This document shows positions 1 to 64,000 of a stretch of DNA of 64,000 nt, piece by piece (the stretch's first letter is position 1; every line of letters begins with the position of its first letter). The notes below the pieces were generated by a model that had not been told where the DNA came from, made no database searches, and saw nothing but the letters and a program-made list of their open reading frames with translations. This DNA comes from Candidatus Cottocaccamicrobium excrementipullorum. Lineage in GTDB: Bacteria > Bacillota > Clostridia > Lachnospirales > Lachnospiraceae. The stretch lies in the NCBI GenBank assembly GCA_018713255.1, contig DVFL01000002.1, positions 124,001 through 188,000 of the forward strand, given 5' to 3'. The position numbers and the translations under genes were made by a program.

Positions 1-1068
1 ATACAGCACAGAACAAAGCGGAATAAATACAAGCATGCCCACAATGCCGAAGGCGCTGCCGCCAACAGTCACCGCCGCCAGCACCCAAATGGAAGGCAGT
101 CCTACAGAGCCGCCGACCACATGAGGATAAATCAAGTTGCCTTCCACCTGCTGCAGAATAAGGAAGGTAACGGCAAAAATCAAGGCATCCATAGGATCAT
201 TCATCAGCATCAAAAACGCGCCCACGCCAAAACCGATGAATGCGCCAAAAATAGGAATCAGTGCGGTAAATGCGATCAGCACGCCAATCAGCAGCGCATA
301 AGGAAGCCGCAGAACCATCAAAGACACAAAAAACATTGTTCCCAAAATCACCGCTTCCACACACTGTCCTGTCAGGAAGCTGGAAAAGATTTGTCCTGTC
401 AGAGACGCCACCTTAAACACCCATTCCGAAGCAGAATCTGAAAAAAAAGCCTGAATCAGCTTCTTCATCTGTCTGGACAGTTCTTCTTTCTGCGCCAGAA
501 TGTAAATGGCAAAGACCAGAGCAATGATAAATGTGGTCACGCCGCTGACAAAGGACACGGCGGCGGATATGGTGCCCGAAAGAAAAGAAGTGGCTCCGCT
601 CCGCAAAAAGCTTACGGTGTCAGAAAGCAGCTGAGGCCAGTCGATCTGGAAGCTGTTGATCAGATTCTCAATTGCCGGCTCATTGGAAAACGTCTGTTCC
701 AGGAAAGTTTGAATTTCCAGGAAAAACCGCGGAACGCTTCCCTGAAGAGAACGAAGGGTATAAAAAAGCTGAGGTGTTACCACAAAGCTCACCAGAACCA
801 CCACGCCGGTAACAATAACCAAAGTCAGCACGAGACTGATTCCCCGTCTGGCTTTTTTCTTTTTAATCGGAAGACAGCCTTCCACAAGCCGCATGGGCAC
901 ATTCAGAACGAAAGCAATCGCTCCCCCTAAAATAAAAGGGGAAATCAAATTAAACAAAAGACCTGCTACCCAGATCACCTTCTGATAATTCACGCCGATC
1001 ACTACCACGATGACGGTAAAGATAATCAGCCGCTGAATTTTTTTCATATTTTCCGTATTTAATTCCAT
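1..1068 (-). CDS. AI-2E family transporter (YdiK/PerM type), 3' end cut by window edge
   Basis: Polytopic membrane permease of the AI-2E transporter family (PF01594); family members export small molecules or act in ion exchange, so the substrate is unknown. The 356 visible residues begin MELNTENMKKIQRL, then alternate hydrophobic segments with a long soluble region (about residues 75-165), and the C-terminal part contains the family-typical block LIYPHVVGGSVGLPSIWVL. The gene runs off the left edge. The start at 1068 has AAGGAG about 12 bases upstream. In-frame ATGs at 1125 and 1128 would add 19-20 hydrophilic residues and have GAGGAA almost touching them, so the start is not settled. It is transcribed away from the small Cys-rich gene at 1227. 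Confidence 0.85.
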   Translation of the reverse strand, partial: MELNTENMKKIQRLIIFTVIVVVIGVNYQKVIWVAGLLFNLISPFILGGAIAFVLNVPMRLVEGCLPIKKKKARRGISLVLTLVIVTGVVVLVSFVVTPQLFYTLRSLQGSVPRFFLEIQTFLEQTFSNEPAIENLINSFQIDWPQLLSDTVSFLRSGATSFLSGTISAAVSFVSGVTTFIIALVFAIYILAQKEELSRQMKKLIQAFFSDSASEWVFKVASLTGQIFSSFLTGQCVEAVILGTMFFVSLMVLRLPYALLIGVLIAFTALIPIFGAFIGFGVGAFLMLMNDPMDALIFAVTFLILQQVEGNLIYPHVVGGSVGLPSIWVLAAVTVGGSAFGIVGMLVFIPLCSVLY

Positions 1069-1226
1069 AACAGAAACATTCTCCTTTTCCTTCTGGCTTT
1101 TATCAACATTATAACCGGTTCCCATCATTTCCTCAACGTTTACTTTGCCTTTTTTCAAATTTCAGGAAACTCTGGCAAGCCGGGTCTCATATGATGGAGT
1201 GTAAAGAAAATCTTGGAGGAATTCAT

Positions 1227-1460
1227 ATGAGTGATGTTGCAGCAACGAACTGCGGTTGCGGATGCGAATGCCAGTCAGGAGGAAACAGCTGCTGTAATCT
1301 GATTTTCCTGATCCTGATCCTGTGCTGCTGCTGCGGAGGCGGAAACAACAACGGCTGTTTCGAACATAACTGTAACTGCGGCTGCGGCGGATTCGGAGGA
1401 GATTTCTGCTGGATCATTATCCTTCTCCTGTTCTGCGGCGGCGGAAACAGCTTCTGCTGA
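1227..1460 (+). CDS. small Cys/Gly-rich hydrophobic protein, 'chorion class high-cysteine HCB' type
   Basis: A 77-residue protein starting MSDVAATNCGCGCECQ. Cysteine and glycine dominate, in CGCG, CCCCGGG and CGCGG runs, and two short very hydrophobic stretches (LIFLILIL, about residues 26-33, and WIIILLLF near the C-terminus) alternate with them. GGAGGA lies six bases upstream of the ATG and a strong terminator follows, so it is a monocistronic, well-expressed-looking gene. I recognise it as resembling short clostridial proteins that databases label 'chorion class high-cysteine HCB protein 13'; that label is a similarity name and gives no function. Possible roles are metal binding or a disulfide-linked surface or spore layer, both speculative. 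An upstream in-frame ATG at 1191 lacks a ribosome binding site. Confidence 0.75.
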   Translation: MSDVAATNCGCGCECQSGGNSCCNLIFLILILCCCCGGGNNNGCFEHNCNCGCGGFGGDFCWIIILLLFCGGGNSFC

Positions 1461-1489
1461 TCATCCCTTCCCGCCATCCGGCCACGAAG

Positions 1490-1521
1490 CGGCATCCTCT
1501 TTATCAGAGGATGCCGTTTTT
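1490..1521 (+). terminator. Rho-independent terminator after the Cys-rich gene
   Basis: Eleven-base stem CGGCATCCTCT / AGAGGATGCCG with loop TTATC, followed by TTTTT. It lies 30 bases downstream of the Cys/Gly-rich gene. Confidence 0.9.
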
Positions 1522-1527
1522 CGCGGT

Positions 1528-1671
1528 TCAGATTTTTTCCCTTTTCTCCGCCGAATTTTGAGGCTCAGACCCTTCTTTCTTCCCCGAAAAAGAGCACCGC
1601 ATCCGTTTTAAACACTCTTCATCTATTTCATACACAGCATTGCCGTCAATAATCAGCTTTAAACAGATCAT
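1528..1671 (-). CDS. small hypothetical protein, 47 aa
   Basis: Reads MICLKLIIDGNAVYEIDEE and then a basic, polar tail, ending in TGA at 1528-1530. The support is a perfect AAGGAGG placed seven bases before the ATG, preceded only by a short A/T-rich spacer, and a divergent arrangement with the gene at 1767. Composition is that of a small soluble protein with two Cys in the first 20 residues. I do not recognise a family. It could be a regulatory or coat-associated micro-protein like its neighbours, but nothing in the sequence decides this. Confidence 0.55.
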   Translation of the reverse strand: MICLKLIIDGNAVYEIDEECLKRMRCSFSGKKEGSEPQNSAEKREKI

Positions 1672-1766
1672 AAAAAAAACCTCCTTCTAAATCCATAATA
1701 TGCAGGGGAATAAATCCTGTACATCATCCATATACATACACCAAGAAACAATCAGGCGGTTGATTG

Positions 1767-2237
1767 ATGATGGAAAAAGAAGAACTGAAATTCACGGACC
1801 TGGATTATCTCATTGGTGACCATCACCTGCAGATGATCAAAGCGGCCCTTCCTTATGTCTCTGTATCCCAGCAAAAGTTCTTTTCTCTGCTGGTCAAAAG
1901 CAATGAACTCATGCGCACAGCACAGCTGTTCCGAGAGGACGGCAGAGGCGAAATGGGGATCTGTTCTGTGGAGCAGGACCATATCTCTCCCATCGAGATG
2001 ATGAATGCCATGAAGCCCTACGGCACCAGGCAGGAACAGGACTTTCTGGATCTGATGATCAATATTCTTCAAGGATTTCAGATCCGCCGGAATTATCCGG
2101 AAACCTCTGTGCCTCCTCAGGAAATGCCTTCCTCCGGCGTAATGATGGAAAAGCTCAAATCCATCCTTTCCCCTGAACAGCAGGCCCGGCTGGAAAATCT
2201 CCAGCTGATGATCCAGACCATGCAGGCCTTTGCTTAA
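1767..2237 (+). CDS. conserved hypothetical protein, 156 aa
   Basis: Soluble, predicted mostly alpha-helical protein with no signal peptide or membrane segment. It begins MMEKEELKFTDLDYLIGDHH, has an acidic/hydrophobic helical core, and ends with LSPEQQARLENLQLMIQ. This last block resembles LSPEEKRKLDTLRLLSK near the end of the next gene (2316), so the two may share a domain or interact. AGGCGG stands seven bases before the ATG at 1767; a TTG at 1764 and an ATG at 1770 are alternatives. Function unknown; the gene pair sits among other small uncharacterised genes. Confidence 0.7.
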   Translation: MMEKEELKFTDLDYLIGDHHLQMIKAALPYVSVSQQKFFSLLVKSNELMRTAQLFREDGRGEMGICSVEQDHISPIEMMNAMKPYGTRQEQDFLDLMINILQGFQIRRNYPETSVPPQEMPSSGVMMEKLKSILSPEQQARLENLQLMIQTMQAFA

Positions 2238-2315
2238 TCTTTCTTTTCCTTAACCCACCGGCGTTGGTGCAAAGGGCACCGGCGCGGTTTCCCCTAATAA
2301 GAAAGGCAGAGATTT

Positions 2316-2621
2316 ATGAATTCATCCTGGAAAAATGATCCCAGGCTTAAAGCCATGAACCCGAAAAAGCTGGAGCTTCTCTCCTCTTTCGCCGGGCGTA
2401 TCGCCCATATGCCAAAAGGACAGCTGCTGAAAGCTTTCACTGATCTGAATCTAGAAGCACAAAAAGCCGGAGTCCATTTTACCGATGAGGAGACTCGGCT
2501 GATTGCTGAAATTCTCACAGAAAAATTGTCTCCGGAAGAAAAAAGGAAGCTGGACACTCTGCGGCTGCTTTCCAAAAAGCTCTCCCGTCAAAGCGCCGGA
2601 GCAAGATCCCAAAATACATAA
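2316..2621 (+). CDS. conserved hypothetical protein, 101 aa
   Basis: Small basic helical protein beginning MNSSWKNDPRLKAMNPKKLE. It carries the motif LSPEEKRKLDTLRLLSK at about residues 70-86, similar to the C-terminus of the preceding gene, from which it is separated by 78 bases in the same direction. The ATG is preceded by AAAGGCAGA at a normal distance. No signal peptide, membrane segment or known catalytic motif is visible. The gene converges on leuS and shares a bidirectional terminator with it. Confidence 0.7.
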   Translation: MNSSWKNDPRLKAMNPKKLELLSSFAGRIAHMPKGQLLKAFTDLNLEAQKAGVHFTDEETRLIAEILTEKLSPEEKRKLDTLRLLSKKLSRQSAGARSQNT

Positions 2622-2628
2622 CCTTTCC

Positions 2629-2680
2629 CAAAAAGAGGGCCAAAAGCTGCTGACAAGCAGCAGCCATTGACCCTCTTTTC
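2629..2680. terminator. bidirectional terminator between the 2316 gene and leuS
   Basis: A long hairpin with outer arms AAAAGAGGGCCAA / TTGACCCTCTTTT (one mismatch) and inner arms GCTGCTG / CAGCAG. A-runs and T-runs flank both sides, so it can serve the two convergent genes. Confidence 0.8.
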
Positions 2681-2695
2681 ATTCTGCAACGGCAA

Positions 2696-5110
2696 TTATT
2701 TTACTACAAGATTAATAATTCTTCCCGGCACATAAATTTCCTTTACAATATTTCCGGAAATCTTGTCCTCCACCGCTTTCTTTCCTGCGGCAAGAGCATC
2801 TTCCTTAGATACCTCAGCGGGAAGGCTGATTACTGCTCTGGTCTTTCCATTCACCTGAACGGCAATTTCAACTTCATCGTCCTTCATGGCTTCCTCATCG
2901 CACTCCGGCCAGGTAGTATGGAACACGCTGTCCGTACCGCCTAACTGCTGCCATAATTCCTCTCCAATGTGGGGAGCAAAAGGAGCCAGCAGCACCACAA
3001 AAGTTCTCAGGGTTTCTTGATCAATTCCCCCTTCTTTCTTGGCCAGTTCAATGAGCTTGTTGTTGTACTCCATAAAGCCGGATACAACAGTGTTCAGACT
3101 GAACTGATTGAAACGCTGTTCAATATCGAACACCAGCTTATGACGAAGCCGCAGCATCTCCTTGGTCGGTGCAATGTCCTTATCCTTGCTGTCCATCACC
3201 AGATTCCAGAACCGGTTCAGGAAACGAGATACGCCCTCAATTCCCCTGTCGTCCCATTCAGCATCCAGCTCCGGCGGACCGACAAACAGCTCATACAAAC
3301 GCAGGGAATCACAGCCGTAATCTCTTACCAGATCATCCGGAGAAACCACATTTCCTTTGGACTTGCTCATCTTAATGCCGTTCTTTCCAGTAATCATTCC
3401 CTGGTTAAACAGCTTGATGAAAGGCTCATCAAAATCAATCACCCCGATATCGCACAGGAACTTGGTGTAGAAACGAGAATACAGAAGATGAAGCACCGCA
3501 TGCTCCACTCCGCCGATGTACATATCCACCGGAAGATATTTATCTGCCTTCTCTCTGGATACCAATTCCTTATCGTTCTTATTGTCCACATAGCGCAGGA
3601 AGTACCAGGAGGAACCCGCCCACTGAGGCATGGTGTTGGTCTCCCGCTTTGCCGGAGAACCGCAGACAGGGCAGGTGCAGTTCACCCAGTCATCAATGGC
3701 AGCCAGCGGAGACTCTCCTGTACCAGTAGGCTGATAGCTCTCTACCTCAGGCAGCTTCAGCGGAAGTTCTTCCTCCGGCACAGGAACGCAGCCGCACTTT
3801 GGACAATGGATAATGGGAATGGGTTCGCCCCAGTATCTCTGACGGGAGAATACCCAGTCTCTCAGTTTATAATTCACAGTCTTCCGGCCAATTCCCATTT
3901 CCTCTATCATATGAGGAGCTTCTTTCTTCAGCACGGCAGACTCCATACCGTTCCACTGGCCAGAGTTAATCATCGTTCCGCTGGCCTCGGTATAAGCCTG
4001 GGTCATATTTTCAATTTCTTTTCCATCCTTGGCAATTACCTGCACAATAGGAATATTAAATTTCTTGGCAAATTCAAAGTCACGGTCATCATGAGCAGGC
4101 ACGCACATGATCGCACCAGTTCCATAATCCGCCAGTACATAATCGGACAGCCAGATGGGAATCTTCTTGCCATTCATGGGATTTACCGCATAGGAGCCGG
4201 TAAAGACGCCGGTCTTTTCCTTGGCCTGCATCCGGTCCACATTAGAGCGCATGGAGGAGTCGAAAATGTACTGCTCCACAGCCGCTCTGGTTTCATCCGT
4301 AGCAAGGCTCTTTGCCAGCTTATGCTCAGGCGCAAGTACCATAAAGGTGGCGCCGTACAGCGTATCCGGCCGGGTGGTATAGACAGTAATTTTTTCCTCT
4401 CTTCCGTCAACCGGGAACTCTACCTCAGCGCCGTAAGATTTGCCGATCCAGTCGGTCTGCATCTTCTTTACCTTTTCCGGCCAGTCCAGCTTATCCAGGT
4501 CATTTAACAGACGCTCAGCATAAGCAGTAATCTTTAACATCCACTGACGAAGATTCTTTTTCGTTACCGGAGTGCCGCAGCGCTCACAGCAGCCGTCCAC
4601 CACCTCTTCATTGGCCAGACCTGTTTTACAGGAAGGACACCAGTTAATGGGGAATTCCTTCTCATAAGCCAAGCCATGCTTAAACATCTGCACAAAAATC
4701 CACTGAGTCCACTTATAAAATGAAGGATCCGTGGTATTAACTTCCATATCCCAGTCATAAATCGCCGCAATCTGGTTAATCTGTCTTTTGATATTGGCAA
4801 TGTTCTGAGCCGTGGAAATAGCAGGATGAATTCCCATCTTAATCGCATAATTTTCTGCCGGAAGGCCAAAAGCATCCCATCCCATAGGATGAATCACATA
4901 CTTTCCCTTCAGCAGCTGATAACGGCTCCATACATCAGAAATCACGTAGCCTCTCCAATGTCCAACGTGAAGTCCGCTGCCTGAAGGATAAGGAAACATA
5001 TCCAGGCAGTAGTATTTCTCTTTCTTGCCGTCATTAACGTTAATCGGGTTCTTTTCCCAGTTCTCCCGCCACTTTTTCTCAATCGCGGCGTGATTATAAT
5101 GTGTTGCCAT
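2696..5110 (-). CDS. leuS: leucyl-tRNA synthetase
   Basis: Class Ia aminoacyl-tRNA synthetase that charges tRNA-Leu. The 804-residue product has the HIGH-type motif HVGH at residues 48-51 inside MFPYPSGSGLHVGHWRGY, a CPSC...CERC zinc-type knuckle near residues 160-185, the CP1 editing domain (CPKC, CPVC and the T-rich TTRPDTLYGATFM block), and the KMSKS loop as KMSKSKGN. Length is normal for a bacterial LeuRS. The start at 5110 (MATHYNHAAIEKKW) is chosen because AGGAGG lies seven bases upstream; an in-frame extension to 5155 would run into the leader terminator. Expression is controlled by the T-box leader just upstream. Confidence 0.98.
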   Translation of the reverse strand: MATHYNHAAIEKKWRENWEKNPINVNDGKKEKYYCLDMFPYPSGSGLHVGHWRGYVISDVWSRYQLLKGKYVIHPMGWDAFGLPAENYAIKMGIHPAISTAQNIANIKRQINQIAAIYDWDMEVNTTDPSFYKWTQWIFVQMFKHGLAYEKEFPINWCPSCKTGLANEEVVDGCCERCGTPVTKKNLRQWMLKITAYAERLLNDLDKLDWPEKVKKMQTDWIGKSYGAEVEFPVDGREEKITVYTTRPDTLYGATFMVLAPEHKLAKSLATDETRAAVEQYIFDSSMRSNVDRMQAKEKTGVFTGSYAVNPMNGKKIPIWLSDYVLADYGTGAIMCVPAHDDRDFEFAKKFNIPIVQVIAKDGKEIENMTQAYTEASGTMINSGQWNGMESAVLKKEAPHMIEEMGIGRKTVNYKLRDWVFSRQRYWGEPIPIIHCPKCGCVPVPEEELPLKLPEVESYQPTGTGESPLAAIDDWVNCTCPVCGSPAKRETNTMPQWAGSSWYFLRYVDNKNDKELVSREKADKYLPVDMYIGGVEHAVLHLLYSRFYTKFLCDIGVIDFDEPFIKLFNQGMITGKNGIKMSKSKGNVVSPDDLVRDYGCDSLRLYELFVGPPELDAEWDDRGIEGVSRFLNRFWNLVMDSKDKDIAPTKEMLRLRHKLVFDIEQRFNQFSLNTVVSGFMEYNNKLIELAKKEGGIDQETLRTFVVLLAPFAPHIGEELWQQLGGTDSVFHTTWPECDEEAMKDDEVEIAVQVNGKTRAVISLPAEVSKEDALAAGKKAVEDKISGNIVKEIYVPGRIINLVVK

Positions 5111-5133
5111 GTTCTTTCCTCCTAAATTTTCCC

Positions 5134-5398
5134 GCAAAAAAGCCCTGCGTCTCAAGCCTTCCGGCCAGAGACGCAGGGCTGACTATCCCTCCGCGGTACC
5201 ACTCTGCTTCATGCAGTTAACGCATGCGCTCAAAGCCCTGTAACGGGGGCTGCCGTCTGCGCCTACTTTCCGGCTTCGCCGGGTTTGGGCAGCTGCTCAA
5301 GGGCCAGTTCACCTGAACCGAAAAACTGCCTCGCACCAAACGGCAGCTCTCTGCATTTCCGAAACATGCTACTCTTCCCTGTCTCAGCATTTAAGCTA
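5134..5398 (-). promoter_or_regulatory. T-box leader of leuS, probable CUG (leucine) specifier
   Basis: The conserved T-box core AGAGTGGTACCGCGG is present on the minus strand at about 5190-5205. It is followed by a terminator hairpin, GCCCTGCGTCTC with its complement GAGACGCAGGGC, and a T-run (5134-5180). Upstream lies a stem I region with the AGAGAGC motif. Aligning this leader with the second T-box in the window (29537-29810) on the shared ...TGAA-nnn-...GAG... stretch places the specifier codon at 5305-5307, reading CUG (Leu). That matches the gene it controls. Uncharged tRNA-Leu is expected to stabilise the antiterminator and allow leuS transcription. Confidence 0.93.
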
Positions 5399-5404
5399 CC
5401 AGTA

Positions 5405-5433
5405 AATTTAGCATAAGAAACCGGGGCTGTCAA
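5405..5433 (-). promoter_or_regulatory. promoter of the leuS T-box transcript
   Basis: Perfect -35 TTGACA (5428-5433), 17-base spacer and -10 TAAATT (5405-5410) on the minus strand. It lies between the end of the CPBP protease gene and the T-box leader. Confidence 0.8.
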
Positions 5434-5454
5434 GTAAATTCTCGTCTCTCTGCC

Positions 5455-6465
5455 TTAAGCAAAAAAGGAAAACAGGCAAAGGAGCAGAAAACAGATCATC
5501 CCAGGGTTCAGCACCACCGTCTGCAGCACCCTGTTTTCAGGAATTCTCCGAATCCCTGGGTAAAAACAGATATACCGCCGGAACACATAAAACATCACCA
5601 GTCCAATCACCGACGCCGCAAGCTGGAACAGGACATAGGCAATGAAAAACAGGACAGGAAGCACTGCCGCCGGGTGAGAAAGAAGATACTGTGCCTGAAT
5701 GCGGGCCGAATCGAAACCGCTCAAAGAAAGAAGCCCATCCATAGACCGCAGCAGCATCGGCGCAATGATTCCTCCTCCTAAATTAATCAGCATATGAAAT
5801 ACAATGCAGTTTCTGATCCTTCCCGTTTTACAATAAATATATGCAAAAAGACATCCCAAGGCAAATGTGTAGAAAAACTGATTCAGATTTCCGTGCATCA
5901 GGCCAAATAAAGCGCCGGAAAGAAGAACAGACAATTTTTCTCCATATCCGATGGTCCGGTCAATCAGAAATTTCCGAAAAATCATTTCTTCTACGATAGG
6001 AGCGCCTACCACTACCGCCAGAAAGGTCAGTCCCATATCTGCCTGAAACACCATTTCCATCAGCCCTTCGTAATTGTTGGAGGACGCCCCAAAAAAGCCC
6101 GTTACCAAATTTCCCAAAAGATTTCCAAAATAAGACAACGCGGAAGCCATGAAAAACACAACGATCCAAGCTTTAAGCTCCCACCGTTCATTCCGCACAT
6201 GCCCGAATTTGGGAACAGACCGAAAGTAAAATGCAGTAATTGGGAAAGCCAAAAGATACATGCATACAATGTTCATCATCCAGCTTAAATTCATGATGCC
6301 GGAATACCCATTCCATCCCCAAAGCCGCAGAAATGAGACAAAAATGATCTGCAGCCCTGCCCCCAGAAGATTATAAAGTAAAAACCCCGCTGCAATTCGA
6401 GAAAACTGTCTGCGGTCCATCCGCAGAATATCCCACATCCAGGGGTTCTGCTGAAACTCATCCAA
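5455..6465 (-). CDS. CPBP (CAAX protease/bacteriocin-processing) family membrane metalloprotease
   Basis: Polytopic membrane protein of 336 residues with the three ABI/CPBP motifs of PF02517: EEMIFRKF (EExxxR type), FGLMHGNLNQ (FxxxH) and the later HMLINLGG. Members are intramembrane glutamic-type proteases or act in bacteriocin immunity and processing; the substrate here is unknown. The start is TTG at 6465, seven bases after AGGAGGA. The nearby ATG at 6461 is out of frame and the first in-frame ATG is nine codons in. No obvious partner gene is adjacent, so no specific pathway can be assigned. Confidence 0.88.
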   Translation of the reverse strand: MDEFQQNPWMWDILRMDRRQFSRIAAGFLLYNLLGAGLQIIFVSFLRLWGWNGYSGIMNLSWMMNIVCMYLLAFPITAFYFRSVPKFGHVRNERWELKAWIVVFFMASALSYFGNLLGNLVTGFFGASSNNYEGLMEMVFQADMGLTFLAVVVGAPIVEEMIFRKFLIDRTIGYGEKLSVLLSGALFGLMHGNLNQFFYTFALGCLFAYIYCKTGRIRNCIVFHMLINLGGGIIAPMLLRSMDGLLSLSGFDSARIQAQYLLSHPAAVLPVLFFIAYVLFQLAASVIGLVMFYVFRRYICFYPGIRRIPENRVLQTVVLNPGMICFLLLCLFSFFA

Positions 6466-6525
6466 ATCTAATTCCTCCTTCTATCTCTAGCAGTCGCCTT
6501 GCATCAGCATTATTGGTTTATTCTA

Positions 6526-6576
6526 CACAAAAAGAGAGCTTTTGTAAATAAGCTCGATTTACAAAAGCTCTCTTTC
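6526..6576 (-). terminator. terminator of the EF-G-like gene
   Basis: A perfect 19-base stem, AAAGAGAGCTTTTGTAAAT and its complement, with a seven-base loop, followed on the minus strand by TTTTTGTG. It sits 50 bases after the stop of the EF-G-like gene. Confidence 0.85.
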
Positions 6577-6625
6577 TTAGACAACCTCTTTTTCAACTTT
6601 CACGCCGCTGTTTCGGCGAAAGTCA

Positions 6626-8719
6626 TTAATCTTCGTCTTTTGCCGCTCTGGCTTCCACTTCCTTCTTCTGTACATCTCCGGGAGCCTGCTCATATCTGGC
6701 AAATTCATATTCATAAATACCAATGCCGCCTGTCATGGAACGAAGATCAGTGTTGTAGCCATAAAGCTCAGACATAGGAACGTCAGCCTCAATAATCTGC
6801 TTGCCGTGATGGTCGGAATTCATTCCCAGAACTCGTCCTCTTCTTCGGTTCAGATCTCCCATTACATCACCAGTATATTTATCCGGGACTGTAACCTTTA
6901 AGGAAGCAATCGGCTCCAGCAGAACAGGATTGGCTTCCATAAAGCCTTTCTTAAACGCCAGCAGAGTCGCCAGCTTAAAGGCCATTTCAGAAGAATCAAC
7001 CGGGTGATAAGAACCGTCAAGCAAGGTAGCCTTAATGCCCACAACTGGATATCCCGCTAAGGGGCCTTTCTGAACAGCTTCCTGCAGTCCCTTCTCTACT
7101 GCCGGGAAGTAATTCTTCGGAACGGAACCGCCAAATACCTTCTCCTCAAAAATATAGGGCTTCTCCAGATCGCCGGAAGGCTCAAACTCCATAATTACAT
7201 CACCGTACTGGCCATGGCCGCCGGACTGTTTCTTATGCTTGCCCTGAACCTTAACTTTCTTTTTAATGGTTTCACGGAAAGCAAATTTAGGTTTCTCCAA
7301 AGTAATCTCAACCTTATAACGGTTCAGCAGCTTGCTCACCACCACATCCAGCTGCTGATCGCCAATGCCATAAAGGAGGGACTGGCGGTTCTCTGCATCG
7401 TTCACCGTCTTTAAGGTCAGGTCTTCTTCCATCAATTTCGCCAATGCAGAGGATACTTTATCATCGTCTCCCTTATTTACTGCCTTGTATGCCATATAAG
7501 TATAGGGTTTGGAGATCATAGGTTTATGATAAACGATAGGCGCGGTGCGGACAGCGATGGTATCGCCGGTCTGGGTCACGGAAAGCTTGGCCACAGCGCC
7601 GATATCTCCTGCTTTCAGCTCAGGAACCTCAATCTGTTCCTTGCCTCTTAACACATACAGCTTGCCTACCTTCTCTTCTGCTTCTTTATTTACATTATAG
7701 ATTACGGAATCCGGCTTTAAGGTTCCGGTACAAATTTTCATCAGAGAGTACTTTCCGATAAACGGATCCGCAATGGTCTTAAAGACTCTGGCAGATAAGG
7801 ACACATCGTCATTATACTTGGCAGTAAAGCGCTCGCCGGTGGATACGTCCACACCTACGCACTCATACTTATCCGGCGACGGGAAATAACGGTCCAGCAC
7901 CTGCATCAGAACCTTAAAGCCCTGGCAGTTAATTCCAGATCCCATCATTACAGGTACAATACTGCCGTCAATTACATGACTGCGCAAAGCCTGCTGAATC
8001 TCTTCTACGGTAAATTCATCTCCGGAGAAGTACCGTTCCATGTATTCTTCACTGGTCTCTGCAACAGCCTCCATCAAAGCTTCTCTTGCAATTCCCAGGT
8101 TCTTCTGTACATATTCAGGAATGGGGCATTCCTCATAGTCGCTTAAGTTCGTAAAGCGGCGGCCGCCCATCTTAATCACGTTTACAAAACCTACGAATTT
8201 CTCGTTTTCACGAATAGGAAGCTGGAAAGGTGCAATCTTTCGGCCGAAACGGGTCTCCAGTTTCAGCACCAGTTCACGGTAGCTGGCATGATCATCATCC
8301 ATATTCGTCACAAAGATCATTCGGGGAAGTCTCAGCTTCTCGCAGAGCTCCCAGGCCTTTTCTGTACCTGGTTCGATTCCCGCCTTGCAGTTCACCACAA
8401 TAATCGCTGCATCAGCAACGCTTACTGCCTCTTCAACTTCGCCCACAAAATCGAAAAATCCAGGAGTATCTAAAAGATTAATCTTAACCGGGCCGTTGTC
8501 TCCTTCAAATTCCAGGGGAATCAGAGAGGTGGAAATGGAAAACTGTCTCTTGATCTCTTCCTTATCGTAATCGCTGATGGTATTCCCGTCCGTTACCTTT
8601 CCCATTCTTTTCGTAACACCGGCAACTAAAGCCATAGCTTCCGCAACCGTAGTCTTTCCTGCGCCGCCGTGACCCAGAAGAACAACGTTGCGGATTTGAC
8701 TGGTTCCATAAACGTTCAT
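6626..8719 (-). CDS. EF-G-like translational GTPase (type 2, FusA-like)
   Basis: A 697-residue ribosome-type GTPase with EF-G domain order: G domain with P-loop GHGGAGKT, DTPG (in LLDTPGFFDF) and TNMD; then domains II, III, IV (containing GGHGQYGDV) and a C-terminal V/GIYEYEFARY block. Switch and domain IV sequences differ from canonical FusA, which fits the 'elongation factor G-like' subgroup found as a second copy in many Clostridia; its physiological role is not settled. The start at 8719 (MNVYGTSQIRN) is seven bases after AGGAGG; an ATG two codons earlier overlaps the ribosome binding site too closely. It stands alone between a promoter and a strong terminator. Confidence 0.92.
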   Translation of the reverse strand: MNVYGTSQIRNVVLLGHGGAGKTTVAEAMALVAGVTKRMGKVTDGNTISDYDKEEIKRQFSISTSLIPLEFEGDNGPVKINLLDTPGFFDFVGEVEEAVSVADAAIIVVNCKAGIEPGTEKAWELCEKLRLPRMIFVTNMDDDHASYRELVLKLETRFGRKIAPFQLPIRENEKFVGFVNVIKMGGRRFTNLSDYEECPIPEYVQKNLGIAREALMEAVAETSEEYMERYFSGDEFTVEEIQQALRSHVIDGSIVPVMMGSGINCQGFKVLMQVLDRYFPSPDKYECVGVDVSTGERFTAKYNDDVSLSARVFKTIADPFIGKYSLMKICTGTLKPDSVIYNVNKEAEEKVGKLYVLRGKEQIEVPELKAGDIGAVAKLSVTQTGDTIAVRTAPIVYHKPMISKPYTYMAYKAVNKGDDDKVSSALAKLMEEDLTLKTVNDAENRQSLLYGIGDQQLDVVVSKLLNRYKVEITLEKPKFAFRETIKKKVKVQGKHKKQSGGHGQYGDVIMEFEPSGDLEKPYIFEEKVFGGSVPKNYFPAVEKGLQEAVQKGPLAGYPVVGIKATLLDGSYHPVDSSEMAFKLATLLAFKKGFMEANPVLLEPIASLKVTVPDKYTGDVMGDLNRRRGRVLGMNSDHHGKQIIEADVPMSELYGYNTDLRSMTGGIGIYEYEFARYEQAPGDVQKKEVEARAAKDED

Positions 8720-8759
8720 ATACATTCCTCCTGTAACATCGTATTTAGTCCATGAGGAT

Positions 8760-8788
8760 ATTGTACTAAAAAAACCGAAATTTTACAA
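8760..8788 (-). promoter_or_regulatory. candidate promoter of the EF-G-like gene
   Basis: TTGTAA (8783-8788), 17-base spacer, TACAAT (8760-8765) on the minus strand, about 40 bases before the start codon. Confidence 0.55.
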
Positions 8789-8881
8789 GTAAAATTGCCT
8801 GAATTTAACAAATTATTTCGAAATATCCTTTACTGTTTCCAGACACTTTTTGGTTATCCACGGTTTTTTCTCCGAAAAAAC

Positions 8882-8951
8882 AAGGCAAAATGCCAAATCA
8901 CAGCCTCTCCCTCCCTTTAATCCCCTTTTCCCGCCATGGATGTTTTGCCTT
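8882..8951. other. inverted repeat in the 340-bp divergent intergenic region
   Basis: Perfect 9-base arms AAGGCAAAA (8882-8890) and TTTTGCCTT (8943-8951) separated by 52 pyrimidine-rich bases. Apart from the two promoters at its ends, I see no gene in the 8720-9059 interval. It may be a small structured RNA or chance. Confidence 0.25.
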
Positions 8952-8995
8952 ATACTGATATCCTTTAAAGCGTTGAAATTTAACGTGTAAAAGTG

Positions 8996-9024
8996 TTGAC
9001 AATCTGATGGATGTTATATAGAAT
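8996..9024 (+). promoter_or_regulatory. promoter of the aromatic operon
   Basis: TTGACA (8996-9001), 17-base spacer, TAGAAT (9019-9024). The start site would lie about 30 bases before the DAHP synthase ATG, leaving no room for a T-box or attenuator. Confidence 0.8.
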
Positions 9025-9059
9025 GAAGAAAGCGAAAAAGAAAGTCGAGGAATCTAACT

Positions 9060-10076
9060 ATGATCATTATTATGAAACCAGGCGCTTCCGCCCAGGCGAT
9101 AGAGCAGGTAGCCAATATTGTTCGTTCAAAAGGCCTTCAAGTCCATCTTTCCAAGGGCGATGAGGTGACCATTGTAGGCGTTGTGGGAGACAAGACAAAA
9201 CTGCGGGGCGCCAACCTGGAACTTTCTGAAGGGGTCGATAAAATCGTTCAGGTAACAGAATCCTACAAACTGGTAAACAAAAAGTTTCATCCGGAGGATT
9301 CTGTTATTCCAGTAAAGAACACCACCATCGGCCCAGGCACTTTTACCGTCATGGCCGGGCCCTGCGCCATTGAAAGTCATGATCAGCTCCTTCAGTGCGC
9401 TGAAGCCGTAAAAAAAGCAGGCGCCTCAATTCTCCGCGGCGGCGCCTTTAAGCCAAGAACCTCTCCTTATTCCTTCCAGGGTCTTGAAGAGGAGGGACTC
9501 CGCTACATGAAAGAGGCCGGAGAAGCCACAGGACTGGCTACCATCTGTGAAGTTACCAGTTTGAGAGCGTTGTCCATGGCCGCTAAATACGTAGACATGC
9601 TGCAGATCGGCGCTCGGAACATGCAGAATTTTGAACTGCTGAAAGAAGTGGGACGTTCCGGTCTCCCAGTTATGTTAAAGCGTGGACTGGCTGCCACCAT
9701 TGATGAATGGCTGAATGCAGCAGAATACATTATCTCCGAAGGAAATCCAAACATTGTCCTCTGCGAGCGGGGTATCCGCACTTACGAAACCGCAACCAGA
9801 AATACCCTGGATTTAAGCGCCGTTCCAGTAATCCGGTCAAAGAGCCATCTTCCAATAATTGTTGACCCCAGCCATGCTACAGGCGTCAGAGCTTATGTAG
9901 AACCGTTATCAAAAGCTGCAGCCGCTGTGGGCGCCGATGGATTGATGATCGAAGTCCACCCCTGTCCTTCCTGCGCGCTTTCTGACGGCCCGCAGTCTCT
10001 GACCTTTGAGCAGTTCCAGCAGATGATGGAGCACTTAAAACCATATTCTGATCTGGCCGGCCGAAAGCTTGGTTAA
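9060..10076 (+). CDS. aroF: 3-deoxy-7-phosphoheptulonate (DAHP) synthase, type I-beta
   Basis: Condenses phosphoenolpyruvate and erythrose-4-phosphate, the first step of the shikimate pathway. The 338 residues carry an N-terminal ferredoxin-like regulatory domain (about 1-75) typical of the I-beta class, then the TIM-barrel core with GPCAIES, LRGGAFKPRTSPYSFQG, CERGIRTYE and DPSHATG, and the metal-site block ending EVHPCPSCALSDGPQSL. GAGGAA precedes the ATG by eight bases. It is the first gene of an operon with tyrA and aroA, which suggests that tyrosine supply drives its expression. The N-terminal domain of this class usually mediates feedback inhibition by an aromatic end product. Confidence 0.96.
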   Translation: MIIIMKPGASAQAIEQVANIVRSKGLQVHLSKGDEVTIVGVVGDKTKLRGANLELSEGVDKIVQVTESYKLVNKKFHPEDSVIPVKNTTIGPGTFTVMAGPCAIESHDQLLQCAEAVKKAGASILRGGAFKPRTSPYSFQGLEEEGLRYMKEAGEATGLATICEVTSLRALSMAAKYVDMLQIGARNMQNFELLKEVGRSGLPVMLKRGLAATIDEWLNAAEYIISEGNPNIVLCERGIRTYETATRNTLDLSAVPVIRSKSHLPIIVDPSHATGVRAYVEPLSKAAAAVGADGLMIEVHPCPSCALSDGPQSLTFEQFQQMMEHLKPYSDLAGRKLG

Positions 10077-10138
10077 CAGGAAACGGCGTAAAACCGAGTG
10101 TTCCCCCCGAACACTGACGCGATCATAAGGAGTATGTT

Positions 10139-11278
10139 ATGAACGAGAATACCGTTGGATTTATTGGCCTGGGCTTAATCGGCGGCTCCATTGCCCGGGG
10201 CCTGAAACGATACAATCCGAAAATCAAAATAATGGCCTACATGCGCACCCGCGCAAAACTTGAACAAGCCAGACAAGAAGGAATCGTTGACGTGATTTTG
10301 GACGGCATCAGCCAGCCCCTGAGAGAATGCGATGTGATTTTTTTATGCACACCAGTTGAATATAACGCCCAGTATCTGAAAGAACTGAAACCCCTTCTAA
10401 AAAAAGGCGCTTTTATCACCGACGTTGGAAGTACCAAAACAGATATTCATCAGCAGGTAATTCGCCTGGGAATGGAGAATGTTTTTGTAGGCGGCCATCC
10501 CATGGCCGGCTCTGAAAAAACAGGCTATGAAAATTCCACCGATCATCTGCTGGAAAACGCCTTTTATATTGTCACCCCATCTGGAGGATACTCTTCTCCA
10601 GATGAAACCGTTTCCCTTTCAGAGGAAATAAACGCACCTGATCCTTTGAGCGGCCGTCTGATGGACATCGCCAAGGCTATCGGCGCCATTCCTCTTCTGC
10701 TGGATTATCATGAACATGACCGGGTAGTGGCCGCCGTCAGCCATCTGCCCCACATTGTAGCTTCCAGTCTGGTGAATCTGGTGAAAGAAGCAGACAGCCG
10801 GGAAGGAACGATGAAGCAAGTAGCCGCCGGGGGCTTTAAAGACATTACCCGGATAGCCTCTTCCTCCCCGGAAATGTGGGAGCAGATCTGCGTTACCAAT
10901 CAAGAGCCTATTGCTGGAATTCTGGAGCGTTACATCAACTCTCTCTCCCAAATTCTGGAGGAAATTCGCCATGGAGATCACCATGCGCTGAATCAATTTT
11001 TTACAGAATCCAGAGACTATCGGAATTCCTTTACCAGCAGAGCAAAAGGCGCTCTGGCTCCTGATTATTCCTTTTCTGTTGACGTGGTGGACGAGGCTGG
11101 TGCAATTTCCACGATCGCGGTAATTTTGGCAGCCAAGGGAATCAACATTAAAAACATCGGCATTAACAATAATCGTGAACAAGGCGAGGGCGCCCTTCGA
11201 ATCACTTTTTATGAAAAAGAAGCCATGGAAACTGGAAAAAAACAGCTTGAAAAATACCATTACGAGCTTCGGCCCTAG
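10139..11278 (+). CDS. tyrA: prephenate dehydrogenase with C-terminal ACT domain
   Basis: Converts prephenate to 4-hydroxyphenylpyruvate with NAD(P), the committed step to tyrosine. The 379-residue protein starts with a Rossmann nucleotide-binding loop GLGLIGGS (residues 10-17) and has the catalytic-region motifs HPMAGSEKTG and SHLPHIVASSLV. It ends in an ACT-type domain beginning FSVDVVDEAGAISTIAVIL, which normally senses an amino acid, here probably tyrosine. AAGGAG is six bases before the ATG. It follows the DAHP synthase gene by 62 bases and is followed by aroA after 14 bases. Confidence 0.95.
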   Translation: MNENTVGFIGLGLIGGSIARGLKRYNPKIKIMAYMRTRAKLEQARQEGIVDVILDGISQPLRECDVIFLCTPVEYNAQYLKELKPLLKKGAFITDVGSTKTDIHQQVIRLGMENVFVGGHPMAGSEKTGYENSTDHLLENAFYIVTPSGGYSSPDETVSLSEEINAPDPLSGRLMDIAKAIGAIPLLLDYHEHDRVVAAVSHLPHIVASSLVNLVKEADSREGTMKQVAAGGFKDITRIASSSPEMWEQICVTNQEPIAGILERYINSLSQILEEIRHGDHHALNQFFTESRDYRNSFTSRAKGALAPDYSFSVDVVDEAGAISTIAVILAAKGINIKNIGINNNREQGEGALRITFYEKEAMETGKKQLEKYHYELRP

Positions 11279-11292
11279 CAGGAGGAAAAATC

Positions 11293-12576
11293 ATGAAATT
11301 CAAAACAGCATCGCATTTAAAAGGCGAATTATCGGTGCCGGGAGATAAATCTATCTCTCACCGGGGAGTAATGCTGGGCTCTATTGCCCGGGGAACTACG
11401 GAAATTACCGGCTTTCTCCAGGGAGCTGACTGTCTCTCCACCATCTCCTGCTTTCGCAGCATGGGAGTAGAAATCATTAATGAAGGCAGCCGCGTCATTG
11501 TCAAAGGCAAAGGCATGCGCGGACTTAAGGCTCCGGAAAATGTGCTGGACTGCGGCAACAGCGGTACTACTACACGCCTGATTTCTGGAATTCTCTGCGC
11601 TCAGAATTTTAACGTGACCCTTACCGGGGACGCTTCCATTCAGAAACGTCCCATGGACCGGATTCGCATCCCTTTGACACTTATGGGAGCTGACATTCGC
11701 AGCATTCGGGATAATGGCTGCGCCCCTTTGCGCATCCACGGGAAACCCCTTCACGGGATTCACTATAATTCTCCAGTCGCTTCAGCTCAGGTAAAATCAG
11801 CCGTTCTGCTGGCCGGACTTTACGCAGAAGGAGAAACCAGCGTCACGGAACCCTACCTCTCCCGAAACCACTCAGAGCTGATGCTGGCTCATTTTGGAGC
11901 TCAGATAAAGTCCCAAGATTCTACCGCCGCCATTCAGCCCGCCGATGAACTGTACGCCTGCCCTGTGCAGGTGCCGGGAGACATTTCCTCAGCCGCCTTT
12001 TTCCTGGCCGCAGGAATTTTAGTTCCTGGCTCGGAAATTCTGATCCGAAACGTGGGAATCAATCCTACCCGTGCCGGTATATTGAAAGTATGTCAGGATA
12101 TGGGAGCTGATATTGCTCTCCTTAACCGTCATGAGGATTCCGGAGAACCTACCGCCGATCTTCTCGTCCGGTCCGGAAACCTGCACAGCACAGAAATCGG
12201 CGGTAAAATTATCCCTTCCCTGATCGACGAACTTCCTGTGCTGGCTATGATGGCCTGCTTTGCAGAGGGCACCACGGTAATCCGTGACGCGGCAGAATTA
12301 AAGGTAAAGGAATCCAACCGAATCAGAGTAATGGCAGAAAATCTTGCCGCAATGGGAGCTGACGTAGAAGAAACGGAAGACGGCATGATTATTCACGGCG
12401 GGAAACCTCTTCACGGCGCAGTGATTGACAGTCATATGGATCATCGGATTGCCATGACCTTTGCCATCGCCGGCCTGTGTGCCGATGGAGAAACCGAAAT
12501 CAAGGGCGCAGAATGTGTAAACATCTCTTACCCCGAATTTTATTCTGATCTAGAAAAACTGATCCGGCAGGGATAA
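11293..12576 (+). CDS. aroA: 3-phosphoshikimate 1-carboxyvinyltransferase (EPSP synthase)
   Basis: Transfers the enolpyruvyl group of phosphoenolpyruvate to shikimate-3-phosphate. The 427-residue product has the family landmarks VPGDKSISHRGVMLG near the N-terminus, DCGNSGTTTRLISG, RPMDRIRIPL, a KVKESNRI block and the C-terminal SHMDHRIAMTFAIAGL. AGGAGG lies seven bases before the ATG. As third gene of the operon it lies two steps before chorismate, while tyrA acts after it; chorismate synthase and mutase are not in the window. The stop codon is inside the terminator hairpin. Confidence 0.97.
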   Translation: MKFKTASHLKGELSVPGDKSISHRGVMLGSIARGTTEITGFLQGADCLSTISCFRSMGVEIINEGSRVIVKGKGMRGLKAPENVLDCGNSGTTTRLISGILCAQNFNVTLTGDASIQKRPMDRIRIPLTLMGADIRSIRDNGCAPLRIHGKPLHGIHYNSPVASAQVKSAVLLAGLYAEGETSVTEPYLSRNHSELMLAHFGAQIKSQDSTAAIQPADELYACPVQVPGDISSAAFFLAAGILVPGSEILIRNVGINPTRAGILKVCQDMGADIALLNRHEDSGEPTADLLVRSGNLHSTEIGGKIIPSLIDELPVLAMMACFAEGTTVIRDAAELKVKESNRIRVMAENLAAMGADVEETEDGMIIHGGKPLHGAVIDSHMDHRIAMTFAIAGLCADGETEIKGAECVNISYPEFYSDLEKLIRQG

Positions 12577-12592
12577 TCCCTGCCGGACCGGA
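12556..12592. terminator. bidirectional terminator between aroA and the NUDIX gene
   Basis: Perfect 11-base stem TCCGGCAGGGA / TCCCTGCCGGA whose three-base loop TAA is the aroA stop codon. On the minus strand the stem is followed by TCAGTTTTT, the better T-run, serving the NUDIX gene. Confidence 0.7.
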
Positions 12593-12594
12593 AG

Positions 12595-13194
12595 TTATTT
12601 CTGGCTCTTCAGCCGAAAAAGCTTTTGATTTAATTTCTTATAAATTCGTTCTCTCATCCAGGGCTCATCAGAGACTTTCAGCGCGTCATCCAAAGCAAAC
12701 CAGGCAACACCGCTGTTCTCATCTTCTTTCACCTGGGGAAGTTCCGATTCATCTGCTTCCAGCAGGAAGGTTACATTCAGGTGCAGGTGGGAGGAAATAT
12801 ATTCTCCTCTTTTTTCATGGCCTTCCGCTGTAAGCACTTCCAGAGAAAAAATCTCCTGGCTTACGGGCTTCACCTGAAAAATCCCACTCTCCTCCCGAAC
12901 TTCCTTCAGCGCCGTCTTAAGAAGATCCCATTCCCCATCTGCATGGCCGCCAAGCCAAGACCAGGAATGATAAAGACGATGATAACACATCAGCACCTTG
13001 CTCCAATCCTCATTGACCACCCAGGCTGAAGCAGTCATGTGGGCCATTCTGCTTTCTCTCAGCAAAATCTGTTTATCCTGCCGGACAGCATCGAGAATCA
13101 TCCGTTTATCCTGCTCCTCCTGAGAACAGCAGGGAATGTAAGCCTCAATCTGCTTGAACAACTTAAGAATTCCTGAATCAGATTCCGCCCTCAT
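12595..13194 (-). CDS. NUDIX hydrolase
   Basis: A 199-residue hydrolase of nucleoside-diphosphate-linked compounds. The NUDIX box reads GHADGEWDLLKTALKEVREESGI, given here in two parts: GHADGEWDLL and KTALKEVREESGI. The catalytic EVREES core is intact, but the conserved Glu seven residues into the box is Trp (next to Glu) and the REU Arg is Lys, so catalytic efficiency is uncertain. An N-terminal helical region of about 50 residues precedes the fold. GGAG lies seven bases upstream of the ATG. It is the last gene of a minus-strand group that also contains a kinase-like gene; a shared nucleotide-related role is possible but unproven. Confidence 0.85.
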   Translation of the reverse strand: MRAESDSGILKLFKQIEAYIPCCSQEEQDKRMILDAVRQDKQILLRESRMAHMTASAWVVNEDWSKVLMCYHRLYHSWSWLGGHADGEWDLLKTALKEVREESGIFQVKPVSQEIFSLEVLTAEGHEKRGEYISSHLHLNVTFLLEADESELPQVKEDENSGVAWFALDDALKVSDEPWMRERIYKKLNQKLFRLKSQK

Positions 13195-13228
13195 TCCTTT
13201 TCTCCTTCCACCAGAGATTTTCCGCGCT

Positions 13229-13876
13229 TTACAGCCCTTCCCACTGAAAACCTTTCAGGCGGATGTAATCTTTAATCAGTTCCACCATCTGGGCAAAATC
13301 CAGACGGCTGCTGTTAATGGGCAGATCATAATGCTCCATATCCATCCAGTTGCGGCCTGCAAAATAACGGTGATACTCTTTCCTCTCTTTATCAATGCGT
13401 TTAATCCGTTTCAGCGCTTCCTTTTCATCCACTTTATCTACATCCATAACCCGGCGCACACGGGTGTCCATATTGGCATAAACGAAAATTCTGATCAGCT
13501 GGTCTAAATTCTCCTGCTCCAGAATATAATCGGCACACCGTCCGGCAATAATGCAGGTCTCCTCAGCAGCCAGCTTGCGGATCACTTCAGACTGGAAACG
13601 AAAAAGATTTTCCGGCGTTGTTAAATTTCCATCTGCCTTCGGCACATACAGATCCGGCTTCATCTCCTTTACAATGCGGTACAAAAGATTATTCCCCGCC
13701 TTTTCATCCGCCAGACGGAAATACTGCTCTCCAATGGCGCTGGTCTCCGAGGTCATTTTTAGAATCTCTTCATCATAAAAATGGATTCCCAGCTCCTCCG
13801 CCAGCATCCGCCCTGTGATTCGTCCGCCGCTGCCGTACTGTCTTCCGATAGTAATGACAAAATGACGTTTATCCAT
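13229..13876 (-). CDS. cytidylate kinase-like family protein
   Basis: A 215-residue P-loop-type kinase-like protein (PF13189). It opens with MDKRHFVITIGRQYGSGGRITG, in which the GRQYGSGG loop replaces a classical Walker A, and contains the typical ETCIIAGRCADYIL and RVRRVMDVDKV blocks. The family is common in Clostridia; substrate is generally unknown and it should not be equated with the essential CMP kinase. The start is ATG at 13876, eight bases after AAGGGGG; a TTG one codon earlier is less likely. It overlaps the stop of the upstream membrane-anchored gene by eight bases, which implies translational coupling. Confidence 0.85.
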   Translation of the reverse strand: MDKRHFVITIGRQYGSGGRITGRMLAEELGIHFYDEEILKMTSETSAIGEQYFRLADEKAGNNLLYRIVKEMKPDLYVPKADGNLTTPENLFRFQSEVIRKLAAEETCIIAGRCADYILEQENLDQLIRIFVYANMDTRVRRVMDVDKVDEKEALKRIKRIDKERKEYHRYFAGRNWMDMEHYDLPINSSRLDFAQMVELIKDYIRLKGFQWEGL

Positions 13877-14606
13877 CAATAAAACCCCCTTTTGGAAGAA
13901 TCCTGTTCTTTTCTTTCTGTAAATAGTTTACCACATTTTCCTGTAAAAAAATAGGAGAAATCAATGTATTCTTGGAAATTTCCAAAGAATTTCCTTGTTC
14001 CCAGTTTTTCCTGGCAGAATTTCCCCTCATTGCGTCAAATCCGATTGGAAGATATTCTTCCGGGATAACCGATAGATAATCAATATCCGTAAAATAATTG
14101 CAGAAAGTGATTTCCACATAAATCAGCCGTTTATTCTCTTGATCAGCAAGAGCATAAATGTACCCTTTTTCCGAAGCATTTACCGCCGCCAGTTCATAAG
14201 AAAAACCTTCTGCTCCATAAACCAAGCCCTTTTCGGAACTGGAAATATTTTTCAGTCTGGTAAGTTCAATTTCATACTCCTTTTGATCAAGACGGTATAC
14301 TAAACAGATAAGATAACATGGATCCCACTTATTTAAGTACTGATAATAAAACATATCTACTTGAGCCGATTCCGGAATTTGTTTAGGGAAAATATCACTG
14401 GCTACCAGAAAGCTCTCTCCAGTCTTATGGTTTTTTGCGGTGGGATCCCGATGAATTCCTCTTTCGCCAAAATACTGAGTATAAACCATAGGATCTGTCA
14501 CAATATTTTCTTCTGTCCAGTTGGACGCAAATAAGTACAATGCGGCCCCATCTAAAGTAAGGAAAACACAAATCAGGACCGCAATGACCATTATCTTTCG
14601 TTTCAT
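13869..14606 (-). CDS. membrane-anchored hypothetical protein, 245 aa
   Basis: An N-terminal hydrophobic segment (residues 5-27, IMVIAVLICVFLTLDGAALY) serves as signal anchor or uncleaved signal. The remainder is an extracytoplasmic domain rich in aromatic residues (YTQYFGERG, YLNKWDPCYLI, ITFCNYFTDIDYLSVIPEEY). I do not recognise the family. The gene's A/T-richer third quarter does not look foreign. It is co-transcribed with, and overlaps, the cytidylate-kinase-like gene, and follows the TetR gene by 29 bases, so the group may share the TetR-controlled promoter. Confidence 0.7.
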   Translation of the reverse strand: MKRKIMVIAVLICVFLTLDGAALYLFASNWTEENIVTDPMVYTQYFGERGIHRDPTAKNHKTGESFLVASDIFPKQIPESAQVDMFYYQYLNKWDPCYLICLVYRLDQKEYEIELTRLKNISSSEKGLVYGAEGFSYELAAVNASEKGYIYALADQENKRLIYVEITFCNYFTDIDYLSVIPEEYLPIGFDAMRGNSARKNWEQGNSLEISKNTLISPIFLQENVVNYLQKEKNRILPKGGFIDG

Positions 14607-14635
14607 TTTTGTCTCCTTTTTATCTTGGCTTAGGC

Positions 14636-15256
14636 TTATCCCAAAAACTCTCCTAAAAAATCCAGACTTCCTTCAGGCATGTCCATAGCCTTAATCTGCA
14701 TGTCAGAAAATACCTTTAAAATCCGCCCAATGGTTTCCTGATTTACCGGCGCCACCGTATTATCTAACGTTACCGTAAGAACCGTGAGAATGATTCTGGC
14801 CGTTTCTTCCGGGCAGGAGCAATTAAGAGTCCCCTCCTTCATTCCCTGGCGTATAATATCCCCTAGAATCGGTTCCATCTTTGTAATCAGAATCTGATAG
14901 AATTTTTGATGAATAAAGGCATTCTGCTGCTGAAAGAGAAACGTGCTGCAGGCCTCCTGGCGCTTCAGTTCCAGGGATGAGTTCAAACAAGCCCGATAAA
15001 TAATCTTCAGCTTTTTCAGCGCATCCATGCCCTCTGCCTGGGCCAGTTCCCTCCCCTCATCCAGGATACGGGAATAAGATCTCTCGATTACTCCCTCAAT
15101 CATCTCATTTTTTGAAGCAAAATAATAATAGATACTGCCCTTTCCAATTCCGGCTTTTCTGGCAATATCACTGACCGAAATATTCTCTGCCTCAGAGGTT
15201 TTCATCAGCTCTTGTAAAGCCTCCAGAATTCGTTCTTTTTTCGACTGAATTTCCAT
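14636..15256 (-). CDS. TetR/AcrR family transcriptional regulator
   Basis: A 206-residue repressor-type protein. The N-terminal HTH reads ISVSDIARKAGIGKGSIYYYFASKNEMIEGV (split: ISVSDIARKAGIGKG and SIYYYFASKNEM), the classical TetR recognition helix. The C-terminal helical ligand domain is generic. The start at 15256 (MEIQSKKERIL) follows GAAAGGA by five bases. It is divergent from the condensation-domain/ACP/ligase operon, and the intergenic region holds a perfect palindrome in that operon's leader. This makes it the likely local repressor, responding perhaps to a product or lipid-like ligand of the operon. Confidence 0.93.
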   Translation of the reverse strand: MEIQSKKERILEALQELMKTSEAENISVSDIARKAGIGKGSIYYYFASKNEMIEGVIERSYSRILDEGRELAQAEGMDALKKLKIIYRACLNSSLELKRQEACSTFLFQQQNAFIHQKFYQILITKMEPILGDIIRQGMKEGTLNCSCPEETARIILTVLTVTLDNTVAPVNQETIGRILKVFSDMQIKAMDMPEGSLDFLGEFLG

Positions 15257-15293
15257 ATATGTCCTTTCTTTCTGCGCAGGATGAAACACCTAT

Positions 15294-15322
15294 AGTATAC
15301 CAGAGCGAACCGCTGAATTCCA
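15294..15322 (-). promoter_or_regulatory. candidate TetR gene promoter
   Basis: TGGAAT (15317-15322, poor -35), 17-base spacer and consensus-like TATACT (15294-15299) on the minus strand, back to back with the promoter of the divergent operon. Confidence 0.45.
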
Positions 15323-15325
15323 TAC

Positions 15326-15354
15326 TTGACTGCCGTTAGAAAAGATGATAAGGT
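15326..15354 (+). promoter_or_regulatory. promoter of the SCP2/condensation/ACP/ligase operon
   Basis: TTGACT (15326-15331), 17-base spacer, TAAGGT (15349-15354). Transcription would begin just before the palindromic operator at 15367. Confidence 0.65.
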
Positions 15355-15366
15355 AACCTTAAAAAG

Positions 15367-15387
15367 GATTCGACCAATGGTCGAATC
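15367..15387. promoter_or_regulatory. probable TetR operator (perfect palindrome)
   Basis: Ten-base arms GATTCGACCA and TGGTCGAATC around a single central A. It lies immediately downstream of the predicted start site of the operon and 19 bases before the first start codon. Size and symmetry are typical of TetR-family operators, and the only nearby regulator is the divergent TetR gene. Confidence 0.75.
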
Positions 15388-15405
15388 CCCTTGGGGAGGC
15401 TGCAT

Positions 15406-15723
15406 ATGACATACGAAGAAATTTTTCAAAAAGTAAAGCAAAAGTTTTCTGGAGCTGACGTAAGCAAGGTGCAGGAGCACCTGGCTTTTCAGTTCAACAT
15501 AACAGGCGAAGGAGAAGGCGCCTTTTATGCCGAAGTGAAAGACGGCGTTCTTTCCATTGAACCTTATGAATATTATGACAGGGATGTGCTCTTTTCCTGC
15601 AGCGCCAAGACACTTCTGGCCATCACAGCAGGAAAGCTGGATCCGATTTTTGCCTTTACCACCGGCCGGCTTAAAATAGAAGGAAACATTGAAAAAGCAT
15701 TATCCTTAAAAAAGTTTCTATAA
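15406..15723 (+). CDS. SCP2 sterol-binding domain protein
   Basis: A 105-residue single-domain protein of the SCP2 fold, a hydrophobic-tunnel lipid carrier. Landmarks are the central FQFNITGEGEGAFYAEVKDG strand-turn and the C-terminal pattern LLAITAGKLDPIFAFTTGRLKIEGN, typical of the family. The start at 15406 is six bases after GGGGAGG. It opens an operon with a hydrolase, condensation domain, carrier protein and ligase, so a role in holding a fatty or sterol-like substrate or product is a reasonable inference. No signal peptide, so it acts in the cytosol. Confidence 0.87.
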   Translation: MTYEEIFQKVKQKFSGADVSKVQEHLAFQFNITGEGEGAFYAEVKDGVLSIEPYEYYDRDVLFSCSAKTLLAITAGKLDPIFAFTTGRLKIEGNIEKALSLKKFL

Positions 15724-15759
15724 AAACTTTCACCAGGCACAGAAAGGGGTGTTCGATTC

Positions 15760-16713
15760 ATGAAACTCACCAAATACCTTCTTGGACTGGCAGCTGCAGG
15801 TGCTGCCGCCGAATATGGACTGGCTTATTATTTCTTTCGCCGTACGATGATCCGCGCAAACGCCAAATCCGAACGCACCATCAATATGGCAGGGACCGAC
15901 TGGAATCAGTATATTCCCAGAATCAGGGCCTGCAAAGAATGGCTGGAGCAGCAGCTTCATGAGGATGTTTACATTACTTCCCGAGATGGATTGAAGCTTC
16001 ACGCCACTTATTTCCCAGGAAATGGCGGAAGGCGAATCGCCCTGTGCTTTCACGGTTATACCAGTGATGGCATGAGTGATTACGCTTCACTGGGAAAATT
16101 TTACCTGGAACAGGGATTCCAGCTTCTTTTAGTGGACGAACGAGCTCACGGAAAAAGCGAAGGCACATACATTGGTTTCGGCTGCCTGGACCGTTATGAC
16201 GCCAAATCCTGGATGGAATATCTGGTAAACCGTTTGGGACAGAACTGTCAAATCCTTCTCCAGGGCATTTCTATGGGGGCTGCAACGGTTTTAATGTCCA
16301 CAGGACTTGATCTGCCCGCTCAAGTAAAGGCCGTTGTCTCCGACTGCGCCTTTACCTCGGCTTACTGCGTTTTTTCCTCAGTATTAAAACGTACTTACCA
16401 TCTCCCGTCCTTCCCTCTGATGAATATCGCAGATCAGATGGCCAAAAAGGAAGCGGGATACGGCTTAAATGAATGCAATGGTGTAAATGAAGTGGCTAAA
16501 TCCCGGATTCCTACCCTGTTCATTCACGGAAGCCGGGACACCTTCGTCCCCTGCTCCATGGTCTACGAACTCTATGATGCCTGCCAGGCGCCCAAAGATC
16601 TGTTAGTGGTACAAGGCGCAAGTCATGCAGAATCTTATTACAAAGACACAGAATCTTATGAAAAAGCTGTGAAAAAATTAATCAGCCAAACTTTCCAGGA
16701 AGGAGAATTTTAA
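15760..16713 (+). CDS. alpha/beta hydrolase with N-terminal membrane anchor
   Basis: A 317-residue serine hydrolase (BAAT/acyl-transferase or S9-like fold). Residues 5-28 form a hydrophobic anchor. The nucleophile elbow is GISMG at about residues 170-174, the acid is the Asp of HGSRDTFVP and the catalytic His lies in GASHAES. Such enzymes cleave or transfer ester, thioester or peptide bonds. It lies two bases before the condensation-domain gene, which indicates tight coupling; it could release or edit the acyl chain on the carrier protein, or modify the finished product at the membrane. Confidence 0.88.
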   Translation: MKLTKYLLGLAAAGAAAEYGLAYYFFRRTMIRANAKSERTINMAGTDWNQYIPRIRACKEWLEQQLHEDVYITSRDGLKLHATYFPGNGGRRIALCFHGYTSDGMSDYASLGKFYLEQGFQLLLVDERAHGKSEGTYIGFGCLDRYDAKSWMEYLVNRLGQNCQILLQGISMGAATVLMSTGLDLPAQVKAVVSDCAFTSAYCVFSSVLKRTYHLPSFPLMNIADQMAKKEAGYGLNECNGVNEVAKSRIPTLFIHGSRDTFVPCSMVYELYDACQAPKDLLVVQGASHAESYYKDTESYEKAVKKLISQTFQEGEF

Positions 16714-16714
16714 T

Positions 16715-18121
16715 ATGAAGACCAGAAAAGGCAACAAGGTATATCCTTTAACTGCTGCCCAGAACCTGCATTATTACTGCCTGAAATACTGTCCGGCAAA
16801 ACAGGTGCTGAACATTGGCTCCAGTCTTACCATTCAGCTGGATCTGAATTGGGACGTGCTGAGAGAATGCATTCAGGAAGCCATTGCCCGCTGCGAAGCC
16901 ATGCGCCTGCGGTTTGCAGAAGACAAGGACGGAACCGTATACCAGTATGTGGTTCGGCAGGATGATTCCGTGATCGAACAATTTGACTTCACCGGATGGA
17001 CCCAGGAAGCCGCAGAAGCAAAAATGCGGGAATGGACAGAGACTCCCTTCGCCCGCTACGATTCCCCCATGCATCATATTGTTATTATTAAAATGCCGGA
17101 CGGCTTCCAGGGAATCTATATTGCCGTAGATCACATGACCATGGACGCCCAGTCTCTCATTCTCTTTTTCCGGGACATTATTGAACTGTACGCCAATCGG
17201 ATGTACGAGGGCATTGATTACCCCAAACCCATGGCATCTTATATAAAGCAATTAAAGAAGGATCTGGAATACGAAGCAGGATCAAAAGCCAGCCAGAGGG
17301 ACCGAGAGTTCTTCCATCAGCTGATTTCCTCTTCCGAACCGATTTTTGCTGATATTTACGGCCCGGGAAAGCTGGAGGCCGAGCGGAAAGCCACAGGAAA
17401 TCCCAATCTCCGGGCTGCCACCAATGCTTCTACTAATGTAGAAGCCAACATTACCACTTTCCACCTGGAAACGGAACCCTCTGCCAGAATGTTCCAGTTC
17501 TGCGAGGATCAGCAGGTTTCCATGACCTGTCTTCTGCTGATGGGCCTGCGCACCTATCTCCAAAAAGAGAATAACCTGGATGATATTTCTGTAACCACAA
17601 CAATCGCCCGGCGCGCCACCCTTCAGGAGAAGCGATGCGGCGGAACCAGAATTCACTGCTTCCCCTTCCGCACCATTGTTCCCCGAGAGGATACCTTTAT
17701 TGAAGGAATCTATAAAATCCGAGATATGCAGAATCAGTATTTCCGTCACGCCAACTTCAGCCCTACCGAATACTACTACTACCGCTCTCAATATTATAAA
17801 CTGGCAGACGGTCAGACTTATGAGCCTTTATCCCTGACTTATCAGCCTCTGTCCATGCGCTATGACGGCCCTGGCTTGGAGAAGCTGGAAGGAATCCAAT
17901 ACCGCACCGCCCGTTATTCCAACGGTGTTGCCGCTCACACCTTATATCTGACAGTCAGCCAGAATGCCTCTGACAATGGTCTGGATTTCTGTTTTGAGTA
18001 TCAGACTGGCGTGGTAACTCCAGAAAAGCTTCAGGAAATCTACTATTATCTGTGCCGGATTATTTTCCGCGGCATTGAAGACTGCAGCCGTACTGTGGGA
18101 GAAGTGATCGACTGGAGTTAA
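16715..18121 (+). CDS. free-standing condensation-domain protein (NRPS C-domain superfamily)
   Basis: A 468-residue single-domain protein of the condensation/acyltransferase superfamily (PF00668 type). The catalytic HHxxxDG motif is present in reduced form as VDHMTMDA (His140, Asp144); the first His is Asp, as in several stand-alone members. The C-terminal half has the latch-like region around SVTTTIARRATLQ. These enzymes join a carrier-bound acyl thioester to an amine or alcohol. It is followed by an ACP and an AMP-dependent ligase, and no multi-domain NRPS is present. So the simplest reading is a one-step amide or ester synthase. GGAG precedes the ATG by nine bases. Confidence 0.87.
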   Translation: MKTRKGNKVYPLTAAQNLHYYCLKYCPAKQVLNIGSSLTIQLDLNWDVLRECIQEAIARCEAMRLRFAEDKDGTVYQYVVRQDDSVIEQFDFTGWTQEAAEAKMREWTETPFARYDSPMHHIVIIKMPDGFQGIYIAVDHMTMDAQSLILFFRDIIELYANRMYEGIDYPKPMASYIKQLKKDLEYEAGSKASQRDREFFHQLISSSEPIFADIYGPGKLEAERKATGNPNLRAATNASTNVEANITTFHLETEPSARMFQFCEDQQVSMTCLLLMGLRTYLQKENNLDDISVTTTIARRATLQEKRCGGTRIHCFPFRTIVPREDTFIEGIYKIRDMQNQYFRHANFSPTEYYYYRSQYYKLADGQTYEPLSLTYQPLSMRYDGPGLEKLEGIQYRTARYSNGVAAHTLYLTVSQNASDNGLDFCFEYQTGVVTPEKLQEIYYYLCRIIFRGIEDCSRTVGEVIDWS

Positions 18122-18189
18122 TCTCGTGCTTTTTGCCGTCAGTCAGGAAAGAAAAACCAAACATTATATTGATCAGGAGGAAATCAATC

Positions 18190-18417
18190 ATGTTAGAAGA
18201 ATTAAAGAAAATCATCTGTGAATATGTGGATGTTAAGCCAGAAAACATTAAGGAAGATTCCCGCTTTATTGAGGATCTGGGGTTTACTTCTTATGATTTT
18301 ATGAGCCTGGTAGGCGAGCTGGAGGACAAGTACGATATTGAAGTAAATGAGCGGGATGTGGTAAATGTAAAAACTGTCGCTCAGGCCATCGAATATATCA
18401 AGTCCCTTCAGGACTAA
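18190..18417 (+). CDS. acyl carrier protein / peptidyl carrier protein
   Basis: A 75-residue acidic four-helix carrier. The phosphopantetheine attachment serine is in LGFTSYDFMSL (Ser at about residue 36), where the usual DSL is TSY. The rest (MLEELKKIICEYVDVKPENI, EDKYDIEVNERDV) matches the carrier fold. AGGAGG precedes the ATG by nine bases; an in-frame extension upstream has no ribosome binding site. It sits between the condensation-domain and ligase genes, 12 bases from the latter, so it is the likely thiol carrier for this pathway rather than the primary fatty-acid ACP. Confidence 0.93.
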   Translation: MLEELKKIICEYVDVKPENIKEDSRFIEDLGFTSYDFMSLVGELEDKYDIEVNERDVVNVKTVAQAIEYIKSLQD

Positions 18418-18429
18418 AAGGAGGATCTC

Positions 18430-19944
18430 ATGGCTGTAGAAACCTTACGGGATGTGATCCGCCACAGCGCTGATGCTTACGGCAGCCAAACCGCATTCCG
18501 TTACAAAACCGGCAGAAAAGAAATTGAAAACAAAACTTATGACGAGGTCAATCGTGATTCTATGGCAGTAAGCCGGATGCTGGACGCAAAGGGGATGATA
18601 GGAAAACACATCGCTCTTTTGGGCACCACTTCCTATCCTTGGATTATCAGCTATTTCGGTATTGTCAACAGCGGCAGCACTGCCGTTCCTATTGATGCCC
18701 AGCTCCCCGCCTCAGCAATCTGCGAGCTGTTAAACCGGGCAGATGTGGAAATGCTGATCTACGATGAAATCCGGGCAGATGTGATTCCTGAAATGAAAAA
18801 ACTGTGCCCGCAAATTACCTGCATCGTTTCGATGCAGGCAGGGGAAGAAAGCGCGGATCATATCCTGTCGCTTACCCAGCTGCTTATGGAACATGAAGGG
18901 AGCTTTGAACAGGAACTGAATCCAGATCAGCTCTGTACCATTCTTTTTACTTCAGGAACCACGGGAAAGAGCAAAGGCGTAATGTTAAGCCACAGAAACC
19001 TGACGGATAATGCAGTGTGTCTGGATATGAAAATTCCTGCAGGAACCGTCTCCATGACTCTCCTTCCCATCAACCATGTGTACTGTCTTACCATGGACAT
19101 TATTAAGGGAATCTATATCGGCATGGTAATCTGCATCAACGATTCCATCATGCATGTGCAGAAAAATCTCAAGCTGTTTAAGCCGGAGATCGTCCTTCTG
19201 GTTCCCATGGTAATCGAATCCATTTACGCAAAGCTCAAAGATGTATCCAAGCTGATCCCCAAAAAGGCGGCGGCCCATGCAGCCTTCGGCGGGAATCTGC
19301 GGATCATCTGCAGCGGCGGCGCCTATCTGGATCCGGAATACGTGGACCGGTTTAAAGAGTACGGCATTACGATCTTGCAGGGCTACGGCATGACTGAATG
19401 CTCTCCTGTAATCAGCAATAACCTGGAATGGGACAACCGCAAAGGCTCTGTAGGAAAACTGCTTCCCAACTGTCAGGCCAAGGTGGTGGATGACGAGATC
19501 TGGGTAAAAGGCTCCAGCGTCATGATGGGATATTACAAAATGCCGGAAGAGACAAAAGAAGCTCTGGAGGACGGATGGCTGAAAACCGGCGATCTGGGCT
19601 ATGTTGACGAGGATAATTTCGTCTACATCACCGGCCGGAAGAAAAATCTGATCATTCTGGCCAACGGAGAAAACGTCTCCCCCGAAGAGCTGGAAAACCA
19701 GTTAAGCCGAAACGATCTGGTAAAGGAAATTCTGGTTCGGGAAAGGGACCGGGTCATTGAAGCAGAGATCTTCCCGGATTACGAATACGCAAAGAAAAAG
19801 CGGATCAAAGATATCCAGGGACAGCTCCAGGCCCTGATCGACGAATTTAATAAGGACATGCCGCCGTATAAGCGGATCCACAGCCTTATTGTCCGGGAGA
19901 CGGAATTTGACAAGACTACCGCGAAGAAAATTAAGCGGTTTTAA
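18430..19944 (+). CDS. AMP-dependent acid ligase / adenylation enzyme
   Basis: A 504-residue ANL-superfamily enzyme that activates a carboxylic acid as acyl-AMP. Core motifs are LFTSGTTGKSKG (173-184), GYGMTECSP (A5), the hinge TGRKKNLIILANGENVSP (A8) and the C-terminal lysine region KTTAKKIKRF (A10). The sequence resembles long-chain acyl-CoA/acyl-ACP synthetases more than amino-acid A-domains, but substrate cannot be read from it. Given the adjacent carrier protein it probably loads an acyl group onto that ACP for the condensation enzyme. Last gene of the operon. Confidence 0.92.
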   Translation: MAVETLRDVIRHSADAYGSQTAFRYKTGRKEIENKTYDEVNRDSMAVSRMLDAKGMIGKHIALLGTTSYPWIISYFGIVNSGSTAVPIDAQLPASAICELLNRADVEMLIYDEIRADVIPEMKKLCPQITCIVSMQAGEESADHILSLTQLLMEHEGSFEQELNPDQLCTILFTSGTTGKSKGVMLSHRNLTDNAVCLDMKIPAGTVSMTLLPINHVYCLTMDIIKGIYIGMVICINDSIMHVQKNLKLFKPEIVLLVPMVIESIYAKLKDVSKLIPKKAAAHAAFGGNLRIICSGGAYLDPEYVDRFKEYGITILQGYGMTECSPVISNNLEWDNRKGSVGKLLPNCQAKVVDDEIWVKGSSVMMGYYKMPEETKEALEDGWLKTGDLGYVDEDNFVYITGRKKNLIILANGENVSPEELENQLSRNDLVKEILVRERDRVIEAEIFPDYEYAKKKRIKDIQGQLQALIDEFNKDMPPYKRIHSLIVRETEFDKTTAKKIKRF

Positions 19945-19961
19945 TTAGGGTTAAGAAATAC

Positions 19962-20030
19962 AGTGCTCTGAGTGGCTTTCTCTCCACGATTTAAACACGG
20001 ACAGGAGAAAGCTTCTTGGGGCACTTTTTC
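19962..20030 (+). terminator. probable terminator of the operon
   Basis: Outer arms AGTGC / GCACT enclose inner arms GCTTTCTC / GAGAAAGC, followed by TTTTTC. The hairpin is long and imperfect. Confidence 0.5.
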
Positions 20031-20131
20031 ACTCTCTTCCTTATTGTTCCCCCACCATTTTCATGTTATCATTAATCTGTTTGAGCAAACCAACAAGCAG
20101 AAAATACGGGAATTAAGAAAGGACCAAAAGA

Positions 20132-20590
20132 ATGAATTTATCATACCGAAAAGCGGCTAAAAAGGATGCAGATTTGCTGATTAATCTTTATAATTCTTCT
20201 TTTTATGACGATTATCTTCGGTATGGCGAATGCCCTGCCTACGGACAGACAAAGGAACAGATGGAACAATCCATCGAAAAAACCGCAAAATATATTATAA
20301 CAAGCGACAATACTCCTGTAGGCGTAATATCTTTTTCAGACAGGGGAAAGGGGCATTATTACCTTAATTGCTTATGTGTCATACCGGCATATCAGGGAAA
20401 AGGAATAGGCACCCAGGCATTTCAATATATGCTTTCTCTCTATCCTGACTGGGAACAAATCACTCTGGTAACGCCTGCAGACAAAAAACAGAACATAAAA
20501 TTTTATACGGAAAAGTGCGGTTTTCATGTGGCAGATAAAGAAATGCATGGAAATGTGGAAATTGTCAACTTTTACCGCAAGAATCATTAA
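20132..20590 (+). CDS. GNAT family N-acetyltransferase
   Basis: A 152-residue acetyltransferase. The acetyl-CoA-binding motif A is visible as CVIPAYQGKGIGTQAFQYML (V/I-x-x-x-x-Q/R-G-x-G/A with QGKGIG), and the C-terminal FYTEKCGFHV is typical of motif B. Acceptor unknown. AAAGGA precedes the ATG by about eight bases. It overlaps or abuts the next small zinc-ribbon gene. Codon and base composition is more A/T-rich than the operon before it, and from here to 23.5 kb the sequence has the look of an accessory region. Confidence 0.88.
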   Translation: MNLSYRKAAKKDADLLINLYNSSFYDDYLRYGECPAYGQTKEQMEQSIEKTAKYIITSDNTPVGVISFSDRGKGHYYLNCLCVIPAYQGKGIGTQAFQYMLSLYPDWEQITLVTPADKKQNIKFYTEKCGFHVADKEMHGNVEIVNFYRKNH

Positions 20591-20607
20591 TGAAGGGAAT
20601 ATTCGTC

Positions 20608-20841
20608 ATGAAATGTATTTTCTGTGGTTCAGATATGCAGCCGGGCGGCATTGTTACTCAAAGTGTTTCTGCAATGTGGGTGCCGCTATCTGAATTTCAA
20701 AAAAAGGAAATTAAAAAACTGATTTATACAAACGGGAAAGCTTTGGGACACGCTAATATTATTTGGGGGCAAACCAAAATACCCAATGCATACTTTTGCC
20801 AAAAATGCAATAAAGTAATCGGAGTTTTTGATGTCTGTTAA
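20608..20841 (+). CDS. small zinc-ribbon protein (PF20097-like)
   Basis: A 77-residue protein, MKCIFCGSDMQPGGIV..., with two CxxC knuckles (CIFC near the N-terminus and CQKC near the C-terminus) that would bind one zinc. The pattern matches short Firmicute proteins of the PF20097 type, which have no assigned function. Start is set at 20608 by AAGGGA about nine bases upstream and by family length; an ATG at 20590 overlapping the GNAT stop (TAATG) is the alternative. Confidence 0.7.
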   Translation: MKCIFCGSDMQPGGIVTQSVSAMWVPLSEFQKKEIKKLIYTNGKALGHANIIWGQTKIPNAYFCQKCNKVIGVFDVC

Positions 20842-20896
20842 TAAATCAAACCGCAGCAATTTACCCCCAGAATAAAGGCTACAGGAGAACAGCCAC

Positions 20897-21004
20897 ATGA
20901 ATCGTAAGGAGCAGCTGATTGATCATATGAATAAACTTCACACTACAGAAATGGGAATCGGCAGGATTAGGAATGGCCCTCCGAAAAACACTTGCCATTC
21001 CTGA
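20897..21004 (+). pseudogene. truncated DUF3781-like gene, 35 codons left
   Basis: Begins with AGGAG nine bases before ATG and reads MNRKEQLIDHMNKLHTTEMG, which resembles the N-terminus of DUF3781 proteins, then breaks off after GIGRIRNG and stops at 21004. The expected remainder (about 50 residues) is not found downstream, where sequence changes abruptly to the repeated ABC fragment. I read it as a decayed gene cut by rearrangement. Confidence 0.5.
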
Positions 21005-21055
21005 CTTTTCTTTCAAGGCCGTCCGTTCTCCTCGTATTGCCGTGATTTCCGACAG

Positions 21056-21469
21056 CACAGCAAAGTCCGCTATGCCTGCATATCTCCCCCGCCGCGGGAT
21101 CCGATTCGGATCACTTCATCGGCCAGCGCGATTGTAGACTGCCTGTGGGCAATCATAATCGTTGTCCGTCCCGCACACACCCGGTTCAGGGCCTCATTGA
21201 CCAGGTGCTCTGATTCATTATCCAGAGCGGATGTGGCTTCATCCAGGAGAAGAATCGGCGCATTTTTCAGGATGGCTCTGGCGATGGCGATCCGCTGTCT
21301 CTCTCCGCCGGAAAGGGTATTTCCCCGCTCTCCGAGGATAGTATCATAGCCCTGAGGCAGTTTCCGGATAAATTCATAAGCGTTCGCCGTCTTTGCCGCC
21401 TGGATAATCTCCTCCATGGACGCCTTTCTGCCGCTTCCTGCCAGACCATAAGCAATATTTTCCGCAATC
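21056..21469. repeat. 414-bp direct repeat, copy A
   Basis: Nearly identical, without net gaps, to 23465-23878 (offset 2409). The two copies share exact right-hand ends at CCGCAATC and left-hand ends near CACAGCAAAGTCC. Copy B is the 3' end of an intact ABC exporter gene; copy A is an orphan fragment. Confidence 0.9.
21070..21469 (-). pseudogene. 3' fragment of an ABC exporter gene (duplicate)
   Basis: Encodes only the end of a nucleotide-binding domain: signature [16 protein letters not shown], Walker [13 protein letters not shown] and the H-loop IAHRQST. There is no membrane domain or Walker A. The protein sequence differs from the C-terminus of the intact exporter at 23479-25185 in only a few positions (for example TILGERG for TIPGERG). 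Upstream of the break at 21469 the reading frame continues into unrelated sequence. An internal ATG at 21417 could be translated but a functional product is unlikely. Confidence 0.85.
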
Positions 21470-21537
21470 CATCTCCGCTGAAAAAAGCACCCGCATTTCT
21501 GCCAGTGCTTTCATTCGCTTATTATTGTGTCGGAATA

Positions 21538-22581
21538 TCAGAATTCTCTTATTTCTTTTGCCAAAGAAAATGGAATGATATTCCCCGGTTTCGTCTCGAT
21601 ATAAGCCTTCTCCTTATGCATATATTCAACAATATCTTTTGCCTTATAATCTTTAAATTTTTTTATTACCTTATCTATGATTTTCTTTTCATCAGCACTT
21701 AAAATAGAATAATCCATTCCCTTTGTCGGATAGATGTGAAGCATTAATTCATAATTATAGCTTTCTTCTTCGTGTATATTTAAATTTTCCAGATTCATAA
21801 GATTATAATGTCCAACAGGAAGAGCTCCCATAGTATTATGCCTATAAACCATTCCAGTCATAGCATGACAATTCAATTTATACGAAAGAGCATCTACATA
21901 CCAGAGCATTTTCATCAATTTTACCTTGAACAAATTAGACACTTTCTCGGCAATATATGAAATTACAGCCTCGGTTTTATCAATATTCAATATCGTAAAA
22001 CCGTTTGCATCTGATGGCTCTTCAAAATCAGCATATTCCCCTTCAATTGCCTGCCGTGTCAGATACTCTTTTCCATAAGAATCCAGATTCTCTATAATTT
22101 TTGCCTTTATTTCTGCTTTTTTCTGGGCAGAAAATTTTGCGGCATTCTTTTTCAGGAATTCCAGTGCCATTAATGGATTGTCTTTAATAAGACGAAGCAT
22201 TGTGTCATACGCCTCATCCTGGATGGCTTTACTCTCATATCTTGATATTGTAGCCTCTCCCCATCCAAATAATCTTGCAAGATCAACTTGTGACAGGCCA
22301 TAATTTTCTCTTATTGCAACGATCTCGTCAGAGGTAAGCAGACCACGTTTTACACGGTAAGCATTACGTGCATTCAGAAGATTTGCATTTGTCATGGAGC
22401 CGGTTTCAAATTCATTTTCATCTTCATCCGCATTTGCACAAAAATAAAACCTCTCCTCGTAGGTTACCTCTTCACCCTTCAATATAATTGTTGCAAAGCG
22501 TTTTCTTTCTTCTACTTCATGTGTCTTGTCACACAGCGGACAATACATGTGAACTTTTCTAATTAAAGTACTCGTCTCCAT
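21538..22581 (-). CDS. MqsA-type antitoxin with C-terminal Panacea (DUF4065) domain
   Basis: A 347-residue fused antitoxin-like regulator. N-terminal part: CPLC zinc half-site and a partly lost second half-site (FCANADEDENE). Middle: XRE HTH of MqsA type, VAIRENYGLSQVDLARLFGWGEATISRYE (split: VAIRENYGLSQVDL, ARLFGWGEATISRYE). C-terminal: Panacea/SocA-like domain, with VKLMKMLWYVDALSY and GMVYRHNTMGALPVGHYN. Panacea domains neutralise diverse toxins. It follows the MqsR-like toxin gene by 25 bases. AAGGAGG precedes the ATG by seven bases. It probably represses the promoter at 23047-23075. Confidence 0.85.
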   Translation of the reverse strand: METSTLIRKVHMYCPLCDKTHEVEERKRFATIILKGEEVTYEERFYFCANADEDENEFETGSMTNANLLNARNAYRVKRGLLTSDEIVAIRENYGLSQVDLARLFGWGEATISRYESKAIQDEAYDTMLRLIKDNPLMALEFLKKNAAKFSAQKKAEIKAKIIENLDSYGKEYLTRQAIEGEYADFEEPSDANGFTILNIDKTEAVISYIAEKVSNLFKVKLMKMLWYVDALSYKLNCHAMTGMVYRHNTMGALPVGHYNLMNLENLNIHEEESYNYELMLHIYPTKGMDYSILSADEKKIIDKVIKKFKDYKAKDIVEYMHKEKAYIETKPGNIIPFSLAKEIREF

Positions 22582-22606
22582 TGTCCTTCCTCCTTTTCGT
22601 CTCCAA

Positions 22607-23008
22607 TTATGCATATGGGAATTTCATCTTATCCATCGCATAATGGAACGACACGCATAAAACATGTCTTTTCTGGTCTCCTTTAATTTTCAGCTTTATA
22701 TATATAAGTTTTCTGTTTATATTCTTTCCAAATACAAAAAGCAGTGGTGGATCTAAATCATCTTTATCAATCTTAGTTTCCGAATATTCTTCGACAGTCA
22801 GTTCTTTTAATCTGTCAACAACATCCTCTATATCATAGTCTAAATCTAATAACGTATATGGTGTCGAATGCTCCATGTCATCCTTCTTATTTTTTCGTAT
22901 TAAAATAAAGTCAGTATCTATATTAAAGTCACCTTTTTCCAAAAACATTTTCAGTTCTTCCAAAAAAGCAACGACTTCTCCTCTTTTCGATTGTGTACTA
23001 AGAAAGAT
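22607..23008 (-). CDS. MqsR-like type II toxin, unusual start
   Basis: About 130 residues with the C-terminal pattern KLIYIKLKIKGD...RHVLCVSFHYA typical of Gram-positive MqsR-family endoribonucleases, and LTVEEYSE in the middle. The order toxin-then-antitoxin is that of mqsRA. The start is unclear: GGAGG at 23017-23021 is followed in frame by ATT, ATC, ATC and no ATG, GTG or TTG at normal spacing. ATC at 23006-23008 has the best distance (eight bases) and sets the coordinate used here. A TTG at 23041 lies at about the transcription start and is unlikely; the next TTG is about 20 codons in. Confidence 0.65.
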   Translation of the reverse strand: MFLSTQSKRGEVVAFLEELKMFLEKGDFNIDTDFILIRKNKKDDMEHSTPYTLLDLDYDIEDVVDRLKELTVEEYSETKIDKDDLDPPLLFVFGKNINRKLIYIKLKIKGDQKRHVLCVSFHYAMDKMKFPYA

Positions 23009-23033
23009 GATAATCACCTCCAGCAAATTTCTC

Positions 23034-23075
23034 ACTATCAATTGATAGTATATATCCTAATTAATCATTTGTCAA
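23034..23075 (-). promoter_or_regulatory. promoter and operator of the toxin-antitoxin module
   Basis: Minus strand: TTGACA (23070-23075), 17-base spacer, TATACT (23047-23052). A perfect 16-base palindrome ACTATCAATTGATAGT (23034-23049) covers the end of the -10 element and the start site, the usual place for antitoxin autorepression. Confidence 0.85.
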
Positions 23076-23142
23076 GAAAAGGCCAAAATTATTCTCTTTT
23101 AATATCCTATGAGGATATCGCCCAGATGGATGAGGATGCGAT

Positions 23143-23335
23143 ACCACTTGGAACATAAGCCCCGGCGTTGCTGCGGAGGTAGACGTATACCTGTTTGTAG
23201 GGACACTGCCCTATAGCCAGTACTCCTACGTGGAACCTGATCTGCTAATGGAGTATGGGGACTCCACCGTAGTTGCAGGGAATCAAAGAAAGGGAGCCAA
23301 AATGAAAAGTCTCTGTTCCTATCTGCCATCGTATG
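23143..23335 (+). pseudogene. possible IS21-family transposase (IstA) remnant
   Basis: A plus-strand reading frame contains VYLFVGTLPYSQYSYVEP, which resembles the catalytic-core strand of IstA transposases of IS21-type elements. The similarity stops shortly after (LLMEYGDSTVV...), and there are no neighbouring DDE residues, IstB gene or ends. It is at best a scrap of a mobile element left in the region between the repeats. Recognition is from memory of the family motif only. Confidence 0.35.
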
Positions 23336-23479
23336 TACAATTGCATGTCTAGTATTCGCTCCCTTATCATAAATCAAGCCTTCATCAGAAATACCAATCC
23401 TTTTGATCGTATTCCCAAGTATCTTTCCAAAATAATCGTCTCCTACCTTCCTACTCATCGGTCTCACAGCAAAGTCCAT
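23300..23479 (-). pseudogene. coding-like fragment of unknown origin
   Basis: On the minus strand, starting from an ATG that overlaps the end of the ABC exporter gene, about 60 codons read like protein (VGDDYFGKILGNTIKRIG, DEGLIYDKGANTRHAIV). The frame then continues into low-quality sequence opposite the possible IS21 scrap and ends at 23099. I do not recognise the family. It is probably a 5' fragment truncated by the same rearrangement. Confidence 0.3.
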
Positions 23480-23878
23480 TATCCCTGTATTTCTCCCCTG
23501 CCGCAGGATCCAATCCGAATCACTTCATCGGCCAGCGCGATTGTAGACTGCCTGTGGGCAATCATAATCGTTGTCCGTCCCGCACACACCCGGTTCAGGG
23601 CTTCATTGACCAGGTGCTCTGATTCATTGTCCAGAGCGGATGTGGCTTCATCCAGGAGAAGAATCGGCGCATTTCTCAGGACGGCTCTGGCGATGGCGAT
23701 CCGCTGTCTCTCTCCGCCGGAAAGGGTATTTCCCCGCTCTCCAGGGATAGTATCATAGCCCTGAGGCAGTTTCCGGATAAATTCATGAGCGTTCGCCGTC
23801 TTTGCCGCCTGGATAATCTCCTCCATGGACGCCTTCCTGCCGCTTCCTGCCAGACCATAAGCAATATTTTCCGCAATC
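23465..23878. repeat. 414-bp direct repeat, copy B
   Basis: The parental copy: it is the 3' end of the intact ABC exporter gene plus about 14 bases beyond its stop codon. Copy A is at 21056-21469. Recombination between the copies would remove the toxin-antitoxin module. Confidence 0.9.
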
Positions 23879-25185
23879 GTCACTTCAAACAGGTATGGTT
23901 CCTGAGGCACGTAAGCGATCATCTCCCGCATTTCCCGAAGGGTACTGTTTCGGCCGCTTTTTCCGCATATTTCGATGTATCCGCAGTCCGGAGGATAAAA
24001 GCCCAGCAGAAGCTTTGCCAGCGTACTTTTTCCGCACCCGGATTCTCCCGTCACGGCCACACACTTTCCTTTGGGGATCTGTAATGTAAAATCAGAAAAA
24101 ATCTTCCGATCCTTCTGATACCCAAAATCAATATGTTCTATCCGCACCGCCTTATCTGCACTGCATAATTCTCCCGCTTCGCTCTCTGCCTGCGCAGCAT
24201 ACTGCCTGGGTTCCTCCGGAAGCTGGAGAAAATCATAAAGATTTTCCACATTTGCCAGACAGTTCATCATCTGTGGAAGATACCTGCCGATATCCAAAAA
24301 CACATACCGAAATGAACCATAAAGCGTGTAAAGTGCCGTCAGTCCCCCAAGGCTGATCCTTCCTGCAGCCACGAACCATACGCCGAGACCGAGGAAAGCC
24401 AGGGCGCCGAAAAGATCCAGAAAACTGTTTAAGCTTTCCAGGCCGGCACTTAATCGATTCGTTCGCTCCTGCCCCTGAAAGCAGTCCTTATTCGCCTTAG
24501 AAAACATCTGCAGAAGCCTTTCCCCCACCGGAAACATCTTCACCGTTTCCATACCCGAAAGCATATTCGTCAGGTACTCCATAAGCTTCCCATTTCCCGC
24601 TGCCTGGACAGCCCCGGAAGCTTTCATGGGCTTTAAAAACAGGCTGTTTCCTGAAAAGGAAATCAAACTGACAATCAGGAGGCATAAAGTAAGGGGAGGG
24701 CTGTAATAAAACATGGGAACCAGATAAACCACCGTAGAAATGACCGCTGCAGACAATCTCCGCAGCCGGGAGCTGTAAATATCCCCCGCCCGCTCCGTAT
24801 CATAAATCAGCTTTGAGATAAAGTCTCCGCTGTGATGCTCCTCATAATAAGCAAAGGGCAGTCTCTGGGCTTTCGAAAATACCAGTTTTTCCAGCCGGGC
24901 AATTCCCCGCCTTCCCTCAATATTGTAGCGGATAATCCCCACCCGCCACACCCACCATCCCAGCACAAAAGCAGCAAACTGCAGTCCCGCCCGGAGAAAA
25001 AGGCCATCTGCATTCCCGGTCTGGGCCGATGTAACCACGCTCTCCACGATCCAGGCATTGGCAATCCTTGCGAAAGCTGCCCCTACAGAAGAAAGGAGAA
25101 TTGCAGCCAGATAAACAGGCAGCCGCTTTTCCATCAGTCCCATAAACCAAAGAAGCAAATGCTTCTTATCCGCCTTATTCTGCAT
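23479..25185 (-). CDS. ABC exporter half-transporter, second subunit
   Basis: A 568-residue type IV ABC half-transporter: six-helix membrane domain (residues about 15-300) fused to a nucleotide-binding domain with Walker A GESGCGKST, signature LSGGERQR, Walker [13 protein letters not shown] and H-loop IAHRQS. All catalytic motifs are intact. Start is ATG at 25185 (MQNKADKK), overlapping the end of the partner gene by 11 bases; an ATG at 25206 is possible. It pairs with the preceding gene as a heterodimer and lies in the operon of the HTH-PurM-like regulator. Exported substrate unknown; small peptides, lipids or drugs are usual for the class. Confidence 0.92.
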   Translation of the reverse strand: MQNKADKKHLLLWFMGLMEKRLPVYLAAILLSSVGAAFARIANAWIVESVVTSAQTGNADGLFLRAGLQFAAFVLGWWVWRVGIIRYNIEGRRGIARLEKLVFSKAQRLPFAYYEEHHSGDFISKLIYDTERAGDIYSSRLRRLSAAVISTVVYLVPMFYYSPPLTLCLLIVSLISFSGNSLFLKPMKASGAVQAAGNGKLMEYLTNMLSGMETVKMFPVGERLLQMFSKANKDCFQGQERTNRLSAGLESLNSFLDLFGALAFLGLGVWFVAAGRISLGGLTALYTLYGSFRYVFLDIGRYLPQMMNCLANVENLYDFLQLPEEPRQYAAQAESEAGELCSADKAVRIEHIDFGYQKDRKIFSDFTLQIPKGKCVAVTGESGCGKSTLAKLLLGFYPPDCGYIEICGKSGRNSTLREMREMIAYVPQEPYLFEVTIAENIAYGLAGSGRKASMEEIIQAAKTANAHEFIRKLPQGYDTIPGERGNTLSGGERQRIAIARAVLRNAPILLLDEATSALDNESEHLVNEALNRVCAGRTTIMIAHRQSTIALADEVIRIGSCGRGEIQG

Positions 25186-26965
25186 TCTCCCCCACTTCCT
25201 TTCCATACAGATTTGCATAAATTCCCTTTTTCTGAAGCAGTTCCTGGTGGGTGCCCATTTCTGCCGCCTCCCCATCCTGCAGCACATAAATCCGGTCAGC
25301 CGCCTTTATCGTGGAAAGGCGGTGAGCGATCACGATAACCGTCTTTCCCTCTGCAATCCGTGAAATCCCTTTCTGAATCTCCTGTTCCGTCTCTGTATCC
25401 ACTGCAGATGTAGGCTCATCCAGCAAAATAATGGGAGCGTTCTTTAAAAACGCCCGAGCCATAGAAATGCGCTGCCTCTCTCCGCCGGAAAGCTTCACGC
25501 CCCGCTCTCCCACCAGCGTATCATATCCTTCCGGCAGACCGGCAATAAACTCATGAATCTGCGCTGCTCTGCATGCCTCTTCTACTTCCTGCCGGGAAGC
25601 CCCTTCTTTTCCGCAGGCCACATTCCAGAAAATGCTCTCAGGAAAAAGGAAAACGTTCTGAGATACGATAGAAAAACAGTCCCTGGCTGCCTGAAGATTC
25701 CAGTCCTCAATCTGTCTGCCATAAAGCAGATATTCCCCTTCGGTCTTCGCATATAACCCGCAGAGAAGCTTAAAAATCGTGCTTTTCCCCTCTCCTGAAC
25801 CTCCCGCAAATGCTGCCGTTTCGCCCTTTCGGATACAGAAAGATACCCCTTTCAGTACGGGATTTCCCGGTTCGTAAGAAAAATTCACCTGTCTCCATGA
25901 AATGACCGTTTCCCTTTCCCCTTTTTCATGTTCATTTCCTGCCTCAGCCGTCTCCTGTTCCCCTGCCGTTTCTCTGCCAAAAGCACCGGCAGACAACCTC
26001 TCTTCTTCTTCCGTCTGCCTGTCAAAGAGCCGTTCCAGACGATCCATAGCCACCTTAGCCGTGCGGATATCGTTGGCACAGAATACGATATCACTTATAG
26101 GGTGGATTACCCGATTTAACAGCACGGTAAACGAAAGCATCTCACCGGCAGTGATTCGTCCTCCAAGCACCTCATAGAGAGCAAACAGATAGCAGATCAC
26201 CACTGGAACCGTGGTAAGAATTCCCTTTAGCAGCCACCCCAAAGAGCTGATCCGGGTGCTTTTGCAGCCGTGGTCAGCAATATCATCAATTATGGTCCCA
26301 ATGCGCCGGCCGGCAGTTTCCTCCAGATTATAACTCCGCAGGACTTCGATTCCCTGGATCACATCGTAAGCAGCCTCCGTCCTGTCATCCATCCTGGTAC
26401 GGAACCCTTTTGCAATGCGGGCAAGTTTTTTAGAAAGCTTGTCTGCCACCACCAGCATCACCGGGTAACTGGCAAAGAGAATGATGATCAGTCTCCCATC
26501 CATTTGAATGAAATATCCCGTAATCATAACCGCCGTTACCAGATTCACCAGAAGGTCCGGAAGAATTTCCGAATAAAATCTGCCCGCCTCCCCTATATCC
26601 GATGAAAACCGGGTCAATATGGCTCCGGAACCATTTTCATCGAAACAGGAGCAAGGAAGCTTCATCAGCCGTTCTCCCGTCTGCTGTCTCACCCTGCGCA
26701 AAACCAGTGCACTGTAATGACCGGCACTTAAGCTTTTCCCAAAAGAAACGGCCGCTCCCCATACAGCCAGGTCAGAAAGTCCTGCCAAGAGCTTTCCCAT
26801 GTCCACCTGCTGTCCGGCAAAAATGCAGTCGGCTGCCTGTGCAACTTCATCATTTCCGGCAATTACGATTCCATTTAGCAAGATGGCCAGTATCACAGAA
26901 ATGCCCAGAAAAGCCCCGTACCGCATGCTTGCCTGCCAGAATAACCCCTGCGCTTTCCTCACCAT
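25175..26965 (-). CDS. ABC exporter half-transporter, first subunit
   Basis: A 596-residue type IV half-transporter. The membrane domain is followed by an unusually acidic linker (about residues 310-345, QTEEEERLSAGAFG...AGNEHEKGERE) and an ATPase domain with Walker [18 protein letters not shown], Walker B IILLDEPTSAVD and IAHRLS. Its ATG overlaps the stop of the regulator gene by seven bases (26959-26965), so the three genes form a translationally coupled operon. Both subunits have complete ATP sites, unlike degenerate heterodimers such as TM287/288. Confidence 0.92.
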   Translation of the reverse strand: MVRKAQGLFWQASMRYGAFLGISVILAILLNGIVIAGNDEVAQAADCIFAGQQVDMGKLLAGLSDLAVWGAAVSFGKSLSAGHYSALVLRRVRQQTGERLMKLPCSCFDENGSGAILTRFSSDIGEAGRFYSEILPDLLVNLVTAVMITGYFIQMDGRLIIILFASYPVMLVVADKLSKKLARIAKGFRTRMDDRTEAAYDVIQGIEVLRSYNLEETAGRRIGTIIDDIADHGCKSTRISSLGWLLKGILTTVPVVICYLFALYEVLGGRITAGEMLSFTVLLNRVIHPISDIVFCANDIRTAKVAMDRLERLFDRQTEEEERLSAGAFGRETAGEQETAEAGNEHEKGERETVISWRQVNFSYEPGNPVLKGVSFCIRKGETAAFAGGSGEGKSTIFKLLCGLYAKTEGEYLLYGRQIEDWNLQAARDCFSIVSQNVFLFPESIFWNVACGKEGASRQEVEEACRAAQIHEFIAGLPEGYDTLVGERGVKLSGGERQRISMARAFLKNAPIILLDEPTSAVDTETEQEIQKGISRIAEGKTVIVIAHRLSTIKAADRIYVLQDGEAAEMGTHQELLQKKGIYANLYGKEVGENAE

Positions 26966-28218
26966 AAAATCCGCCCTTCTGTCCAGACTTTCTCTCCTTC
27001 ATGTCCCGTATCCTTCATGATCCGCCCGATCCGCCAACATGGAGAAAACTGTCCGATAATTTCCATCGCTTCTCTCCATCCACCTTCCGGCGCCACTGCG
27101 ATCATTCCGATTCCCATATTAAAATGATAGGGAAATACCCGCTCTCCGATCATATCCTGCTGAAAAAGAAAACGATGCAGGGGAAAAACCGGCACAGAGC
27201 ACAGATCAATACAAGCTCCCAGGCCCTCAGGTACTCGCCGCCAGCTTCTTCGTTTCAGCATACTATTCAAAACCCGAACTGCTCCATGCAGCAATCCCTG
27301 CCCCTGCAATGCCCGGATTTCTCGTACAAATGCATTTCCAGGCTTCATGAGCTCATCTAAAAAGAGATGCTTTTCGTCCAATTTTTCCTGAAACAACCTG
27401 GGCTTCCGGTCCAGCATAACCTTAATAATCGGATAATTCGTGCCGTCAATTCCATCTGTCCGAATGCCAATCAAAATATCCCCTTCCCTTATCTGACTTC
27501 CATCCAGAATTTTTTCTCGGTCCTGAACCCCGGTCAGCGTCACATTGATATGATACTCCTCCGTACCGTAATTTACCGGCTGTGCCGCGATCTCCATTCC
27601 GGCAAAAATCACATCATTCTTCCGACACCGGTCCTTCATGGCTTCCGCCATCAAACGCAGCTGATCCTGATTATAATTTCCGCACACAATCATCCCTTTT
27701 AAAATCATCGATTCCACACCGTACTGGAGCAGCAAATTGATGGTGCCAGCCACTGCATCCGCGCAAATCTCCCGGTTATATCGGTATTCTGCCGCCAGCC
27801 TTTCCTTAGAGCCGGGGGTACAGGTGATGCTGGCGTATATGGGGTCCTTCATGGAAGCTGTGTCCATACGGAATAAGTACGCATCTGCATATTCCGCTGA
27901 AAAAATCCTCTCATCATCGGAATTTAATTTCAGCAGTTCCCGTTTAAGCTTATACAGTTTCTTCGTGTCCAGGCCTGTGTCCGTATATCGAATCCATCGA
28001 TTTTCCCAGGCAGAATCATTTAACAGCAGATCCACAGTCACATTCAAAACATTCGCCATCTCATACAGCATCTCCACCGTAGGCAGACTGTATCCTGCCT
28101 CCCATTTGGAAACCGACTGATAGGATATGTTCAAACTGTCCGCCAGTTCTTTCTGCGAAAAACCTTTATCCTTCCGGTAATAGGCAATCCGCCTTCCCAC
28201 ACTTTTTTTATCCAGCAT
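26959..28218 (-). CDS. HTH (XRE) regulator fused to a PurM/AIR-synthase-like domain
   Basis: A 419-residue two-part protein. Residues 1-65 are an XRE HTH (VGRRIAYYRKDKGFSQKELA, NISYQSVSKWEAGYSLPT). Residues about 125-400 follow the PurM superfamily: ICADAVAGTINLLLQYGVE; a GDILIGIRTDGIDGTNYPIIK strand-loop like PurM's GDVLIGL..GxHSNGYSLI; and EGLGACIDLCSVPVFPLHRFLFQ with YHFNMGIGMIAV (split: EGLGACIDLCSV, YHFNMGIGMIAV), like PurM's FNMGVGMVLV. The DGVGTK loop is replaced by TPGSKE and the acidic pair after it is lost, so it is more likely a ligand sensor than an enzyme. Start at 28218 (MLDKKSVGRR) is set by GAGGGA and HTH position. Confidence 0.8.
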   Translation of the reverse strand: MLDKKSVGRRIAYYRKDKGFSQKELADSLNISYQSVSKWEAGYSLPTVEMLYEMANVLNVTVDLLLNDSAWENRWIRYTDTGLDTKKLYKLKRELLKLNSDDERIFSAEYADAYLFRMDTASMKDPIYASITCTPGSKERLAAEYRYNREICADAVAGTINLLLQYGVESMILKGMIVCGNYNQDQLRLMAEAMKDRCRKNDVIFAGMEIAAQPVNYGTEEYHINVTLTGVQDREKILDGSQIREGDILIGIRTDGIDGTNYPIIKVMLDRKPRLFQEKLDEKHLFLDELMKPGNAFVREIRALQGQGLLHGAVRVLNSMLKRRSWRRVPEGLGACIDLCSVPVFPLHRFLFQQDMIGERVFPYHFNMGIGMIAVAPEGGWREAMEIIGQFSPCWRIGRIMKDTGHEGEKVWTEGRILW

Positions 28219-28289
28219 ACTCTTCCCTCTCCCTGTAATAATCTTCTGTCGTTGAGATCCGGGCTTTCCGCCCTTTCTCTTCTCTCCCA

Positions 28290-28318
28290 ACTATAGCACG
28301 CCCCCTTATGCCCATCAA
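28290..28318 (-). promoter_or_regulatory. promoter of the regulator/ABC exporter operon
   Basis: TTGATG (28313-28318), 17-base spacer, TATAGT (28290-28295) on the minus strand, about 65 bases before the regulator start. Confidence 0.65.
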
Positions 28319-28403
28319 TAACCGGATAGGCGACTGATCCGCACAGGAAATTCTACCTGCAGTTGAAAAAAGCGGCATATCCGCCTCTGCAGACAGCCGC
28401 TTT

Positions 28404-28429
28404 GCCTGACTTACTGCCATAAGTCAGGC
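28404..28429. promoter_or_regulatory. perfect inverted repeat upstream of the regulator operon
   Basis: Arms GCCTGACTTA and TAAGTCAGGC with a six-base loop, about 90 bases upstream of the promoter and directly after the lipoprotein terminator. It has no T-run, so an operator is as likely as a secondary terminator. Confidence 0.35.
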
Positions 28430-28435
28430 TTATCA

Positions 28436-28464
28436 CGAAAAAAGAGCGCCAGAACCCTGGCGCC
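28436..28464 (-). terminator. terminator of the DUF6612-like lipoprotein gene
   Basis: Minus strand: GCGCCAG, four-base loop, CTGGCGC, followed by TCTTTTTTC, 23 bases after the stop codon. Confidence 0.85.
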
Positions 28465-28486
28465 CATTCGTTTTCCTCATTTTCAT

Positions 28487-29278
28487 TTATTCTGCCGCCG
28501 TCTCCCCGGAAGTCATCATCCCGGAAAGGTCAATCTCCGTGTACCCTTCCAGATCCGGTACGGTAATCTCCACCGGCTGACCCGGATTCTCATAGGTGAC
28601 GCTGGTATCCATGTCTACATTGATGGTTTCTCCATTGGCAGTCATCTCAACTGCCATCACCATATCCGTGCTGGTAAAATACCCGTCTGCATTTACCACG
28701 GCCTGGCCGCTGGCGCTGGTAATATTATAAGTAATATCTCCCAAACCCATGGTTCCCATGCCGCTTAAGGCATCCTGCACATACTGATCCATCTGAGAAG
28801 CATCGCAGGTAAAGGTGAGAACCGTATTATCTCCGTCCTTTTTTGCTGTAATCTCTGACAGATATGAGGAGTCCATATTGCTTCCCTCGGTGCTCTTTTT
28901 AATCTGCTCAGTCAGCTCATTAATGTCCATGGCATACATAAGCTTCTGACCTGCCGAATCGATATAATAATAACCGTCCTTATAATACATGGTCATATCA
29001 ACCGTCTGACCAAGGGTGGTGCTGGTTCCTTCGGCGTAATACTCCATGGAATCCGTGTTCATTCCCTTGATCTTCATGTCCATGTCCGTGACAACGCTCA
29101 GAGAATCCTCTCCCTGCTTTATGGTCATATCCACACTGGAAGTCATGGCTGCATCTGACATCTCCTGGCTCTTTTGATTCGCCGCATCATAAATTTCCCT
29201 GGCATCCAGCTGCTGTCCGCACCCGCCGGCCAATACCAAAACGCCGATTCCGAATAAAATCCCCGCCTGCTTTTTCAT
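28487..29278 (-). CDS. secreted lipoprotein, DUF6612-like
   Basis: A 263-residue surface lipoprotein. The signal peptide ends in the lipobox LAGGC (Cys at about residue 20). The mature part is rich in Asp, Ser, Thr and Met and has a repeated-strand pattern with MTMYYKDGYYYID and TDMVMAVEMTANGETINVD, as in the DUF6612/LppX-like lipoproteins that are thought to bind lipids. AGGAGG lies five bases before the ATG at 29278; the ATG one codon upstream is too close. It is monocistronic with its own terminator. Confidence 0.85.
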   Translation of the reverse strand: MKKQAGILFGIGVLVLAGGCGQQLDAREIYDAANQKSQEMSDAAMTSSVDMTIKQGEDSLSVVTDMDMKIKGMNTDSMEYYAEGTSTTLGQTVDMTMYYKDGYYYIDSAGQKLMYAMDINELTEQIKKSTEGSNMDSSYLSEITAKKDGDNTVLTFTCDASQMDQYVQDALSGMGTMGLGDITYNITSASGQAVVNADGYFTSTDMVMAVEMTANGETINVDMDTSVTYENPGQPVEITVPDLEGYTEIDLSGMMTSGETAAE

Positions 29279-29501
29279 CATATCCTCCTGGTTGTTTTTA
29301 GATTTCTCTTTCTATCATCACTATACAACAAGACCGCCAAAAACACCACTTCTAAATTCTTACAATTTCCTGTAAAAATCAGGCAGCGCTGCTTGAATTT
29401 CATGCTTGTATTCCATCCACGTACAGACGGCTGCATCGGAAAGCAAAAGAGGATGAGAGAAGGGCCTGAATGGCCGATTCCGAATTCCGAAAAATAAAGT
29501 A

Positions 29502-29530
29502 TTGACAAATCCCCCAAATAGTATTAAGAT
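29502..29530 (+). promoter_or_regulatory. promoter of the tryptophan-type T-box operon
   Basis: TTGACA (29502-29507), 17-base spacer, TAAGAT (29525-29530). The 220 bases before it, back to the lipoprotein gene, hold no feature I can support. Confidence 0.8.
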
Positions 29531-29536
29531 GTGTAT

Positions 29537-29811
29537 CAACAAGCAAAACCGATGAGAAAGAGGAGTAAGCTTTCCGGTGAAATCACAGAGAGCCGCAGGC
29601 GGTGGGATTGCGGTATGGAACCAATTGCTGAATGGACTTTCGAGGGCAGCTCTGAAGGAGCATTACAGTAGGGGCTGACGGGATTCTGCATCCGTTACCA
29701 TTGCAGCACGTATGTTGGTATGTGAGAGATAACGTTTCGTTAAATTGAGTGGCACCGCGGATAGATTCGCCTCAAGGATATACATATTATCCTTGGGGCT
29801 TATTTTTTTGC
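29537..29811 (+). promoter_or_regulatory. T-box leader with UGG (tryptophan) specifier
   Basis: Core GAGTGGCACCGCGG at 29747-29760, followed by terminator arms GCCTCAAGGATA / TATCCTTGGGGC (29769-29799) and TTATTTTTTT. The stem I region carries AGAGAGC at 29586-29592. The specifier is UGG at 29633-29635, in GCTGAA-UGG-ACTTTCGAG, aligned with GTGAA-CUG-GCCCTTGAG of the leuS leader. A Trp specifier before a PF04392-type ABC importer matches the known trpXYZ-like transporters, so uncharged tRNA-Trp should switch on uptake. Confidence 0.93.
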
Positions 29812-29860
29812 CCCGCTTCCGATCACATATCCGAAAATTAATTGATAATGGAGGATTTGA

Positions 29861-30955
29861 ATGATGAAAAAAACATTACCTGTACTGATGGCAGCCGCTG
29901 TGGCCATGAACCTGTTAACTGGATGCGTAACCATTGAACCGGCGGAAACTACTGCTGCTTCAACTGCTCAAGAAGAAACCGGATCAACCCAAAATGCTTC
30001 TGCAGAATCTTCATCAGACAGCAGCCAGGAAACCTCTTCTGATTCCTATGTGATTGGAATTGGACAATACGCGGAACACGGCTCCTTAGACAACTGCCGT
30101 GAAGGTTTTCTGGAAGGACTGGCAGAAGAAGGAATTGTTGAAGGAGAAAACCTGACGGTATATTACGAAAACGCCCAGGCAGACGGCGGCACCGCCAGCC
30201 AGATTTTCACCAACTTCGCCGCCAGAGACGTGGATCTTTTCTGCGCTATTGCCACTCCTATGGCTCAAAGCGCATACAGCGTGGCCATGAAATCCGATAT
30301 TCCGGTAATTTACACTGCAGTTACCGATCCGGTTGCCGCTGAGTTAGCGAATGCCGATGGTTCAAGCGTAGGAGATATTACGGGCACCAGCGACAAGCTT
30401 CCTGTAGAACAGCAGCTTCAGATGATCCGGGAAATCCTTCCCGATGCAGAAACCATTGGCATCATGTATACCACCAGCGAAGTAAATTCTCAAACTACCA
30501 TTGAAGAATACAAGGCAGCAGCGCCGGATTACGGCTTCACCATTGTAGAAAGCGGCGTCTCCTCTTCTGCTGACATTCCTTTGGCGGCAGACAGCCTGTT
30601 AAGCCAGGTGGACTGCATCACCAATCTGACAGACAATACGGTAGTAGCTTCTCTTCCCGTTATTCTGGACAAAGCAGCCGCCTTAAATATCCCTGTATTC
30701 GGCAGCGAAATTGAACAGGTGCGTATCGGCTGTCTTGCTTCTATGGGACTGGATTATATTGAACTTGGAAAGCAAACCGGCCGGATGGCCGCTAAAGTCC
30801 TGAAGGGCGAAGCAAAGGCCAGCGAAATGAATTACGAGGTAATCCAGGAAGCTTCTTTCTACGGCAATTCTGCTGTGGCAGAAAATCTGGGAATTACTCT
30901 TCCTGAAGATTTGACAGCAAACGCAGCGGAAATGTTCACGGAAATTTCCCAATAG
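29861..30955 (+). CDS. trpX: ABC transporter substrate-binding lipoprotein, probable tryptophan uptake
   Basis: A 364-residue extracellular solute-binding protein. Signal peptide with lipobox LLTGC (Cys23), a Ser/Thr/Gln-rich linker to about residue 65, then the periplasmic-binding fold of family PF04392 (YVIGIGQYAEHGSLDNCREG, DNTVVASLPVILDKA, VRIGCLASMGLDYIELG). GGAGG is six bases before the ATG. The tryptophan assignment rests on the UGG T-box upstream, not on binding residues. Confidence 0.9.
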   Translation: MMKKTLPVLMAAAVAMNLLTGCVTIEPAETTAASTAQEETGSTQNASAESSSDSSQETSSDSYVIGIGQYAEHGSLDNCREGFLEGLAEEGIVEGENLTVYYENAQADGGTASQIFTNFAARDVDLFCAIATPMAQSAYSVAMKSDIPVIYTAVTDPVAAELANADGSSVGDITGTSDKLPVEQQLQMIREILPDAETIGIMYTTSEVNSQTTIEEYKAAAPDYGFTIVESGVSSSADIPLAADSLLSQVDCITNLTDNTVVASLPVILDKAAALNIPVFGSEIEQVRIGCLASMGLDYIELGKQTGRMAAKVLKGEAKASEMNYEVIQEASFYGNSAVAENLGITLPEDLTANAAEMFTEISQ

Positions 30956-31013
30956 CCAGCAAATGCCGATTCGGCAGCTTAAATACAATGATTTGATTTC
31001 ACCGGAGGTTTTT

Positions 31014-31934
31014 ATGATTACCACAATAATCGGAGTTCTGGAAGAAGGTCTTGTATACGCCATTATGGCCCTTGGCGTATACATTACCTACACAATTCTG
31101 GATTTCCCGGATCTTTCTGTTGACTCAACCTTTCCATTAGGGGCGGCAGTGACTGCGGTGGCGATTATCGCCGGCGTTCCGCCAATCCTTACTCTCCCGC
31201 TTACTTTTCTGGCAGGCGCGGCCGCCGGCTGCGCCACCGGACTGATTCATGTTAAGCTTAAAGTCCGGGACCTTTTGTCCGGCATCATTGTCATGACCGC
31301 TCTCTATTCCATCAATCTGCGGATTGCCGGCCGGGCCAACCTGCCCATCTTCAGCCAGAAGACTATTTTTGACAGCGGACTTGCCTCCAAGCTTCCCCCC
31401 TCGCTGGCGCCTTTCACCGTACTAATCGTCCTGATTATTCTGGTCGTAATCTGCAAAGTAGTGCTGGATCTATACCTTAAAACTAAGTCCGGCTATCTTC
31501 TTCGGGCTGCCGGAGACAATGAGGTTTTAGTCACCTCTCTGGCAAAGGATAAAGGAACAGTAAAAATATTAGGCCTGGCAATCGCCAACGGCTTCGCCGC
31601 TTTGGCCGGCTGCGTTTATTGTCAGCAGAAAGGATTTTTCGAAATCTCCATGGGTACTGGAACGATGGTAATCGGTCTGGCTAACGTTATTATAGGAACC
31701 CAGCTGTTTAAGCGGGTTTCTTTCATGAAAGCCACCACGGCAGTAATTATCGGCTCGATTATCTACAAGGCATGTGTTTCCATCGCCTTAAGCCTTGGAG
31801 CGATTCATATTGGACGAGTAACGATCTCTCTTCCCATTACTGCTTCTGATCTTAAGCTGGCAACCTCCGTGCTCTTTTTGATTATTCTGGTTCTAGGCAA
31901 TCGGAAAGGAAAGAAAGGAAAACTCCATGCTTGA
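31014..31934 (+). CDS. ABC transporter permease, probable tryptophan uptake
   Basis: A 306-residue LivH/BPD_transp_2-type permease with about eight to nine membrane segments; characteristic stretches are YAIMALGVYITYTILDFPDLSVD at the N-terminus and the EAA-like loop LRAAGDNEVLVTSLAKDKG. GGAGG stands five bases before the ATG at 31014; an upstream in-frame ATG at 30963 lacks a ribosome binding site. It lies 58 bases after the binding-protein gene and overlaps the ATPase gene by eight bases. Confidence 0.92.
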   Translation: MITTIIGVLEEGLVYAIMALGVYITYTILDFPDLSVDSTFPLGAAVTAVAIIAGVPPILTLPLTFLAGAAAGCATGLIHVKLKVRDLLSGIIVMTALYSINLRIAGRANLPIFSQKTIFDSGLASKLPPSLAPFTVLIVLIILVVICKVVLDLYLKTKSGYLLRAAGDNEVLVTSLAKDKGTVKILGLAIANGFAALAGCVYCQQKGFFEISMGTGTMVIGLANVIIGTQLFKRVSFMKATTAVIIGSIIYKACVSIALSLGAIHIGRVTISLPITASDLKLATSVLFLIILVLGNRKGKKGKLHA

Positions 31935-32700
31935 ATTAAGACACATTGAAAAATATTACAACGCAGGCACGGTAAATGAAATGTGTCTGTTTCAGGATTT
32001 TAATCTTACCATCAAGGATCACCAATTTGTTTCTGTTGTGGGAAGCAACGGCTCAGGCAAAACATCCATGCTGAATCTGATCTGCGGCAGCATTCCTGTG
32101 GACGAGGGCAGAATTCTCATGAACGGCAAAGACATTACCAAACTTCCCGAACACAAAAGGCTCAGATCCATCGGCAGAGTTTATCAGAATCCAGCCATGG
32201 GCACCTGCCCCAATATGACAATTCTGGAAAACATGGCTCTGGCAGACAATAAAGGAAAATCCTTTAATCTCCTTCCCGGCACTAACCGCCAGCGCATCGA
32301 CGCTTACCGGGAGTCCTTAAAAACACTTGGCCTTGGTCTGGAGGATAAACTGGATGTGAAGGTAGGGGTGCTGTCCGGAGGCCAGCGTCAGGCCATGGCG
32401 CTTTTGATGTCCACCATGACGCCTATTGAATTTTTGATTCTGGATGAGCATACTGCTGCTCTGGATCCGAAAACAGCTGAAACTATCATGGAGCTTACGA
32501 ACAAAATCGTAAAAGAAAAGCAGCTGACCACCATCATGGTCACCCACAATCTTCGCTATGCCGTAGAATACGGGAACCGTCTTTTAATGATGCATCAGGG
32601 CGGCATTGTTATTGATAAGGCAGACGAGGAAAAAGAAGAAATCCAAATCGATGAGATTCTGAAAAAGTTTAATGAAATCAGCATTGAATGCGGAAATTAA
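31927..32700 (+). CDS. ABC transporter ATP-binding protein, probable tryptophan uptake
   Basis: A 257-residue cytoplasmic ATPase with Walker A GSNGSGKTS, signature LSGGQRQA, Walker B FLILDEHTAALD and H-loop TMVTHN. It completes the binding protein-permease-ATPase set and is translationally coupled to the permease. A strong terminator follows, so the operon ends here. Confidence 0.95.
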   Translation: MLELRHIEKYYNAGTVNEMCLFQDFNLTIKDHQFVSVVGSNGSGKTSMLNLICGSIPVDEGRILMNGKDITKLPEHKRLRSIGRVYQNPAMGTCPNMTILENMALADNKGKSFNLLPGTNRQRIDAYRESLKTLGLGLEDKLDVKVGVLSGGQRQAMALLMSTMTPIEFLILDEHTAALDPKTAETIMELTNKIVKEKQLTTIMVTHNLRYAVEYGNRLLMMHQGGIVIDKADEEKEEIQIDEILKKFNEISIECGN

Positions 32701-32736
32701 GCTTCAGCTGTTTGCAGACGTAATGCAGAAGCAGCC

Positions 32737-32792
32737 AAAAACGCAAAAGAAGGAAAAAGGCATTGACATCTTTTCCCTCTTTTGCGTTTTTT
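32737..32792 (+). terminator. terminator of the tryptophan-type ABC operon
   Basis: Arms AAAAACGCAAAAGA and TCTTTTGCGTTTTT (with small internal asymmetry) around AGGAAAAAGGCATTGACATC, ending in a T-run. It may also act for the convergent gene ending at 32854. Confidence 0.8.
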
Positions 32793-32853
32793 GATGATAT
32801 CGTTTATTGTTTAATGCTGCCGCCGACATTGCAGGAGAAGCGCGCAGTCACTT

Positions 32854-35016
32854 CTATCGGTTTTTAAAAATCTCCACTGCCGCATTCCACAAGCTTACCA
32901 GCACGTTCCACATCCTCATAAAAGGATTTTCTTTCTTCTCTTTCGTCTCCGCATCCAGAATCTCATTCTCATCTTCTTCTAAGCTGATTTCATCTGTCCG
33001 CAAAATAATCTGCAGACTGTTCGGCTCTCCATTTTTTCTTGAGGTAAAGGATACTTTTTCCGCCTCAGGATCCATATCCAGAAAACGGTTCTCCTCTTCA
33101 AATTTATCTAACTCACGATCCAGAGTGGTTTTCATAACTCCGCTGCTTTTGCGGATCTCCCCTGTAGCATCCAGCACATCCATGCTTCTGGTCAAAAGCT
33201 GCGAGGCGCCTTCAATCAGCTCCTTCGTTCCCTGATCAAGACTTGGAGAAGAAGCTTTTAATGTATTTTGGATAATGGTCATTGAACCAACTGTTTGATT
33301 CAACAGATTATTGGTGCGATTTAACAGTTCCTGGCTGTCTGTCAAGGCGCTCTGCAGCTCTGGATAATACAGATCCAAAGAAGCTTTCATCGCTCTCACC
33401 TGAGAAAGAAGTTCATCCGACATTGCCGTCAAATCTCTGAATTTATCCACGGAATGATCCGCTCCTGTCAGCAAGGTTTCTGCCGACCGGCGCAGCGCGT
33501 TGCTGTGGCTGGCCAAGGTTTCCAGCCCATCTGCTTTCCCAATCAGCTTATCCTTCGGGTTTTCCACCTGAGCCATAGCCAAACTCAGCTGTTCCATGGC
33601 GCTTTCTTGATAGCCTGATTTAAACTGAGCGAATGCCTGCTGATAAACAGCGTCATGCTGCTTTTCATATTCTTCCTTTTGATCTGGATCATTCCTGTCC
33701 AGTCCCATGGCTTCCATTACTGCATCGGCGTATGCCATGGCCTGATCGTCTGCGTATTCCTCTGCATCCCGGTCAATATCATCCTCTGCTGAGGTTTCAG
33801 AAAATCCCACCAGGGTCATCATCACCGCAGCCTCCTGAGCCTGAAGCTGGGTATCCAGCTGAATTACCTCCATCAACGAGGACTCAAAACCAGGAAGCAC
33901 GTCTGCCGTTCTTTCCAGCCCATTTTGTATCCGATCCAGATCTTCATCCAGCTCCTCAAGAGGAGTCTGCATCTTTTCCAGGGTCCCTGTCATTTCCGTG
34001 AGATGGCTGTGGAGCGATTCTGCACTGTCTTTAGCCGTCTGGAGATAAGGAACCATAGCCGAGCTTTGCTGAGCCATCGCAGCCAGCGCCTGGATAGAAG
34101 CATCATTCTGGGCCTCTATGGCGCTCCTGCTTCCGCTGATTACTTCCCGGGCTTCTTCAAAATTAGTTAAACTTTCCTGGACAGAAACTACGCCATTTTT
34201 CATCGATTCCATGGAAGCAAGCATAGCATCGATACTGTGATACATGGCGTCTCCTGCCTCTCGCCAGGTATCCTTTGCCTCTTTAATCTCTTTAACATGT
34301 TTTAACGAATCAGTCGTCCCGGGAATCATCAGGATGAGTATCCCTGAAGATTCGTAACTGTCCGTCCCGATTCTTGCGGTAAAATCTCCAGATTCTCCCG
34401 GCAAAGCTGTAAACACTGCCGCAGTCATAGACCCAATGGTCTGAATTTGTGCTCCCGGAGCATCAATACTGTAGCAGGATTCCTGATCGGCCGGAAACAT
34501 TACCGCCAGCATCATATTATTCTGGTCATACAGATCCGCCGCATGGTTGGGTTCTGCCTGAACCCTGATCTCCACCAGCCCCGAGGCCCCGGCCAGATTC
34601 TCTGGTTTCTCCGGTCTTCCGTTCAGCTGATAGCTCACATCGAAATTCCAGGGAAGCTGCACCGATTCTGGCTCCATCACGCCTTCGTAATAAAACGGTT
34701 CATGGCTGTCCTGACTCAGATTCCAGGTTACCTCCCCTTCCTTTTCCTGAGGAAGCGCATCATTACTCATATTGATGATACGGGTATACTCTCCGTAATC
34801 CGTAAAGGAGGACGCCCCATTAGACCTTACGCATTTTACTACGCTTACCGCTCTTTTCTTCCCATATGTATCCAGATTCACATACATGGTTTCATCCACA
34901 GATGGAATAGGCTCCCCCGCTAAAACAGGAGTAAGCACGGTCTCCGACAGCAATGCCGTCATCAAAAGAACCGCTCCTCGTTGAACAATGGCTTTTATTT
35001 TTTTATTGTTCTCCAT
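32854..35016 (-). CDS. secreted coiled-coil protein partnered with MMPL transporter
   Basis: A 720-residue protein with an N-terminal signal peptide (ALLSETVLTPVLAGE, cleavage near residue 35), an all-beta-like N-terminal domain to about residue 235, and then long heptad-rich helical stretches (for example LEKMQTPLEELDEDLDRIQN, and QELLNRTNNLLNQTVGS). It resembles the extracellular coiled-coil segments of YhgE/Pip-type membrane proteins but lacks their membrane helices. It overlaps the upstream MMPL gene by 14 bases, so the two probably work as one envelope complex, the coiled coil acting as an adaptor. AAGGAGGG precedes the ATG by eight bases. Function is inferred only. Confidence 0.75.
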   Translation of the reverse strand: MENNKKIKAIVQRGAVLLMTALLSETVLTPVLAGEPIPSVDETMYVNLDTYGKKRAVSVVKCVRSNGASSFTDYGEYTRIINMSNDALPQEKEGEVTWNLSQDSHEPFYYEGVMEPESVQLPWNFDVSYQLNGRPEKPENLAGASGLVEIRVQAEPNHAADLYDQNNMMLAVMFPADQESCYSIDAPGAQIQTIGSMTAAVFTALPGESGDFTARIGTDSYESSGILILMIPGTTDSLKHVKEIKEAKDTWREAGDAMYHSIDAMLASMESMKNGVVSVQESLTNFEEAREVISGSRSAIEAQNDASIQALAAMAQQSSAMVPYLQTAKDSAESLHSHLTEMTGTLEKMQTPLEELDEDLDRIQNGLERTADVLPGFESSLMEVIQLDTQLQAQEAAVMMTLVGFSETSAEDDIDRDAEEYADDQAMAYADAVMEAMGLDRNDPDQKEEYEKQHDAVYQQAFAQFKSGYQESAMEQLSLAMAQVENPKDKLIGKADGLETLASHSNALRRSAETLLTGADHSVDKFRDLTAMSDELLSQVRAMKASLDLYYPELQSALTDSQELLNRTNNLLNQTVGSMTIIQNTLKASSPSLDQGTKELIEGASQLLTRSMDVLDATGEIRKSSGVMKTTLDRELDKFEEENRFLDMDPEAEKVSFTSRKNGEPNSLQIILRTDEISLEEDENEILDAETKEKKENPFMRMWNVLVSLWNAAVEIFKNR

Positions 35017-37153
35017 GAATTTTTCCCTCCTTCGCCGTACGTTTTTTCTGTCTCCACTCCCGAAAACGCTGAAGTTCATTTTTCGTCAGCAGCGGATCTA
35101 CCCCCGCCAGGAACGCCGGAAGCAGAGCCATCACCAGAATCATGCTGATAAAAGCTCCTCGGCCAATCAAATGGCCCAGATCCCCGATCGCGCTGATGGA
35201 AGAAACGGCATAAAGCACGTATCCCACAATCGTGAGAATGGAACCTGAGGTTAAAATCGCCGGCATGCTCAAAGCCATAGCCTCCCAAGCGGCCTCCTTT
35301 CGATTTTTGCTTTTTCTTGCCTGAATATAATTGCTGGTGGTTAAAATCGAATAATCCACCGTTGCTCCCAGCTGAATACAGCTGACAATCACATACCCCA
35401 TAAACACCACCTGATCCCCAGCCAGATACGGCACTGCCATGTTAAAGATAATGGCAACTTCAATGGGAATCATTACTACAATAGGCACCACAAGAGAGCG
35501 ATAAGTCAACAGCACCACCAAAAATACGCCGATATTGGAAAGGAGATTTACCAGATCATAATCTTTCGTAATCACTTCCTGAATATCCCGGGTAGAAGGC
35601 GTTCCTCCTACCAAATAAGAATTCTCCGGATAATATCGATGCATGATCTCCTGAATGGTATCCGCTGCCTGGTAAGCTGCCTGGCTTTCGTCTTTGGTTC
35701 TGGTATAAAGGAGAATACGGGAATACCCATTTTTGTGAAGCAGTCCTGTTACACTTTCCGGCAGAAAGCTTTCTGGAATTCCTTCAGGAAGAGTTCCCGC
35801 CAGGGACTGAACTGATTTTACCTCTGGAAGCGCTTCGATTTCCTGGGTCATTTCTTTTTCCGTCACATTTGAGGTTTGAGGAACAATGATCATCATCATA
35901 TTGCTCCGGCCAAATCGGGCAATGATCTTTTGGTCATCCTCATAAACTTTTGTCCCCTCCCCTGCTCCCACCGCTGAATTTCCAAATAAGTAGCTGTTCA
36001 TAGTCTGCGCCTGGTACATCGGAAGGAAAAATACCACCACCAGCGCCAGCACCACATAACGGATTTTGTAGATCTTTACGCTGATCTTTCTAAAATCTGG
36101 AAGGAAAGAACCATGAGAAAAGCGCTCAATCAGTCTGGACATCCTTAAAATCAGCGCCGGCATGAGAAACAGCACAGTTATCAGACTGAACACCACGCCC
36201 TTAGCCAGAGAAAGTCCCAGGTCAAAGCCAATGCTGAATTTCATGGTCACCAGCACCAGAAAACCTACAATGGTAGTTAAACTGCTGGCAAGAATGGAAT
36301 TTAACGCTTCATTAATCGCATTGGTGAGAGCTGTAATCTGATCCTCTCCCTTTTCCTTATACCGGGTATACGCATGAAGAAGAAAAATCGAATAATCCAT
36401 GGAAACCGCCAGCTGCAGCACAGCTACCACATTATCAGTGAGAAAAGACACTGTGCCCAGAAAAATATTGGTGCCTTTGTTTAATATAATTGCTGCTCCC
36501 ATCACGGTAAGAAACAGAACCGGCTCAAACCAGGAGGTGGTGGTAAGGCAGAGAATCAGGAAAATAAAGACCACAGCCAGCGTCATAATCATTTTCATTT
36601 CCTCCGCCAGCTGCTTCGCCAGGGACTGATTCTGCACGGCCATCCCCACGAAATATCCTTTATCGCCGGTAATCTTTCGCATTTCATCGATGGCTTGGGA
36701 GGTGCTCTGGTCAGAATCACCGCCTTCAAAAATAATATCCATTACCGCCGCCCCATCCCGATAATAATCGGAAATGGAATCTTCCTCAATAAATTCCTCC
36801 GGGGCGTACACATTCACCTCTGAATCGCACCACAGGATTTGATCCACACCATCCACTTCTTCCAGCCGGTCCTTGTATTCCTTCGCCTCATACAAGGTCA
36901 CATCCTCTATCATTACCCGGGCCGTTCCTGGATAACCGAACGTCTCTTCCATCAAATTAAGCCCTTGCTTTGATTCTGCAGAATCGGGAAGGTATTCTGT
37001 TAAATCATAATTTACATTTACAAAGGGGATGCATAAAGCAGCCAGCACAAGACCAACAATAAATACTTTTTCAATTCTGCGGCTGTTTCTGGCAATGAAT
37101 CCGGCAAGACGCATTCCACTCTGGCCTTTTTTCTTCTTTTCCTTCAGCTTCAT
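35003..37153 (-). CDS. MMPL/RND-family transporter
   Basis: A 716-residue proton-driven exporter with the RND duplicated architecture: an N-terminal helix, a first extracytoplasmic domain (residues about 50-190), a five- to six-helix bundle containing VAVLQLAVSMDYSIFLLHAY, a second extracytoplasmic loop, and a second helix bundle containing VSCIQLGATVDYSILTTSNY. The paired SMDYS and TVDYS Asp-Tyr motifs are the expected proton-relay positions. MMPL proteins move lipids, hopanoids or peptides; substrate unknown. AGGGAGA precedes the ATG. Divergent from a TetR gene that likely controls it. Confidence 0.92.
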   Translation of the reverse strand: MKLKEKKKKGQSGMRLAGFIARNSRRIEKVFIVGLVLAALCIPFVNVNYDLTEYLPDSAESKQGLNLMEETFGYPGTARVMIEDVTLYEAKEYKDRLEEVDGVDQILWCDSEVNVYAPEEFIEEDSISDYYRDGAAVMDIIFEGGDSDQSTSQAIDEMRKITGDKGYFVGMAVQNQSLAKQLAEEMKMIMTLAVVFIFLILCLTTTSWFEPVLFLTVMGAAIILNKGTNIFLGTVSFLTDNVVAVLQLAVSMDYSIFLLHAYTRYKEKGEDQITALTNAINEALNSILASSLTTIVGFLVLVTMKFSIGFDLGLSLAKGVVFSLITVLFLMPALILRMSRLIERFSHGSFLPDFRKISVKIYKIRYVVLALVVVFFLPMYQAQTMNSYLFGNSAVGAGEGTKVYEDDQKIIARFGRSNMMMIIVPQTSNVTEKEMTQEIEALPEVKSVQSLAGTLPEGIPESFLPESVTGLLHKNGYSRILLYTRTKDESQAAYQAADTIQEIMHRYYPENSYLVGGTPSTRDIQEVITKDYDLVNLLSNIGVFLVVLLTYRSLVVPIVVMIPIEVAIIFNMAVPYLAGDQVVFMGYVIVSCIQLGATVDYSILTTSNYIQARKSKNRKEAAWEAMALSMPAILTSGSILTIVGYVLYAVSSISAIGDLGHLIGRGAFISMILVMALLPAFLAGVDPLLTKNELQRFREWRQKKRTAKEGKIHGEQ

Positions 37154-37243
37154 TCCTGTTCTCTCCCTGTTCCGGCATAATAATTACTCGACAAATATCG
37201 TTTTTTATTCTATTATTTCATTTTTCGACTTATTTATCATTAA

Positions 37244-37257
37244 TCAACATGTGTTGA
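37244..37257. promoter_or_regulatory. candidate operator between the MMPL and TetR genes
   Basis: Inverted repeat TCAACA-TG-TGTTGA overlapping the -35 element of the TetR gene promoter. Short but well placed for autoregulation. Confidence 0.45.
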
Positions 37258-37282
37258 CTTATTGACTATAATGGATTATACT
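37254..37282 (+). promoter_or_regulatory. promoter of the TetR gene
   Basis: TTGACT (37254-37259), 17-base spacer, TATACT (37277-37282). The transcript would have a leader of about 145 bases before the start codon at 37432. Confidence 0.7.
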
Positions 37283-37431
37283 AACCTTAACCTACTGATG
37301 CAATAATCAATTTGGCCGGCAGTGTTTTTTACTCAACAATTTCCTCTGAATTTGATCATTATTCATCGTCTTTTATTCTCAACAAGGAAAAACCGGCCCC
37401 ACAACGCACAAGCCTAGATGGAGGAAGAAAT

Positions 37432-38013
37432 ATGCGAGATGAAACCCAGGACCGCAGAGTGAGAAAAACCAGACAGCAGCTCCGCCGCTGCCTAGCCATT
37501 CTGCTGAAAGAAAAAAAGATTCAGGAGATTACCGTGAGAGAAATTACGGAGATGGCAGATTTAAACCGCGGAACCTTTTATCTCCACTACCGGGATGTAT
37601 TCGATCTTCTGGAACAGATCGAAAAAGAGCTGCTGTCAGGCCTGGATGCAGCTCTTCAAAAGTATCAGGCAAACGAAATCCGCGAAAAACCATCTCTGGT
37701 TTTTACAGAGGTATTTCAATACACGAAAGAAAATGCAGATATGGTACAGATTCTTTTAGGCGAAAACGGAGATCTGAATTTCGTCAACCAGGTTAAAGCG
37801 CTGGTAAGGGAAAAGTGTCTGAAAGATTGGATGGAATTGTACCGCTCTCAGGATTCTCAGATTTTCGAGGCTTATTACGCCTTTATCGTTTCCGGCTGCC
37901 TAGGACTAGTTACTTACTGGCTGGAAAGCGGCATGAAAGAAAGCCCAGAGGATTTGGCCTGCATCTGCCAGGAAATCATGATGAAGGGAGTCCAAATCCT
38001 TCTTGCCCCATAA
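37432..38013 (+). CDS. TetR/AcrR family transcriptional regulator
   Basis: A 193-residue regulator. HTH: EITVREITEMADLNRGTFYLHYRDVFDLLE (split: EITVREITEMADLNRG, TFYLHYRDVF). The C-terminal half looks like the TetR_C_8 type often found in Firmicutes (LVTYWLESGMKESPEDLACI). Start at 37432 is chosen by GGAGG at seven bases; the frame is open upstream to 37312 without a ribosome binding site. It is divergent from the MMPL/coiled-coil pair and is the likely repressor of that pair. Confidence 0.92.
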   Translation: MRDETQDRRVRKTRQQLRRCLAILLKEKKIQEITVREITEMADLNRGTFYLHYRDVFDLLEQIEKELLSGLDAALQKYQANEIREKPSLVFTEVFQYTKENADMVQILLGENGDLNFVNQVKALVREKCLKDWMELYRSQDSQIFEAYYAFIVSGCLGLVTYWLESGMKESPEDLACICQEIMMKGVQILLAP

Positions 38014-38027
38014 TTTTGCCGTATCAT

Positions 38028-38079
38028 GAAAAACGCGCCGCAAAACCAGTTCAAAAACCAGTTTCACGGCGCATTTTTC
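38028..38079. terminator. bidirectional terminator between the TetR and kinase genes
   Basis: Arms GCGCCG / CGGCGC with flanking A- and T-runs (AAAAAC...; ATTTTTCC). The loop contains two copies of ACCAGTT. Confidence 0.75.
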
Positions 38080-38095
38080 CGTCTTATTCTGCAAT

Positions 38096-39184
38096 TTATC
38101 GCTTAATATCGTAATTCATATTCATCAAGTTGCGGATGGTCTGCACGTCATCCGTGATATTGGCGTCGCCATGGATGGTATGCTTAATGGCACTGCTGGC
38201 CACTGCAAAATTAATCATATCCATGGAACGGTAATTATGAAGCATGGCGTAAATCAATCCGCTGGCAAAAGCATCGCCGCCGCCTACACGATCCAGAATG
38301 TTAAAGGTAAACAGCCGGCTCTCAAAAGTATGACCCTCATACCACATAAAAGCTTTCAGGCTGTTCTCACTTCCGCTGTGAGCATACCGCACATGACGGG
38401 CAATGCACTTTAAGTTAGGATACCGTTCAACAAATGCCTGGAAAATTTCATCCTGCTGCTCGTAAGAAGGCTGCAGCGGCACGCCGTCCTTATAATCTCC
38501 CTTGCTGGGATCTTCTTCATCTCTCCACAGATGATAAGGCTCGATTCCTAACAGCACATCCACATAAGGCAGGCACTGGGTACAAAAATCTCTTGCCTCC
38601 TCCCAGGTCCAGAGGGCGCTGCGGAAATTGCCGTCAAAACTTACGGTAAGCCCCAGATCCTTTGCAGCCCGAAGGCTGTCCATTACCAGCCGGCGGCAGT
38701 TGTCTCCCAATGCAGGAGTAATTCCGCTCAAATGCAGCCAATCGAAGCCCTCCAGCATAGAATGAAGATCCACCTGACTGTAATCATATTCTGTAAAGGC
38801 GCTGTGCTTCCGGTCATAAGTCACCTTGCTTGGACGAATTCCGTAGCCGGTTTCCAGATAATATGTCCCTAAACGATGAGTAGGGGTCTCCTTGGGGCTG
38901 CTGAGAATCATCGGCGTACAGTGCACATCATTGCTGCGCAGCATTCTGATTGCGCTCTTTCCCAGACTGTTATTCGGCACTACACTGAAAAAGGTGCTGT
39001 CCACGCCCAGGTTAGCCAAAGCCAACGCAATATTGGCCTCGCTTCCGCCGTAACTGGCCTCAAAGTTGCTGGCCATCCGAATTTTCTCATAGTTTGGCGG
39101 GGTCAGACGAAGCATAATCTCGCCGATGGTAAAAAATTTCTTCGAATTGGTGTTTCCCTGTAAAATTGGATTAAAATGTTCCAT
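38096..39184 (-). CDS. PfkB-family sugar kinase, 2-keto-3-deoxygluconate kinase-like
   Basis: A 362-residue ribokinase-family kinase with N-terminal FTIGEIMLRLTPPNYEKI, substrate-region NYEKIRMASNFEASYGGSEANIA (split: FEASYGGSEANIA), LGTYYLETG and the catalytic anion-hole/base motif DRVGGGDAFASGL. The same landmarks as the neighbouring KDG kinase at 40135, but with an insertion around EEDPSKGDYKDGVPLQPSYEQ and a diverged core, so substrate may differ. AGGAGG lies eight bases before the ATG at 39184; an in-frame extension to 39307 would overlap the nitroreductase gene. Confidence 0.88.
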   Translation of the reverse strand: MEHFNPILQGNTNSKKFFTIGEIMLRLTPPNYEKIRMASNFEASYGGSEANIALALANLGVDSTFFSVVPNNSLGKSAIRMLRSNDVHCTPMILSSPKETPTHRLGTYYLETGYGIRPSKVTYDRKHSAFTEYDYSQVDLHSMLEGFDWLHLSGITPALGDNCRRLVMDSLRAAKDLGLTVSFDGNFRSALWTWEEARDFCTQCLPYVDVLLGIEPYHLWRDEEDPSKGDYKDGVPLQPSYEQQDEIFQAFVERYPNLKCIARHVRYAHSGSENSLKAFMWYEGHTFESRLFTFNILDRVGGGDAFASGLIYAMLHNYRSMDMINFAVASSAIKHTIHGDANITDDVQTIRNLMNMNYDIKR

Positions 39185-39287
39185 ACCGCGCTCCTCCTGC
39201 TTTGTATTTTGCCATGTTAGGCAAGAGTTCTTTTCCCCTCTAGCTCGTATTATATCAAAATTTCCGGGGTAAATAAATGTCCTGTTC

Positions 39288-40052
39288 TCAAGAATTTTCG
39301 CCTCCAAGAAAATCTTTTAGATACTCCTCCGCCGAACGGCTCATTTCCCGTGAGAAATCAGACATATATTTTCTGCTGCAAAAAGCGTTGATCCATTGTT
39401 CATAAGGAATCTGTCCTGCCTGGGGTTCAAGCATCTCCTGCAGTTCCTCTTTTCCCATTTCCCGATATTGGTTTTCATGAACAATAAACTTAAGGGAGGC
39501 CCGTTCCGGCTTTTTCCTCTCCTTCTGCTGGCTGGTTGGATAGCCGAAAACTACCATGGCAGCCGGAACAACGTAAGCAGGAAGATGAAGAAGGCGCCGA
39601 TGTTCACTGCAGTTCTCCAAAATATCGCCAATATAACAGGAACCGATTCCCAAACTTTCTGCCGCCGTCACAGCATTTTGTGCAGCAATCACAGTATCCG
39701 CCATGGCCAGAAATAAATCTCCTGGACCAGGTTTTCTGGGAGCGAGTCCGGCATTCTGGTAAGCACGATACCATTTAGATGCGTCTGCACAGAAAACCAG
39801 CACAAGCGGCGCCTTGGCAATAAACGGCTGATCATCGCAGGTTACCGCCAAACGGTCTTTCAGATTCTGGTCGGTTACATCAATGATCGTATACAGCTGT
39901 TGATTTCCCGCCGTGGGAGCCTGGCAGGCTGATTCAAGAATCAGCCGTTTCTCATCTTGAGACACCGGTTCCTGCGTAAATACACGGACAGACTTTCTTC
40001 GAAACAACTCTTCAATTACCAGGTTAGGAAACCTTCTCTTTTCATTGTCCAT
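39288..40052 (-). CDS. nitroreductase family FMN oxidoreductase
   Basis: A 254-residue flavoprotein of the NfsA/FRP-like nitroreductase group, with RRKSVRVF near the N-terminus (phosphate binding to FMN), ACQAPTAGNQQLY and GDLFLAMADTVIAAQNAVTAAESLGIGSCYIG (split: MADTVIAAQNAVTAA, ESLGIGSCYIGD). The C-terminal 60 residues are extra helices with one Cys. It would use NAD(P)H to reduce quinone or nitro compounds. It lies between the two sugar kinases; no functional link is evident. Confidence 0.9.
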   Translation of the reverse strand: MDNEKRRFPNLVIEELFRRKSVRVFTQEPVSQDEKRLILESACQAPTAGNQQLYTIIDVTDQNLKDRLAVTCDDQPFIAKAPLVLVFCADASKWYRAYQNAGLAPRKPGPGDLFLAMADTVIAAQNAVTAAESLGIGSCYIGDILENCSEHRRLLHLPAYVVPAAMVVFGYPTSQQKERKKPERASLKFIVHENQYREMGKEELQEMLEPQAGQIPYEQWINAFCSRKYMSDFSREMSRSAEEYLKDFLGGENS

Positions 40053-40078
40053 TTCTTTTCACCTTCTATCTGAAAATG

Positions 40079-40119
40079 GAAAAGGCGCTGCTTCCCCTTT
40101 CTTCAGGTTCTGCAGCGCC
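40079..40119 (-). terminator. terminator of the kdgA-kdgK operon
   Basis: Minus strand: GGCGCTGC / GCAGCGCC stem around AGAACCTGAAGAAAGGGGAA, then TTTTTCC, 15 bases after the kdgK stop. Confidence 0.8.
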
Positions 40120-40134
40120 CATTTTCATTCATCT

Positions 40135-41166
40135 TTATCTCTGAACACGTCCGGAACCGTCGCCGCCAGCCAGGTTGTCCACATCAGCGCGGGTAACCAG
40201 GTTGAAGTCACCAGGAATGGTGTGCTTTAACGCAGAAGCAGCAACAGCAAACTCCAGAGCTGCCTTCATGTCTTTTCCATCTACCAGTCCGCAGATTAAG
40301 CCTGCAGCGAAGGAATCGCCGCCGCCTACACGGTCAACGATAGGAGTGATGGAGTATTTTCTGGAATGATAGAACTCACGAGTCTTGCCATCCATAATGC
40401 AGGCAGACCAGCCATTGTTGGAAGCGGAGAAGCTTTCACGCAGAGAGCTTACAATGTACTTGAAGCCGAACTTGTCAGCCATCTGATTGAAGATATCAAC
40501 ATATCCGCCTAACTCCAGCTCGCCGGAGGTAACATCGGTGTTGCCTGGCTTGAAGCCCAGAACCTTCTCAGCATCCTCTTCGTTGCCGATGCAAACATCA
40601 ACATACTGCATCAGGTTGGTCATAACCTTCTGAGCCTTCTCAGAGGACCATAATTTCTTACGGAAGTTTAAGTCTACGGAAACGGTTACGCCGTGAGCCT
40701 TTGCAGCCTTTAAAGCAGCCTCAGTTAACTCAATTGCAGCGTCAGATACAGCCGGAGTAATTCCGGTGAAGTGGAACCAGTCAGCATCCTTAAAGATCTC
40801 ATCGAAATCAAACTGATCAGGAGTTGCAGTGGAGATAGAGCTGTGTGCGCGGTCATAAACTACGTTGGAAGCTCTCATTGCAGAACCGGTCTCCAGGTAG
40901 TAAATACCTAAACGCTCGCCGCTTCTTGCAATATGCTTGGTTCCTACGTTATACTTTCTCAATGCAGCAACAGCGCACTCGCCAATGGGATTAGCGGGAA
41001 CAGCAGTTACGAAATCTGCCTCATGACCATAATTAGCCAGAGAAACAGCAACGTTAGCCTCGCCGCCGCCGTAGTTGATGTCAAACTCGTCAGCCTGAAT
41101 AAACTTCTCATTATTTGGGGTGGACAGTCTTAACATAATCTCGCCCATGGTTACAATCTTTGCCAT
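40135..41166 (-). CDS. kdgK: 2-dehydro-3-deoxygluconokinase (KDG kinase)
   Basis: Phosphorylates 2-keto-3-deoxygluconate to KDPG. The 343-residue ribokinase-fold protein shows MGEIMLRLSTPNNEKF, FDINYGGGEANVAVSLA, LGIYYLETGSAMR (the YYLETG substrate loop), SVDLNFRKKLW, and the catalytic DRVGGGDSFAAGL. AAGGAG precedes the ATG. It lies 40 bases downstream of the KDPG aldolase gene, forming a two-gene module that completes the Entner-Doudoroff end of uronate breakdown. Confidence 0.93.
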   Translation of the reverse strand: MAKIVTMGEIMLRLSTPNNEKFIQADEFDINYGGGEANVAVSLANYGHEADFVTAVPANPIGECAVAALRKYNVGTKHIARSGERLGIYYLETGSAMRASNVVYDRAHSSISTATPDQFDFDEIFKDADWFHFTGITPAVSDAAIELTEAALKAAKAHGVTVSVDLNFRKKLWSSEKAQKVMTNLMQYVDVCIGNEEDAEKVLGFKPGNTDVTSGELELGGYVDIFNQMADKFGFKYIVSSLRESFSASNNGWSACIMDGKTREFYHSRKYSITPIVDRVGGGDSFAAGLICGLVDGKDMKAALEFAVAASALKHTIPGDFNLVTRADVDNLAGGDGSGRVQR

Positions 41167-41206
41167 TTTAAATTCTCCTTAATTCATTAAAATTATTATA
41201 TTGAAC

Positions 41207-41857
41207 TTAAGCCCGTGCAGCTGCAACAGCCTTAACGAACTCCTGAGCCTTAGCGGTTACTGCTGCAAAGTCGCCGGTCTTTGCGCCCTTAGTCAGGCTG
41301 CTTCCGGTTCCTACTGCATATGCGCCGGCCTTTAACCACTTGTCAACATTGTCAACATCTACGCCGCCGGAAGGCATGAACTCGCCCTGAGGAAGGGGAC
41401 CCTTGAAGGAGCTGATCGCTGCCGGTCCTACAATATTGCCAGGGAAGATCTTGATAACGTCACAGCCAGCTTCCATAGCGGTAATGGCTTCGGTTGGGGT
41501 CATAACGCCAGGCAGCATTGGTACACGATAACGGTTGCAAAGCTTAATGGTATCTACGTTTAAGCCAGGGCTTACTACGTAATTTGCACCTGCCAGAATT
41601 ACCTGACGGGCAGTCTCAGGATCCAGAACCGTTCCAGCGCCGATAACAACCTTGTCATTATCTTTGTACTTCTTGGCCATGGCGGAAATAAACTCTACGG
41701 GGTTGCCCTCGTCCATGGTCATGGTGATCTCGATGAAATTAATGCCGCCTGCAATAATGGCATCTACCACCTTCTCGCCCTGCTCTAAGTTCTTTGCACG
41801 AACTACAGCTACCAGGCAGTCCTCTTTCAGTCTTGCTAAAACCTGTTCTTTCTTCAT
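41207..41857 (-). CDS. kdgA: KDPG/KHG aldolase (2-dehydro-3-deoxyphosphogluconate aldolase)
   Basis: Class I aldolase that splits KDPG into pyruvate and glyceraldehyde-3-phosphate. The 216-residue TIM barrel has the catalytic Glu in FIEITMTM, VIGAGTVLDPETA, and the Schiff-base lysine in CDVIKIFPGNIVGP. AAGGAGAAAAAA precedes the ATG. It is first in the kdgA-kdgK operon and has a promoter with an IclR-type operator in its leader. Confidence 0.94.
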   Translation of the reverse strand: MKKEQVLARLKEDCLVAVVRAKNLEQGEKVVDAIIAGGINFIEITMTMDEGNPVEFISAMAKKYKDNDKVVIGAGTVLDPETARQVILAGANYVVSPGLNVDTIKLCNRYRVPMLPGVMTPTEAITAMEAGCDVIKIFPGNIVGPAAISSFKGPLPQGEFMPSGGVDVDNVDKWLKAGAYAVGTGSSLTKGAKTGDFAAVTAKAQEFVKAVAAARA

Positions 41858-41881
41858 TTTTTTCTCCTTCTTTCTTTGAAG

Positions 41882-41913
41882 TTCGCATATGCGAATAAGT
41901 TTCGCAAATGCAA
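41882..41913. promoter_or_regulatory. probable IclR/KdgR-type operators in the kdgA leader
   Basis: A perfect 14-base palindrome TTCGCATATGCGAA (41882-41895) and a second imperfect one TTCGCAAATGCAA (41901-41913), both just downstream of the kdgA promoter. The adjacent gene codes for an IclR-family regulator. Confidence 0.7.
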
Positions 41914-41925
41914 TTTTATGATTAA

Positions 41926-41954
41926 ATTTTAATCGTTACCACATATTTTGTCAA
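41926..41954 (-). promoter_or_regulatory. promoter of kdgA-kdgK
   Basis: TTGACA (41949-41954), 17-base spacer, TAAAAT (41926-41931) on the minus strand. Confidence 0.85.
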
Positions 41955-41965
41955 CGGGTAAACCG

Positions 41966-42745
41966 CTATTTTTCCTCTTTTTCCGGCCTTTTTCCCAAAT
42001 AGCCTAAAAGTCTGGAAATTTCCTCAGCTTTCTTCTTCACTGCACGTCCAAGAGCGTGATAATCCTCCTCCGGCTTATAAAAACTTGAGGCGCTGATCGC
42101 TCCCAGCACGTTGCCTTCCCGGTCAAATATCGGCGCTCCTGCACACTCCATATGCTCCTCCACCTCTCTGGCATCTAAAGCATATCCCTGCTTTCTCACC
42201 GTCTCAAGCTCCTGCAGCAGCGCTTCCGCCGTCATAATCGTCCGGGGAGTTTTCTGACGGAAATGAATCTGGCTGATCACCTGCTGCCGCTGCTCCTCAT
42301 CAGTGTGAGCTAAAATCGCCTTTCCAAGAGAAGTACAGTAAACAGGATTCTTTGATCCTGCCGTAGCTGTGGTGATAATGGGATTTTCCGGCTCAAACTT
42401 GCACAGGTAAACAATCTCATGGCCAGAAAGCACGCCATAAAACACCGTCTTTCCAATCTGGCGGGAAAAAGCCCGAAGCTCTGGCTCAATTGTGCCGATC
42501 ACGTCCAAATGATTGGTGTAGCTGATGCCGATGCGGTAAGCGGTAAGACCGATAGTATATACCTGACGCTGACCTTTGGCTACATTCACCATGCCGGTCT
42601 CCGCCAGTGTGGTGATGATATCATATGCGCTGGTCTTCGGCAAATCCAGAGTTTCGCAAATCCTGTCTAAGGTAATCCCCTCTGGACATTGGGAAACCAA
42701 CTTTAAGATTTCAACGCTTCGTAATGTAGTTCTGTTCTGCTTCAT
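41966..42745 (-). CDS. IclR family transcriptional regulator, KdgR-like
   Basis: A 259-residue regulator with an N-terminal winged HTH (ITLDRICETLDLPKTSAYDIITTL, in parts ITLDRICETLDLPKTS and AYDIITTL) and a C-terminal IclR effector domain (GAPIFDREGNVLGAISAS). KdgR-type IclR proteins sense KDG. The gene lies directly upstream of kdgA-kdgK and downstream of the altronate dehydratase gene, so control of KDG metabolism through the palindromes at 41882 is likely. GAGAGGG precedes the ATG by six bases. Confidence 0.92.
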   Translation of the reverse strand: MKQNRTTLRSVEILKLVSQCPEGITLDRICETLDLPKTSAYDIITTLAETGMVNVAKGQRQVYTIGLTAYRIGISYTNHLDVIGTIEPELRAFSRQIGKTVFYGVLSGHEIVYLCKFEPENPIITTATAGSKNPVYCTSLGKAILAHTDEEQRQQVISQIHFRQKTPRTIMTAEALLQELETVRKQGYALDAREVEEHMECAGAPIFDREGNVLGAISASSFYKPEEDYHALGRAVKKKAEEISRLLGYLGKRPEKEEK

Positions 42746-42831
42746 GGGTTACCCTCTCTTCTGGAATTTCTCCGCCGGAACGGTCCGCCCTTAGTTGTGC
42801 CTAAGCTGTCTTCTGCCGCTGGTCTGAATAA

Positions 42832-44313
42832 TTACAAGGTTACTCCCTGCTTGAAAATTGCCCAGTCATGGAAGCCGGCAATCTCTGCCTTAACCGGTTT
42901 TCCCGAGGCAACATCCAGCACATACTGGAAAAGAGCAGCCGCCAAATCTTCCTTGGTGGCATCCTCCACCATCCGTCCTGCATTAAAGTCAATCCAATTT
43001 TTCTTATGCTCCGCCAGACGGGTGTTGCTGGAAATTTTTACCGTAGGAACTGGAGATGCAAAAGGCGTACCTCTTCCTGTGGTAAACAATACGATCTGCG
43101 CGCCGGACATGGCCAGAGCAGTAGCCGCCACCAGATCATTTCCAGGAGCGCTTAAAAGGTTAAGCCCTTTATTCTTCACCGGCTCTGCATATGCCAGCAC
43201 GCCCTTTACCGGTGAACTGCCTGATTTCTGGGTACAGCCAAGGGACTTATCTTCCAGCGTGGAAATACCGCCCTTCTTATTGCCGGGAGAAGGATTCTCA
43301 TAAATAGTCTGATTATGACTGGTAAAATAGTTTTTGAAATCATTAATCAGATGAACCGTCTTATCAAACAGCTCCGGCGTCTCGCAGCGGTTCATCAGAA
43401 TAGTTTCTGCCCCGAACATCTCCGGTACCTCTGTAAGAATGGTGGTGCCGCCCTTAGAGCAGAGAATATCTGAGAATGCGCCTACTACAGGGTTAGCCGT
43501 AATTCCAGACAGCCCGTCAGAACCGCCGCATTTCATGCCGATGATCAGCTCGCTGGCATCAATCTTTTCCCGCTTAAAGGATCCGGCATAGGCTGCAAGC
43601 TCTTCCATAATCTTCATCGCCTCTGCCTGCTCATCTTCCACATCCTGACACTGCAGGAAGCGAACCCGGTCCTTGTCATACTCTCCGATATAATCCATCA
43701 AAACCGGGATATTGCTGTTCTCACAGCCCAGTCCCAGAACCAGAACCCCGCCTGCATTAGGATGATGAATCATATCTGCCAGAATCTTTCTGGTGTTTTC
43801 CTGATCATCTCCCATTTGTGAACATCCGTAGGGATGCACAAAAGCTGCCACTGCATCAATGGTTCCGCCCACAAATTTCTGAGACTCTTTTTCAATCGCT
43901 TTAGCGATAGAATTCACACAGCCTACCGTGGGAATAATCCAGAGCTCATTGCGGACGCCTGCTCTGCCGTCTTTTCTGCGGAAGCCTTCAAAATATGCGT
44001 GCTCTGTCTCCTTAAACTCGGAATGTACCGGCTCATAAGTGTAAGTCAGCAGATCTCCTAAGGCAGTTTTCAAATTATGAACATGCACCCACTGGCCTTT
44101 TTTAATATCCTCCTTGGCATGTCCAATGCGGAAACCATACTTAATGACATCACTGCCGGCCTTGATGTCTGTTAAGGCGAATTTGTGCCCCTGGGGAATC
44201 TCTTCCAGGGTAGTCACCTGTGTCCCGCCAACCTCAAGAGTCGTGCCTGCCGGAATAGGGCGGAGGGCTACTGCAACATTGTCGTCCTCGTGGATCTTTA
44301 CAAAGTCCTGCAT
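42832..44313 (-). CDS. uxaA: altronate dehydratase (UxaA family)
   Basis: Dehydrates D-altronate to 2-keto-3-deoxygluconate. The 493 residues hold the fused SAF-like N-terminal domain (MQDFVKIHEDDNVAVAL, AGTTLEVGG) and the large UxaA domain with FRRKDGRAGVRNELWIIPTVGCVN (split: GRAGVRNELWIIPTVGC), VHPYGCSQ, GLGCENSN, GMKCGGSDGLSGITANP and TTGRGTPFASPVPTVKI. Conserved Cys residues fit its iron-dependent mechanism. GGAGAAG is placed before the ATG at 44313. The promoter carries a LacI-type operator. Confidence 0.95.
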   Translation of the reverse strand: MQDFVKIHEDDNVAVALRPIPAGTTLEVGGTQVTTLEEIPQGHKFALTDIKAGSDVIKYGFRIGHAKEDIKKGQWVHVHNLKTALGDLLTYTYEPVHSEFKETEHAYFEGFRRKDGRAGVRNELWIIPTVGCVNSIAKAIEKESQKFVGGTIDAVAAFVHPYGCSQMGDDQENTRKILADMIHHPNAGGVLVLGLGCENSNIPVLMDYIGEYDKDRVRFLQCQDVEDEQAEAMKIMEELAAYAGSFKREKIDASELIIGMKCGGSDGLSGITANPVVGAFSDILCSKGGTTILTEVPEMFGAETILMNRCETPELFDKTVHLINDFKNYFTSHNQTIYENPSPGNKKGGISTLEDKSLGCTQKSGSSPVKGVLAYAEPVKNKGLNLLSAPGNDLVAATALAMSGAQIVLFTTGRGTPFASPVPTVKISSNTRLAEHKKNWIDFNAGRMVEDATKEDLAAALFQYVLDVASGKPVKAEIAGFHDWAIFKQGVTL

Positions 44314-44368
44314 TTTTTCTTCTCCTCTTCTCCTCCAATTTGCGCCTGCAAACCTTGGATAATCATGA

Positions 44369-44384
44369 TTGTAAGTGCTTACAA
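44369..44384. promoter_or_regulatory. LacI-type operator at the uxaA promoter
   Basis: Palindrome TTGTAAGTGCTTACAA, immediately downstream of the uxaA -10 element. It matches the second site at 44473-44486 at all but one position of the 14-base core. Confidence 0.85.
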
Positions 44385-44386
44385 TT

Positions 44387-44415
44387 ATTCTACAAAAAAC
44401 TGTAGAGAAAGTCAA
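44387..44415 (-). promoter_or_regulatory. uxaA promoter
   Basis: TTGACT (44410-44415), 17-base spacer, TAGAAT (44387-44392) on the minus strand, back to back with the LacI gene promoter. Confidence 0.8.
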
Positions 44416-44433
44416 TAAAAAAATAGAAACCTG

Positions 44434-44462
44434 TTGCAATGTTTGTTCACAATGAGTATAAT
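44434..44462 (+). promoter_or_regulatory. promoter of the LacI-uxaC operon
   Basis: TTGCAA (44434-44439), 17-base spacer, perfect TATAAT (44457-44462). Confidence 0.85.
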
Positions 44463-44472
44463 AAACTTAGCT

Positions 44473-44486
44473 TGTAAGTACTTACA
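44473..44486. promoter_or_regulatory. LacI-type operator, autoregulatory site
   Basis: Palindrome TGTAAGTACTTACA about ten bases downstream of the -10 element and 16 bases before the LacI gene start. Confidence 0.85.
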
Positions 44487-44502
44487 GAATTGAGGTGACC
44501 GG

Positions 44503-45504
44503 ATGAATATCTATGACGTATCCAAAAAAGCTAATGTTTCCATCGCTACGGTATCCCGGGTGTTAAACGGGAATCCTAATGTCAGCGATAAAACCAGAGC
44601 GAAGGTTCTGGCCGTTATGGAACAGCTGGGTTATACGCCCAATGTGTTTGCCCGGGGGCTCGGCTTAAATACAATGAAGACCATCGGCATTATGTGCTCT
44701 GATTCTTCTGATTTGTATTTAGCCAATGCCATATATTACCTGGAACGTGATCTTCGTTCCAACGGCTATGATTCCATCCTCTGCTGTACCGGCTACGAGC
44801 TGGAGACGAAGCAAAAATATTTTGATCTGCTTTGTTCCAAGCGGGTGGATGCCATTATCCTGGCCGGCTCTAAATTTATAGAGATGAAACCCAGGGACAA
44901 CACCTATATTCTGGACGCCGCAGAAAAAATTCCCATTATGCTGGTAAACGGATATTTGGAAGGAGACAACATCTACTCTACTGTCTGCGATGACAAGGCT
45001 GCCGTTTATCAAGCGGCTTCCTTGCTAATTCAGTCCGGAAGGCAGAAACTTCTTTATGTTTATACCAGCACATCCTACAGCGGAACCAACAAGCTCCAGG
45101 GATTTAAGGACGCTTTGTCCGATGCTGGCATGAAAATCGACCCTGCCTATATCCGCCAGTGCGCCAAGGACATTACAGCTGCCAAGGAATTATTTCTGGC
45201 TCTGGATAAAGAGGGGCTGAAATTTGATGCAGTGATAACCTCAGATGATTCTCTTGCTGCCGGAGCTGTAAAGTTTGCCCATGAGGCAGGACTGTCGATT
45301 CCCGACCGTCTTTCCATCATCGGCTACAACAACTCTATTCTCTCTCTCTGCTCCGATCCGGAACTGACTTCCATTGACAGCAAAGTAGAGGCCCTGTGCA
45401 CCACCACAGTTAATACCCTCATGGGTGTCTTCAACGGTGGAAATGTCCCCAGCCGGACAACCATCGCTGCTGATCTAATAAAGCGTGAGACCACCAATTT
45501 TTAA
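44503..45504 (+). CDS. LacI family regulator of uronate genes
   Basis: A 333-residue regulator with the LacI HTH MNIYDVSKKANVSIATVSRVLNG (split: IYDVSKKANVSIATVSRVLNG is shortened here to VSIATVSRVLNG), hinge helix region and periplasmic-binding-like effector domain (IDPAYIRQCAKDITAAKELF, VITSDDSLAAGAVKFA). It is the first gene before uxaC, and divergent from uxaA, with matching operators in both promoters. The effector is therefore probably a hexuronate or its catabolite. Confidence 0.93.
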   Translation: MNIYDVSKKANVSIATVSRVLNGNPNVSDKTRAKVLAVMEQLGYTPNVFARGLGLNTMKTIGIMCSDSSDLYLANAIYYLERDLRSNGYDSILCCTGYELETKQKYFDLLCSKRVDAIILAGSKFIEMKPRDNTYILDAAEKIPIMLVNGYLEGDNIYSTVCDDKAAVYQAASLLIQSGRQKLLYVYTSTSYSGTNKLQGFKDALSDAGMKIDPAYIRQCAKDITAAKELFLALDKEGLKFDAVITSDDSLAAGAVKFAHEAGLSIPDRLSIIGYNNSILSLCSDPELTSIDSKVEALCTTTVNTLMGVFNGGNVPSRTTIAADLIKRETTNF

Positions 45505-45522
45505 TTTAAGGAGGAAGTACCT

Positions 45523-46929
45523 ATGCAACCATTTATGGACAAAGACTTCATGCTGAACACCGAAACGGCAAAAAAGCTGTATCATGAGTATGCAGAAAAT
45601 ATGCCAATTGTGGACTATCACTGCCACATCAATCCTCAGGAAATCTATGAGGACCGGAAATTTGATAACATTACCCAGGTTTGGCTGGGCGGAGATCATT
45701 ATAAGTGGCGTCAGATGCGTTCCAACGGCATTGACGAAAAATACGTAACCGGAGACAGCACCGACCGTGAGAAATTCCAGGCCTGGGCAGAAACCATGCC
45801 AAAGCTCATTGGAAACCCGCTGTATCACTGGAGCCATCTGGAGCTTCGCAAATATTTCGGCTATCAGGGCTACTTAAACGGCGACACCGCTGAAGAAGTA
45901 TGGAACCTGTGCAATGCCAAGCTTCAGGAAGACGGCATGACTGTCCGCAATTTAATCCGTCAGTCCAATGTAAAATTAATCTGTACCACAGATGATCCGG
46001 TGGATTCTCTGGAATGGCATGAGAAGATTGCTGCTGATCCTACCTTCGAGGTAAAGGTTCTTCCCGCATGGCGTCCAGACAAGGCCATGAACGTAGAAAA
46101 GCCAACCTACGCCGAATACATTGACACCCTTTCCCAGGTAAGCGGCATTAAGGTAACCAACTTCCAGACATTAAAAGATGCATTAAAGAACCGGATGGAA
46201 TTCTTCAACGCCCATGGCTGCCTGGTTTCCGATCACGCTCTGGAGTATGTAATGTACGTTCCTGCTGACGAAGTAGAGCTGGACAGCATTATTGCCAAGA
46301 GCCTGAATCATGAGACCATCACCAAGGATGAAGAATTAAAATTCAAGACTGCATTCATGCTGTTTGTTGCAAAAGAATATCACAAGATGGGCTGGACCAT
46401 GCAGCTTCATTATGGCTGCAAGCGTGACAACAACGCTTACATGTTTGAGCAGTTAGGACCTGACACCGGATTTGACTGCATCAACAATTACGCTCCCAGC
46501 GCACAGATGGCAGATTTCTTAAACGCGTTAAGCGCAACCAATGAAATTCCCAAGACCATCATTTACTCCTTAAATCCCAACGACAACGCTTCCATCGGCA
46601 CCATCTTAGGCTGCTTCCAGAGTCCAGAAACTGCTGGAAAACTGCAGCAGGGTTCCGCTTGGTGGTTCAATGATCACTTTGTCGGCATGACCGAGCAGAT
46701 GACTTCTCTGGCCAACTTAGGATGCTTCGGCAACTTCATCGGTATGCTTACCGATTCCAGAAGCTTCTTATCCTACACCAGACATGACTACTTCCGCCGG
46801 ATCCTCTGCCGTCTGATTGGCGGTTGGGTAGAGGAAGGAATGTATCCTGACGATACCAAAGCTCTGGAAACCATTGTTAAGGGCATCTGCTATGACAACG
46901 CCGTTAAGTATTTCGGCTTTCCGGTTTAA
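45523..46929 (+). CDS. uxaC: glucuronate isomerase
   Basis: Interconverts D-glucuronate/D-fructuronate and D-galacturonate/D-tagaturonate. The 468-residue TIM-barrel amidohydrolase-like enzyme has the family signature [24 protein letters not shown]-like [21 protein letters not shown] (short: [13 protein letters not shown]), [36 protein letters not shown] and the C-terminal [24 protein letters not shown] (short: [16 protein letters not shown]). AGGAGG is eight bases before the ATG. It follows the LacI gene by 18 bases. Confidence 0.97.
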   Translation: [468 protein letters not shown]

Positions 46930-46989
46930 TTTCTGCCAAACAGCTGAAGGGCCTTCAGGCCCCTGACCAATCTATATCCGAGCTGAACA

Positions 46990-47039
46990 CAAAACTGCTG
47001 CAGAGCCAGGGAGTTTTCCTGATTCTGCAGCAGTTTTTC
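46990..47039 (+). terminator. terminator of the LacI-uxaC operon
   Basis: Arms AAAACTGCTGCAGA / TCTGCAGCAGTTTT with a GCCAGGGAGTTTTCCTGAT loop, then T-rich sequence. Confidence 0.85.
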
Positions 47040-47080
47040 AGCCTATGAATCATATCACAAAAGAAATCGAGGAACTTTCC

Positions 47081-48439
47081 ATGAATAAATCATCATCATC
47101 CCTCATGACAGAAGGACCGATCTGGAAAAAAATCATTGGTTTTGCTGTCCCTCTGTTTCTGGGCAATCTGTTTCAGCAGCTTTACAACACCGCAGATTCC
47201 CTGATTGTAGGAAATTTTCTGGGAAGCAGCGCCCTGGCTGCCGTCAGTTCTTCAGGAAACCTGATTAACCTGATGGTAGGTTTATTTAACGGCATTGCCG
47301 TTGGCGCCGGCGTTGTAGTGGCACGGTATTACGGTGCACGAAAGGCGGATATGGTTCAGAAATCCATTCATACCATCATCGCTTTCGGTGTGGCTGCAGG
47401 AATTCTGCTGACCATCTTTGCCGTATCCTTCTCTCCTTCCATTCTTCGCCTGATGGGGACTCCAGAAGAAGTTCTTCCCAACTCCATCATTTATTTCCGG
47501 GTGTATTTTTCCGGTTCCCTGGCCTTTGTGCTGTATAATATTTTCGTAGGTATTCTCCAGGCCACAGGCGACAGCCGACATCCTCTGATCTATCTGATGA
47601 TTTCTTCTGGCGTTAACGTGGTGCTGGATGTGTTTTTTGTGGCAGGTCTGGGCATGGGAGTAGGCTCCGCCGCCTTCGCCACGGTGATTTCCCAGATTGT
47701 CAGCGCTCTGCTTTGTCTGATTCATCTCATGAGAGCTCCAGAAGAGTACCGGGTGAGCTTAAGAAAAATCGGCTTCGACTTATCCATGCTGCGGCAGATT
47801 ATCGGGAACGGACTTCCTGCAGGCCTTCAGAATTCCATTATTTCGCTGGCCAACGTAGTGGTTCAGTCCAACATCAATCAGTTCGGCTCCACCGCCATGG
47901 CAGGCTGCGGATCCTACACCAAAATTGAAGGATTCGGCTTTCTTCCTGTAACCTGCTTCGCCCTCTCGCTCACCACATTCGTCAGCCAGAATCTGGGGGC
48001 AGGAAAATACGATCGGGTGAGAAAAGGAGCCGTTTTCGGCATCCTCTGTTCCATTACCGCAGCGGAAGTGGTGGGAATCGTCATCAATGTATTCTCTCCT
48101 TACCTGATTTCCCTGTTCAACAGCGATCCTCAGGTAATCTCCTACGGCGTGGCACAGGCCAAAACCGTCACCCTCTTTTATTTTCTTCTGGCCTTCTCCC
48201 ACTGCATGGCAGGCATTTTCCGAGGCGCCGGAAAATCCATTGTTCCCATGCTGGTGATGATGATCTGCTGGTGCATTATCCGGGTGACCTACATTACCAT
48301 CGCCGTGAAATTCTTCCCGGTGATCAACACCATCTTCTGGGCATATCCCATCACCTGGACCTTAAGCTCGGCGGTTCTGCTGATCTATTACAGCAAATTT
48401 AAGCTGCCGGGGCAGGATCGTCAGACGGCAGCATCATGA
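47081..48439 (+). CDS. MATE family efflux transporter
   Basis: A 452-residue cation-coupled multidrug exporter with twelve predicted membrane segments in two similar bundles. Typical sequence is FAVPLFLGNLFQQLYNTADS near the N-terminus and GLPAGLQNSIISLANVVVQS at the start of the second half. Start is ATG at 47081 with GAGGAA six bases upstream; the ATG at 47045 overlaps the preceding terminator region and has no ribosome binding site. Substrate unknown. It stands alone. Confidence 0.93.
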   Translation: MNKSSSSLMTEGPIWKKIIGFAVPLFLGNLFQQLYNTADSLIVGNFLGSSALAAVSSSGNLINLMVGLFNGIAVGAGVVVARYYGARKADMVQKSIHTIIAFGVAAGILLTIFAVSFSPSILRLMGTPEEVLPNSIIYFRVYFSGSLAFVLYNIFVGILQATGDSRHPLIYLMISSGVNVVLDVFFVAGLGMGVGSAAFATVISQIVSALLCLIHLMRAPEEYRVSLRKIGFDLSMLRQIIGNGLPAGLQNSIISLANVVVQSNINQFGSTAMAGCGSYTKIEGFGFLPVTCFALSLTTFVSQNLGAGKYDRVRKGAVFGILCSITAAEVVGIVINVFSPYLISLFNSDPQVISYGVAQAKTVTLFYFLLAFSHCMAGIFRGAGKSIVPMLVMMICWCIIRVTYITIAVKFFPVINTIFWAYPITWTLSSAVLLIYYSKFKLPGQDRQTAAS

Positions 48440-48490
48440 TTTTAGATTGATAAACCGCTGCGCTCCGCTAAAAAGTCTAAGATTTCGCTG

Positions 48491-48543
48491 AAAAAACAGA
48501 CTGAACGCTCGGCAAAATTTGCCTGCATCCAGTCTGTTTTTCT
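48491..48543. terminator. bidirectional terminator between the MATE and yebC genes
   Basis: Arms AAAAACAGACTG and CAGTCTGTTTTT around GAACGCTCGGCAAAATTTGCCTGC-like loop sequence; works for both convergent genes. Confidence 0.75.
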
Positions 48544-48595
48544 CATTTTTATGAATTTTAGTAAAAATCAAAATTCCTCGCTCAACCAAGAATAA

Positions 48596-49324
48596 TTATT
48601 CATCCCAGTTATGATATACCGCCTGAACATCGTCATCTGCATCCAAAAGATCCAGAATCCGGTTCATCTTTTTAATGGAATCCTCGTCGCTTAATTCTAC
48701 CCAGGTCTGGGGGATCATGGTGACGCCGGCTTCCATCATGGGGATATTTTCCTTCTCCAGGGCTTCTCTTACCTGGCTGAAATTATCCGGATCGGTATAC
48801 ACCTCATAGCTGTCCTCTTCTTCAGAGAAATCTTCTGCTCCTGCGTCCAGAGCCATCATCATCAGATCATCAGGATCCACATCGCACTCTTCCTTGTCGA
48901 TGATAATCTGCCCCTTCTTATCAAACATATAGGAAACGCTTCCTGGAGTGCCTACATTTCCGCCGCCCTTGGTAAAAGCGCTTCTTACATTTGCAGCAGT
49001 ACGGTTCTTGTTGTCCGTCAGCGCATCTACGATAATGGCTACGCCGCCGGGGCCGTAGCCTTCATAAGTCAGTGTCTCGTAATTTACAGAGTTGGCATCG
49101 CCGGCAGCCTTCTTGATTCCACGGTCAATGGTATCGTTGGGCATGTTGTTGGCTTTCGCCTTGGCAATCACATCTCTTAACTTGCTGTTGTTGGCCGGAT
49201 CTGGACCGCCCTCCTTTACAGCAACTGCAATTTCACGACCGATAACGGTAAAAATCTTTCCCTTAGCCGCATCGTTTTTCTCTTTTTTGTGCTTAATATT
49301 GGCAAATTTAGAATGTCCTGACAT
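48596..49324 (-). CDS. yebC: YebC/PmpR-type (TACO1 family) regulator
   Basis: A 242-residue protein of the YebC family, which relieves ribosome stalling or acts in transcription depending on the member. Signature start [22 protein letters not shown], then [59 protein letters not shown] (short: [18 protein letters not shown]) and [19 protein letters not shown]. Length and domain pattern are standard. Monocistronic. Confidence 0.96.
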
Positions 49325-49431
49325 CTTTCAATACTCCTTTTTTTACCTTCTGTCCATGTACATCCTTTTTATTTTATCACCCTTTCTTCTTCATGGCAAG
49401 TACCAGATTTGCCATAATTTTACCGGTCCGT

Positions 49432-49779
49432 CTATGTATCCAACTCAAGACTGACCATTAACGCCGTATTTACCTGTTCCAGCAAGCTGTCGTCAATGTG
49501 GCAGATCTTCTCCTTCAGGCGCATCTTATCAATTGTCCGCAGCTGCTCTAACAGGATCACAGAATCCTTTACCATATTGCATCTTTTCGTGTCCAGCTCC
49601 ACATGTGTAGGCAGCTTCGCTTTATTCATTTTAGAGGTAATGGCCGCACAGATGACCGTAGGGCTGTGACGGTTTCCCACATCGTTCTGAATAATCAGCA
49701 CTGGCCGGATTCCGCCCTGCTCCGAACCTACCACCGGTCTTAAATCTGCATAATATACATCGCCTCGTCTGATTGTCAC
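49432..49779 (-). CDS. MazF/EndoA-type endoribonuclease toxin
   Basis: A 115-residue PemK/MazF-fold protein: [44 protein letters not shown] and [13 protein letters not shown] (RTIDK is diagnostic of the EndoA group). The start is GTG at 49779, with GGAG ten bases or GAGG four bases upstream; an ATG at 49800 has none. It follows alr, as ndoA does in Bacillus, but no antitoxin (EndoAI/MazE) gene is found in the 138 bases between. The gene may use an antitoxin encoded elsewhere. Confidence 0.9.
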
Positions 49780-49917
49780 GTTCCTCACACTCCATATCAT
49801 AATTCTAAGGGTAGTATGGCCCGTTTTTTCCCTCTTATACATTATGATATGTAAGCGCCGCTAAAACTCCTCTCTTAAGACAGGATATCTTCAGCCGTCA
49901 AAAAACGCAATAAGGCT

Positions 49918-51102
49918 TCAGCATTCAAAATCCTGGTAGCGGTCATCAAAATAATCCTTTTTCCCCACTGCTTTTCCGCCGGAAAAATAAATTCTAGGAA
50001 CCCGCTTTCCCAAACCGCATAACAGTTCGTAATGAAAGCCTCCTCCTGCCTCGGCCAAATCTTCTGCGGTAATCTCTTGATCTCCGTCCTTTCCAATCAA
50101 GGTTACCTGGTCGTTCTCTTCAATTCCTTCCAAACCTGTAATGTCCACCATAAACTGGTCCATACAGATCCTGCCCACCACAGGAGCCTTCTGCCCTCGG
50201 ATCAGAACCCATCCTTTTCCCGAAAGATACCGGGGATATCCATCTCCGTAGCCAGCCGGTATCGTAGCAATGCGCATGGGAACCTCAGCCTTGAATGTTC
50301 CTCCATAGCTTATCTCTGTTCCTGGTTCGATGGACTTAATGTAAGTAACATGACTCTTCAGCTCAAGAGCCGGCGTAAGCTTCACCGCTTCACGATTCAC
50401 CTCCTGGGAAGGATAAAGACCATAAATTGAAATACCGGCCCTCACCAGATCAAACTCCACGCCGAGGGAATCAATAATTCCCGCGCTGTTGGCGCAATGT
50501 TTAATCGGGATTTGAACGCCCTCTTTTTCCAGCATCTTCACAAAGGCCTGATATTGGGCAATCTGCGCCATGGTTTTCGTTTTATCCTCTTCATCTGCGG
50601 TGGCAAAGTGCGTGAACATTCCCTCCAGATAGATCCCTGGAAGAGACATCAGCCGGCTGATTAATTCCGCCGACTGCTGGTCCGGCTTCATGCCGATACG
50701 GCTCATCCCTGTATCCAGAGCCAGATGAAAAGGCGCCCTCTTCTTCAACGCAGCCGCTCTGGCTGAAAATTCCCTGATGGTTTTTTCTTCAAACAGCACG
50801 GGACGAATCTGATGCTCAATTAACTCATCATACCAGCAGGGGTGCACCGGTCCCAAAATCAAAATCGGCTTTTTAACGCCATGGCGGCATAAATTCAACC
50901 CTTCCTCCGCCGCAGCCACCGCATATCCTTCCACATACGGTTCAATGGCCTTTGCCACCGGAACCGCCCCATGTCCATATCCGTCAGCCTTAAGCACGCC
51001 GATTATCCCCGTTTTTTCAGGGAGATTCGCCTTCATGGCCTTCATGTTTTCCTTCAGCGCATCCAGATTTACGGCCGCATACACCCTGCTGTATCTGTCC
51101 AT
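49918..51102 (-). CDS. alr: alanine racemase
   Basis: PLP-dependent enzyme making D-alanine for peptidoglycan. The 394 residues include the Schiff-base lysine motif VLKADGYGHGA near residue 40, LALDTGMSRIG, THFATADEED, the ISYGGTF catalytic tyrosine region (the usual GYGxxF variant), RIATIPAGYGDGYPR and GRICMDQFMVDIT. AGGAGG lies about 12 bases before the ATG. It is 22 bases downstream of the NAD(P)HX repair gene, and forms the usual Firmicute gene neighbourhood with it. Confidence 0.96.
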   Translation of the reverse strand: MDRYSRVYAAVNLDALKENMKAMKANLPEKTGIIGVLKADGYGHGAVPVAKAIEPYVEGYAVAAAEEGLNLCRHGVKKPILILGPVHPCWYDELIEHQIRPVLFEEKTIREFSARAAALKKRAPFHLALDTGMSRIGMKPDQQSAELISRLMSLPGIYLEGMFTHFATADEEDKTKTMAQIAQYQAFVKMLEKEGVQIPIKHCANSAGIIDSLGVEFDLVRAGISIYGLYPSQEVNREAVKLTPALELKSHVTYIKSIEPGTEISYGGTFKAEVPMRIATIPAGYGDGYPRYLSGKGWVLIRGQKAPVVGRICMDQFMVDITGLEGIEENDQVTLIGKDGDQEITAEDLAEAGGGFHYELLCGLGKRVPRIYFSGGKAVGKKDYFDDRYQDFEC

Positions 51103-51124
51103 TTGTTTTTCTTGCCTCCTGATG

Positions 51125-52663
51125 TTATATCCTGTTTTCTCCCAGGATTTTTCCTACGTAATCTGCCAGTTCACCGGCCAGCAGACCGTACGCTCCATTT
51201 TCTTTTCGCCATAAATCCCCGGCCAAGCCATGTACATAAACCCCAAGAGCGGTTCCCTCTATCTCATCCATTCCCTGAGCCAAAAAGGCAGCGATAACTC
51301 CGGTAAGCACATCTCCGGAACCGGCCTTTGCCATAGCGCTGTTTCCGCTGGTATTAATGAATGTCCTTCCATCTCTCAGCGCCGCCGCTGTGGCCGCATC
51401 CTTAAGCACACAGGTGATTCCATACTCATCTGCATAAGCTCTGGCAGCCCCTGCCACGTCTTCCTGAAGCTGAGGAATGGTTTTGCCAGTGAGCCGGGAC
51501 ATCTCTCCTAAATGGGGGGTAATAATAATGTTTTCCGTATAATAGCTGGTAAGCCCTGGATTAGCTGTAATAATATTGAGCGCATCTGCATCTACGATAA
51601 TCGGTGTGCAGGCTGTTGTCAATACCATTTCCACCAGATTTTTGGAATATTCTTTCTGCCCCAGTCCAGGGCCAAGCACCACTGCATCCGCCCAGCTGCA
51701 GCATGCCTCCACCTGACTGCGGCATGCCTCTCCACAAGTCAAAAAATCCTCGGCTTCGTAAGTTTCCAGAATTGCCTCCGGCAGGCGGGTATGAAGAAAT
51801 CCCCGGTTTTCTTCTGATGTAAAAATTTTCACCAGACCTGCCCCGGCCCGGTATGCCGCCCGAGCGCTCAGGTAAGCCGCTCCGCCCATATTCGGTGAAC
51901 CGGCAACAATCAGCACTTTGCCGTAAGTTCCTTTATTCGAATAATCCGGACGGGAAGGTGCTGAGGAAAGATCCTCTTTCTCCAGACAGAACGTCTGAAT
52001 TCCCTCTTTTCCTTCTGTTCTCTTCTCCAGGATTGAAGCAGGAAATCCAATATCTGCCGTAATCACTTCTCCGCAGTAAAGCCTTCCAGGATAAAGAACA
52101 CTGCCAAGCTTCTGCCAGCCAAATGTCACCGTAACATCTGCTTTAACGGCCGTCCCCATCACCTTTCCGGTATCGCTGCTGATTCCTGAAGGCATATCCA
52201 CCGCCACCGTAAGCTCAGGTTCAGCCTGAGCAAGCATTTGAAGAAATTCTTTAAACACTCCTCCTACTGGTCGGGAAAGTCCGATTCCAAATACTCCGTC
52301 AATCAGCACATCGCACCTTCCCGGAATAAATTCCTCATAGGGAATCAGGCTGATCCCCAGCTTTTCTGCCACAGAAGCCTGAAGCTTAAATTCATCACTT
52401 GCCTTTTCCCGGTCCCCTCCATAGATGACCACCACAGAATATCCAGCAAGGTGAAGAATTCTTGCGGCAGCAATTCCATCAGCCCCATTGTTTCCGCATC
52501 CGCAGGCGCACCAAATCTTACGGCTTTTATCCGCTCTGGCCATTACCTGACGGGCAACCTCCAACGCCGCTCTCTCCATGAGCACAAGGGAAGGAATTCC
52601 CAGATGTTCTATCGTCCAGCTGTCCATGGCTTTCATCTGTTTTCCTGTTACCAGCCGCTTCAT
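51125..52663 (-). CDS. nnr: bifunctional ADP-dependent NAD(P)H-hydrate dehydratase/epimerase
   Basis: Repairs damaged NAD(P)H (NADHX). The 512-residue fusion has the N-terminal YjeF_N epimerase domain (VTGKQMKAMD, GCGNNGADGIAAARIL, VDMPSGISSDTG) and a C-terminal ribokinase-like dehydratase (GKVLIVAGSPNMGGAAYLSA, VDADALNII, ITPHLGEMSRL, NTSGNSAMAKAGSGDVLTGVI in parts: GNSAMAKAGSGDVLTG). AAAGGAG precedes the ATG by seven bases. Confidence 0.96.
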   Translation of the reverse strand: MKRLVTGKQMKAMDSWTIEHLGIPSLVLMERAALEVARQVMARADKSRKIWCACGCGNNGADGIAAARILHLAGYSVVVIYGGDREKASDEFKLQASVAEKLGISLIPYEEFIPGRCDVLIDGVFGIGLSRPVGGVFKEFLQMLAQAEPELTVAVDMPSGISSDTGKVMGTAVKADVTVTFGWQKLGSVLYPGRLYCGEVITADIGFPASILEKRTEGKEGIQTFCLEKEDLSSAPSRPDYSNKGTYGKVLIVAGSPNMGGAAYLSARAAYRAGAGLVKIFTSEENRGFLHTRLPEAILETYEAEDFLTCGEACRSQVEACCSWADAVVLGPGLGQKEYSKNLVEMVLTTACTPIIVDADALNIITANPGLTSYYTENIIITPHLGEMSRLTGKTIPQLQEDVAGAARAYADEYGITCVLKDAATAAALRDGRTFINTSGNSAMAKAGSGDVLTGVIAAFLAQGMDEIEGTALGVYVHGLAGDLWRKENGAYGLLAGELADYVGKILGENRI

Positions 52664-52706
52664 CTTTGCTCCTTTCTTCCGGTTTCCCCCGGCATCAACT
52701 AATCAG

Positions 52707-52746
52707 CAAAAGCCGGCGCAAAGAGGATCTCCTTGTCTGCCGGCTT
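52707..52746 (-). terminator. terminator after rex
   Basis: Stem AAGCCGGC / GCCGGCTT with a 21-base loop, followed on the minus strand by TTTGCTGATT. The weak T-run may allow readthrough into nnr. Confidence 0.55.
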
Positions 52747-52756
52747 GCTGTTCGAA

Positions 52757-53422
52757 TTACGATTCTTTTTTCGCCTTTTCTTTTTCTTCTTCATCCTGCA
52801 TGCTGCACACTCGATAGGAAAGGCGCATCAGACTTTCGGATAAATGAACGTTTTCCACTACCACATCCTCAGGCACCACCAGATCAGTATGGGCAAAATT
52901 CCAAATGGCCTTAATCCCAGCCTTTACCAGGCGGTCAGCCACCGCCGGCGCCTCTGTTTTAGGTATCGTCAAAGCCGCGATTTGCACATCATGCTCCTTC
53001 AAAAAGCCTTCCAGCTCATTCAGGTTCATAATTTTCACTCCCCGCACTACCTGACCGATCAGCTGAGGATTCACATCAAACATTCCCCGAATGATAAATC
53101 CCCGCTTTTCGAAATTAGCATAGTTGGCGATCGCCTGACCCAAATTTCCAGCGCCGATAATGATCACATTGTGCTGTCTGTCAATTCCCAGAATCTTGGC
53201 AATTTCCGTATACAGATACTTTACATTATAACCGTATCCCTGCTGTCCAAATCCGCCGAAATTATTCAAATCCTGGCGAATCTGGGAAGCCGTCACCTTC
53301 ATGCGGAGGCTTAAATCATTGGATGAAATGCGCTCGACTCCGTCCTCCAGCAGTTCTCCTAAATATCGGTAATAACGAGGCAGCCTGGAAATCACCGCTT
53401 TCGAAATTGTTTTGTGTTCCAC
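52757..53422 (-). CDS. rex: redox-sensing transcriptional repressor Rex
   Basis: A 221-residue NADH/NAD ratio sensor that represses fermentation genes. N-terminal winged helix (ISKAVISRLPRYYRYLGELL, VTASQIRQDLNNFGGFGQQG) and C-terminal Rossmann domain with VIIIGAGNLGQAIANY. The first GTG (53431) is directly against AAGGAA, so the GTG at 53422, nine bases from it, is preferred. The promoter contains a Rex-like half site. Confidence 0.95.
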   Translation of the reverse strand: MEHKTISKAVISRLPRYYRYLGELLEDGVERISSNDLSLRMKVTASQIRQDLNNFGGFGQQGYGYNVKYLYTEIAKILGIDRQHNVIIIGAGNLGQAIANYANFEKRGFIIRGMFDVNPQLIGQVVRGVKIMNLNELEGFLKEHDVQIAALTIPKTEAPAVADRLVKAGIKAIWNFAHTDLVVPEDVVVENVHLSESLMRLSYRVCSMQDEEEKEKAKKES

Positions 53423-53455
53423 GTATTTCACTTCCTTCTTCTGTTTCTGTTATTT

Positions 53456-53484
53456 ATTATAGGGATTTGTGAAAACATTGTCAA
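53456..53484 (-). promoter_or_regulatory. rex promoter with overlapping Rex-box-like sequence
   Basis: TTGACA (53479-53484), 17-base spacer, TATAAT (53456-53461) on the minus strand. The stretch TTGACAATGTTTTCACAA at 53467-53484 has a perfect right half (TTTTCACAA) and partial left half of the Rex consensus, suggesting autoregulation. Confidence 0.7.
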
Positions 53485-53499
53485 ACTATTTTTCGCTCC

Positions 53500-53528
53500 T
53501 TGCAAAAATTTAGTCTCTATATTATACT
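53500..53528 (+). promoter_or_regulatory. promoter of the ABC-F gene
   Basis: TTGCAA (53500-53505), 17-base spacer, TATACT (53523-53528). Confidence 0.75.
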
Positions 53529-53592
53529 AATACTGCTGATTTATCCTATTTTTTTAATTTTTTACATTTAAGAGATAACCAGGAGGATTCCC

Positions 53593-55590
53593 ATGATTTT
53601 ATCATGCAATAATATTGGAAAAGCCTTCGGCAGCGAAACCATTCTGGAAAATGTTTCCTTTCATATTGAGGATCATGAAAAGGCCGCTGTCGTTGGAATT
53701 AACGGAGCAGGCAAATCCACCCTGCTGAAAATCATCGTCGGTGAACTCCCTGCCGACACCGGCGAGGTGGTCCTTGCAAAGGGGAAAACCATCGGTTACC
53801 TGGCCCAGCATCAGGAGCTGGAAAGTACACGGACGATCTACGAAGAAGTGCTGGAAATTAAGCGCCCCATTATCCAGATGGAGGAACGGATCCGTCAACT
53901 TGAACTGGAGATGAAGGATGCAGAAGGGCAGGCGCTGGAACGTCTTCTGTCGGAATACAGCCGTCTCAACCACCAATTTGAACTGGCCAACGGCTACGCT
54001 TACAAAAGCGAGGTGATGGGAGTTCTGAAAGGTCTTGGTTTTACCGAGGAGGATTTTGATCAAAAAGTGTCCACCTTATCCGGCGGGCAGAAAACCCGGG
54101 TATCCCTGGGGCGTCTCCTTCTTTCAAATCCGGATATCATCCTTTTGGACGAGCCGACCAACCATCTGGATATGGAATCCATTGCCTGGCTGGAAAATTA
54201 TCTGCTGAATTACAGCGGAAGCGTTATTGTGGTTGCCCATGACCGGTATTTTTTAAACCGAGTAGCCAGAAAGATTATTGAGCTGGACAGAGGACACGCG
54301 CAGGTTTATCTAGGCGATTACGATGCCTACAGCCAGAAACGTGCTATGATCCGTCAGGCTCAGATGAAGGCTTATCTGAACCAGCAGCAGGAAATCCGCC
54401 ATCAGCAGGAAGTAATTGCAAAGCTAAAATCCTTTAACCGGGAAAAATCAATTAAGCGGGCGGAAAGCCGGGAAAAAATGCTGGCGAAAGTAGAGCTTCT
54501 GGAAAAGCCTGTGGAAGTAAACGACGCCATGTCCATTACCCTTGAGCCAAGAGTAGAAAGCGGAAATGACGTACTCACCATCCGAAACCTTGGAAAGTCC
54601 TTCGGATCTTTAAGCCTGTTTCAGCATGTAAATATAGAGATTAAACGAGGCGAGCGAGTGGCAATCATCGGCAGCAACGGAACCGGCAAATCCACCCTGC
54701 TGAAAATTATCATGGATATGCTTCCCGCTGACACGGGGGAAATCCGCCCTGGAGCTAGAGTCTGCGTAGGCTACTATGACCAGGAGCAGCAGGTTCTCCA
54801 TCCGGAAAAAACCATTTTCGATGAAATTCAAGATGAATACCCTGAGATGGATAACACAAAGGTCCGCAGTGTTCTGGCAGCCTTTCTTTTTACCGGCGAT
54901 GATGTATTTAAGCGGATCTCTGATTTAAGCGGCGGAGAGCGTGGACGGGTTTCTCTGGCAAAACTGATGCTCTCTGAAGCTAATTTTCTCATTCTGGACG
55001 AGCCGACCAACCACCTGGACATTACTTCCAAGGAGATTCTGGAGGATGCCTTAACCCACTACACCGGAACCGTCCTTTACGTCTCTCATGATCGATATTT
55101 TATCAACAAAACCGCCACGAGAATTCTGGAGCTTACTGGACAGACCTTTATTAATTATCTGGGCAACTACGATTACTATCTGGAGAAAAAAGAAGAACTG
55201 ACCAGGGTTTATACGGGACAGTCTCCTTCTGATTCAGCTGCCGGGACAAAATCTTCCGGTCCCCTTTCCGGGCTTACCGCTGTATCTGTGGCCGGAAGAA
55301 TGCCTGCGGAGACAGAAAAAACAGAAAGCACGGGAAAACTGGACTGGAAGGCCCAGAAGGAAGAGCAGGCCCGCATCCGAAAACTGCAAAACGATTTGAA
55401 AAAGACGGAAGAATCCATCCACAGCCTGGAAACCAGAGAGGCGGAAATTGATGAGCTTCTCACCAAAGAAGAAGTCTATACCGATGTTCCCCGCCTAATG
55501 TCATTAAACCAGGAAAAAGAAGAAATCTCCCGGAAACTGGAAGCGCTTTACGAGACCTGGGAATCTCTTGCAGAAGAACAGGAATCTTAA
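53593..55590 (+). CDS. ABC-F family ATPase (ribosome-associated)
   Basis: A 665-residue soluble twin-ATPase without membrane domain. Site 1: GINGAGKST, LSGGQKTR, IILLDEPTNHLD, VAHDRYF. Site 2: GSNGTGKST, LSGGERGR, LILDEPTNHLD, VSHDRYF. The arm and inter-domain linker (SFNREKSIKRAESREKML) fit the ribosome-binding class, and a C-terminal coiled coil (about residues 590-660) resembles Uup/YdiF. Such proteins resolve stalled ribosomes; antibiotic protection cannot be excluded. AGGAGG is seven bases before the ATG. Confidence 0.95.
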   Translation: MILSCNNIGKAFGSETILENVSFHIEDHEKAAVVGINGAGKSTLLKIIVGELPADTGEVVLAKGKTIGYLAQHQELESTRTIYEEVLEIKRPIIQMEERIRQLELEMKDAEGQALERLLSEYSRLNHQFELANGYAYKSEVMGVLKGLGFTEEDFDQKVSTLSGGQKTRVSLGRLLLSNPDIILLDEPTNHLDMESIAWLENYLLNYSGSVIVVAHDRYFLNRVARKIIELDRGHAQVYLGDYDAYSQKRAMIRQAQMKAYLNQQQEIRHQQEVIAKLKSFNREKSIKRAESREKMLAKVELLEKPVEVNDAMSITLEPRVESGNDVLTIRNLGKSFGSLSLFQHVNIEIKRGERVAIIGSNGTGKSTLLKIIMDMLPADTGEIRPGARVCVGYYDQEQQVLHPEKTIFDEIQDEYPEMDNTKVRSVLAAFLFTGDDVFKRISDLSGGERGRVSLAKLMLSEANFLILDEPTNHLDITSKEILEDALTHYTGTVLYVSHDRYFINKTATRILELTGQTFINYLGNYDYYLEKKEELTRVYTGQSPSDSAAGTKSSGPLSGLTAVSVAGRMPAETEKTESTGKLDWKAQKEEQARIRKLQNDLKKTEESIHSLETREAEIDELLTKEEVYTDVPRLMSLNQEKEEISRKLEALYETWESLAEEQES

Positions 55591-55632
55591 CTCCGTTTTC
55601 AGTATGGTCCTGCATAAAGAAAGAGGTGAATT

Positions 55633-55851
55633 ATGATGGAACGGTTTAAGCGCCCTCTGGCGATACTCTGTCTCATTGCAATCGGTATTCTGCTGATCGG
55701 CGCAGTAGTGCTGGCAATCTTCGGGACAGAAGAAACCTCCGGCCTGCTGATGGCGGATCTCTTCTGCCTGATTGTCATTCCATGTATCTTTTACGCTTAT
55801 CAGATGATGCTGAACCTGATCAAAAGGAAAAACAAAGATAAGAAGAATTAA
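55633..55851 (+). CDS. small two-helix membrane protein
   Basis: A 72-residue protein with two hydrophobic segments (ILCLIAIGILLIGAVVLAIF and LLMADLFCLIVIPCIFYAY) and a Lys-rich cytoplasmic tail (KRKNKDKKN). GAGG is six bases before the ATG. It follows the ABC-F gene by 42 bases and is probably in its transcript. Family unknown. Confidence 0.7.
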   Translation: MMERFKRPLAILCLIAIGILLIGAVVLAIFGTEETSGLLMADLFCLIVIPCIFYAYQMMLNLIKRKNKDKKN

Positions 55852-55900
55852 AAGAGGGCTGCTGCGAAATGTATTCTCTTCATTTCGCGGCAGCCCTCTT
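55852..55900. terminator. bidirectional terminator between the ABC-F operon and purA
   Basis: Long stem AGAGGGCTGC..CGAAATG / CATTTCG..GCAGCCCTCT with a short loop TATTCTCTT; it lies between convergent genes. Confidence 0.85.
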
Positions 55901-55909
55901 CTCCTTGCT

Positions 55910-57193
55910 TTATTTTACCTTGCGGTAAATAATATCATCTCGCTCTGGACCATTGGAAACCATGGTAATGGGAACTCCAATCTCCTGCTCCACAAATTCA
56001 ATGTACTTCCGGCAGTTCTCCGGCAAATCTTCATAATTCTTAATTCCGCGGATATCGCACTTCCATCCGGGAAGAGTGGTATATACTGGCTTTGCCTTCT
56101 CCAGCTTTACGGTGGTGGGGAAGTCCTTTGTCACCTGACCGTCAATCTCATATCCCACGCACACCGGAATCTCATCCAGATAACCCAGAACATCGAGCAC
56201 AGTAAAAGCAACTTCAGTCGCACCCTGAATCCGGCAGCCATAACGGGTAGCTACAGCATCAAACCACCCCATTCTTCTGGGACGGCCCGTGGTCGCTCCG
56301 TATTCTCCGCCGTCTCCGCCCCGATGACGCAGCTCATCTGCCTCATCGCCGAAAATTTCGCTGACGAAAGCGCCTGCTCCTACTGCGCTGGAATACGCCT
56401 TCACTACGGTAATAATATCTTTGATCTCATAAGGAGGAATTCCTGCTCCTATAGCGCCGTAAGCTGCCAAGGTAGAGGAAGAAGTAACCATCGGATAAAT
56501 TCCATGGTCAGGATCCTTAAGGGAACCCAGCTGTCCTTCCAGCAGAATCGTTTTTCCTTCTTTAATTGCCTGGTGAAGATATGCGGATACATCGCACACA
56601 TAAGGTTCGATCATATCCCGATATTCCCGGCAGGTCTTAATTAACTCCTCTGGATCCAGAAGGGGTTTATGATACAGATGCTCCAGAAGAACATTCTTCT
56701 GTTCACATACACGCATCACTTTTTCTCTGATCACCTGATCATCAAACAGCTCGCTTACCTGAATACCGATCTTTGCATACTTGTCAGAATAAAAAGGTGC
56801 AATTCCTGACTTAGTGGAGCCGAAGGACTTTCCAGCCAGACGAGCTTCCTCATAAGTATCAAACAGCACATGATACGGCATCAAAATCTGGGCGCGGTCA
56901 GAAACTAAAATTTTGGGTTTGGGAACCCCCCGCTCCACCAGAGACTGAATCTCCTGAATTAAATAGGGAATATTCAGCGCAACTCCATTGCCGATAATGC
57001 TGGTGGTATGGTTGTAAAAAACGCCGGATGGCAGCAGATGGAGAGCAAATTTTCCATAATTGTTGATGATGGTATGCCCGGCATTGCTTCCTCCCTGGAA
57101 CCGGATAATAATGTCGGATTCCCTGGCAAGCATGTCGGTAATCTTTCCCTTCCCTTCATCTCCCCAGTTAGCGCCAACGATAGCTCGAACCAT
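55910..57193 (-). CDS. purA: adenylosuccinate synthetase
   Basis: Joins IMP and aspartate with GTP to make adenylosuccinate for AMP synthesis. The 427-residue product starts MVRAIVGANWGDEGKGKITD, with the GDEGKGK phosphate-binding loop at residues 11-17, QGGSNAGHT, GSTKSGIAP, TGRPRRMGWFDAVATRYG (short: TGRPRRMGWFD) and the C-terminal TTLPGWKCDI. AGGAGG precedes the ATG at 57193; an upstream in-frame ATG at 57226 is less likely. It is followed by a bidirectional terminator. Confidence 0.97.
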   Translation of the reverse strand: MVRAIVGANWGDEGKGKITDMLARESDIIIRFQGGSNAGHTIINNYGKFALHLLPSGVFYNHTTSIIGNGVALNIPYLIQEIQSLVERGVPKPKILVSDRAQILMPYHVLFDTYEEARLAGKSFGSTKSGIAPFYSDKYAKIGIQVSELFDDQVIREKVMRVCEQKNVLLEHLYHKPLLDPEELIKTCREYRDMIEPYVCDVSAYLHQAIKEGKTILLEGQLGSLKDPDHGIYPMVTSSSTLAAYGAIGAGIPPYEIKDIITVVKAYSSAVGAGAFVSEIFGDEADELRHRGGDGGEYGATTGRPRRMGWFDAVATRYGCRIQGATEVAFTVLDVLGYLDEIPVCVGYEIDGQVTKDFPTTVKLEKAKPVYTTLPGWKCDIRGIKNYEDLPENCRKYIEFVEQEIGVPITMVSNGPERDDIIYRKVK

Positions 57194-57321
57194 TATGTTT
57201 CCTCCTTTGGGATTATCCCTGTTCATTTCTCTTACTTTACTAATTTACAACAAAATCTGCCATAAGTAAAGGAGATAATTATTATAATGGTTATGAATCT
57301 TATTAATTATACTTATAAATA

Positions 57322-58752
57322 TTAGACATTAATCTCAGCTTTCAGTCCAAGCACATCTTTATTCGCTTCCAGCACAGGATTGATCACCTCAGCCAAGAAT
57401 TCTTCCACCTGTCTAGGCGCCCGTCCCACGTAACGGGCTGGATCCATGGTCTTTTTCAGCGCATCAAGACTTAAGTTAAATGCCGGGTCAGCCGCAATCA
57501 GTTCCAGCAGATTATTATCGCCGCCATTCTCCTTCACATTCTTTCCTGCCTCCATGGATAAGGTACGGATCCGCTCATGAAGTTCCTGACGGTCTCCTCC
57601 TGCTTTTACTGCATCCATCATAATGTTTTCTGTTGCCATAAATGGAAGCTCCGCCATAAGATGCTTTTCGATTACTTTAGGATAAACCACCAGACCATCT
57701 ACCACGTTCAAGTAAAGGTCTAAAATACCGTCCACTGCCAGGAAACCTTCCGGAACAGACAGACGCTTGTTGGCAGAATCATCCAGCGTACGCTCAAACC
57801 ACTGGGTGGAGGCCACCATCATGGGATTCATCACGTCAGCCATCACATAATTAGACAGAGAAGCGATCCGCTCGCTGCGCATGGGGTTCCGCTTATAAGC
57901 CATTGCAGAAGATCCGATCTGATTCTTCTCAAATGGCTCTTCAATCTCCTTTAAATGCTGAAGAAGACGGATATCATTGGAGAACTTATGAGCGCTCTGA
58001 GCAATTCCCGCCAGTACAGACAGAACTCGGCTGTCAATCTTCCGGGAATAGGTCTGTCCGGAAACTGGGAAGCAGCTGGAAAAGCCCATCTTCTCTGCGA
58101 TCATCTGGTCTGCCTTCCGGCACTTTTCGTGATCGCCGTCAAAGAGCTCCAGAAAACTTGCCTGAGTTCCGGTAGTTCCTTTAGATCCCAGAAGCTTCAT
58201 GGAATTCAAGGCGTGATCCAGATCCTCCAGATCCAGCGTAAGATCCATCAGCCACAATGTAGCTCTCTTTCCCACTGTAGTAGGCTGAGCCGGCTGAAAA
58301 TGAGTAAACGCTAAGGTCGGCAGGTCTTTATACTTTTCTGCAAATTTCGCCAGCTCAGCCATCACATTAAGAAGTTTTTTCCGTACCAGGCGCAAAGCTT
58401 CCGCCATCAGAATAATATCTGTGTTGTCTCCAACATAGCAGGAGGTAGCGCCCAGGTGAATAATTCCCTTAGCCTTTGGACACTGCACCCCATAAGCATA
58501 AACGTGAGACATCACATCGTGGCGTACCAGACGTTCTCTCTCCTTCGCCACCTCGTAATTAATATCCTCTGCATGCTCTTTGAGCTCGTTAATCTGCTCT
58601 TCCGTAATCGGCAGCCCCAGCTCTTTTTCCGTTTCCGCAAGAGCGATCCACAGCTTTCTCCAGGTTTTAAATTTTTTGTCAGGAGAAAAAATGTACTGCA
58701 TTTCTTTGCTGGCATAACGCTCAGAAAGGGGGCTTACGTATCTGTCGTTCAT
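57322..58752 (-). CDS. purB: adenylosuccinate lyase
   Basis: Cleaves adenylosuccinate to AMP and SAICAR to AICAR, both with fumarate release. The 476-residue enzyme belongs to the fumarase/aspartase superfamily and has the signature GSSAMAYKRNPMRSE plus HLGATSCYVGDNTD, FTHFQPAQPTTVGKR and SGQTYSRKIDSRVLS. AGGAGG lies six bases before the ATG. It is preceded by a repeated hairpin motif in its leader. It lies between purA and purF, all in one direction. Confidence 0.96.
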   Translation of the reverse strand: MNDRYVSPLSERYASKEMQYIFSPDKKFKTWRKLWIALAETEKELGLPITEEQINELKEHAEDINYEVAKERERLVRHDVMSHVYAYGVQCPKAKGIIHLGATSCYVGDNTDIILMAEALRLVRKKLLNVMAELAKFAEKYKDLPTLAFTHFQPAQPTTVGKRATLWLMDLTLDLEDLDHALNSMKLLGSKGTTGTQASFLELFDGDHEKCRKADQMIAEKMGFSSCFPVSGQTYSRKIDSRVLSVLAGIAQSAHKFSNDIRLLQHLKEIEEPFEKNQIGSSAMAYKRNPMRSERIASLSNYVMADVMNPMMVASTQWFERTLDDSANKRLSVPEGFLAVDGILDLYLNVVDGLVVYPKVIEKHLMAELPFMATENIMMDAVKAGGDRQELHERIRTLSMEAGKNVKENGGDNNLLELIAADPAFNLSLDALKKTMDPARYVGRAPRQVEEFLAEVINPVLEANKDVLGLKAEINV

Positions 58753-58785
58753 GGATAACCTCCTCAACCTTATTTAACTTACTAT

Positions 58786-58842
58786 AATCATCCGCCGCCG
58801 GACAGGCGGCATCAATTCAGGAATTCCAAATGCGCCGCCAGT
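58786..58842 (-). repeat. alternative-hairpin leader motif, copy 1 (purB)
   Basis: Minus strand order: GGCGGC, GGAATT(cct)GAATT, GCCGCC, tgtcc, GGCGGC, then GATGATTA. The central GCCGCC can pair with either flanking GGCGGC. About 78 percent identical over 54 bases to a second copy upstream of dapA (63904-63957), with the same orientation and same distance class to the ribosome binding site. Confidence 0.6.
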
Positions 58843-58883
58843 TTCGGTAAAATAATGAAAACGCAGCTGCCGGCCCATGGAAA

Positions 58884-60323
58884 TTACGGGGTAAATTCGC
58901 CCCGGATGTCTTCTTTGGGCGGATCAATAGGATAATTTCCTGAAAAGCAGGCCGTACAAATGGGAAGACCTGACGCCATCTCAGAAAGCCGTTTCAGCTC
59001 CAGGTAAGACAGGGAGTCCGCCCCGATTAACTGGCGAATCTCTTCTATCGTCCGATTATGAGCAATCAGCTGATCCTCTGAAGGAATATCTGTACCAAAG
59101 TAACAAGGATGGAGGAATGGAGGCGAACTCACCTTCACGTGAACCTCTTTCGCCCCTGCATCCCGCAGCATATTCACAATCAGAGCGCTGGTGGTTCCGC
59201 GGACAATGGAATCATCAATCATAATCACCCGTTTTCCTGCCACCGCTTCTTTCAGCACATTCAGCTTAATCCGCACCGCTGACTCACGGCTGCTCTGTTT
59301 AGGCTTAATAAAGGTTCTGCCCACATAGCTGTTCTTTACAAAAGCTGTTCCGTAAGGAATTCCGGATTCCATGGAATAGCCAAGAGCCGCCGCATTGCCG
59401 GATTCCGGAACGCCTACTACTAAATCCGCCTCTACGGGAGAATCCTTTGCAAGGCATCTGCCGGCATAAATCCGGGAATGGTAAACGCTCACTCCATCCA
59501 GCACACTGTCCGGACGAGCGAAATAAATGTACTCAAAAATACATCTGGCCTGCTTTTTCGGATCGGAAAAACACATTTCTCGGTTGGAGGTAATGCCGTC
59601 CCGAGTAATGGCTACAATCTCTCCCGGTTCCACATCCCGGACAAACTCCGCCCCAATGGTTTCCAAAGCACACGTTTCCGAAGCCAGAATATAAGCGTTG
59701 TCCCGCTTGCCGATACACAGGGGTTTAAATCCAAAAGGATCCCTGGCTCCAATAAGCTTTCTTGGGCTCATGATCACCAAAGCATAGGCTCCTTTGATTT
59801 TTTTCATGGCGTTGGCTACTGCCGCCTCAACAGTAGGAGTATTTACCCTCTGCCGGGCAATATGGTAAGCCACCACTTCTGAGTCAATGGTGGTCTGGAA
59901 AATAGCGCCGCTGTACTCTAATTCCCGGCGCAGCTCAGGAGCATTTACCAGATTTCCATTGTGTGCCAGGGCCAGGGTACCCTTAATATAATTCAAAACC
60001 AGGGGCTGAGCATTCTCTCTGGTGGAGCTGCCTGCCGTCGAATACCGCACATGTCCTACGCCAATATTGCCGTGAAGGCTCTCCAACGTATCCGGGGTAA
60101 ATACCTCGTTGCAAAGGCCCATGCCCTTATGGGTACTAACTCGTCCCTTCGGACCTTCCGTGTCGCTTACCGCAATTCCGCAGCTTTCCTGCCCTCTGTG
60201 CTGCAGGGCAAAAAGTCCGTAATAAATCGTAGAAGCAACGTCGTTTCCATCAAAATCATAAATTCCGAAAACGCCGCACTCCTCCCGAAGAGTGTCATCG
60301 TCTAAAAAATCAATTTGGTTCAT
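58884..60323 (-). CDS. purF: amidophosphoribosyltransferase
   Basis: Commits PRPP to purine synthesis by transferring the glutamine amide. The 479 residues contain a short propeptide before the N-terminal nucleophile Cys16 (EECGVFGIY), Ntn glutaminase motifs (LQHRGQESCGIA, HNGNLVNAPELR), the PRPP loop VIMIDDSIVRGTTS, and Cys residues in HPCYFGTD and CTACFSGNYP consistent with the Bacillus-type 4Fe-4S cluster. It lies 43 bases downstream of purC. Confidence 0.97.
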   Translation of the reverse strand: MNQIDFLDDDTLREECGVFGIYDFDGNDVASTIYYGLFALQHRGQESCGIAVSDTEGPKGRVSTHKGMGLCNEVFTPDTLESLHGNIGVGHVRYSTAGSSTRENAQPLVLNYIKGTLALAHNGNLVNAPELRRELEYSGAIFQTTIDSEVVAYHIARQRVNTPTVEAAVANAMKKIKGAYALVIMSPRKLIGARDPFGFKPLCIGKRDNAYILASETCALETIGAEFVRDVEPGEIVAITRDGITSNREMCFSDPKKQARCIFEYIYFARPDSVLDGVSVYHSRIYAGRCLAKDSPVEADLVVGVPESGNAAALGYSMESGIPYGTAFVKNSYVGRTFIKPKQSSRESAVRIKLNVLKEAVAGKRVIMIDDSIVRGTTSALIVNMLRDAGAKEVHVKVSSPPFLHPCYFGTDIPSEDQLIAHNRTIEEIRQLIGADSLSYLELKRLSEMASGLPICTACFSGNYPIDPPKEDIRGEFTP

Positions 60324-60366
60324 TCATCGTGCCTTTCTGCTCAAGTCTGTGGGGAAGAAATCTCAA

Positions 60367-61074
60367 TTAATCAATGCCAAGACGGCGGAATACTTCCTGA
60401 TAAGCGTCTTCTACATTTCCTAAATCGCGACGGAAGCGATCCTTATCCAGCTTCTCATGGGTATCCTTATCCCACAGGCGGCAGGTATCAGGAGAAATCT
60501 CGTCTGCCAGGATAATCTGTCCATGATAACGTCCGAACTCGATCTTAAAATCAATCAGTTCAATATTCAAAGAATCAAAGTACTCACGCATTACTTCGTT
60601 TACCTGGAAAGCATACTTGGTAATGGCCTCAATCTCCTCTTCTGTGGCCAGATCAAGCGCCAGCGCATAATACTTATTAATGAAAGGATCTCCAAGCTCA
60701 TCATTCTTATAGCTGAATTCCAGAGTAGGACACTTAAAGGCAACGCCCTCTTCCATTCCCATCTTCTTAGCAAAGCTTCCAGCAGAGAAATTCCGAATGA
60801 TTACCTCCAGGGGAACGATCTCTACTTTCTTTACTGCGGTTTCGCGATCATTTAATTCCTGGATATAATGAGTCGGAACGCCTTTCTCCTCCAGCTTCTT
60901 GAAAAGATAGTTGGTCATCCGGTTGTTAATTGCGCCTTTGCCTACAATAGTTCCCTTCTTCTGACCGTTAAATGCCGTTGCATCATCCTTATAAGAAACG
61001 ATTAATACATCCGGATCCTCCGTGGTGTAAACCTTTTTCGCTTTTCCTTCATACAGTAATTCTTTCTTCTCCAT
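60367..61074 (-). CDS. purC: phosphoribosylaminoimidazole-succinocarboxamide synthase
   Basis: Ligates CAIR and aspartate to SAICAR. The 235-residue enzyme has LLYEGKAKKVYTTEDPDVLI (short: YEGKAKKVY), DDATAFNGQKKG, NFSAGSFAKKMGMEEG, and LIDFKIEFGRYHGQIILADEISPDTCRLWD (in parts LIDFKIEFGR, LADEISPDTCRLWD). Start ATG 61074 is about 13 bases from AAAGGA. It heads the purC-purF(-purB-purA) cluster and has its own promoter. Confidence 0.97.
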   Translation of the reverse strand: MEKKELLYEGKAKKVYTTEDPDVLIVSYKDDATAFNGQKKGTIVGKGAINNRMTNYLFKKLEEKGVPTHYIQELNDRETAVKKVEIVPLEVIIRNFSAGSFAKKMGMEEGVAFKCPTLEFSYKNDELGDPFINKYYALALDLATEEEIEAITKYAFQVNEVMREYFDSLNIELIDFKIEFGRYHGQIILADEISPDTCRLWDKDTHEKLDKDRFRRDLGNVEDAYQEVFRRLGID

Positions 61075-61146
61075 AGTTTTGCACTTATCCTTTCTTCATT
61101 TGAGATTTATAAGTTATTGATATAAAAGAACACTATTTCAGTAGAA

Positions 61147-61175
61147 AGTATAATACAAAGGATTGTCAATTACAA
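61147..61175 (-). promoter_or_regulatory. purC promoter
   Basis: TTGTAA (61170-61175), 17-base spacer, TATACT (61147-61152) on the minus strand. No purine riboswitch fold is visible in the 75-base leader. Confidence 0.65.
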
Positions 61176-61208
61176 TAGGCCCACCTATTAATTTCTCTAA
61201 TGACCCAA

Positions 61209-61592
61209 CTAATGGCTGGGGATATCTTCTGAATCTTGCCAGTCCAGAGTACGTTTTTCCCGGAAAAAGTAAATTCCATCTTCTCGCAGCCCAATATGAA
61301 TTCCAAAAAACTCCTGCTCCCATCCCTCCGCCTCTGGCATCCCGGACTTCGGAGAAGGCAGGTACTGTATGGTCTGTACATCTGCAGTTCGGGAGAAAAA
61401 CAGCGAACGAATCCCAAGGAAAAGAAATCCCCAGGCCGCCAAAAGGCAGCAGAAGGAAAGAATCCGGCCAAAATCAATCCCCGCCTTCCCTGTTGGCTTC
61501 TCTCTTTTCCACGCCCGGGAAAACCAGCGTTTTTTCTCTTTTCTGGCTCTAATCTGGAATTCTTTAATTCTTCTGCTGTAAACTTTCTCCAC
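61209..61592 (-). CDS. single-helix membrane protein, hypothetical
   Basis: A 127-residue protein with a basic N-terminal region (KEKKRWFSRAWKREKPTG), one membrane segment (ILSFCCLLAAWGFLFLGI, about residues 44-61) and an external domain with IHIGLREDGIYFFREK. The start is GTG at 61592 behind AAGGTGG. A longer overlapping frame on the same strand is lower quality. Family not recognised. Confidence 0.55.
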   Translation of the reverse strand: MEKVYSRRIKEFQIRARKEKKRWFSRAWKREKPTGKAGIDFGRILSFCCLLAAWGFLFLGIRSLFFSRTADVQTIQYLPSPKSGMPEAEGWEQEFFGIHIGLREDGIYFFREKRTLDWQDSEDIPSH

Positions 61593-61654
61593 GCAACCAC
61601 CTTAATTTCCATTATTTTCCATTTCATTATACCAAACAGACAGCAAAAAGGCAA

Positions 61655-61690
61655 GCAAAAGACGCAGACAAAATCGTCTGCGCCTTGCTT
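61655..61690 (-). terminator. terminator of the acidic lipoprotein gene
   Basis: Minus strand: GGCGCAGAC / GTCTGCGTC stem with six-base loop, then TTTTG and further T-rich sequence. Confidence 0.75.
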
Positions 61691-62047
61691 TTACCGTTCA
61701 GTTGTTTCTTTCATGGAGTTCCCGTTTTCTCTGTCTGAAGAAGACTCACGATCCTCTCCATCCAGCATCTCCTCGGCGCCGTCTGCTGCATCATCCATCA
61801 AGCCTTCCAGCACGCCGGTCTCTCCCTCTGTGCTCCCAGTGCTGCCGGCGCCTCCGCCTTCATCCTCATCCATATTTTTCTCTAACGGCTGATTCTCATC
61901 AGTTTTATCCTGAGAACTTTCCTCTCGGTCCGCCGATGTTTCCGCCCTGGTTGATTCCCGCTGGTCCTGTCTGGAGCATGCTGCAAGACCAGAAAGCATC
62001 ACCGCCGCCATGAGGCACAGGATTAATCCATTGATTTTTTTCATCAT
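61691..62047 (-). CDS. small acidic lipoprotein
   Basis: A 118-residue surface lipoprotein: signal peptide with lipobox SGLAAC (Cys at about 24), then an unusually hydrophilic, acidic and Gly/Ser-rich mature part (DEDEGGGAGSTGSTEGET, GAEEMLDGEDRESSSD) with no obvious fold. AGGAGA precedes the ATG by six bases. Function unknown; perhaps a disordered cell-surface linker. Confidence 0.75.
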   Translation of the reverse strand: MMKKINGLILCLMAAVMLSGLAACSRQDQRESTRAETSADREESSQDKTDENQPLEKNMDEDEGGGAGSTGSTEGETGVLEGLMDDAADGAEEMLDGEDRESSSDRENGNSMKETTER

Positions 62048-62194
62048 TACCGTCTCCTTTCATACTGAACTGCTTTTACCGCATCTGTGCCGGTTTACAG
62101 CTAGTATGAACCGAATACGTGCCTTTCTCTCTGGAAAATTATAGAAATTTCGAACCAATTCAGCTCAGACAATTTTCCGTTCATGACGAAAAAA

Positions 62195-62950
62195 TTACTG
62201 AATCACATCAGCCATGGTATACATCCCCGGCTCTTTTCCTTTCAAATACAACGCCGCTGCCAAGGCGCCTTTTCCAAAAATAGCCTTAGAATATGCAGTA
62301 TGGCTGATGGTCACCACCTCATCTTTTCCGGCGAAAATCACATCATGATCTCCTACAATAGAACCTCCTCTCACGGAACTGATTCCAATTTCCAGGGGAT
62401 CTCTCTTTTCCCGCCGACAACTGCGGTCATAAACATAATGGTATTGATTGTCCATCGCTTCATTTACTGCATCTGCCAGAGCCAATGCAGTTCCGCTGGG
62501 CGCATCCATTTTCTGATTATGGTGTTTTTCCACAATCTCTATATCAAATCCAGAAGCTGCCAATGTTTTCGCCGCTTCCGCAACCAGCTTAAACAGCAGA
62601 TTAACTCCTAAAGACATATTGGCAGAACGAAGCACAGGAATCTGAGCCGACGCCGCCTTTACTGCCTCCAGCTGCTCCTGGCTTAAACCAGTGGTACATA
62701 ACACTAGCGGCAGCTTACGTCTGATACAATCATCCAAAAGACCGTCCACTGCCTTGGCAGAAGCAAAATCCACCACCACATCTGCCTGCTCCTTTACTTC
62801 ATCAAGGGACGAGTACACCGGGAAACCATTCTTCTGCTCTGTATTCAGATCTACTCCTGCAACAATTTCCACCTGAGAATCCTGAAGGGCCAGTCCGGCA
62901 ATCACCTGCCCCATTGCCCCGTTGCATCCATGTAAAATAATCTTTACCAT
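62195..62950 (-). CDS. dapB: 4-hydroxy-tetrahydrodipicolinate reductase
   Basis: Second enzyme of the diaminopimelate/lysine branch. The 251-residue NAD(P)H reductase has a Rossmann start IILHGCNGAMGQVIAG, VVVDFASAKAV, LCTTGLSQEQ, and the catalytic EKHHNQKMDAPSGTALAL. It lies 27 bases after dapA in the same operon, supplying lysine and peptidoglycan precursor. Confidence 0.97.
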   Translation of the reverse strand: MVKIILHGCNGAMGQVIAGLALQDSQVEIVAGVDLNTEQKNGFPVYSSLDEVKEQADVVVDFASAKAVDGLLDDCIRRKLPLVLCTTGLSQEQLEAVKAASAQIPVLRSANMSLGVNLLFKLVAEAAKTLAASGFDIEIVEKHHNQKMDAPSGTALALADAVNEAMDNQYHYVYDRSCRREKRDPLEIGISSVRGGSIVGDHDVIFAGKDEVVTISHTAYSKAIFGKGALAAALYLKGKEPGMYTMADVIQ

Positions 62951-62977
62951 TTTATCCTCCGTCTGGTATGTTGATTC

Positions 62978-63862
62978 TTATAAAATACCGTAATCTTCCA
63001 TCGCCTTTTTAAGCCGCATCTGATTCTCCGGCTCCATCTCCGTTAAAGGCATGCGGAGAGGACCGCATTCCTTGCCCATCAGATTCATGGCTGCTTTTAC
63101 CGGAATCGGATTGACCTCCCGGAAAAGTTCAGTAATCAACGGAATCGCGGCAATCTGAAGCTCCATGCTGCGCTTTACATCCCCGGCAAAATAAGAAGCA
63201 CAAATTTCATGGGTCTGACGAGGAGCCACATTGGACAGAACAGAAATCACACCTTTCGCCCCCAGAGAAAGCATAGGAACAATCTGATCGTCGTTGCCGG
63301 AATATACGTCCACGCATCCTTGCGCCAGGCTCATTAAGGTGGCAACGTTAGAGAAGTTTCCGCTTGCCTCTTTCACACCCACAATATTTTCTACATTTTT
63401 ACAGAGGGTAACAATGGTCTGAGGCAAAATATTTACTCCTGTTCTTCCAGGAATATTGTATAAAAGGGCAGGAATAGAAATGGACTGAGCGATTGCCGTA
63501 AAATGTGCCACAAGGCCGTTCTGAGTAGCCTTGTTGTAATACGGAGAAACCAGCAGCACGCCGTCCGCTCCCGCTTTTTCCGCCTCCTGAGACAGATAAA
63601 CGGCCGTCTCTGTACAATTTGACCCCGTTCCTGCAATTACCGGAATCCGTTTTTTCACCACGCTGCAGGTATAACGGATCACTTCAATATGCTCTTCATG
63701 GGTAAGGGTAGAAGCCTCTCCTGTGGTTCCGCACGCAATAATGGCATCTGTTCCCCCAGCGATCTGCTCCTCAATAATTTCCTCAAGCTTTTCATAATTA
63801 ACCTGGCCGTCCGGCTTCATGGGGGTAATTAATGCTACTCCTGCTCCTTCAAAAATCGACAT
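62978..63862 (-). CDS. dapA: 4-hydroxy-tetrahydrodipicolinate synthase
   Basis: Condenses pyruvate and aspartate semialdehyde. The 294-residue class I aldolase has CGTTGEASTL, the catalytic tyrosine in YNIPGRTG and the Schiff-base lysine in VGVKEASGN. AGGAGG lies seven bases before the ATG. It is the first gene of dapA-dapB and its leader carries the second copy of the repeated hairpin motif also found before purB. Confidence 0.97.
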   Translation of the reverse strand: MSIFEGAGVALITPMKPDGQVNYEKLEEIIEEQIAGGTDAIIACGTTGEASTLTHEEHIEVIRYTCSVVKKRIPVIAGTGSNCTETAVYLSQEAEKAGADGVLLVSPYYNKATQNGLVAHFTAIAQSISIPALLYNIPGRTGVNILPQTIVTLCKNVENIVGVKEASGNFSNVATLMSLAQGCVDVYSGNDDQIVPMLSLGAKGVISVLSNVAPRQTHEICASYFAGDVKRSMELQIAAIPLITELFREVNPIPVKAAMNLMGKECGPLRMPLTEMEPENQMRLKKAMEDYGIL

Positions 63863-63903
63863 CTGTTCATCCTCCTGACTATTTTACTTTTGTTCGTTAC
63901 ATT

Positions 63904-63972
63904 AATCATCTGCCGCCGAAGAGGCGGCGTAAGTTCAGAGATTCCAGGCGGGCCGCCGGACTCACCTGGAAT
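63904..63972 (-). repeat. alternative-hairpin leader motif, copy 2 (dapA)
   Basis: Minus strand order: ATTCCAGG, GGCGGC, CCTGGAAT, CTGAACTT, GCCGCC, TCTTC, GGCGGC, AGATGATTA. The outer ATTCCAGG/CCTGGAAT arms form a perfect 8-base stem that would expose GGCGGC in its loop. About 28 bases separate it from the dapA ribosome binding site. It is not the lysine-riboswitch consensus as far as I can see. Confidence 0.55.
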
Positions 63973-64000
63973 GAGCAGCAAAAAGGGACTGACGTCAGGT

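Follow-up and report, generated by a model that had tools for sequence, protein, structure and literature searches.

Pathways in which a free-standing ligase, an acyl carrier protein (ACP) and a free-standing condensation enzyme (C) work together have been described in gut Clostridia (PMC13142362, citing Chang 2021, which is also cited in the accessible part of PMC12479983), and the fatty acid amides (FAAs) of these bacteria act on human GPCRs (PMC13142362). The closest such system is OaaA/OaaACP/OaaC, the FAA system of Coprococcus eutactus (PMC13142362; PDB 12KH): OaaC, together with its ligase and ACP, yields fatty acid amides in vitro, and oleoyl-CoA gave no product (PMC13142362). Features used to define the OaaC type of FAA condensation enzyme include a homodimer that holo-ACP opens. 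The motif published for FAA enzymes is (D/H)HxxxD, in which the next residue is S in 42%, A in 36% and G in 17% of 127 enzymes; the helix at residues 214–224 of OaaC is described as an insertion, and in the published tree FAA enzymes are neighbours of the starter condensation domains of lipopeptide NRPSs (PMC13142362). The main text of that study mentions neither SCP2 nor hydrolase by name, and the literature searched held no description of a gene set that combines SCP2, a hydrolase and FAA genes; Chang 2021 may contain one.

The locus considered here lies in a stretch of 64,000 nucleotides (the window) from Candidatus Cottocaccamicrobium excrementipullorum. We read it, with a probability of roughly 0.85, as a TetR-controlled fatty acid amide operon, which probably serves a gut bacterium to couple a fatty acid with a small amine, giving signal-like lipids of an already known kind. 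An earlier note on this DNA had known of no described pathway with these genes: at the level of the pathway that statement is overtaken by the FAA pathways already described (PMC13142362), and for the exact gene set, with SCP2 and hydrolase, it may hold.

Gene set and regulatory region

Downstream of a divergent TetR gene and an operator lie the genes for SCP2, hydrolase, C, ACP and ligase, all co-directional:

14636..15256, minus strand: TetR-family regulator, divergent from the operon (PF00440, TetR_N, 1.6e-13; TetR_C_39, 2.2e-11)
15326..15354, plus strand: candidate promoter TTGACT, 17-base spacer, TAAGGT, recognized by eye
15366..15388, no strand: operator GGATTCGACCA-a-TGGTCGAATCC, a perfect inverted repeat immediately 3' of the proposed promoter
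15406..15723, plus strand: SCP2-fold lipid-binding protein, 105 aa (PF02036, 1.2e-14; SCP2 structure 1c44, 2.2e-7)
15760..16713, plus strand: alpha/beta serine hydrolase with a hydrophobic N-terminal helix (PF12146, 3.4e-13)
16715..18121, plus strand: free-standing condensation enzyme C, FAA type, 468 aa (Condensation, PF00668, 1.3e-40; typed by OaaC, 12kh_A, and by tree)
18190..18417, plus strand: acyl carrier protein, 75 aa (PP-binding, PF00550, 1.5e-12; carrier serine in LGFTSYD)
18430..19944, plus strand: acyl-AMP ligase (AMP-binding, PF00501, 1.7e-66)

All six reading frames (the five operon genes and TetR) are open, and each scores above the Pfam cut-offs. Reading of the sequence places the start of SCP2 at ATG 15406 rather than TTG 15391, that of the ACP at ATG 18190 (the ACP searches used 18184, which adds two residues) and that of TetR at ATG 15256, the listed ORF beginning at GTG 15289. 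The open frames, the Pfam matches and the inverted repeat bear out the five-gene set behind a TetR operator that the earlier note had proposed, and the motifs it had picked out (VDHMTMDA, LGFTSYD and SGTTGKSKG) are all present in the translations. A family scan of ten neighbouring proteins found no mobile gene among them; a mobile element was also considered and set aside, as C has no match in 72,556 plasmid records (E 1e-30) or 50,697 phage records (1e-20).

The two arms of the operator are 11 bases each and are separated by a 1-base spacer. Its core, TTCGAC-N5-GTCGAA, occurs at this single site in the 3.37 Mb genome when exact matches are counted (reversed control, 0); of 60 relatives examined, 38 carry a shorter core, TCGAC-N5-GTCGA, 5' of SCP2, and the operator core tends to co-occur with the TetR gene among relatives. 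Strings that resemble the candidate promoter are found in some relatives; a generic promoter scan, which returned 8 sites in total versus 7.4 in shuffles, did not list the candidate itself. In the switch that we propose, TetR would sit on the operator just past the promoter and would be released when a lipid ligand arrives.

The condensation enzyme and its branch

C matches OaaC at E 1.4e-97 and the next solved structure at 6.3e-7, which places it, by the E-values of structure-sequence matches, nearer to OaaC than to other solved condensation domains. The alignment of the two enzymes is near-gapless and, as a comparison of sequence only, gap-free across the 214–224 helix of OaaC, and the motif of C, DHMTMDA, fits the published FAA pattern. 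As in the OaaC-type FAA clusters, which likewise belong to Clostridia, a free-standing ligase and ACP adjoin a free-standing C with an FAA-type active site, and neither an acceptor carrier nor a thioesterase is seen beside them. Starter condensation domains of lipopeptide NRPSs use a fatty-acyl donor, as the window's C probably does, but they act within an assembly line on a carrier-bound amino acid as acceptor, whereas C is a stand-alone ORF of 468 aa and the ten proteins scanned include just one carrier, which is not the layout of an NRPS starter module.

The window nevertheless differs from the OaaC system in several respects: its C belongs to a separate branch and ends the motif in DA rather than DS, an SCP2 gene is present, and a TetR operator is common to its relatives. 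Among 133 C proteins, 107 score nearer to the window's C, of which 106 have the DA ending; the other 26, OaaC included, score nearer to OaaC, and 25 of them end in DS. A tree of C separates the two branches (SH-aLRT 88 for the window branch and 99 for the OaaC branch); it was rooted at the midpoint because the NRPS rows intended as outgroup aligned over too short a stretch to be kept, and the placement of one member (L077) is unsure because its branch is long. Since C and OaaC share only 36% identity (over 462 aligned columns) and fall in separate branches, the choice of amine and acyl group may differ between them. The literature searched, whose scope does not take in Chang 2021, yielded no assayed member of the window branch.

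This separate branch, with A instead of S as the last motif residue, and an acceptor that the features of the locus do not fix, would accommodate a related but different product made from the same acyl-ACP donor, either an alcohol ester or an N-acylated amino acid. We regard such a product as improbable, because 36% of the published FAA enzymes have alanine at that position (PMC13142362), and both the gene partners and the rest of the active site fit an amide pathway. The compact dissociated pathway for one amide or ester lipid that the earlier note had envisaged stands in its amide half, given that C falls with the characterized FAA family.

Conservation and the putative lipid-handling proteins

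The earlier note had named an unconserved gene order, or a different known function, as the outcome that would speak against it; neither was seen on checking, and the order is kept. This order holds for all six genes in 48 relatives among the 80 closest named ones and at 22 of 28 window-branch loci from whole genomes, two sets that share assemblies, and the grouping of the operon is thus more than chance. Among other neighbour families (ORFs of at least 80 aa), the commonest is found at 21 of the 80 loci, on either strand. Across 59 complete loci, the pairwise identities of C co-vary with those of the ligase (r 0.92), the ACP (0.89), the hydrolase (0.89) and SCP2 (0.78). The window-branch pathway is present in 29 of 299 same-family genomes sampled (about a tenth, the window's own included), and the named gut genera that carry the branch include Enterocloster, Hungatella, Robinsoniella, Faecalicatena and Blautia.

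The hydrolase is present in all 80 of the closest named relatives; in the OaaC branch its presence is partial, its family lying 5' of C on the same strand at 13 of 22 loci. Ser171, Asp260 and His289 are invariant across 22 aligned sequences. A structural model (pLDDT 86), whose closest fold in a structure search is the Pyrococcus esterase Pf2001, contains a helix at residues 2–30, and this hydrophobic N-terminal helix is likely a membrane anchor. The hydrolase has no other match within its own genome at E 0.001. SCP2 is found in 64 of the 80 relatives and, among the loci compared, in the window branch only (0 of 22 OaaC-branch loci); it is absent from 13 of 70 relatives having enough upstream sequence, and so is not required everywhere. 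Judged by fold and position, the helix-anchored hydrolase could cleave lipid esters at the membrane to supply fatty acid, or alternatively clear stalled or surplus product, and SCP2 could ferry either this free fatty acid or the oily amide product from membrane to soluble enzymes or back.

An SCP2-like protein of Blautia hominis HA2291, RS03310, is reported in the accessible part of PMC13029680 to be cholesterol-induced and cholesterol-binding and is also described there as an NAD-dependent oxidizing protein (refolded), with a nearby condensation protein, RS03300, as its predicted partner; that part of the paper makes no mention of an FAA setting. The published residue numbers of RS03310 fit the operon SCP2 family in register, with a mean of 5.5 of 12 over 56 proteins and a best fit of 9 of 12, whereas 18 shifted registers give means no higher than 1.4, and the one Blautia SCP2 outside an FAA operon that was checked gives 2 of 12. 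In the Blautia group, 26 of 64 genomes have a C match; a search with the window's SCP2 of 11 of the 64, mostly large genomes and none carrying a window-branch C, gave one match (G323), outside an FAA operon. The residue register, and the word "nearby" in the accessible part of the paper, point to a tie between RS03310 and the operon SCP2 family, which differs from the published description but offers an alternative reading of this cholesterol-binding protein. A tentative extension of the fatty acid amide reading, possible though doubtful, is that in this sister FAA branch the membrane hydrolase and SCP2 form a dedicated lipid intake line, that the operon is induced via its own TetR by lipids from the host or the diet, for example cholesterol, and that the B. 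hominis SCP2 is an FAA-operon lipid handler; if true, gut cholesterol would be tied to bacterial amide signals through the SCP2 of FAA operons.

The register fit, the induction by and binding of cholesterol reported for RS03310 and its predicted partnership with RS03300 (accessible part of PMC13029680) could instead speak for a sterol or bile-acid pathway, in which SCP2 would bind cholesterol or a sterol acid, the ligase would activate the sterol acid and C would conjugate it. This is very unlikely, given that the best NCBIfam model of the ligase is a fatty-acid ligase (below cut-off), that C is akin to a fatty-acyl condensation enzyme and that, in our judgement, the oxidation was reported for an SCP2 protein with no obvious catalytic site. 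SCP2 folds, moreover, bind many lipids. The operon family matches listed include no sterol-specific enzyme family.

Ligase, carrier and proposed pathway

The best NCBIfam matches of the ligase (long-chain-fatty-acid--CoA ligase, PRK06187, 1.3e-75) and of the ACP (acyl_carrier, TIGR00517, 4.6e-18) are both below the model cut-offs, and the solved structures nearest to the ligase are malonyl-CoA synthetase (1.1e-33) and also 4-coumarate ligases; no ligase substrate is named here because of these scores and relatives. Dlt systems likewise have their ligase and ACP as separate proteins, but envelope or teichoic-acid tailoring of a DltA/DltC-like kind, or an ordinary NRPS fragment, is scarcely credible, as no DltB or DltD-type protein is among the ten neighbouring proteins scanned, no Dlt model is among the ACP matches listed or among the 25 best of 102 ligase families, the gene order is kept as a unit, and C is a separate protein of 468 aa.

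In the fatty acid amide pathway that we favour, the ligase most likely loads a fatty acid onto the carrier, and C most likely passes the acyl group to a free small amine. By homology, the ligase would activate the fatty acid with ATP and load it onto the phosphopantetheine arm of the stand-alone ACP; with acyl-ACP as its donor, C would then transfer the acyl group to a small amine that diffuses freely, and would release the N-acyl amide without a second carrier and without a thioesterase. For the acceptor amine, tryptamine or phenethylamine of the cell's own making would be a sensible candidate to start from: among solved structures, a PLP decarboxylase of this genome by far best matches 4obu (9.3e-130; next, 3.2e-56), which we take to be the tryptophan decarboxylase of Ruminococcus gnavus. 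A second FAA branch with its own lipid-handling parts and regulator would offer a direct list of strains and proteins for new host-active amides.

The host genome holds another C enzyme as well, an orphan that belongs to the OaaC branch and has neither ligase nor ACP adjoining it, and a single ligase/ACP pair might therefore serve both this enzyme and the C of the operon. Ligase and ACP matches are likewise missing from the 1.5 kb flanks of C at 4 of 30 loci (L228, L238, L239 and L240); two of the four genomes concerned have no second C match (G046 and G428), and the other two carry a full operon as well (G000 and G149).

Gene order and the condensation enzyme

The window occupies G000:C39:124001-188000 within its own 3.37 Mb genome, which is related to Lachnospiraceae, and the five-gene operon described in the earlier note was borne out there, with a divergent TetR gene and with the catalytic residues retained:

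14636-15256, minus strand: TetR gene, divergent from the SCP2 gene
15406-15723, plus strand: SCP2 gene
15760-16713, plus strand: hydrolase gene, product with a hydrophobic N-terminal helix
16715-18121, plus strand: gene for the free-standing condensation (C) enzyme
18190-18417, plus strand: ACP gene
18430-19944, plus strand: acyl-AMP ligase gene

The C enzyme retains the catalytic HxxxD, the ligase SGTTGKSKG and the ACP the serine in GFTSYD; among the matches listed, the closest C protein of a named organism belongs to Candidatus Caccovicinus merdipullorum (95% identity). The mechanism class proposed for these parts, an acyl thioester coupled to an amine or alcohol, was right in its amide half, and the pathway is of a type already known. 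The top solved relative of the window C enzyme is 12kh_A (E 1.4e-97, runner-up 6.3e-7; 36% identity), which, according to the available part of the source, is OaaC, the fatty acid amide (FAA) condensation enzyme of Coprococcus eutactus, and forms amides in vitro together with ligase and ACP (PMC13142362). The same partial text places FAA enzymes in one clade of the published tree and gives their motif in 127 sequences as (D/H)HxxxD followed by S (42%), A (36%) or G (17%) (PMC13142362), with which DHMTMDA of the window enzyme agrees.

In a C tree of 68 rows, midpoint-rooted because there was no usable outgroup row, an OaaC branch (15 rows, SH-aLRT 99) is separate from the window branch (52 rows, SH-aLRT 88), and locus L077 forms a long branch outside both. 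When 133 C proteins (window and OaaC included) were assigned by their higher score to window C versus OaaC, the motif ended in DA in 106/107 on the window side (exception L077, DS) and in DS in 25/26 on the OaaC side (exception L075, DA). L077 (G047:C1:13000-28000) is a divergent cluster with the order C, ligase, ACP, followed by phosphopantetheinyl transferase-like and ABC exporter-like genes, as read from ORF starts only.

Conservation and partner genes

A C match was found in 49/299 genomes sampled from Lachnospiraceae: the window branch in 29 (one truncated, G237), OaaC-branch clusters in 11, an orphan C alone in 1 (G046), the divergent cluster in 1 (G047) and weak NRPS matches only in 7. 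TetR, SCP2, hydrolase, C, ACP and ligase stand in the window order in 22/28 window-branch loci from other genomes. A contig scan gave at least 559 matches, of which the best 80 were retained, a choice favouring the window branch; in these best 80 the six genes are in order in 48 (42 without other matches, 6 where a match is additional or split), and hydrolase is present in 80, C in 80, ACP in 79, ligase in 76, SCP2 in 64 and TetR in 57, some loci being cut by contig ends. The two sets have assemblies in common, and their counts are kept apart. The commonest other neighbour family (ORFs of at least 80 aa) occurs in 21 of the best 80 loci, on one strand or the other, and pairwise identities of the five operon proteins covary (r 0.72 to 0.92; 59 complete loci). 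In the window-branch operon of G237 (L037, G237:C7:5000-18000) the C match is shortened and directly followed by the ligase match, with no ACP match seen, which may reflect decay of this copy or a misassembly.

The comparison of accessory genes covered 22 ligase-bearing loci of the OaaC branch, nearer to OaaC by score or loci of such proteins (L069 and L038, also listed, are exceptions to this criterion). The window's hydrolase family lies upstream of C on the same strand in 13/22 (E <=1e-60); the match is weak in L216, lies downstream on the opposite strand in L073, and is lacking in 7/22, among them L076, whose upstream sequence is only ~0.4 kb long. None of the 22 loci gave an SCP2 match; the hydrolase is therefore a recurrent partner and SCP2 a marker of the window branch. 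Hydrolase residues Ser171, Asp260 and His289 are unchanged across 22 aligned sequences, and at E 0.001 the genome contains no second match to the hydrolase. Its model (pLDDT 86; closest fold Pyrococcus esterase Pf2001, TM 0.68) says that the predicted fold is esterase-like, a fold that does not specify the substrate, and the N-terminal helix, read from sequence and model, is a putative membrane anchor.

A second, orphan free-standing C enzyme (460 aa, motif DHMLTDS, 53% identity to OaaC) lies ~70 kb upstream of the operon (L035:7167-8549 = G000:C39:69166-70548), and the 16 kb around it gave no match to ligase, ACP, hydrolase or SCP2; G149, G046 and G428 also hold C loci without ligase or ACP in their flanks.

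The proposed TetR operator and the SCP2 protein

An inverted repeat at 15366-15388 starts 11 bases past the −10 TAAGGT of a proposed promoter, TTGACT-17-TAAGGT, which was read by eye and is absent from the output of a generic promoter scan. The 17-base core pattern of the repeat occurs at a single place in the whole genome, and a shorter core, TCGAC-N5-GTCGA, lies 5′ of SCP2 in 38/60 relatives examined. The TetR gene and the palindrome co-occur (n=70, 10 loci with short upstream sequence left out: both 43, TetR only 11, palindrome only 2, neither 14; Fisher p 1.8e-6, relatedness ignored).

As described in the available part of the source, the SCP2-like protein RS03310 of Blautia hominis is cholesterol-induced, binds cholesterol and oxidises it with NAD, and has a nearby condensation protein, RS03300, as its predicted partner (PMC13029680). 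Locus tags numbered in fives would leave one gene between the two, as in the window order SCP2-hydrolase-C. Twelve RS03310 residue positions named in that partial text (PMC13029680) match operon SCP2s in register at a mean of 5.5/12 (n=56, best 9); the means of 18 shifted registers are <=1.4, and the one Blautia SCP2 examined outside an operon matches 2/12. Judging from these published positions, we take RS03310 to be an orthologue of the operon SCP2, although on the gel reported in the same excerpt (PMC13029680) it runs at ~20.6 kDa with tags, above the expected size of the window's 105-aa SCP2 alone. In the literature searched we did not find a description of the conserved SCP2-hydrolase-TetR form of the FAA pathway, or of a tie between an FAA-type operon and a published cholesterol-binding protein.

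A candidate amine and other genes

The genome holds a single PF00282 decarboxylase (G000:C3:67163-68254; loci L214 and L227), whose top solved match is 4obu (9.3e-130, runner-up 3.2e-56), which we take to be the tryptophan decarboxylase of Ruminococcus gnavus; every NCBIfam match was under its cut-off. This PLP decarboxylase is a possible source of tryptamine or phenethylamine, and lauroyl tryptamine is, in the available part of the source, a reported FAA from Eubacterium rectale (PMC11561910); either of these amines is thus a candidate, and only that, for the window operon. The decarboxylase gene is, by reading, divergent from a LysR-like gene.

An NRPS-like gene with condensation and AMP-binding domains (1422-aa open frame) is found elsewhere in the genome at G000:C42:68155-70470 (L001, L205). 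On the minus strand of the window, 21070-21417 and 23479-25287 hold a gene for an ABC transporter ATPase together with a shorter, near-identical C-terminal piece of it close by, a pair that looks like a partial duplication.
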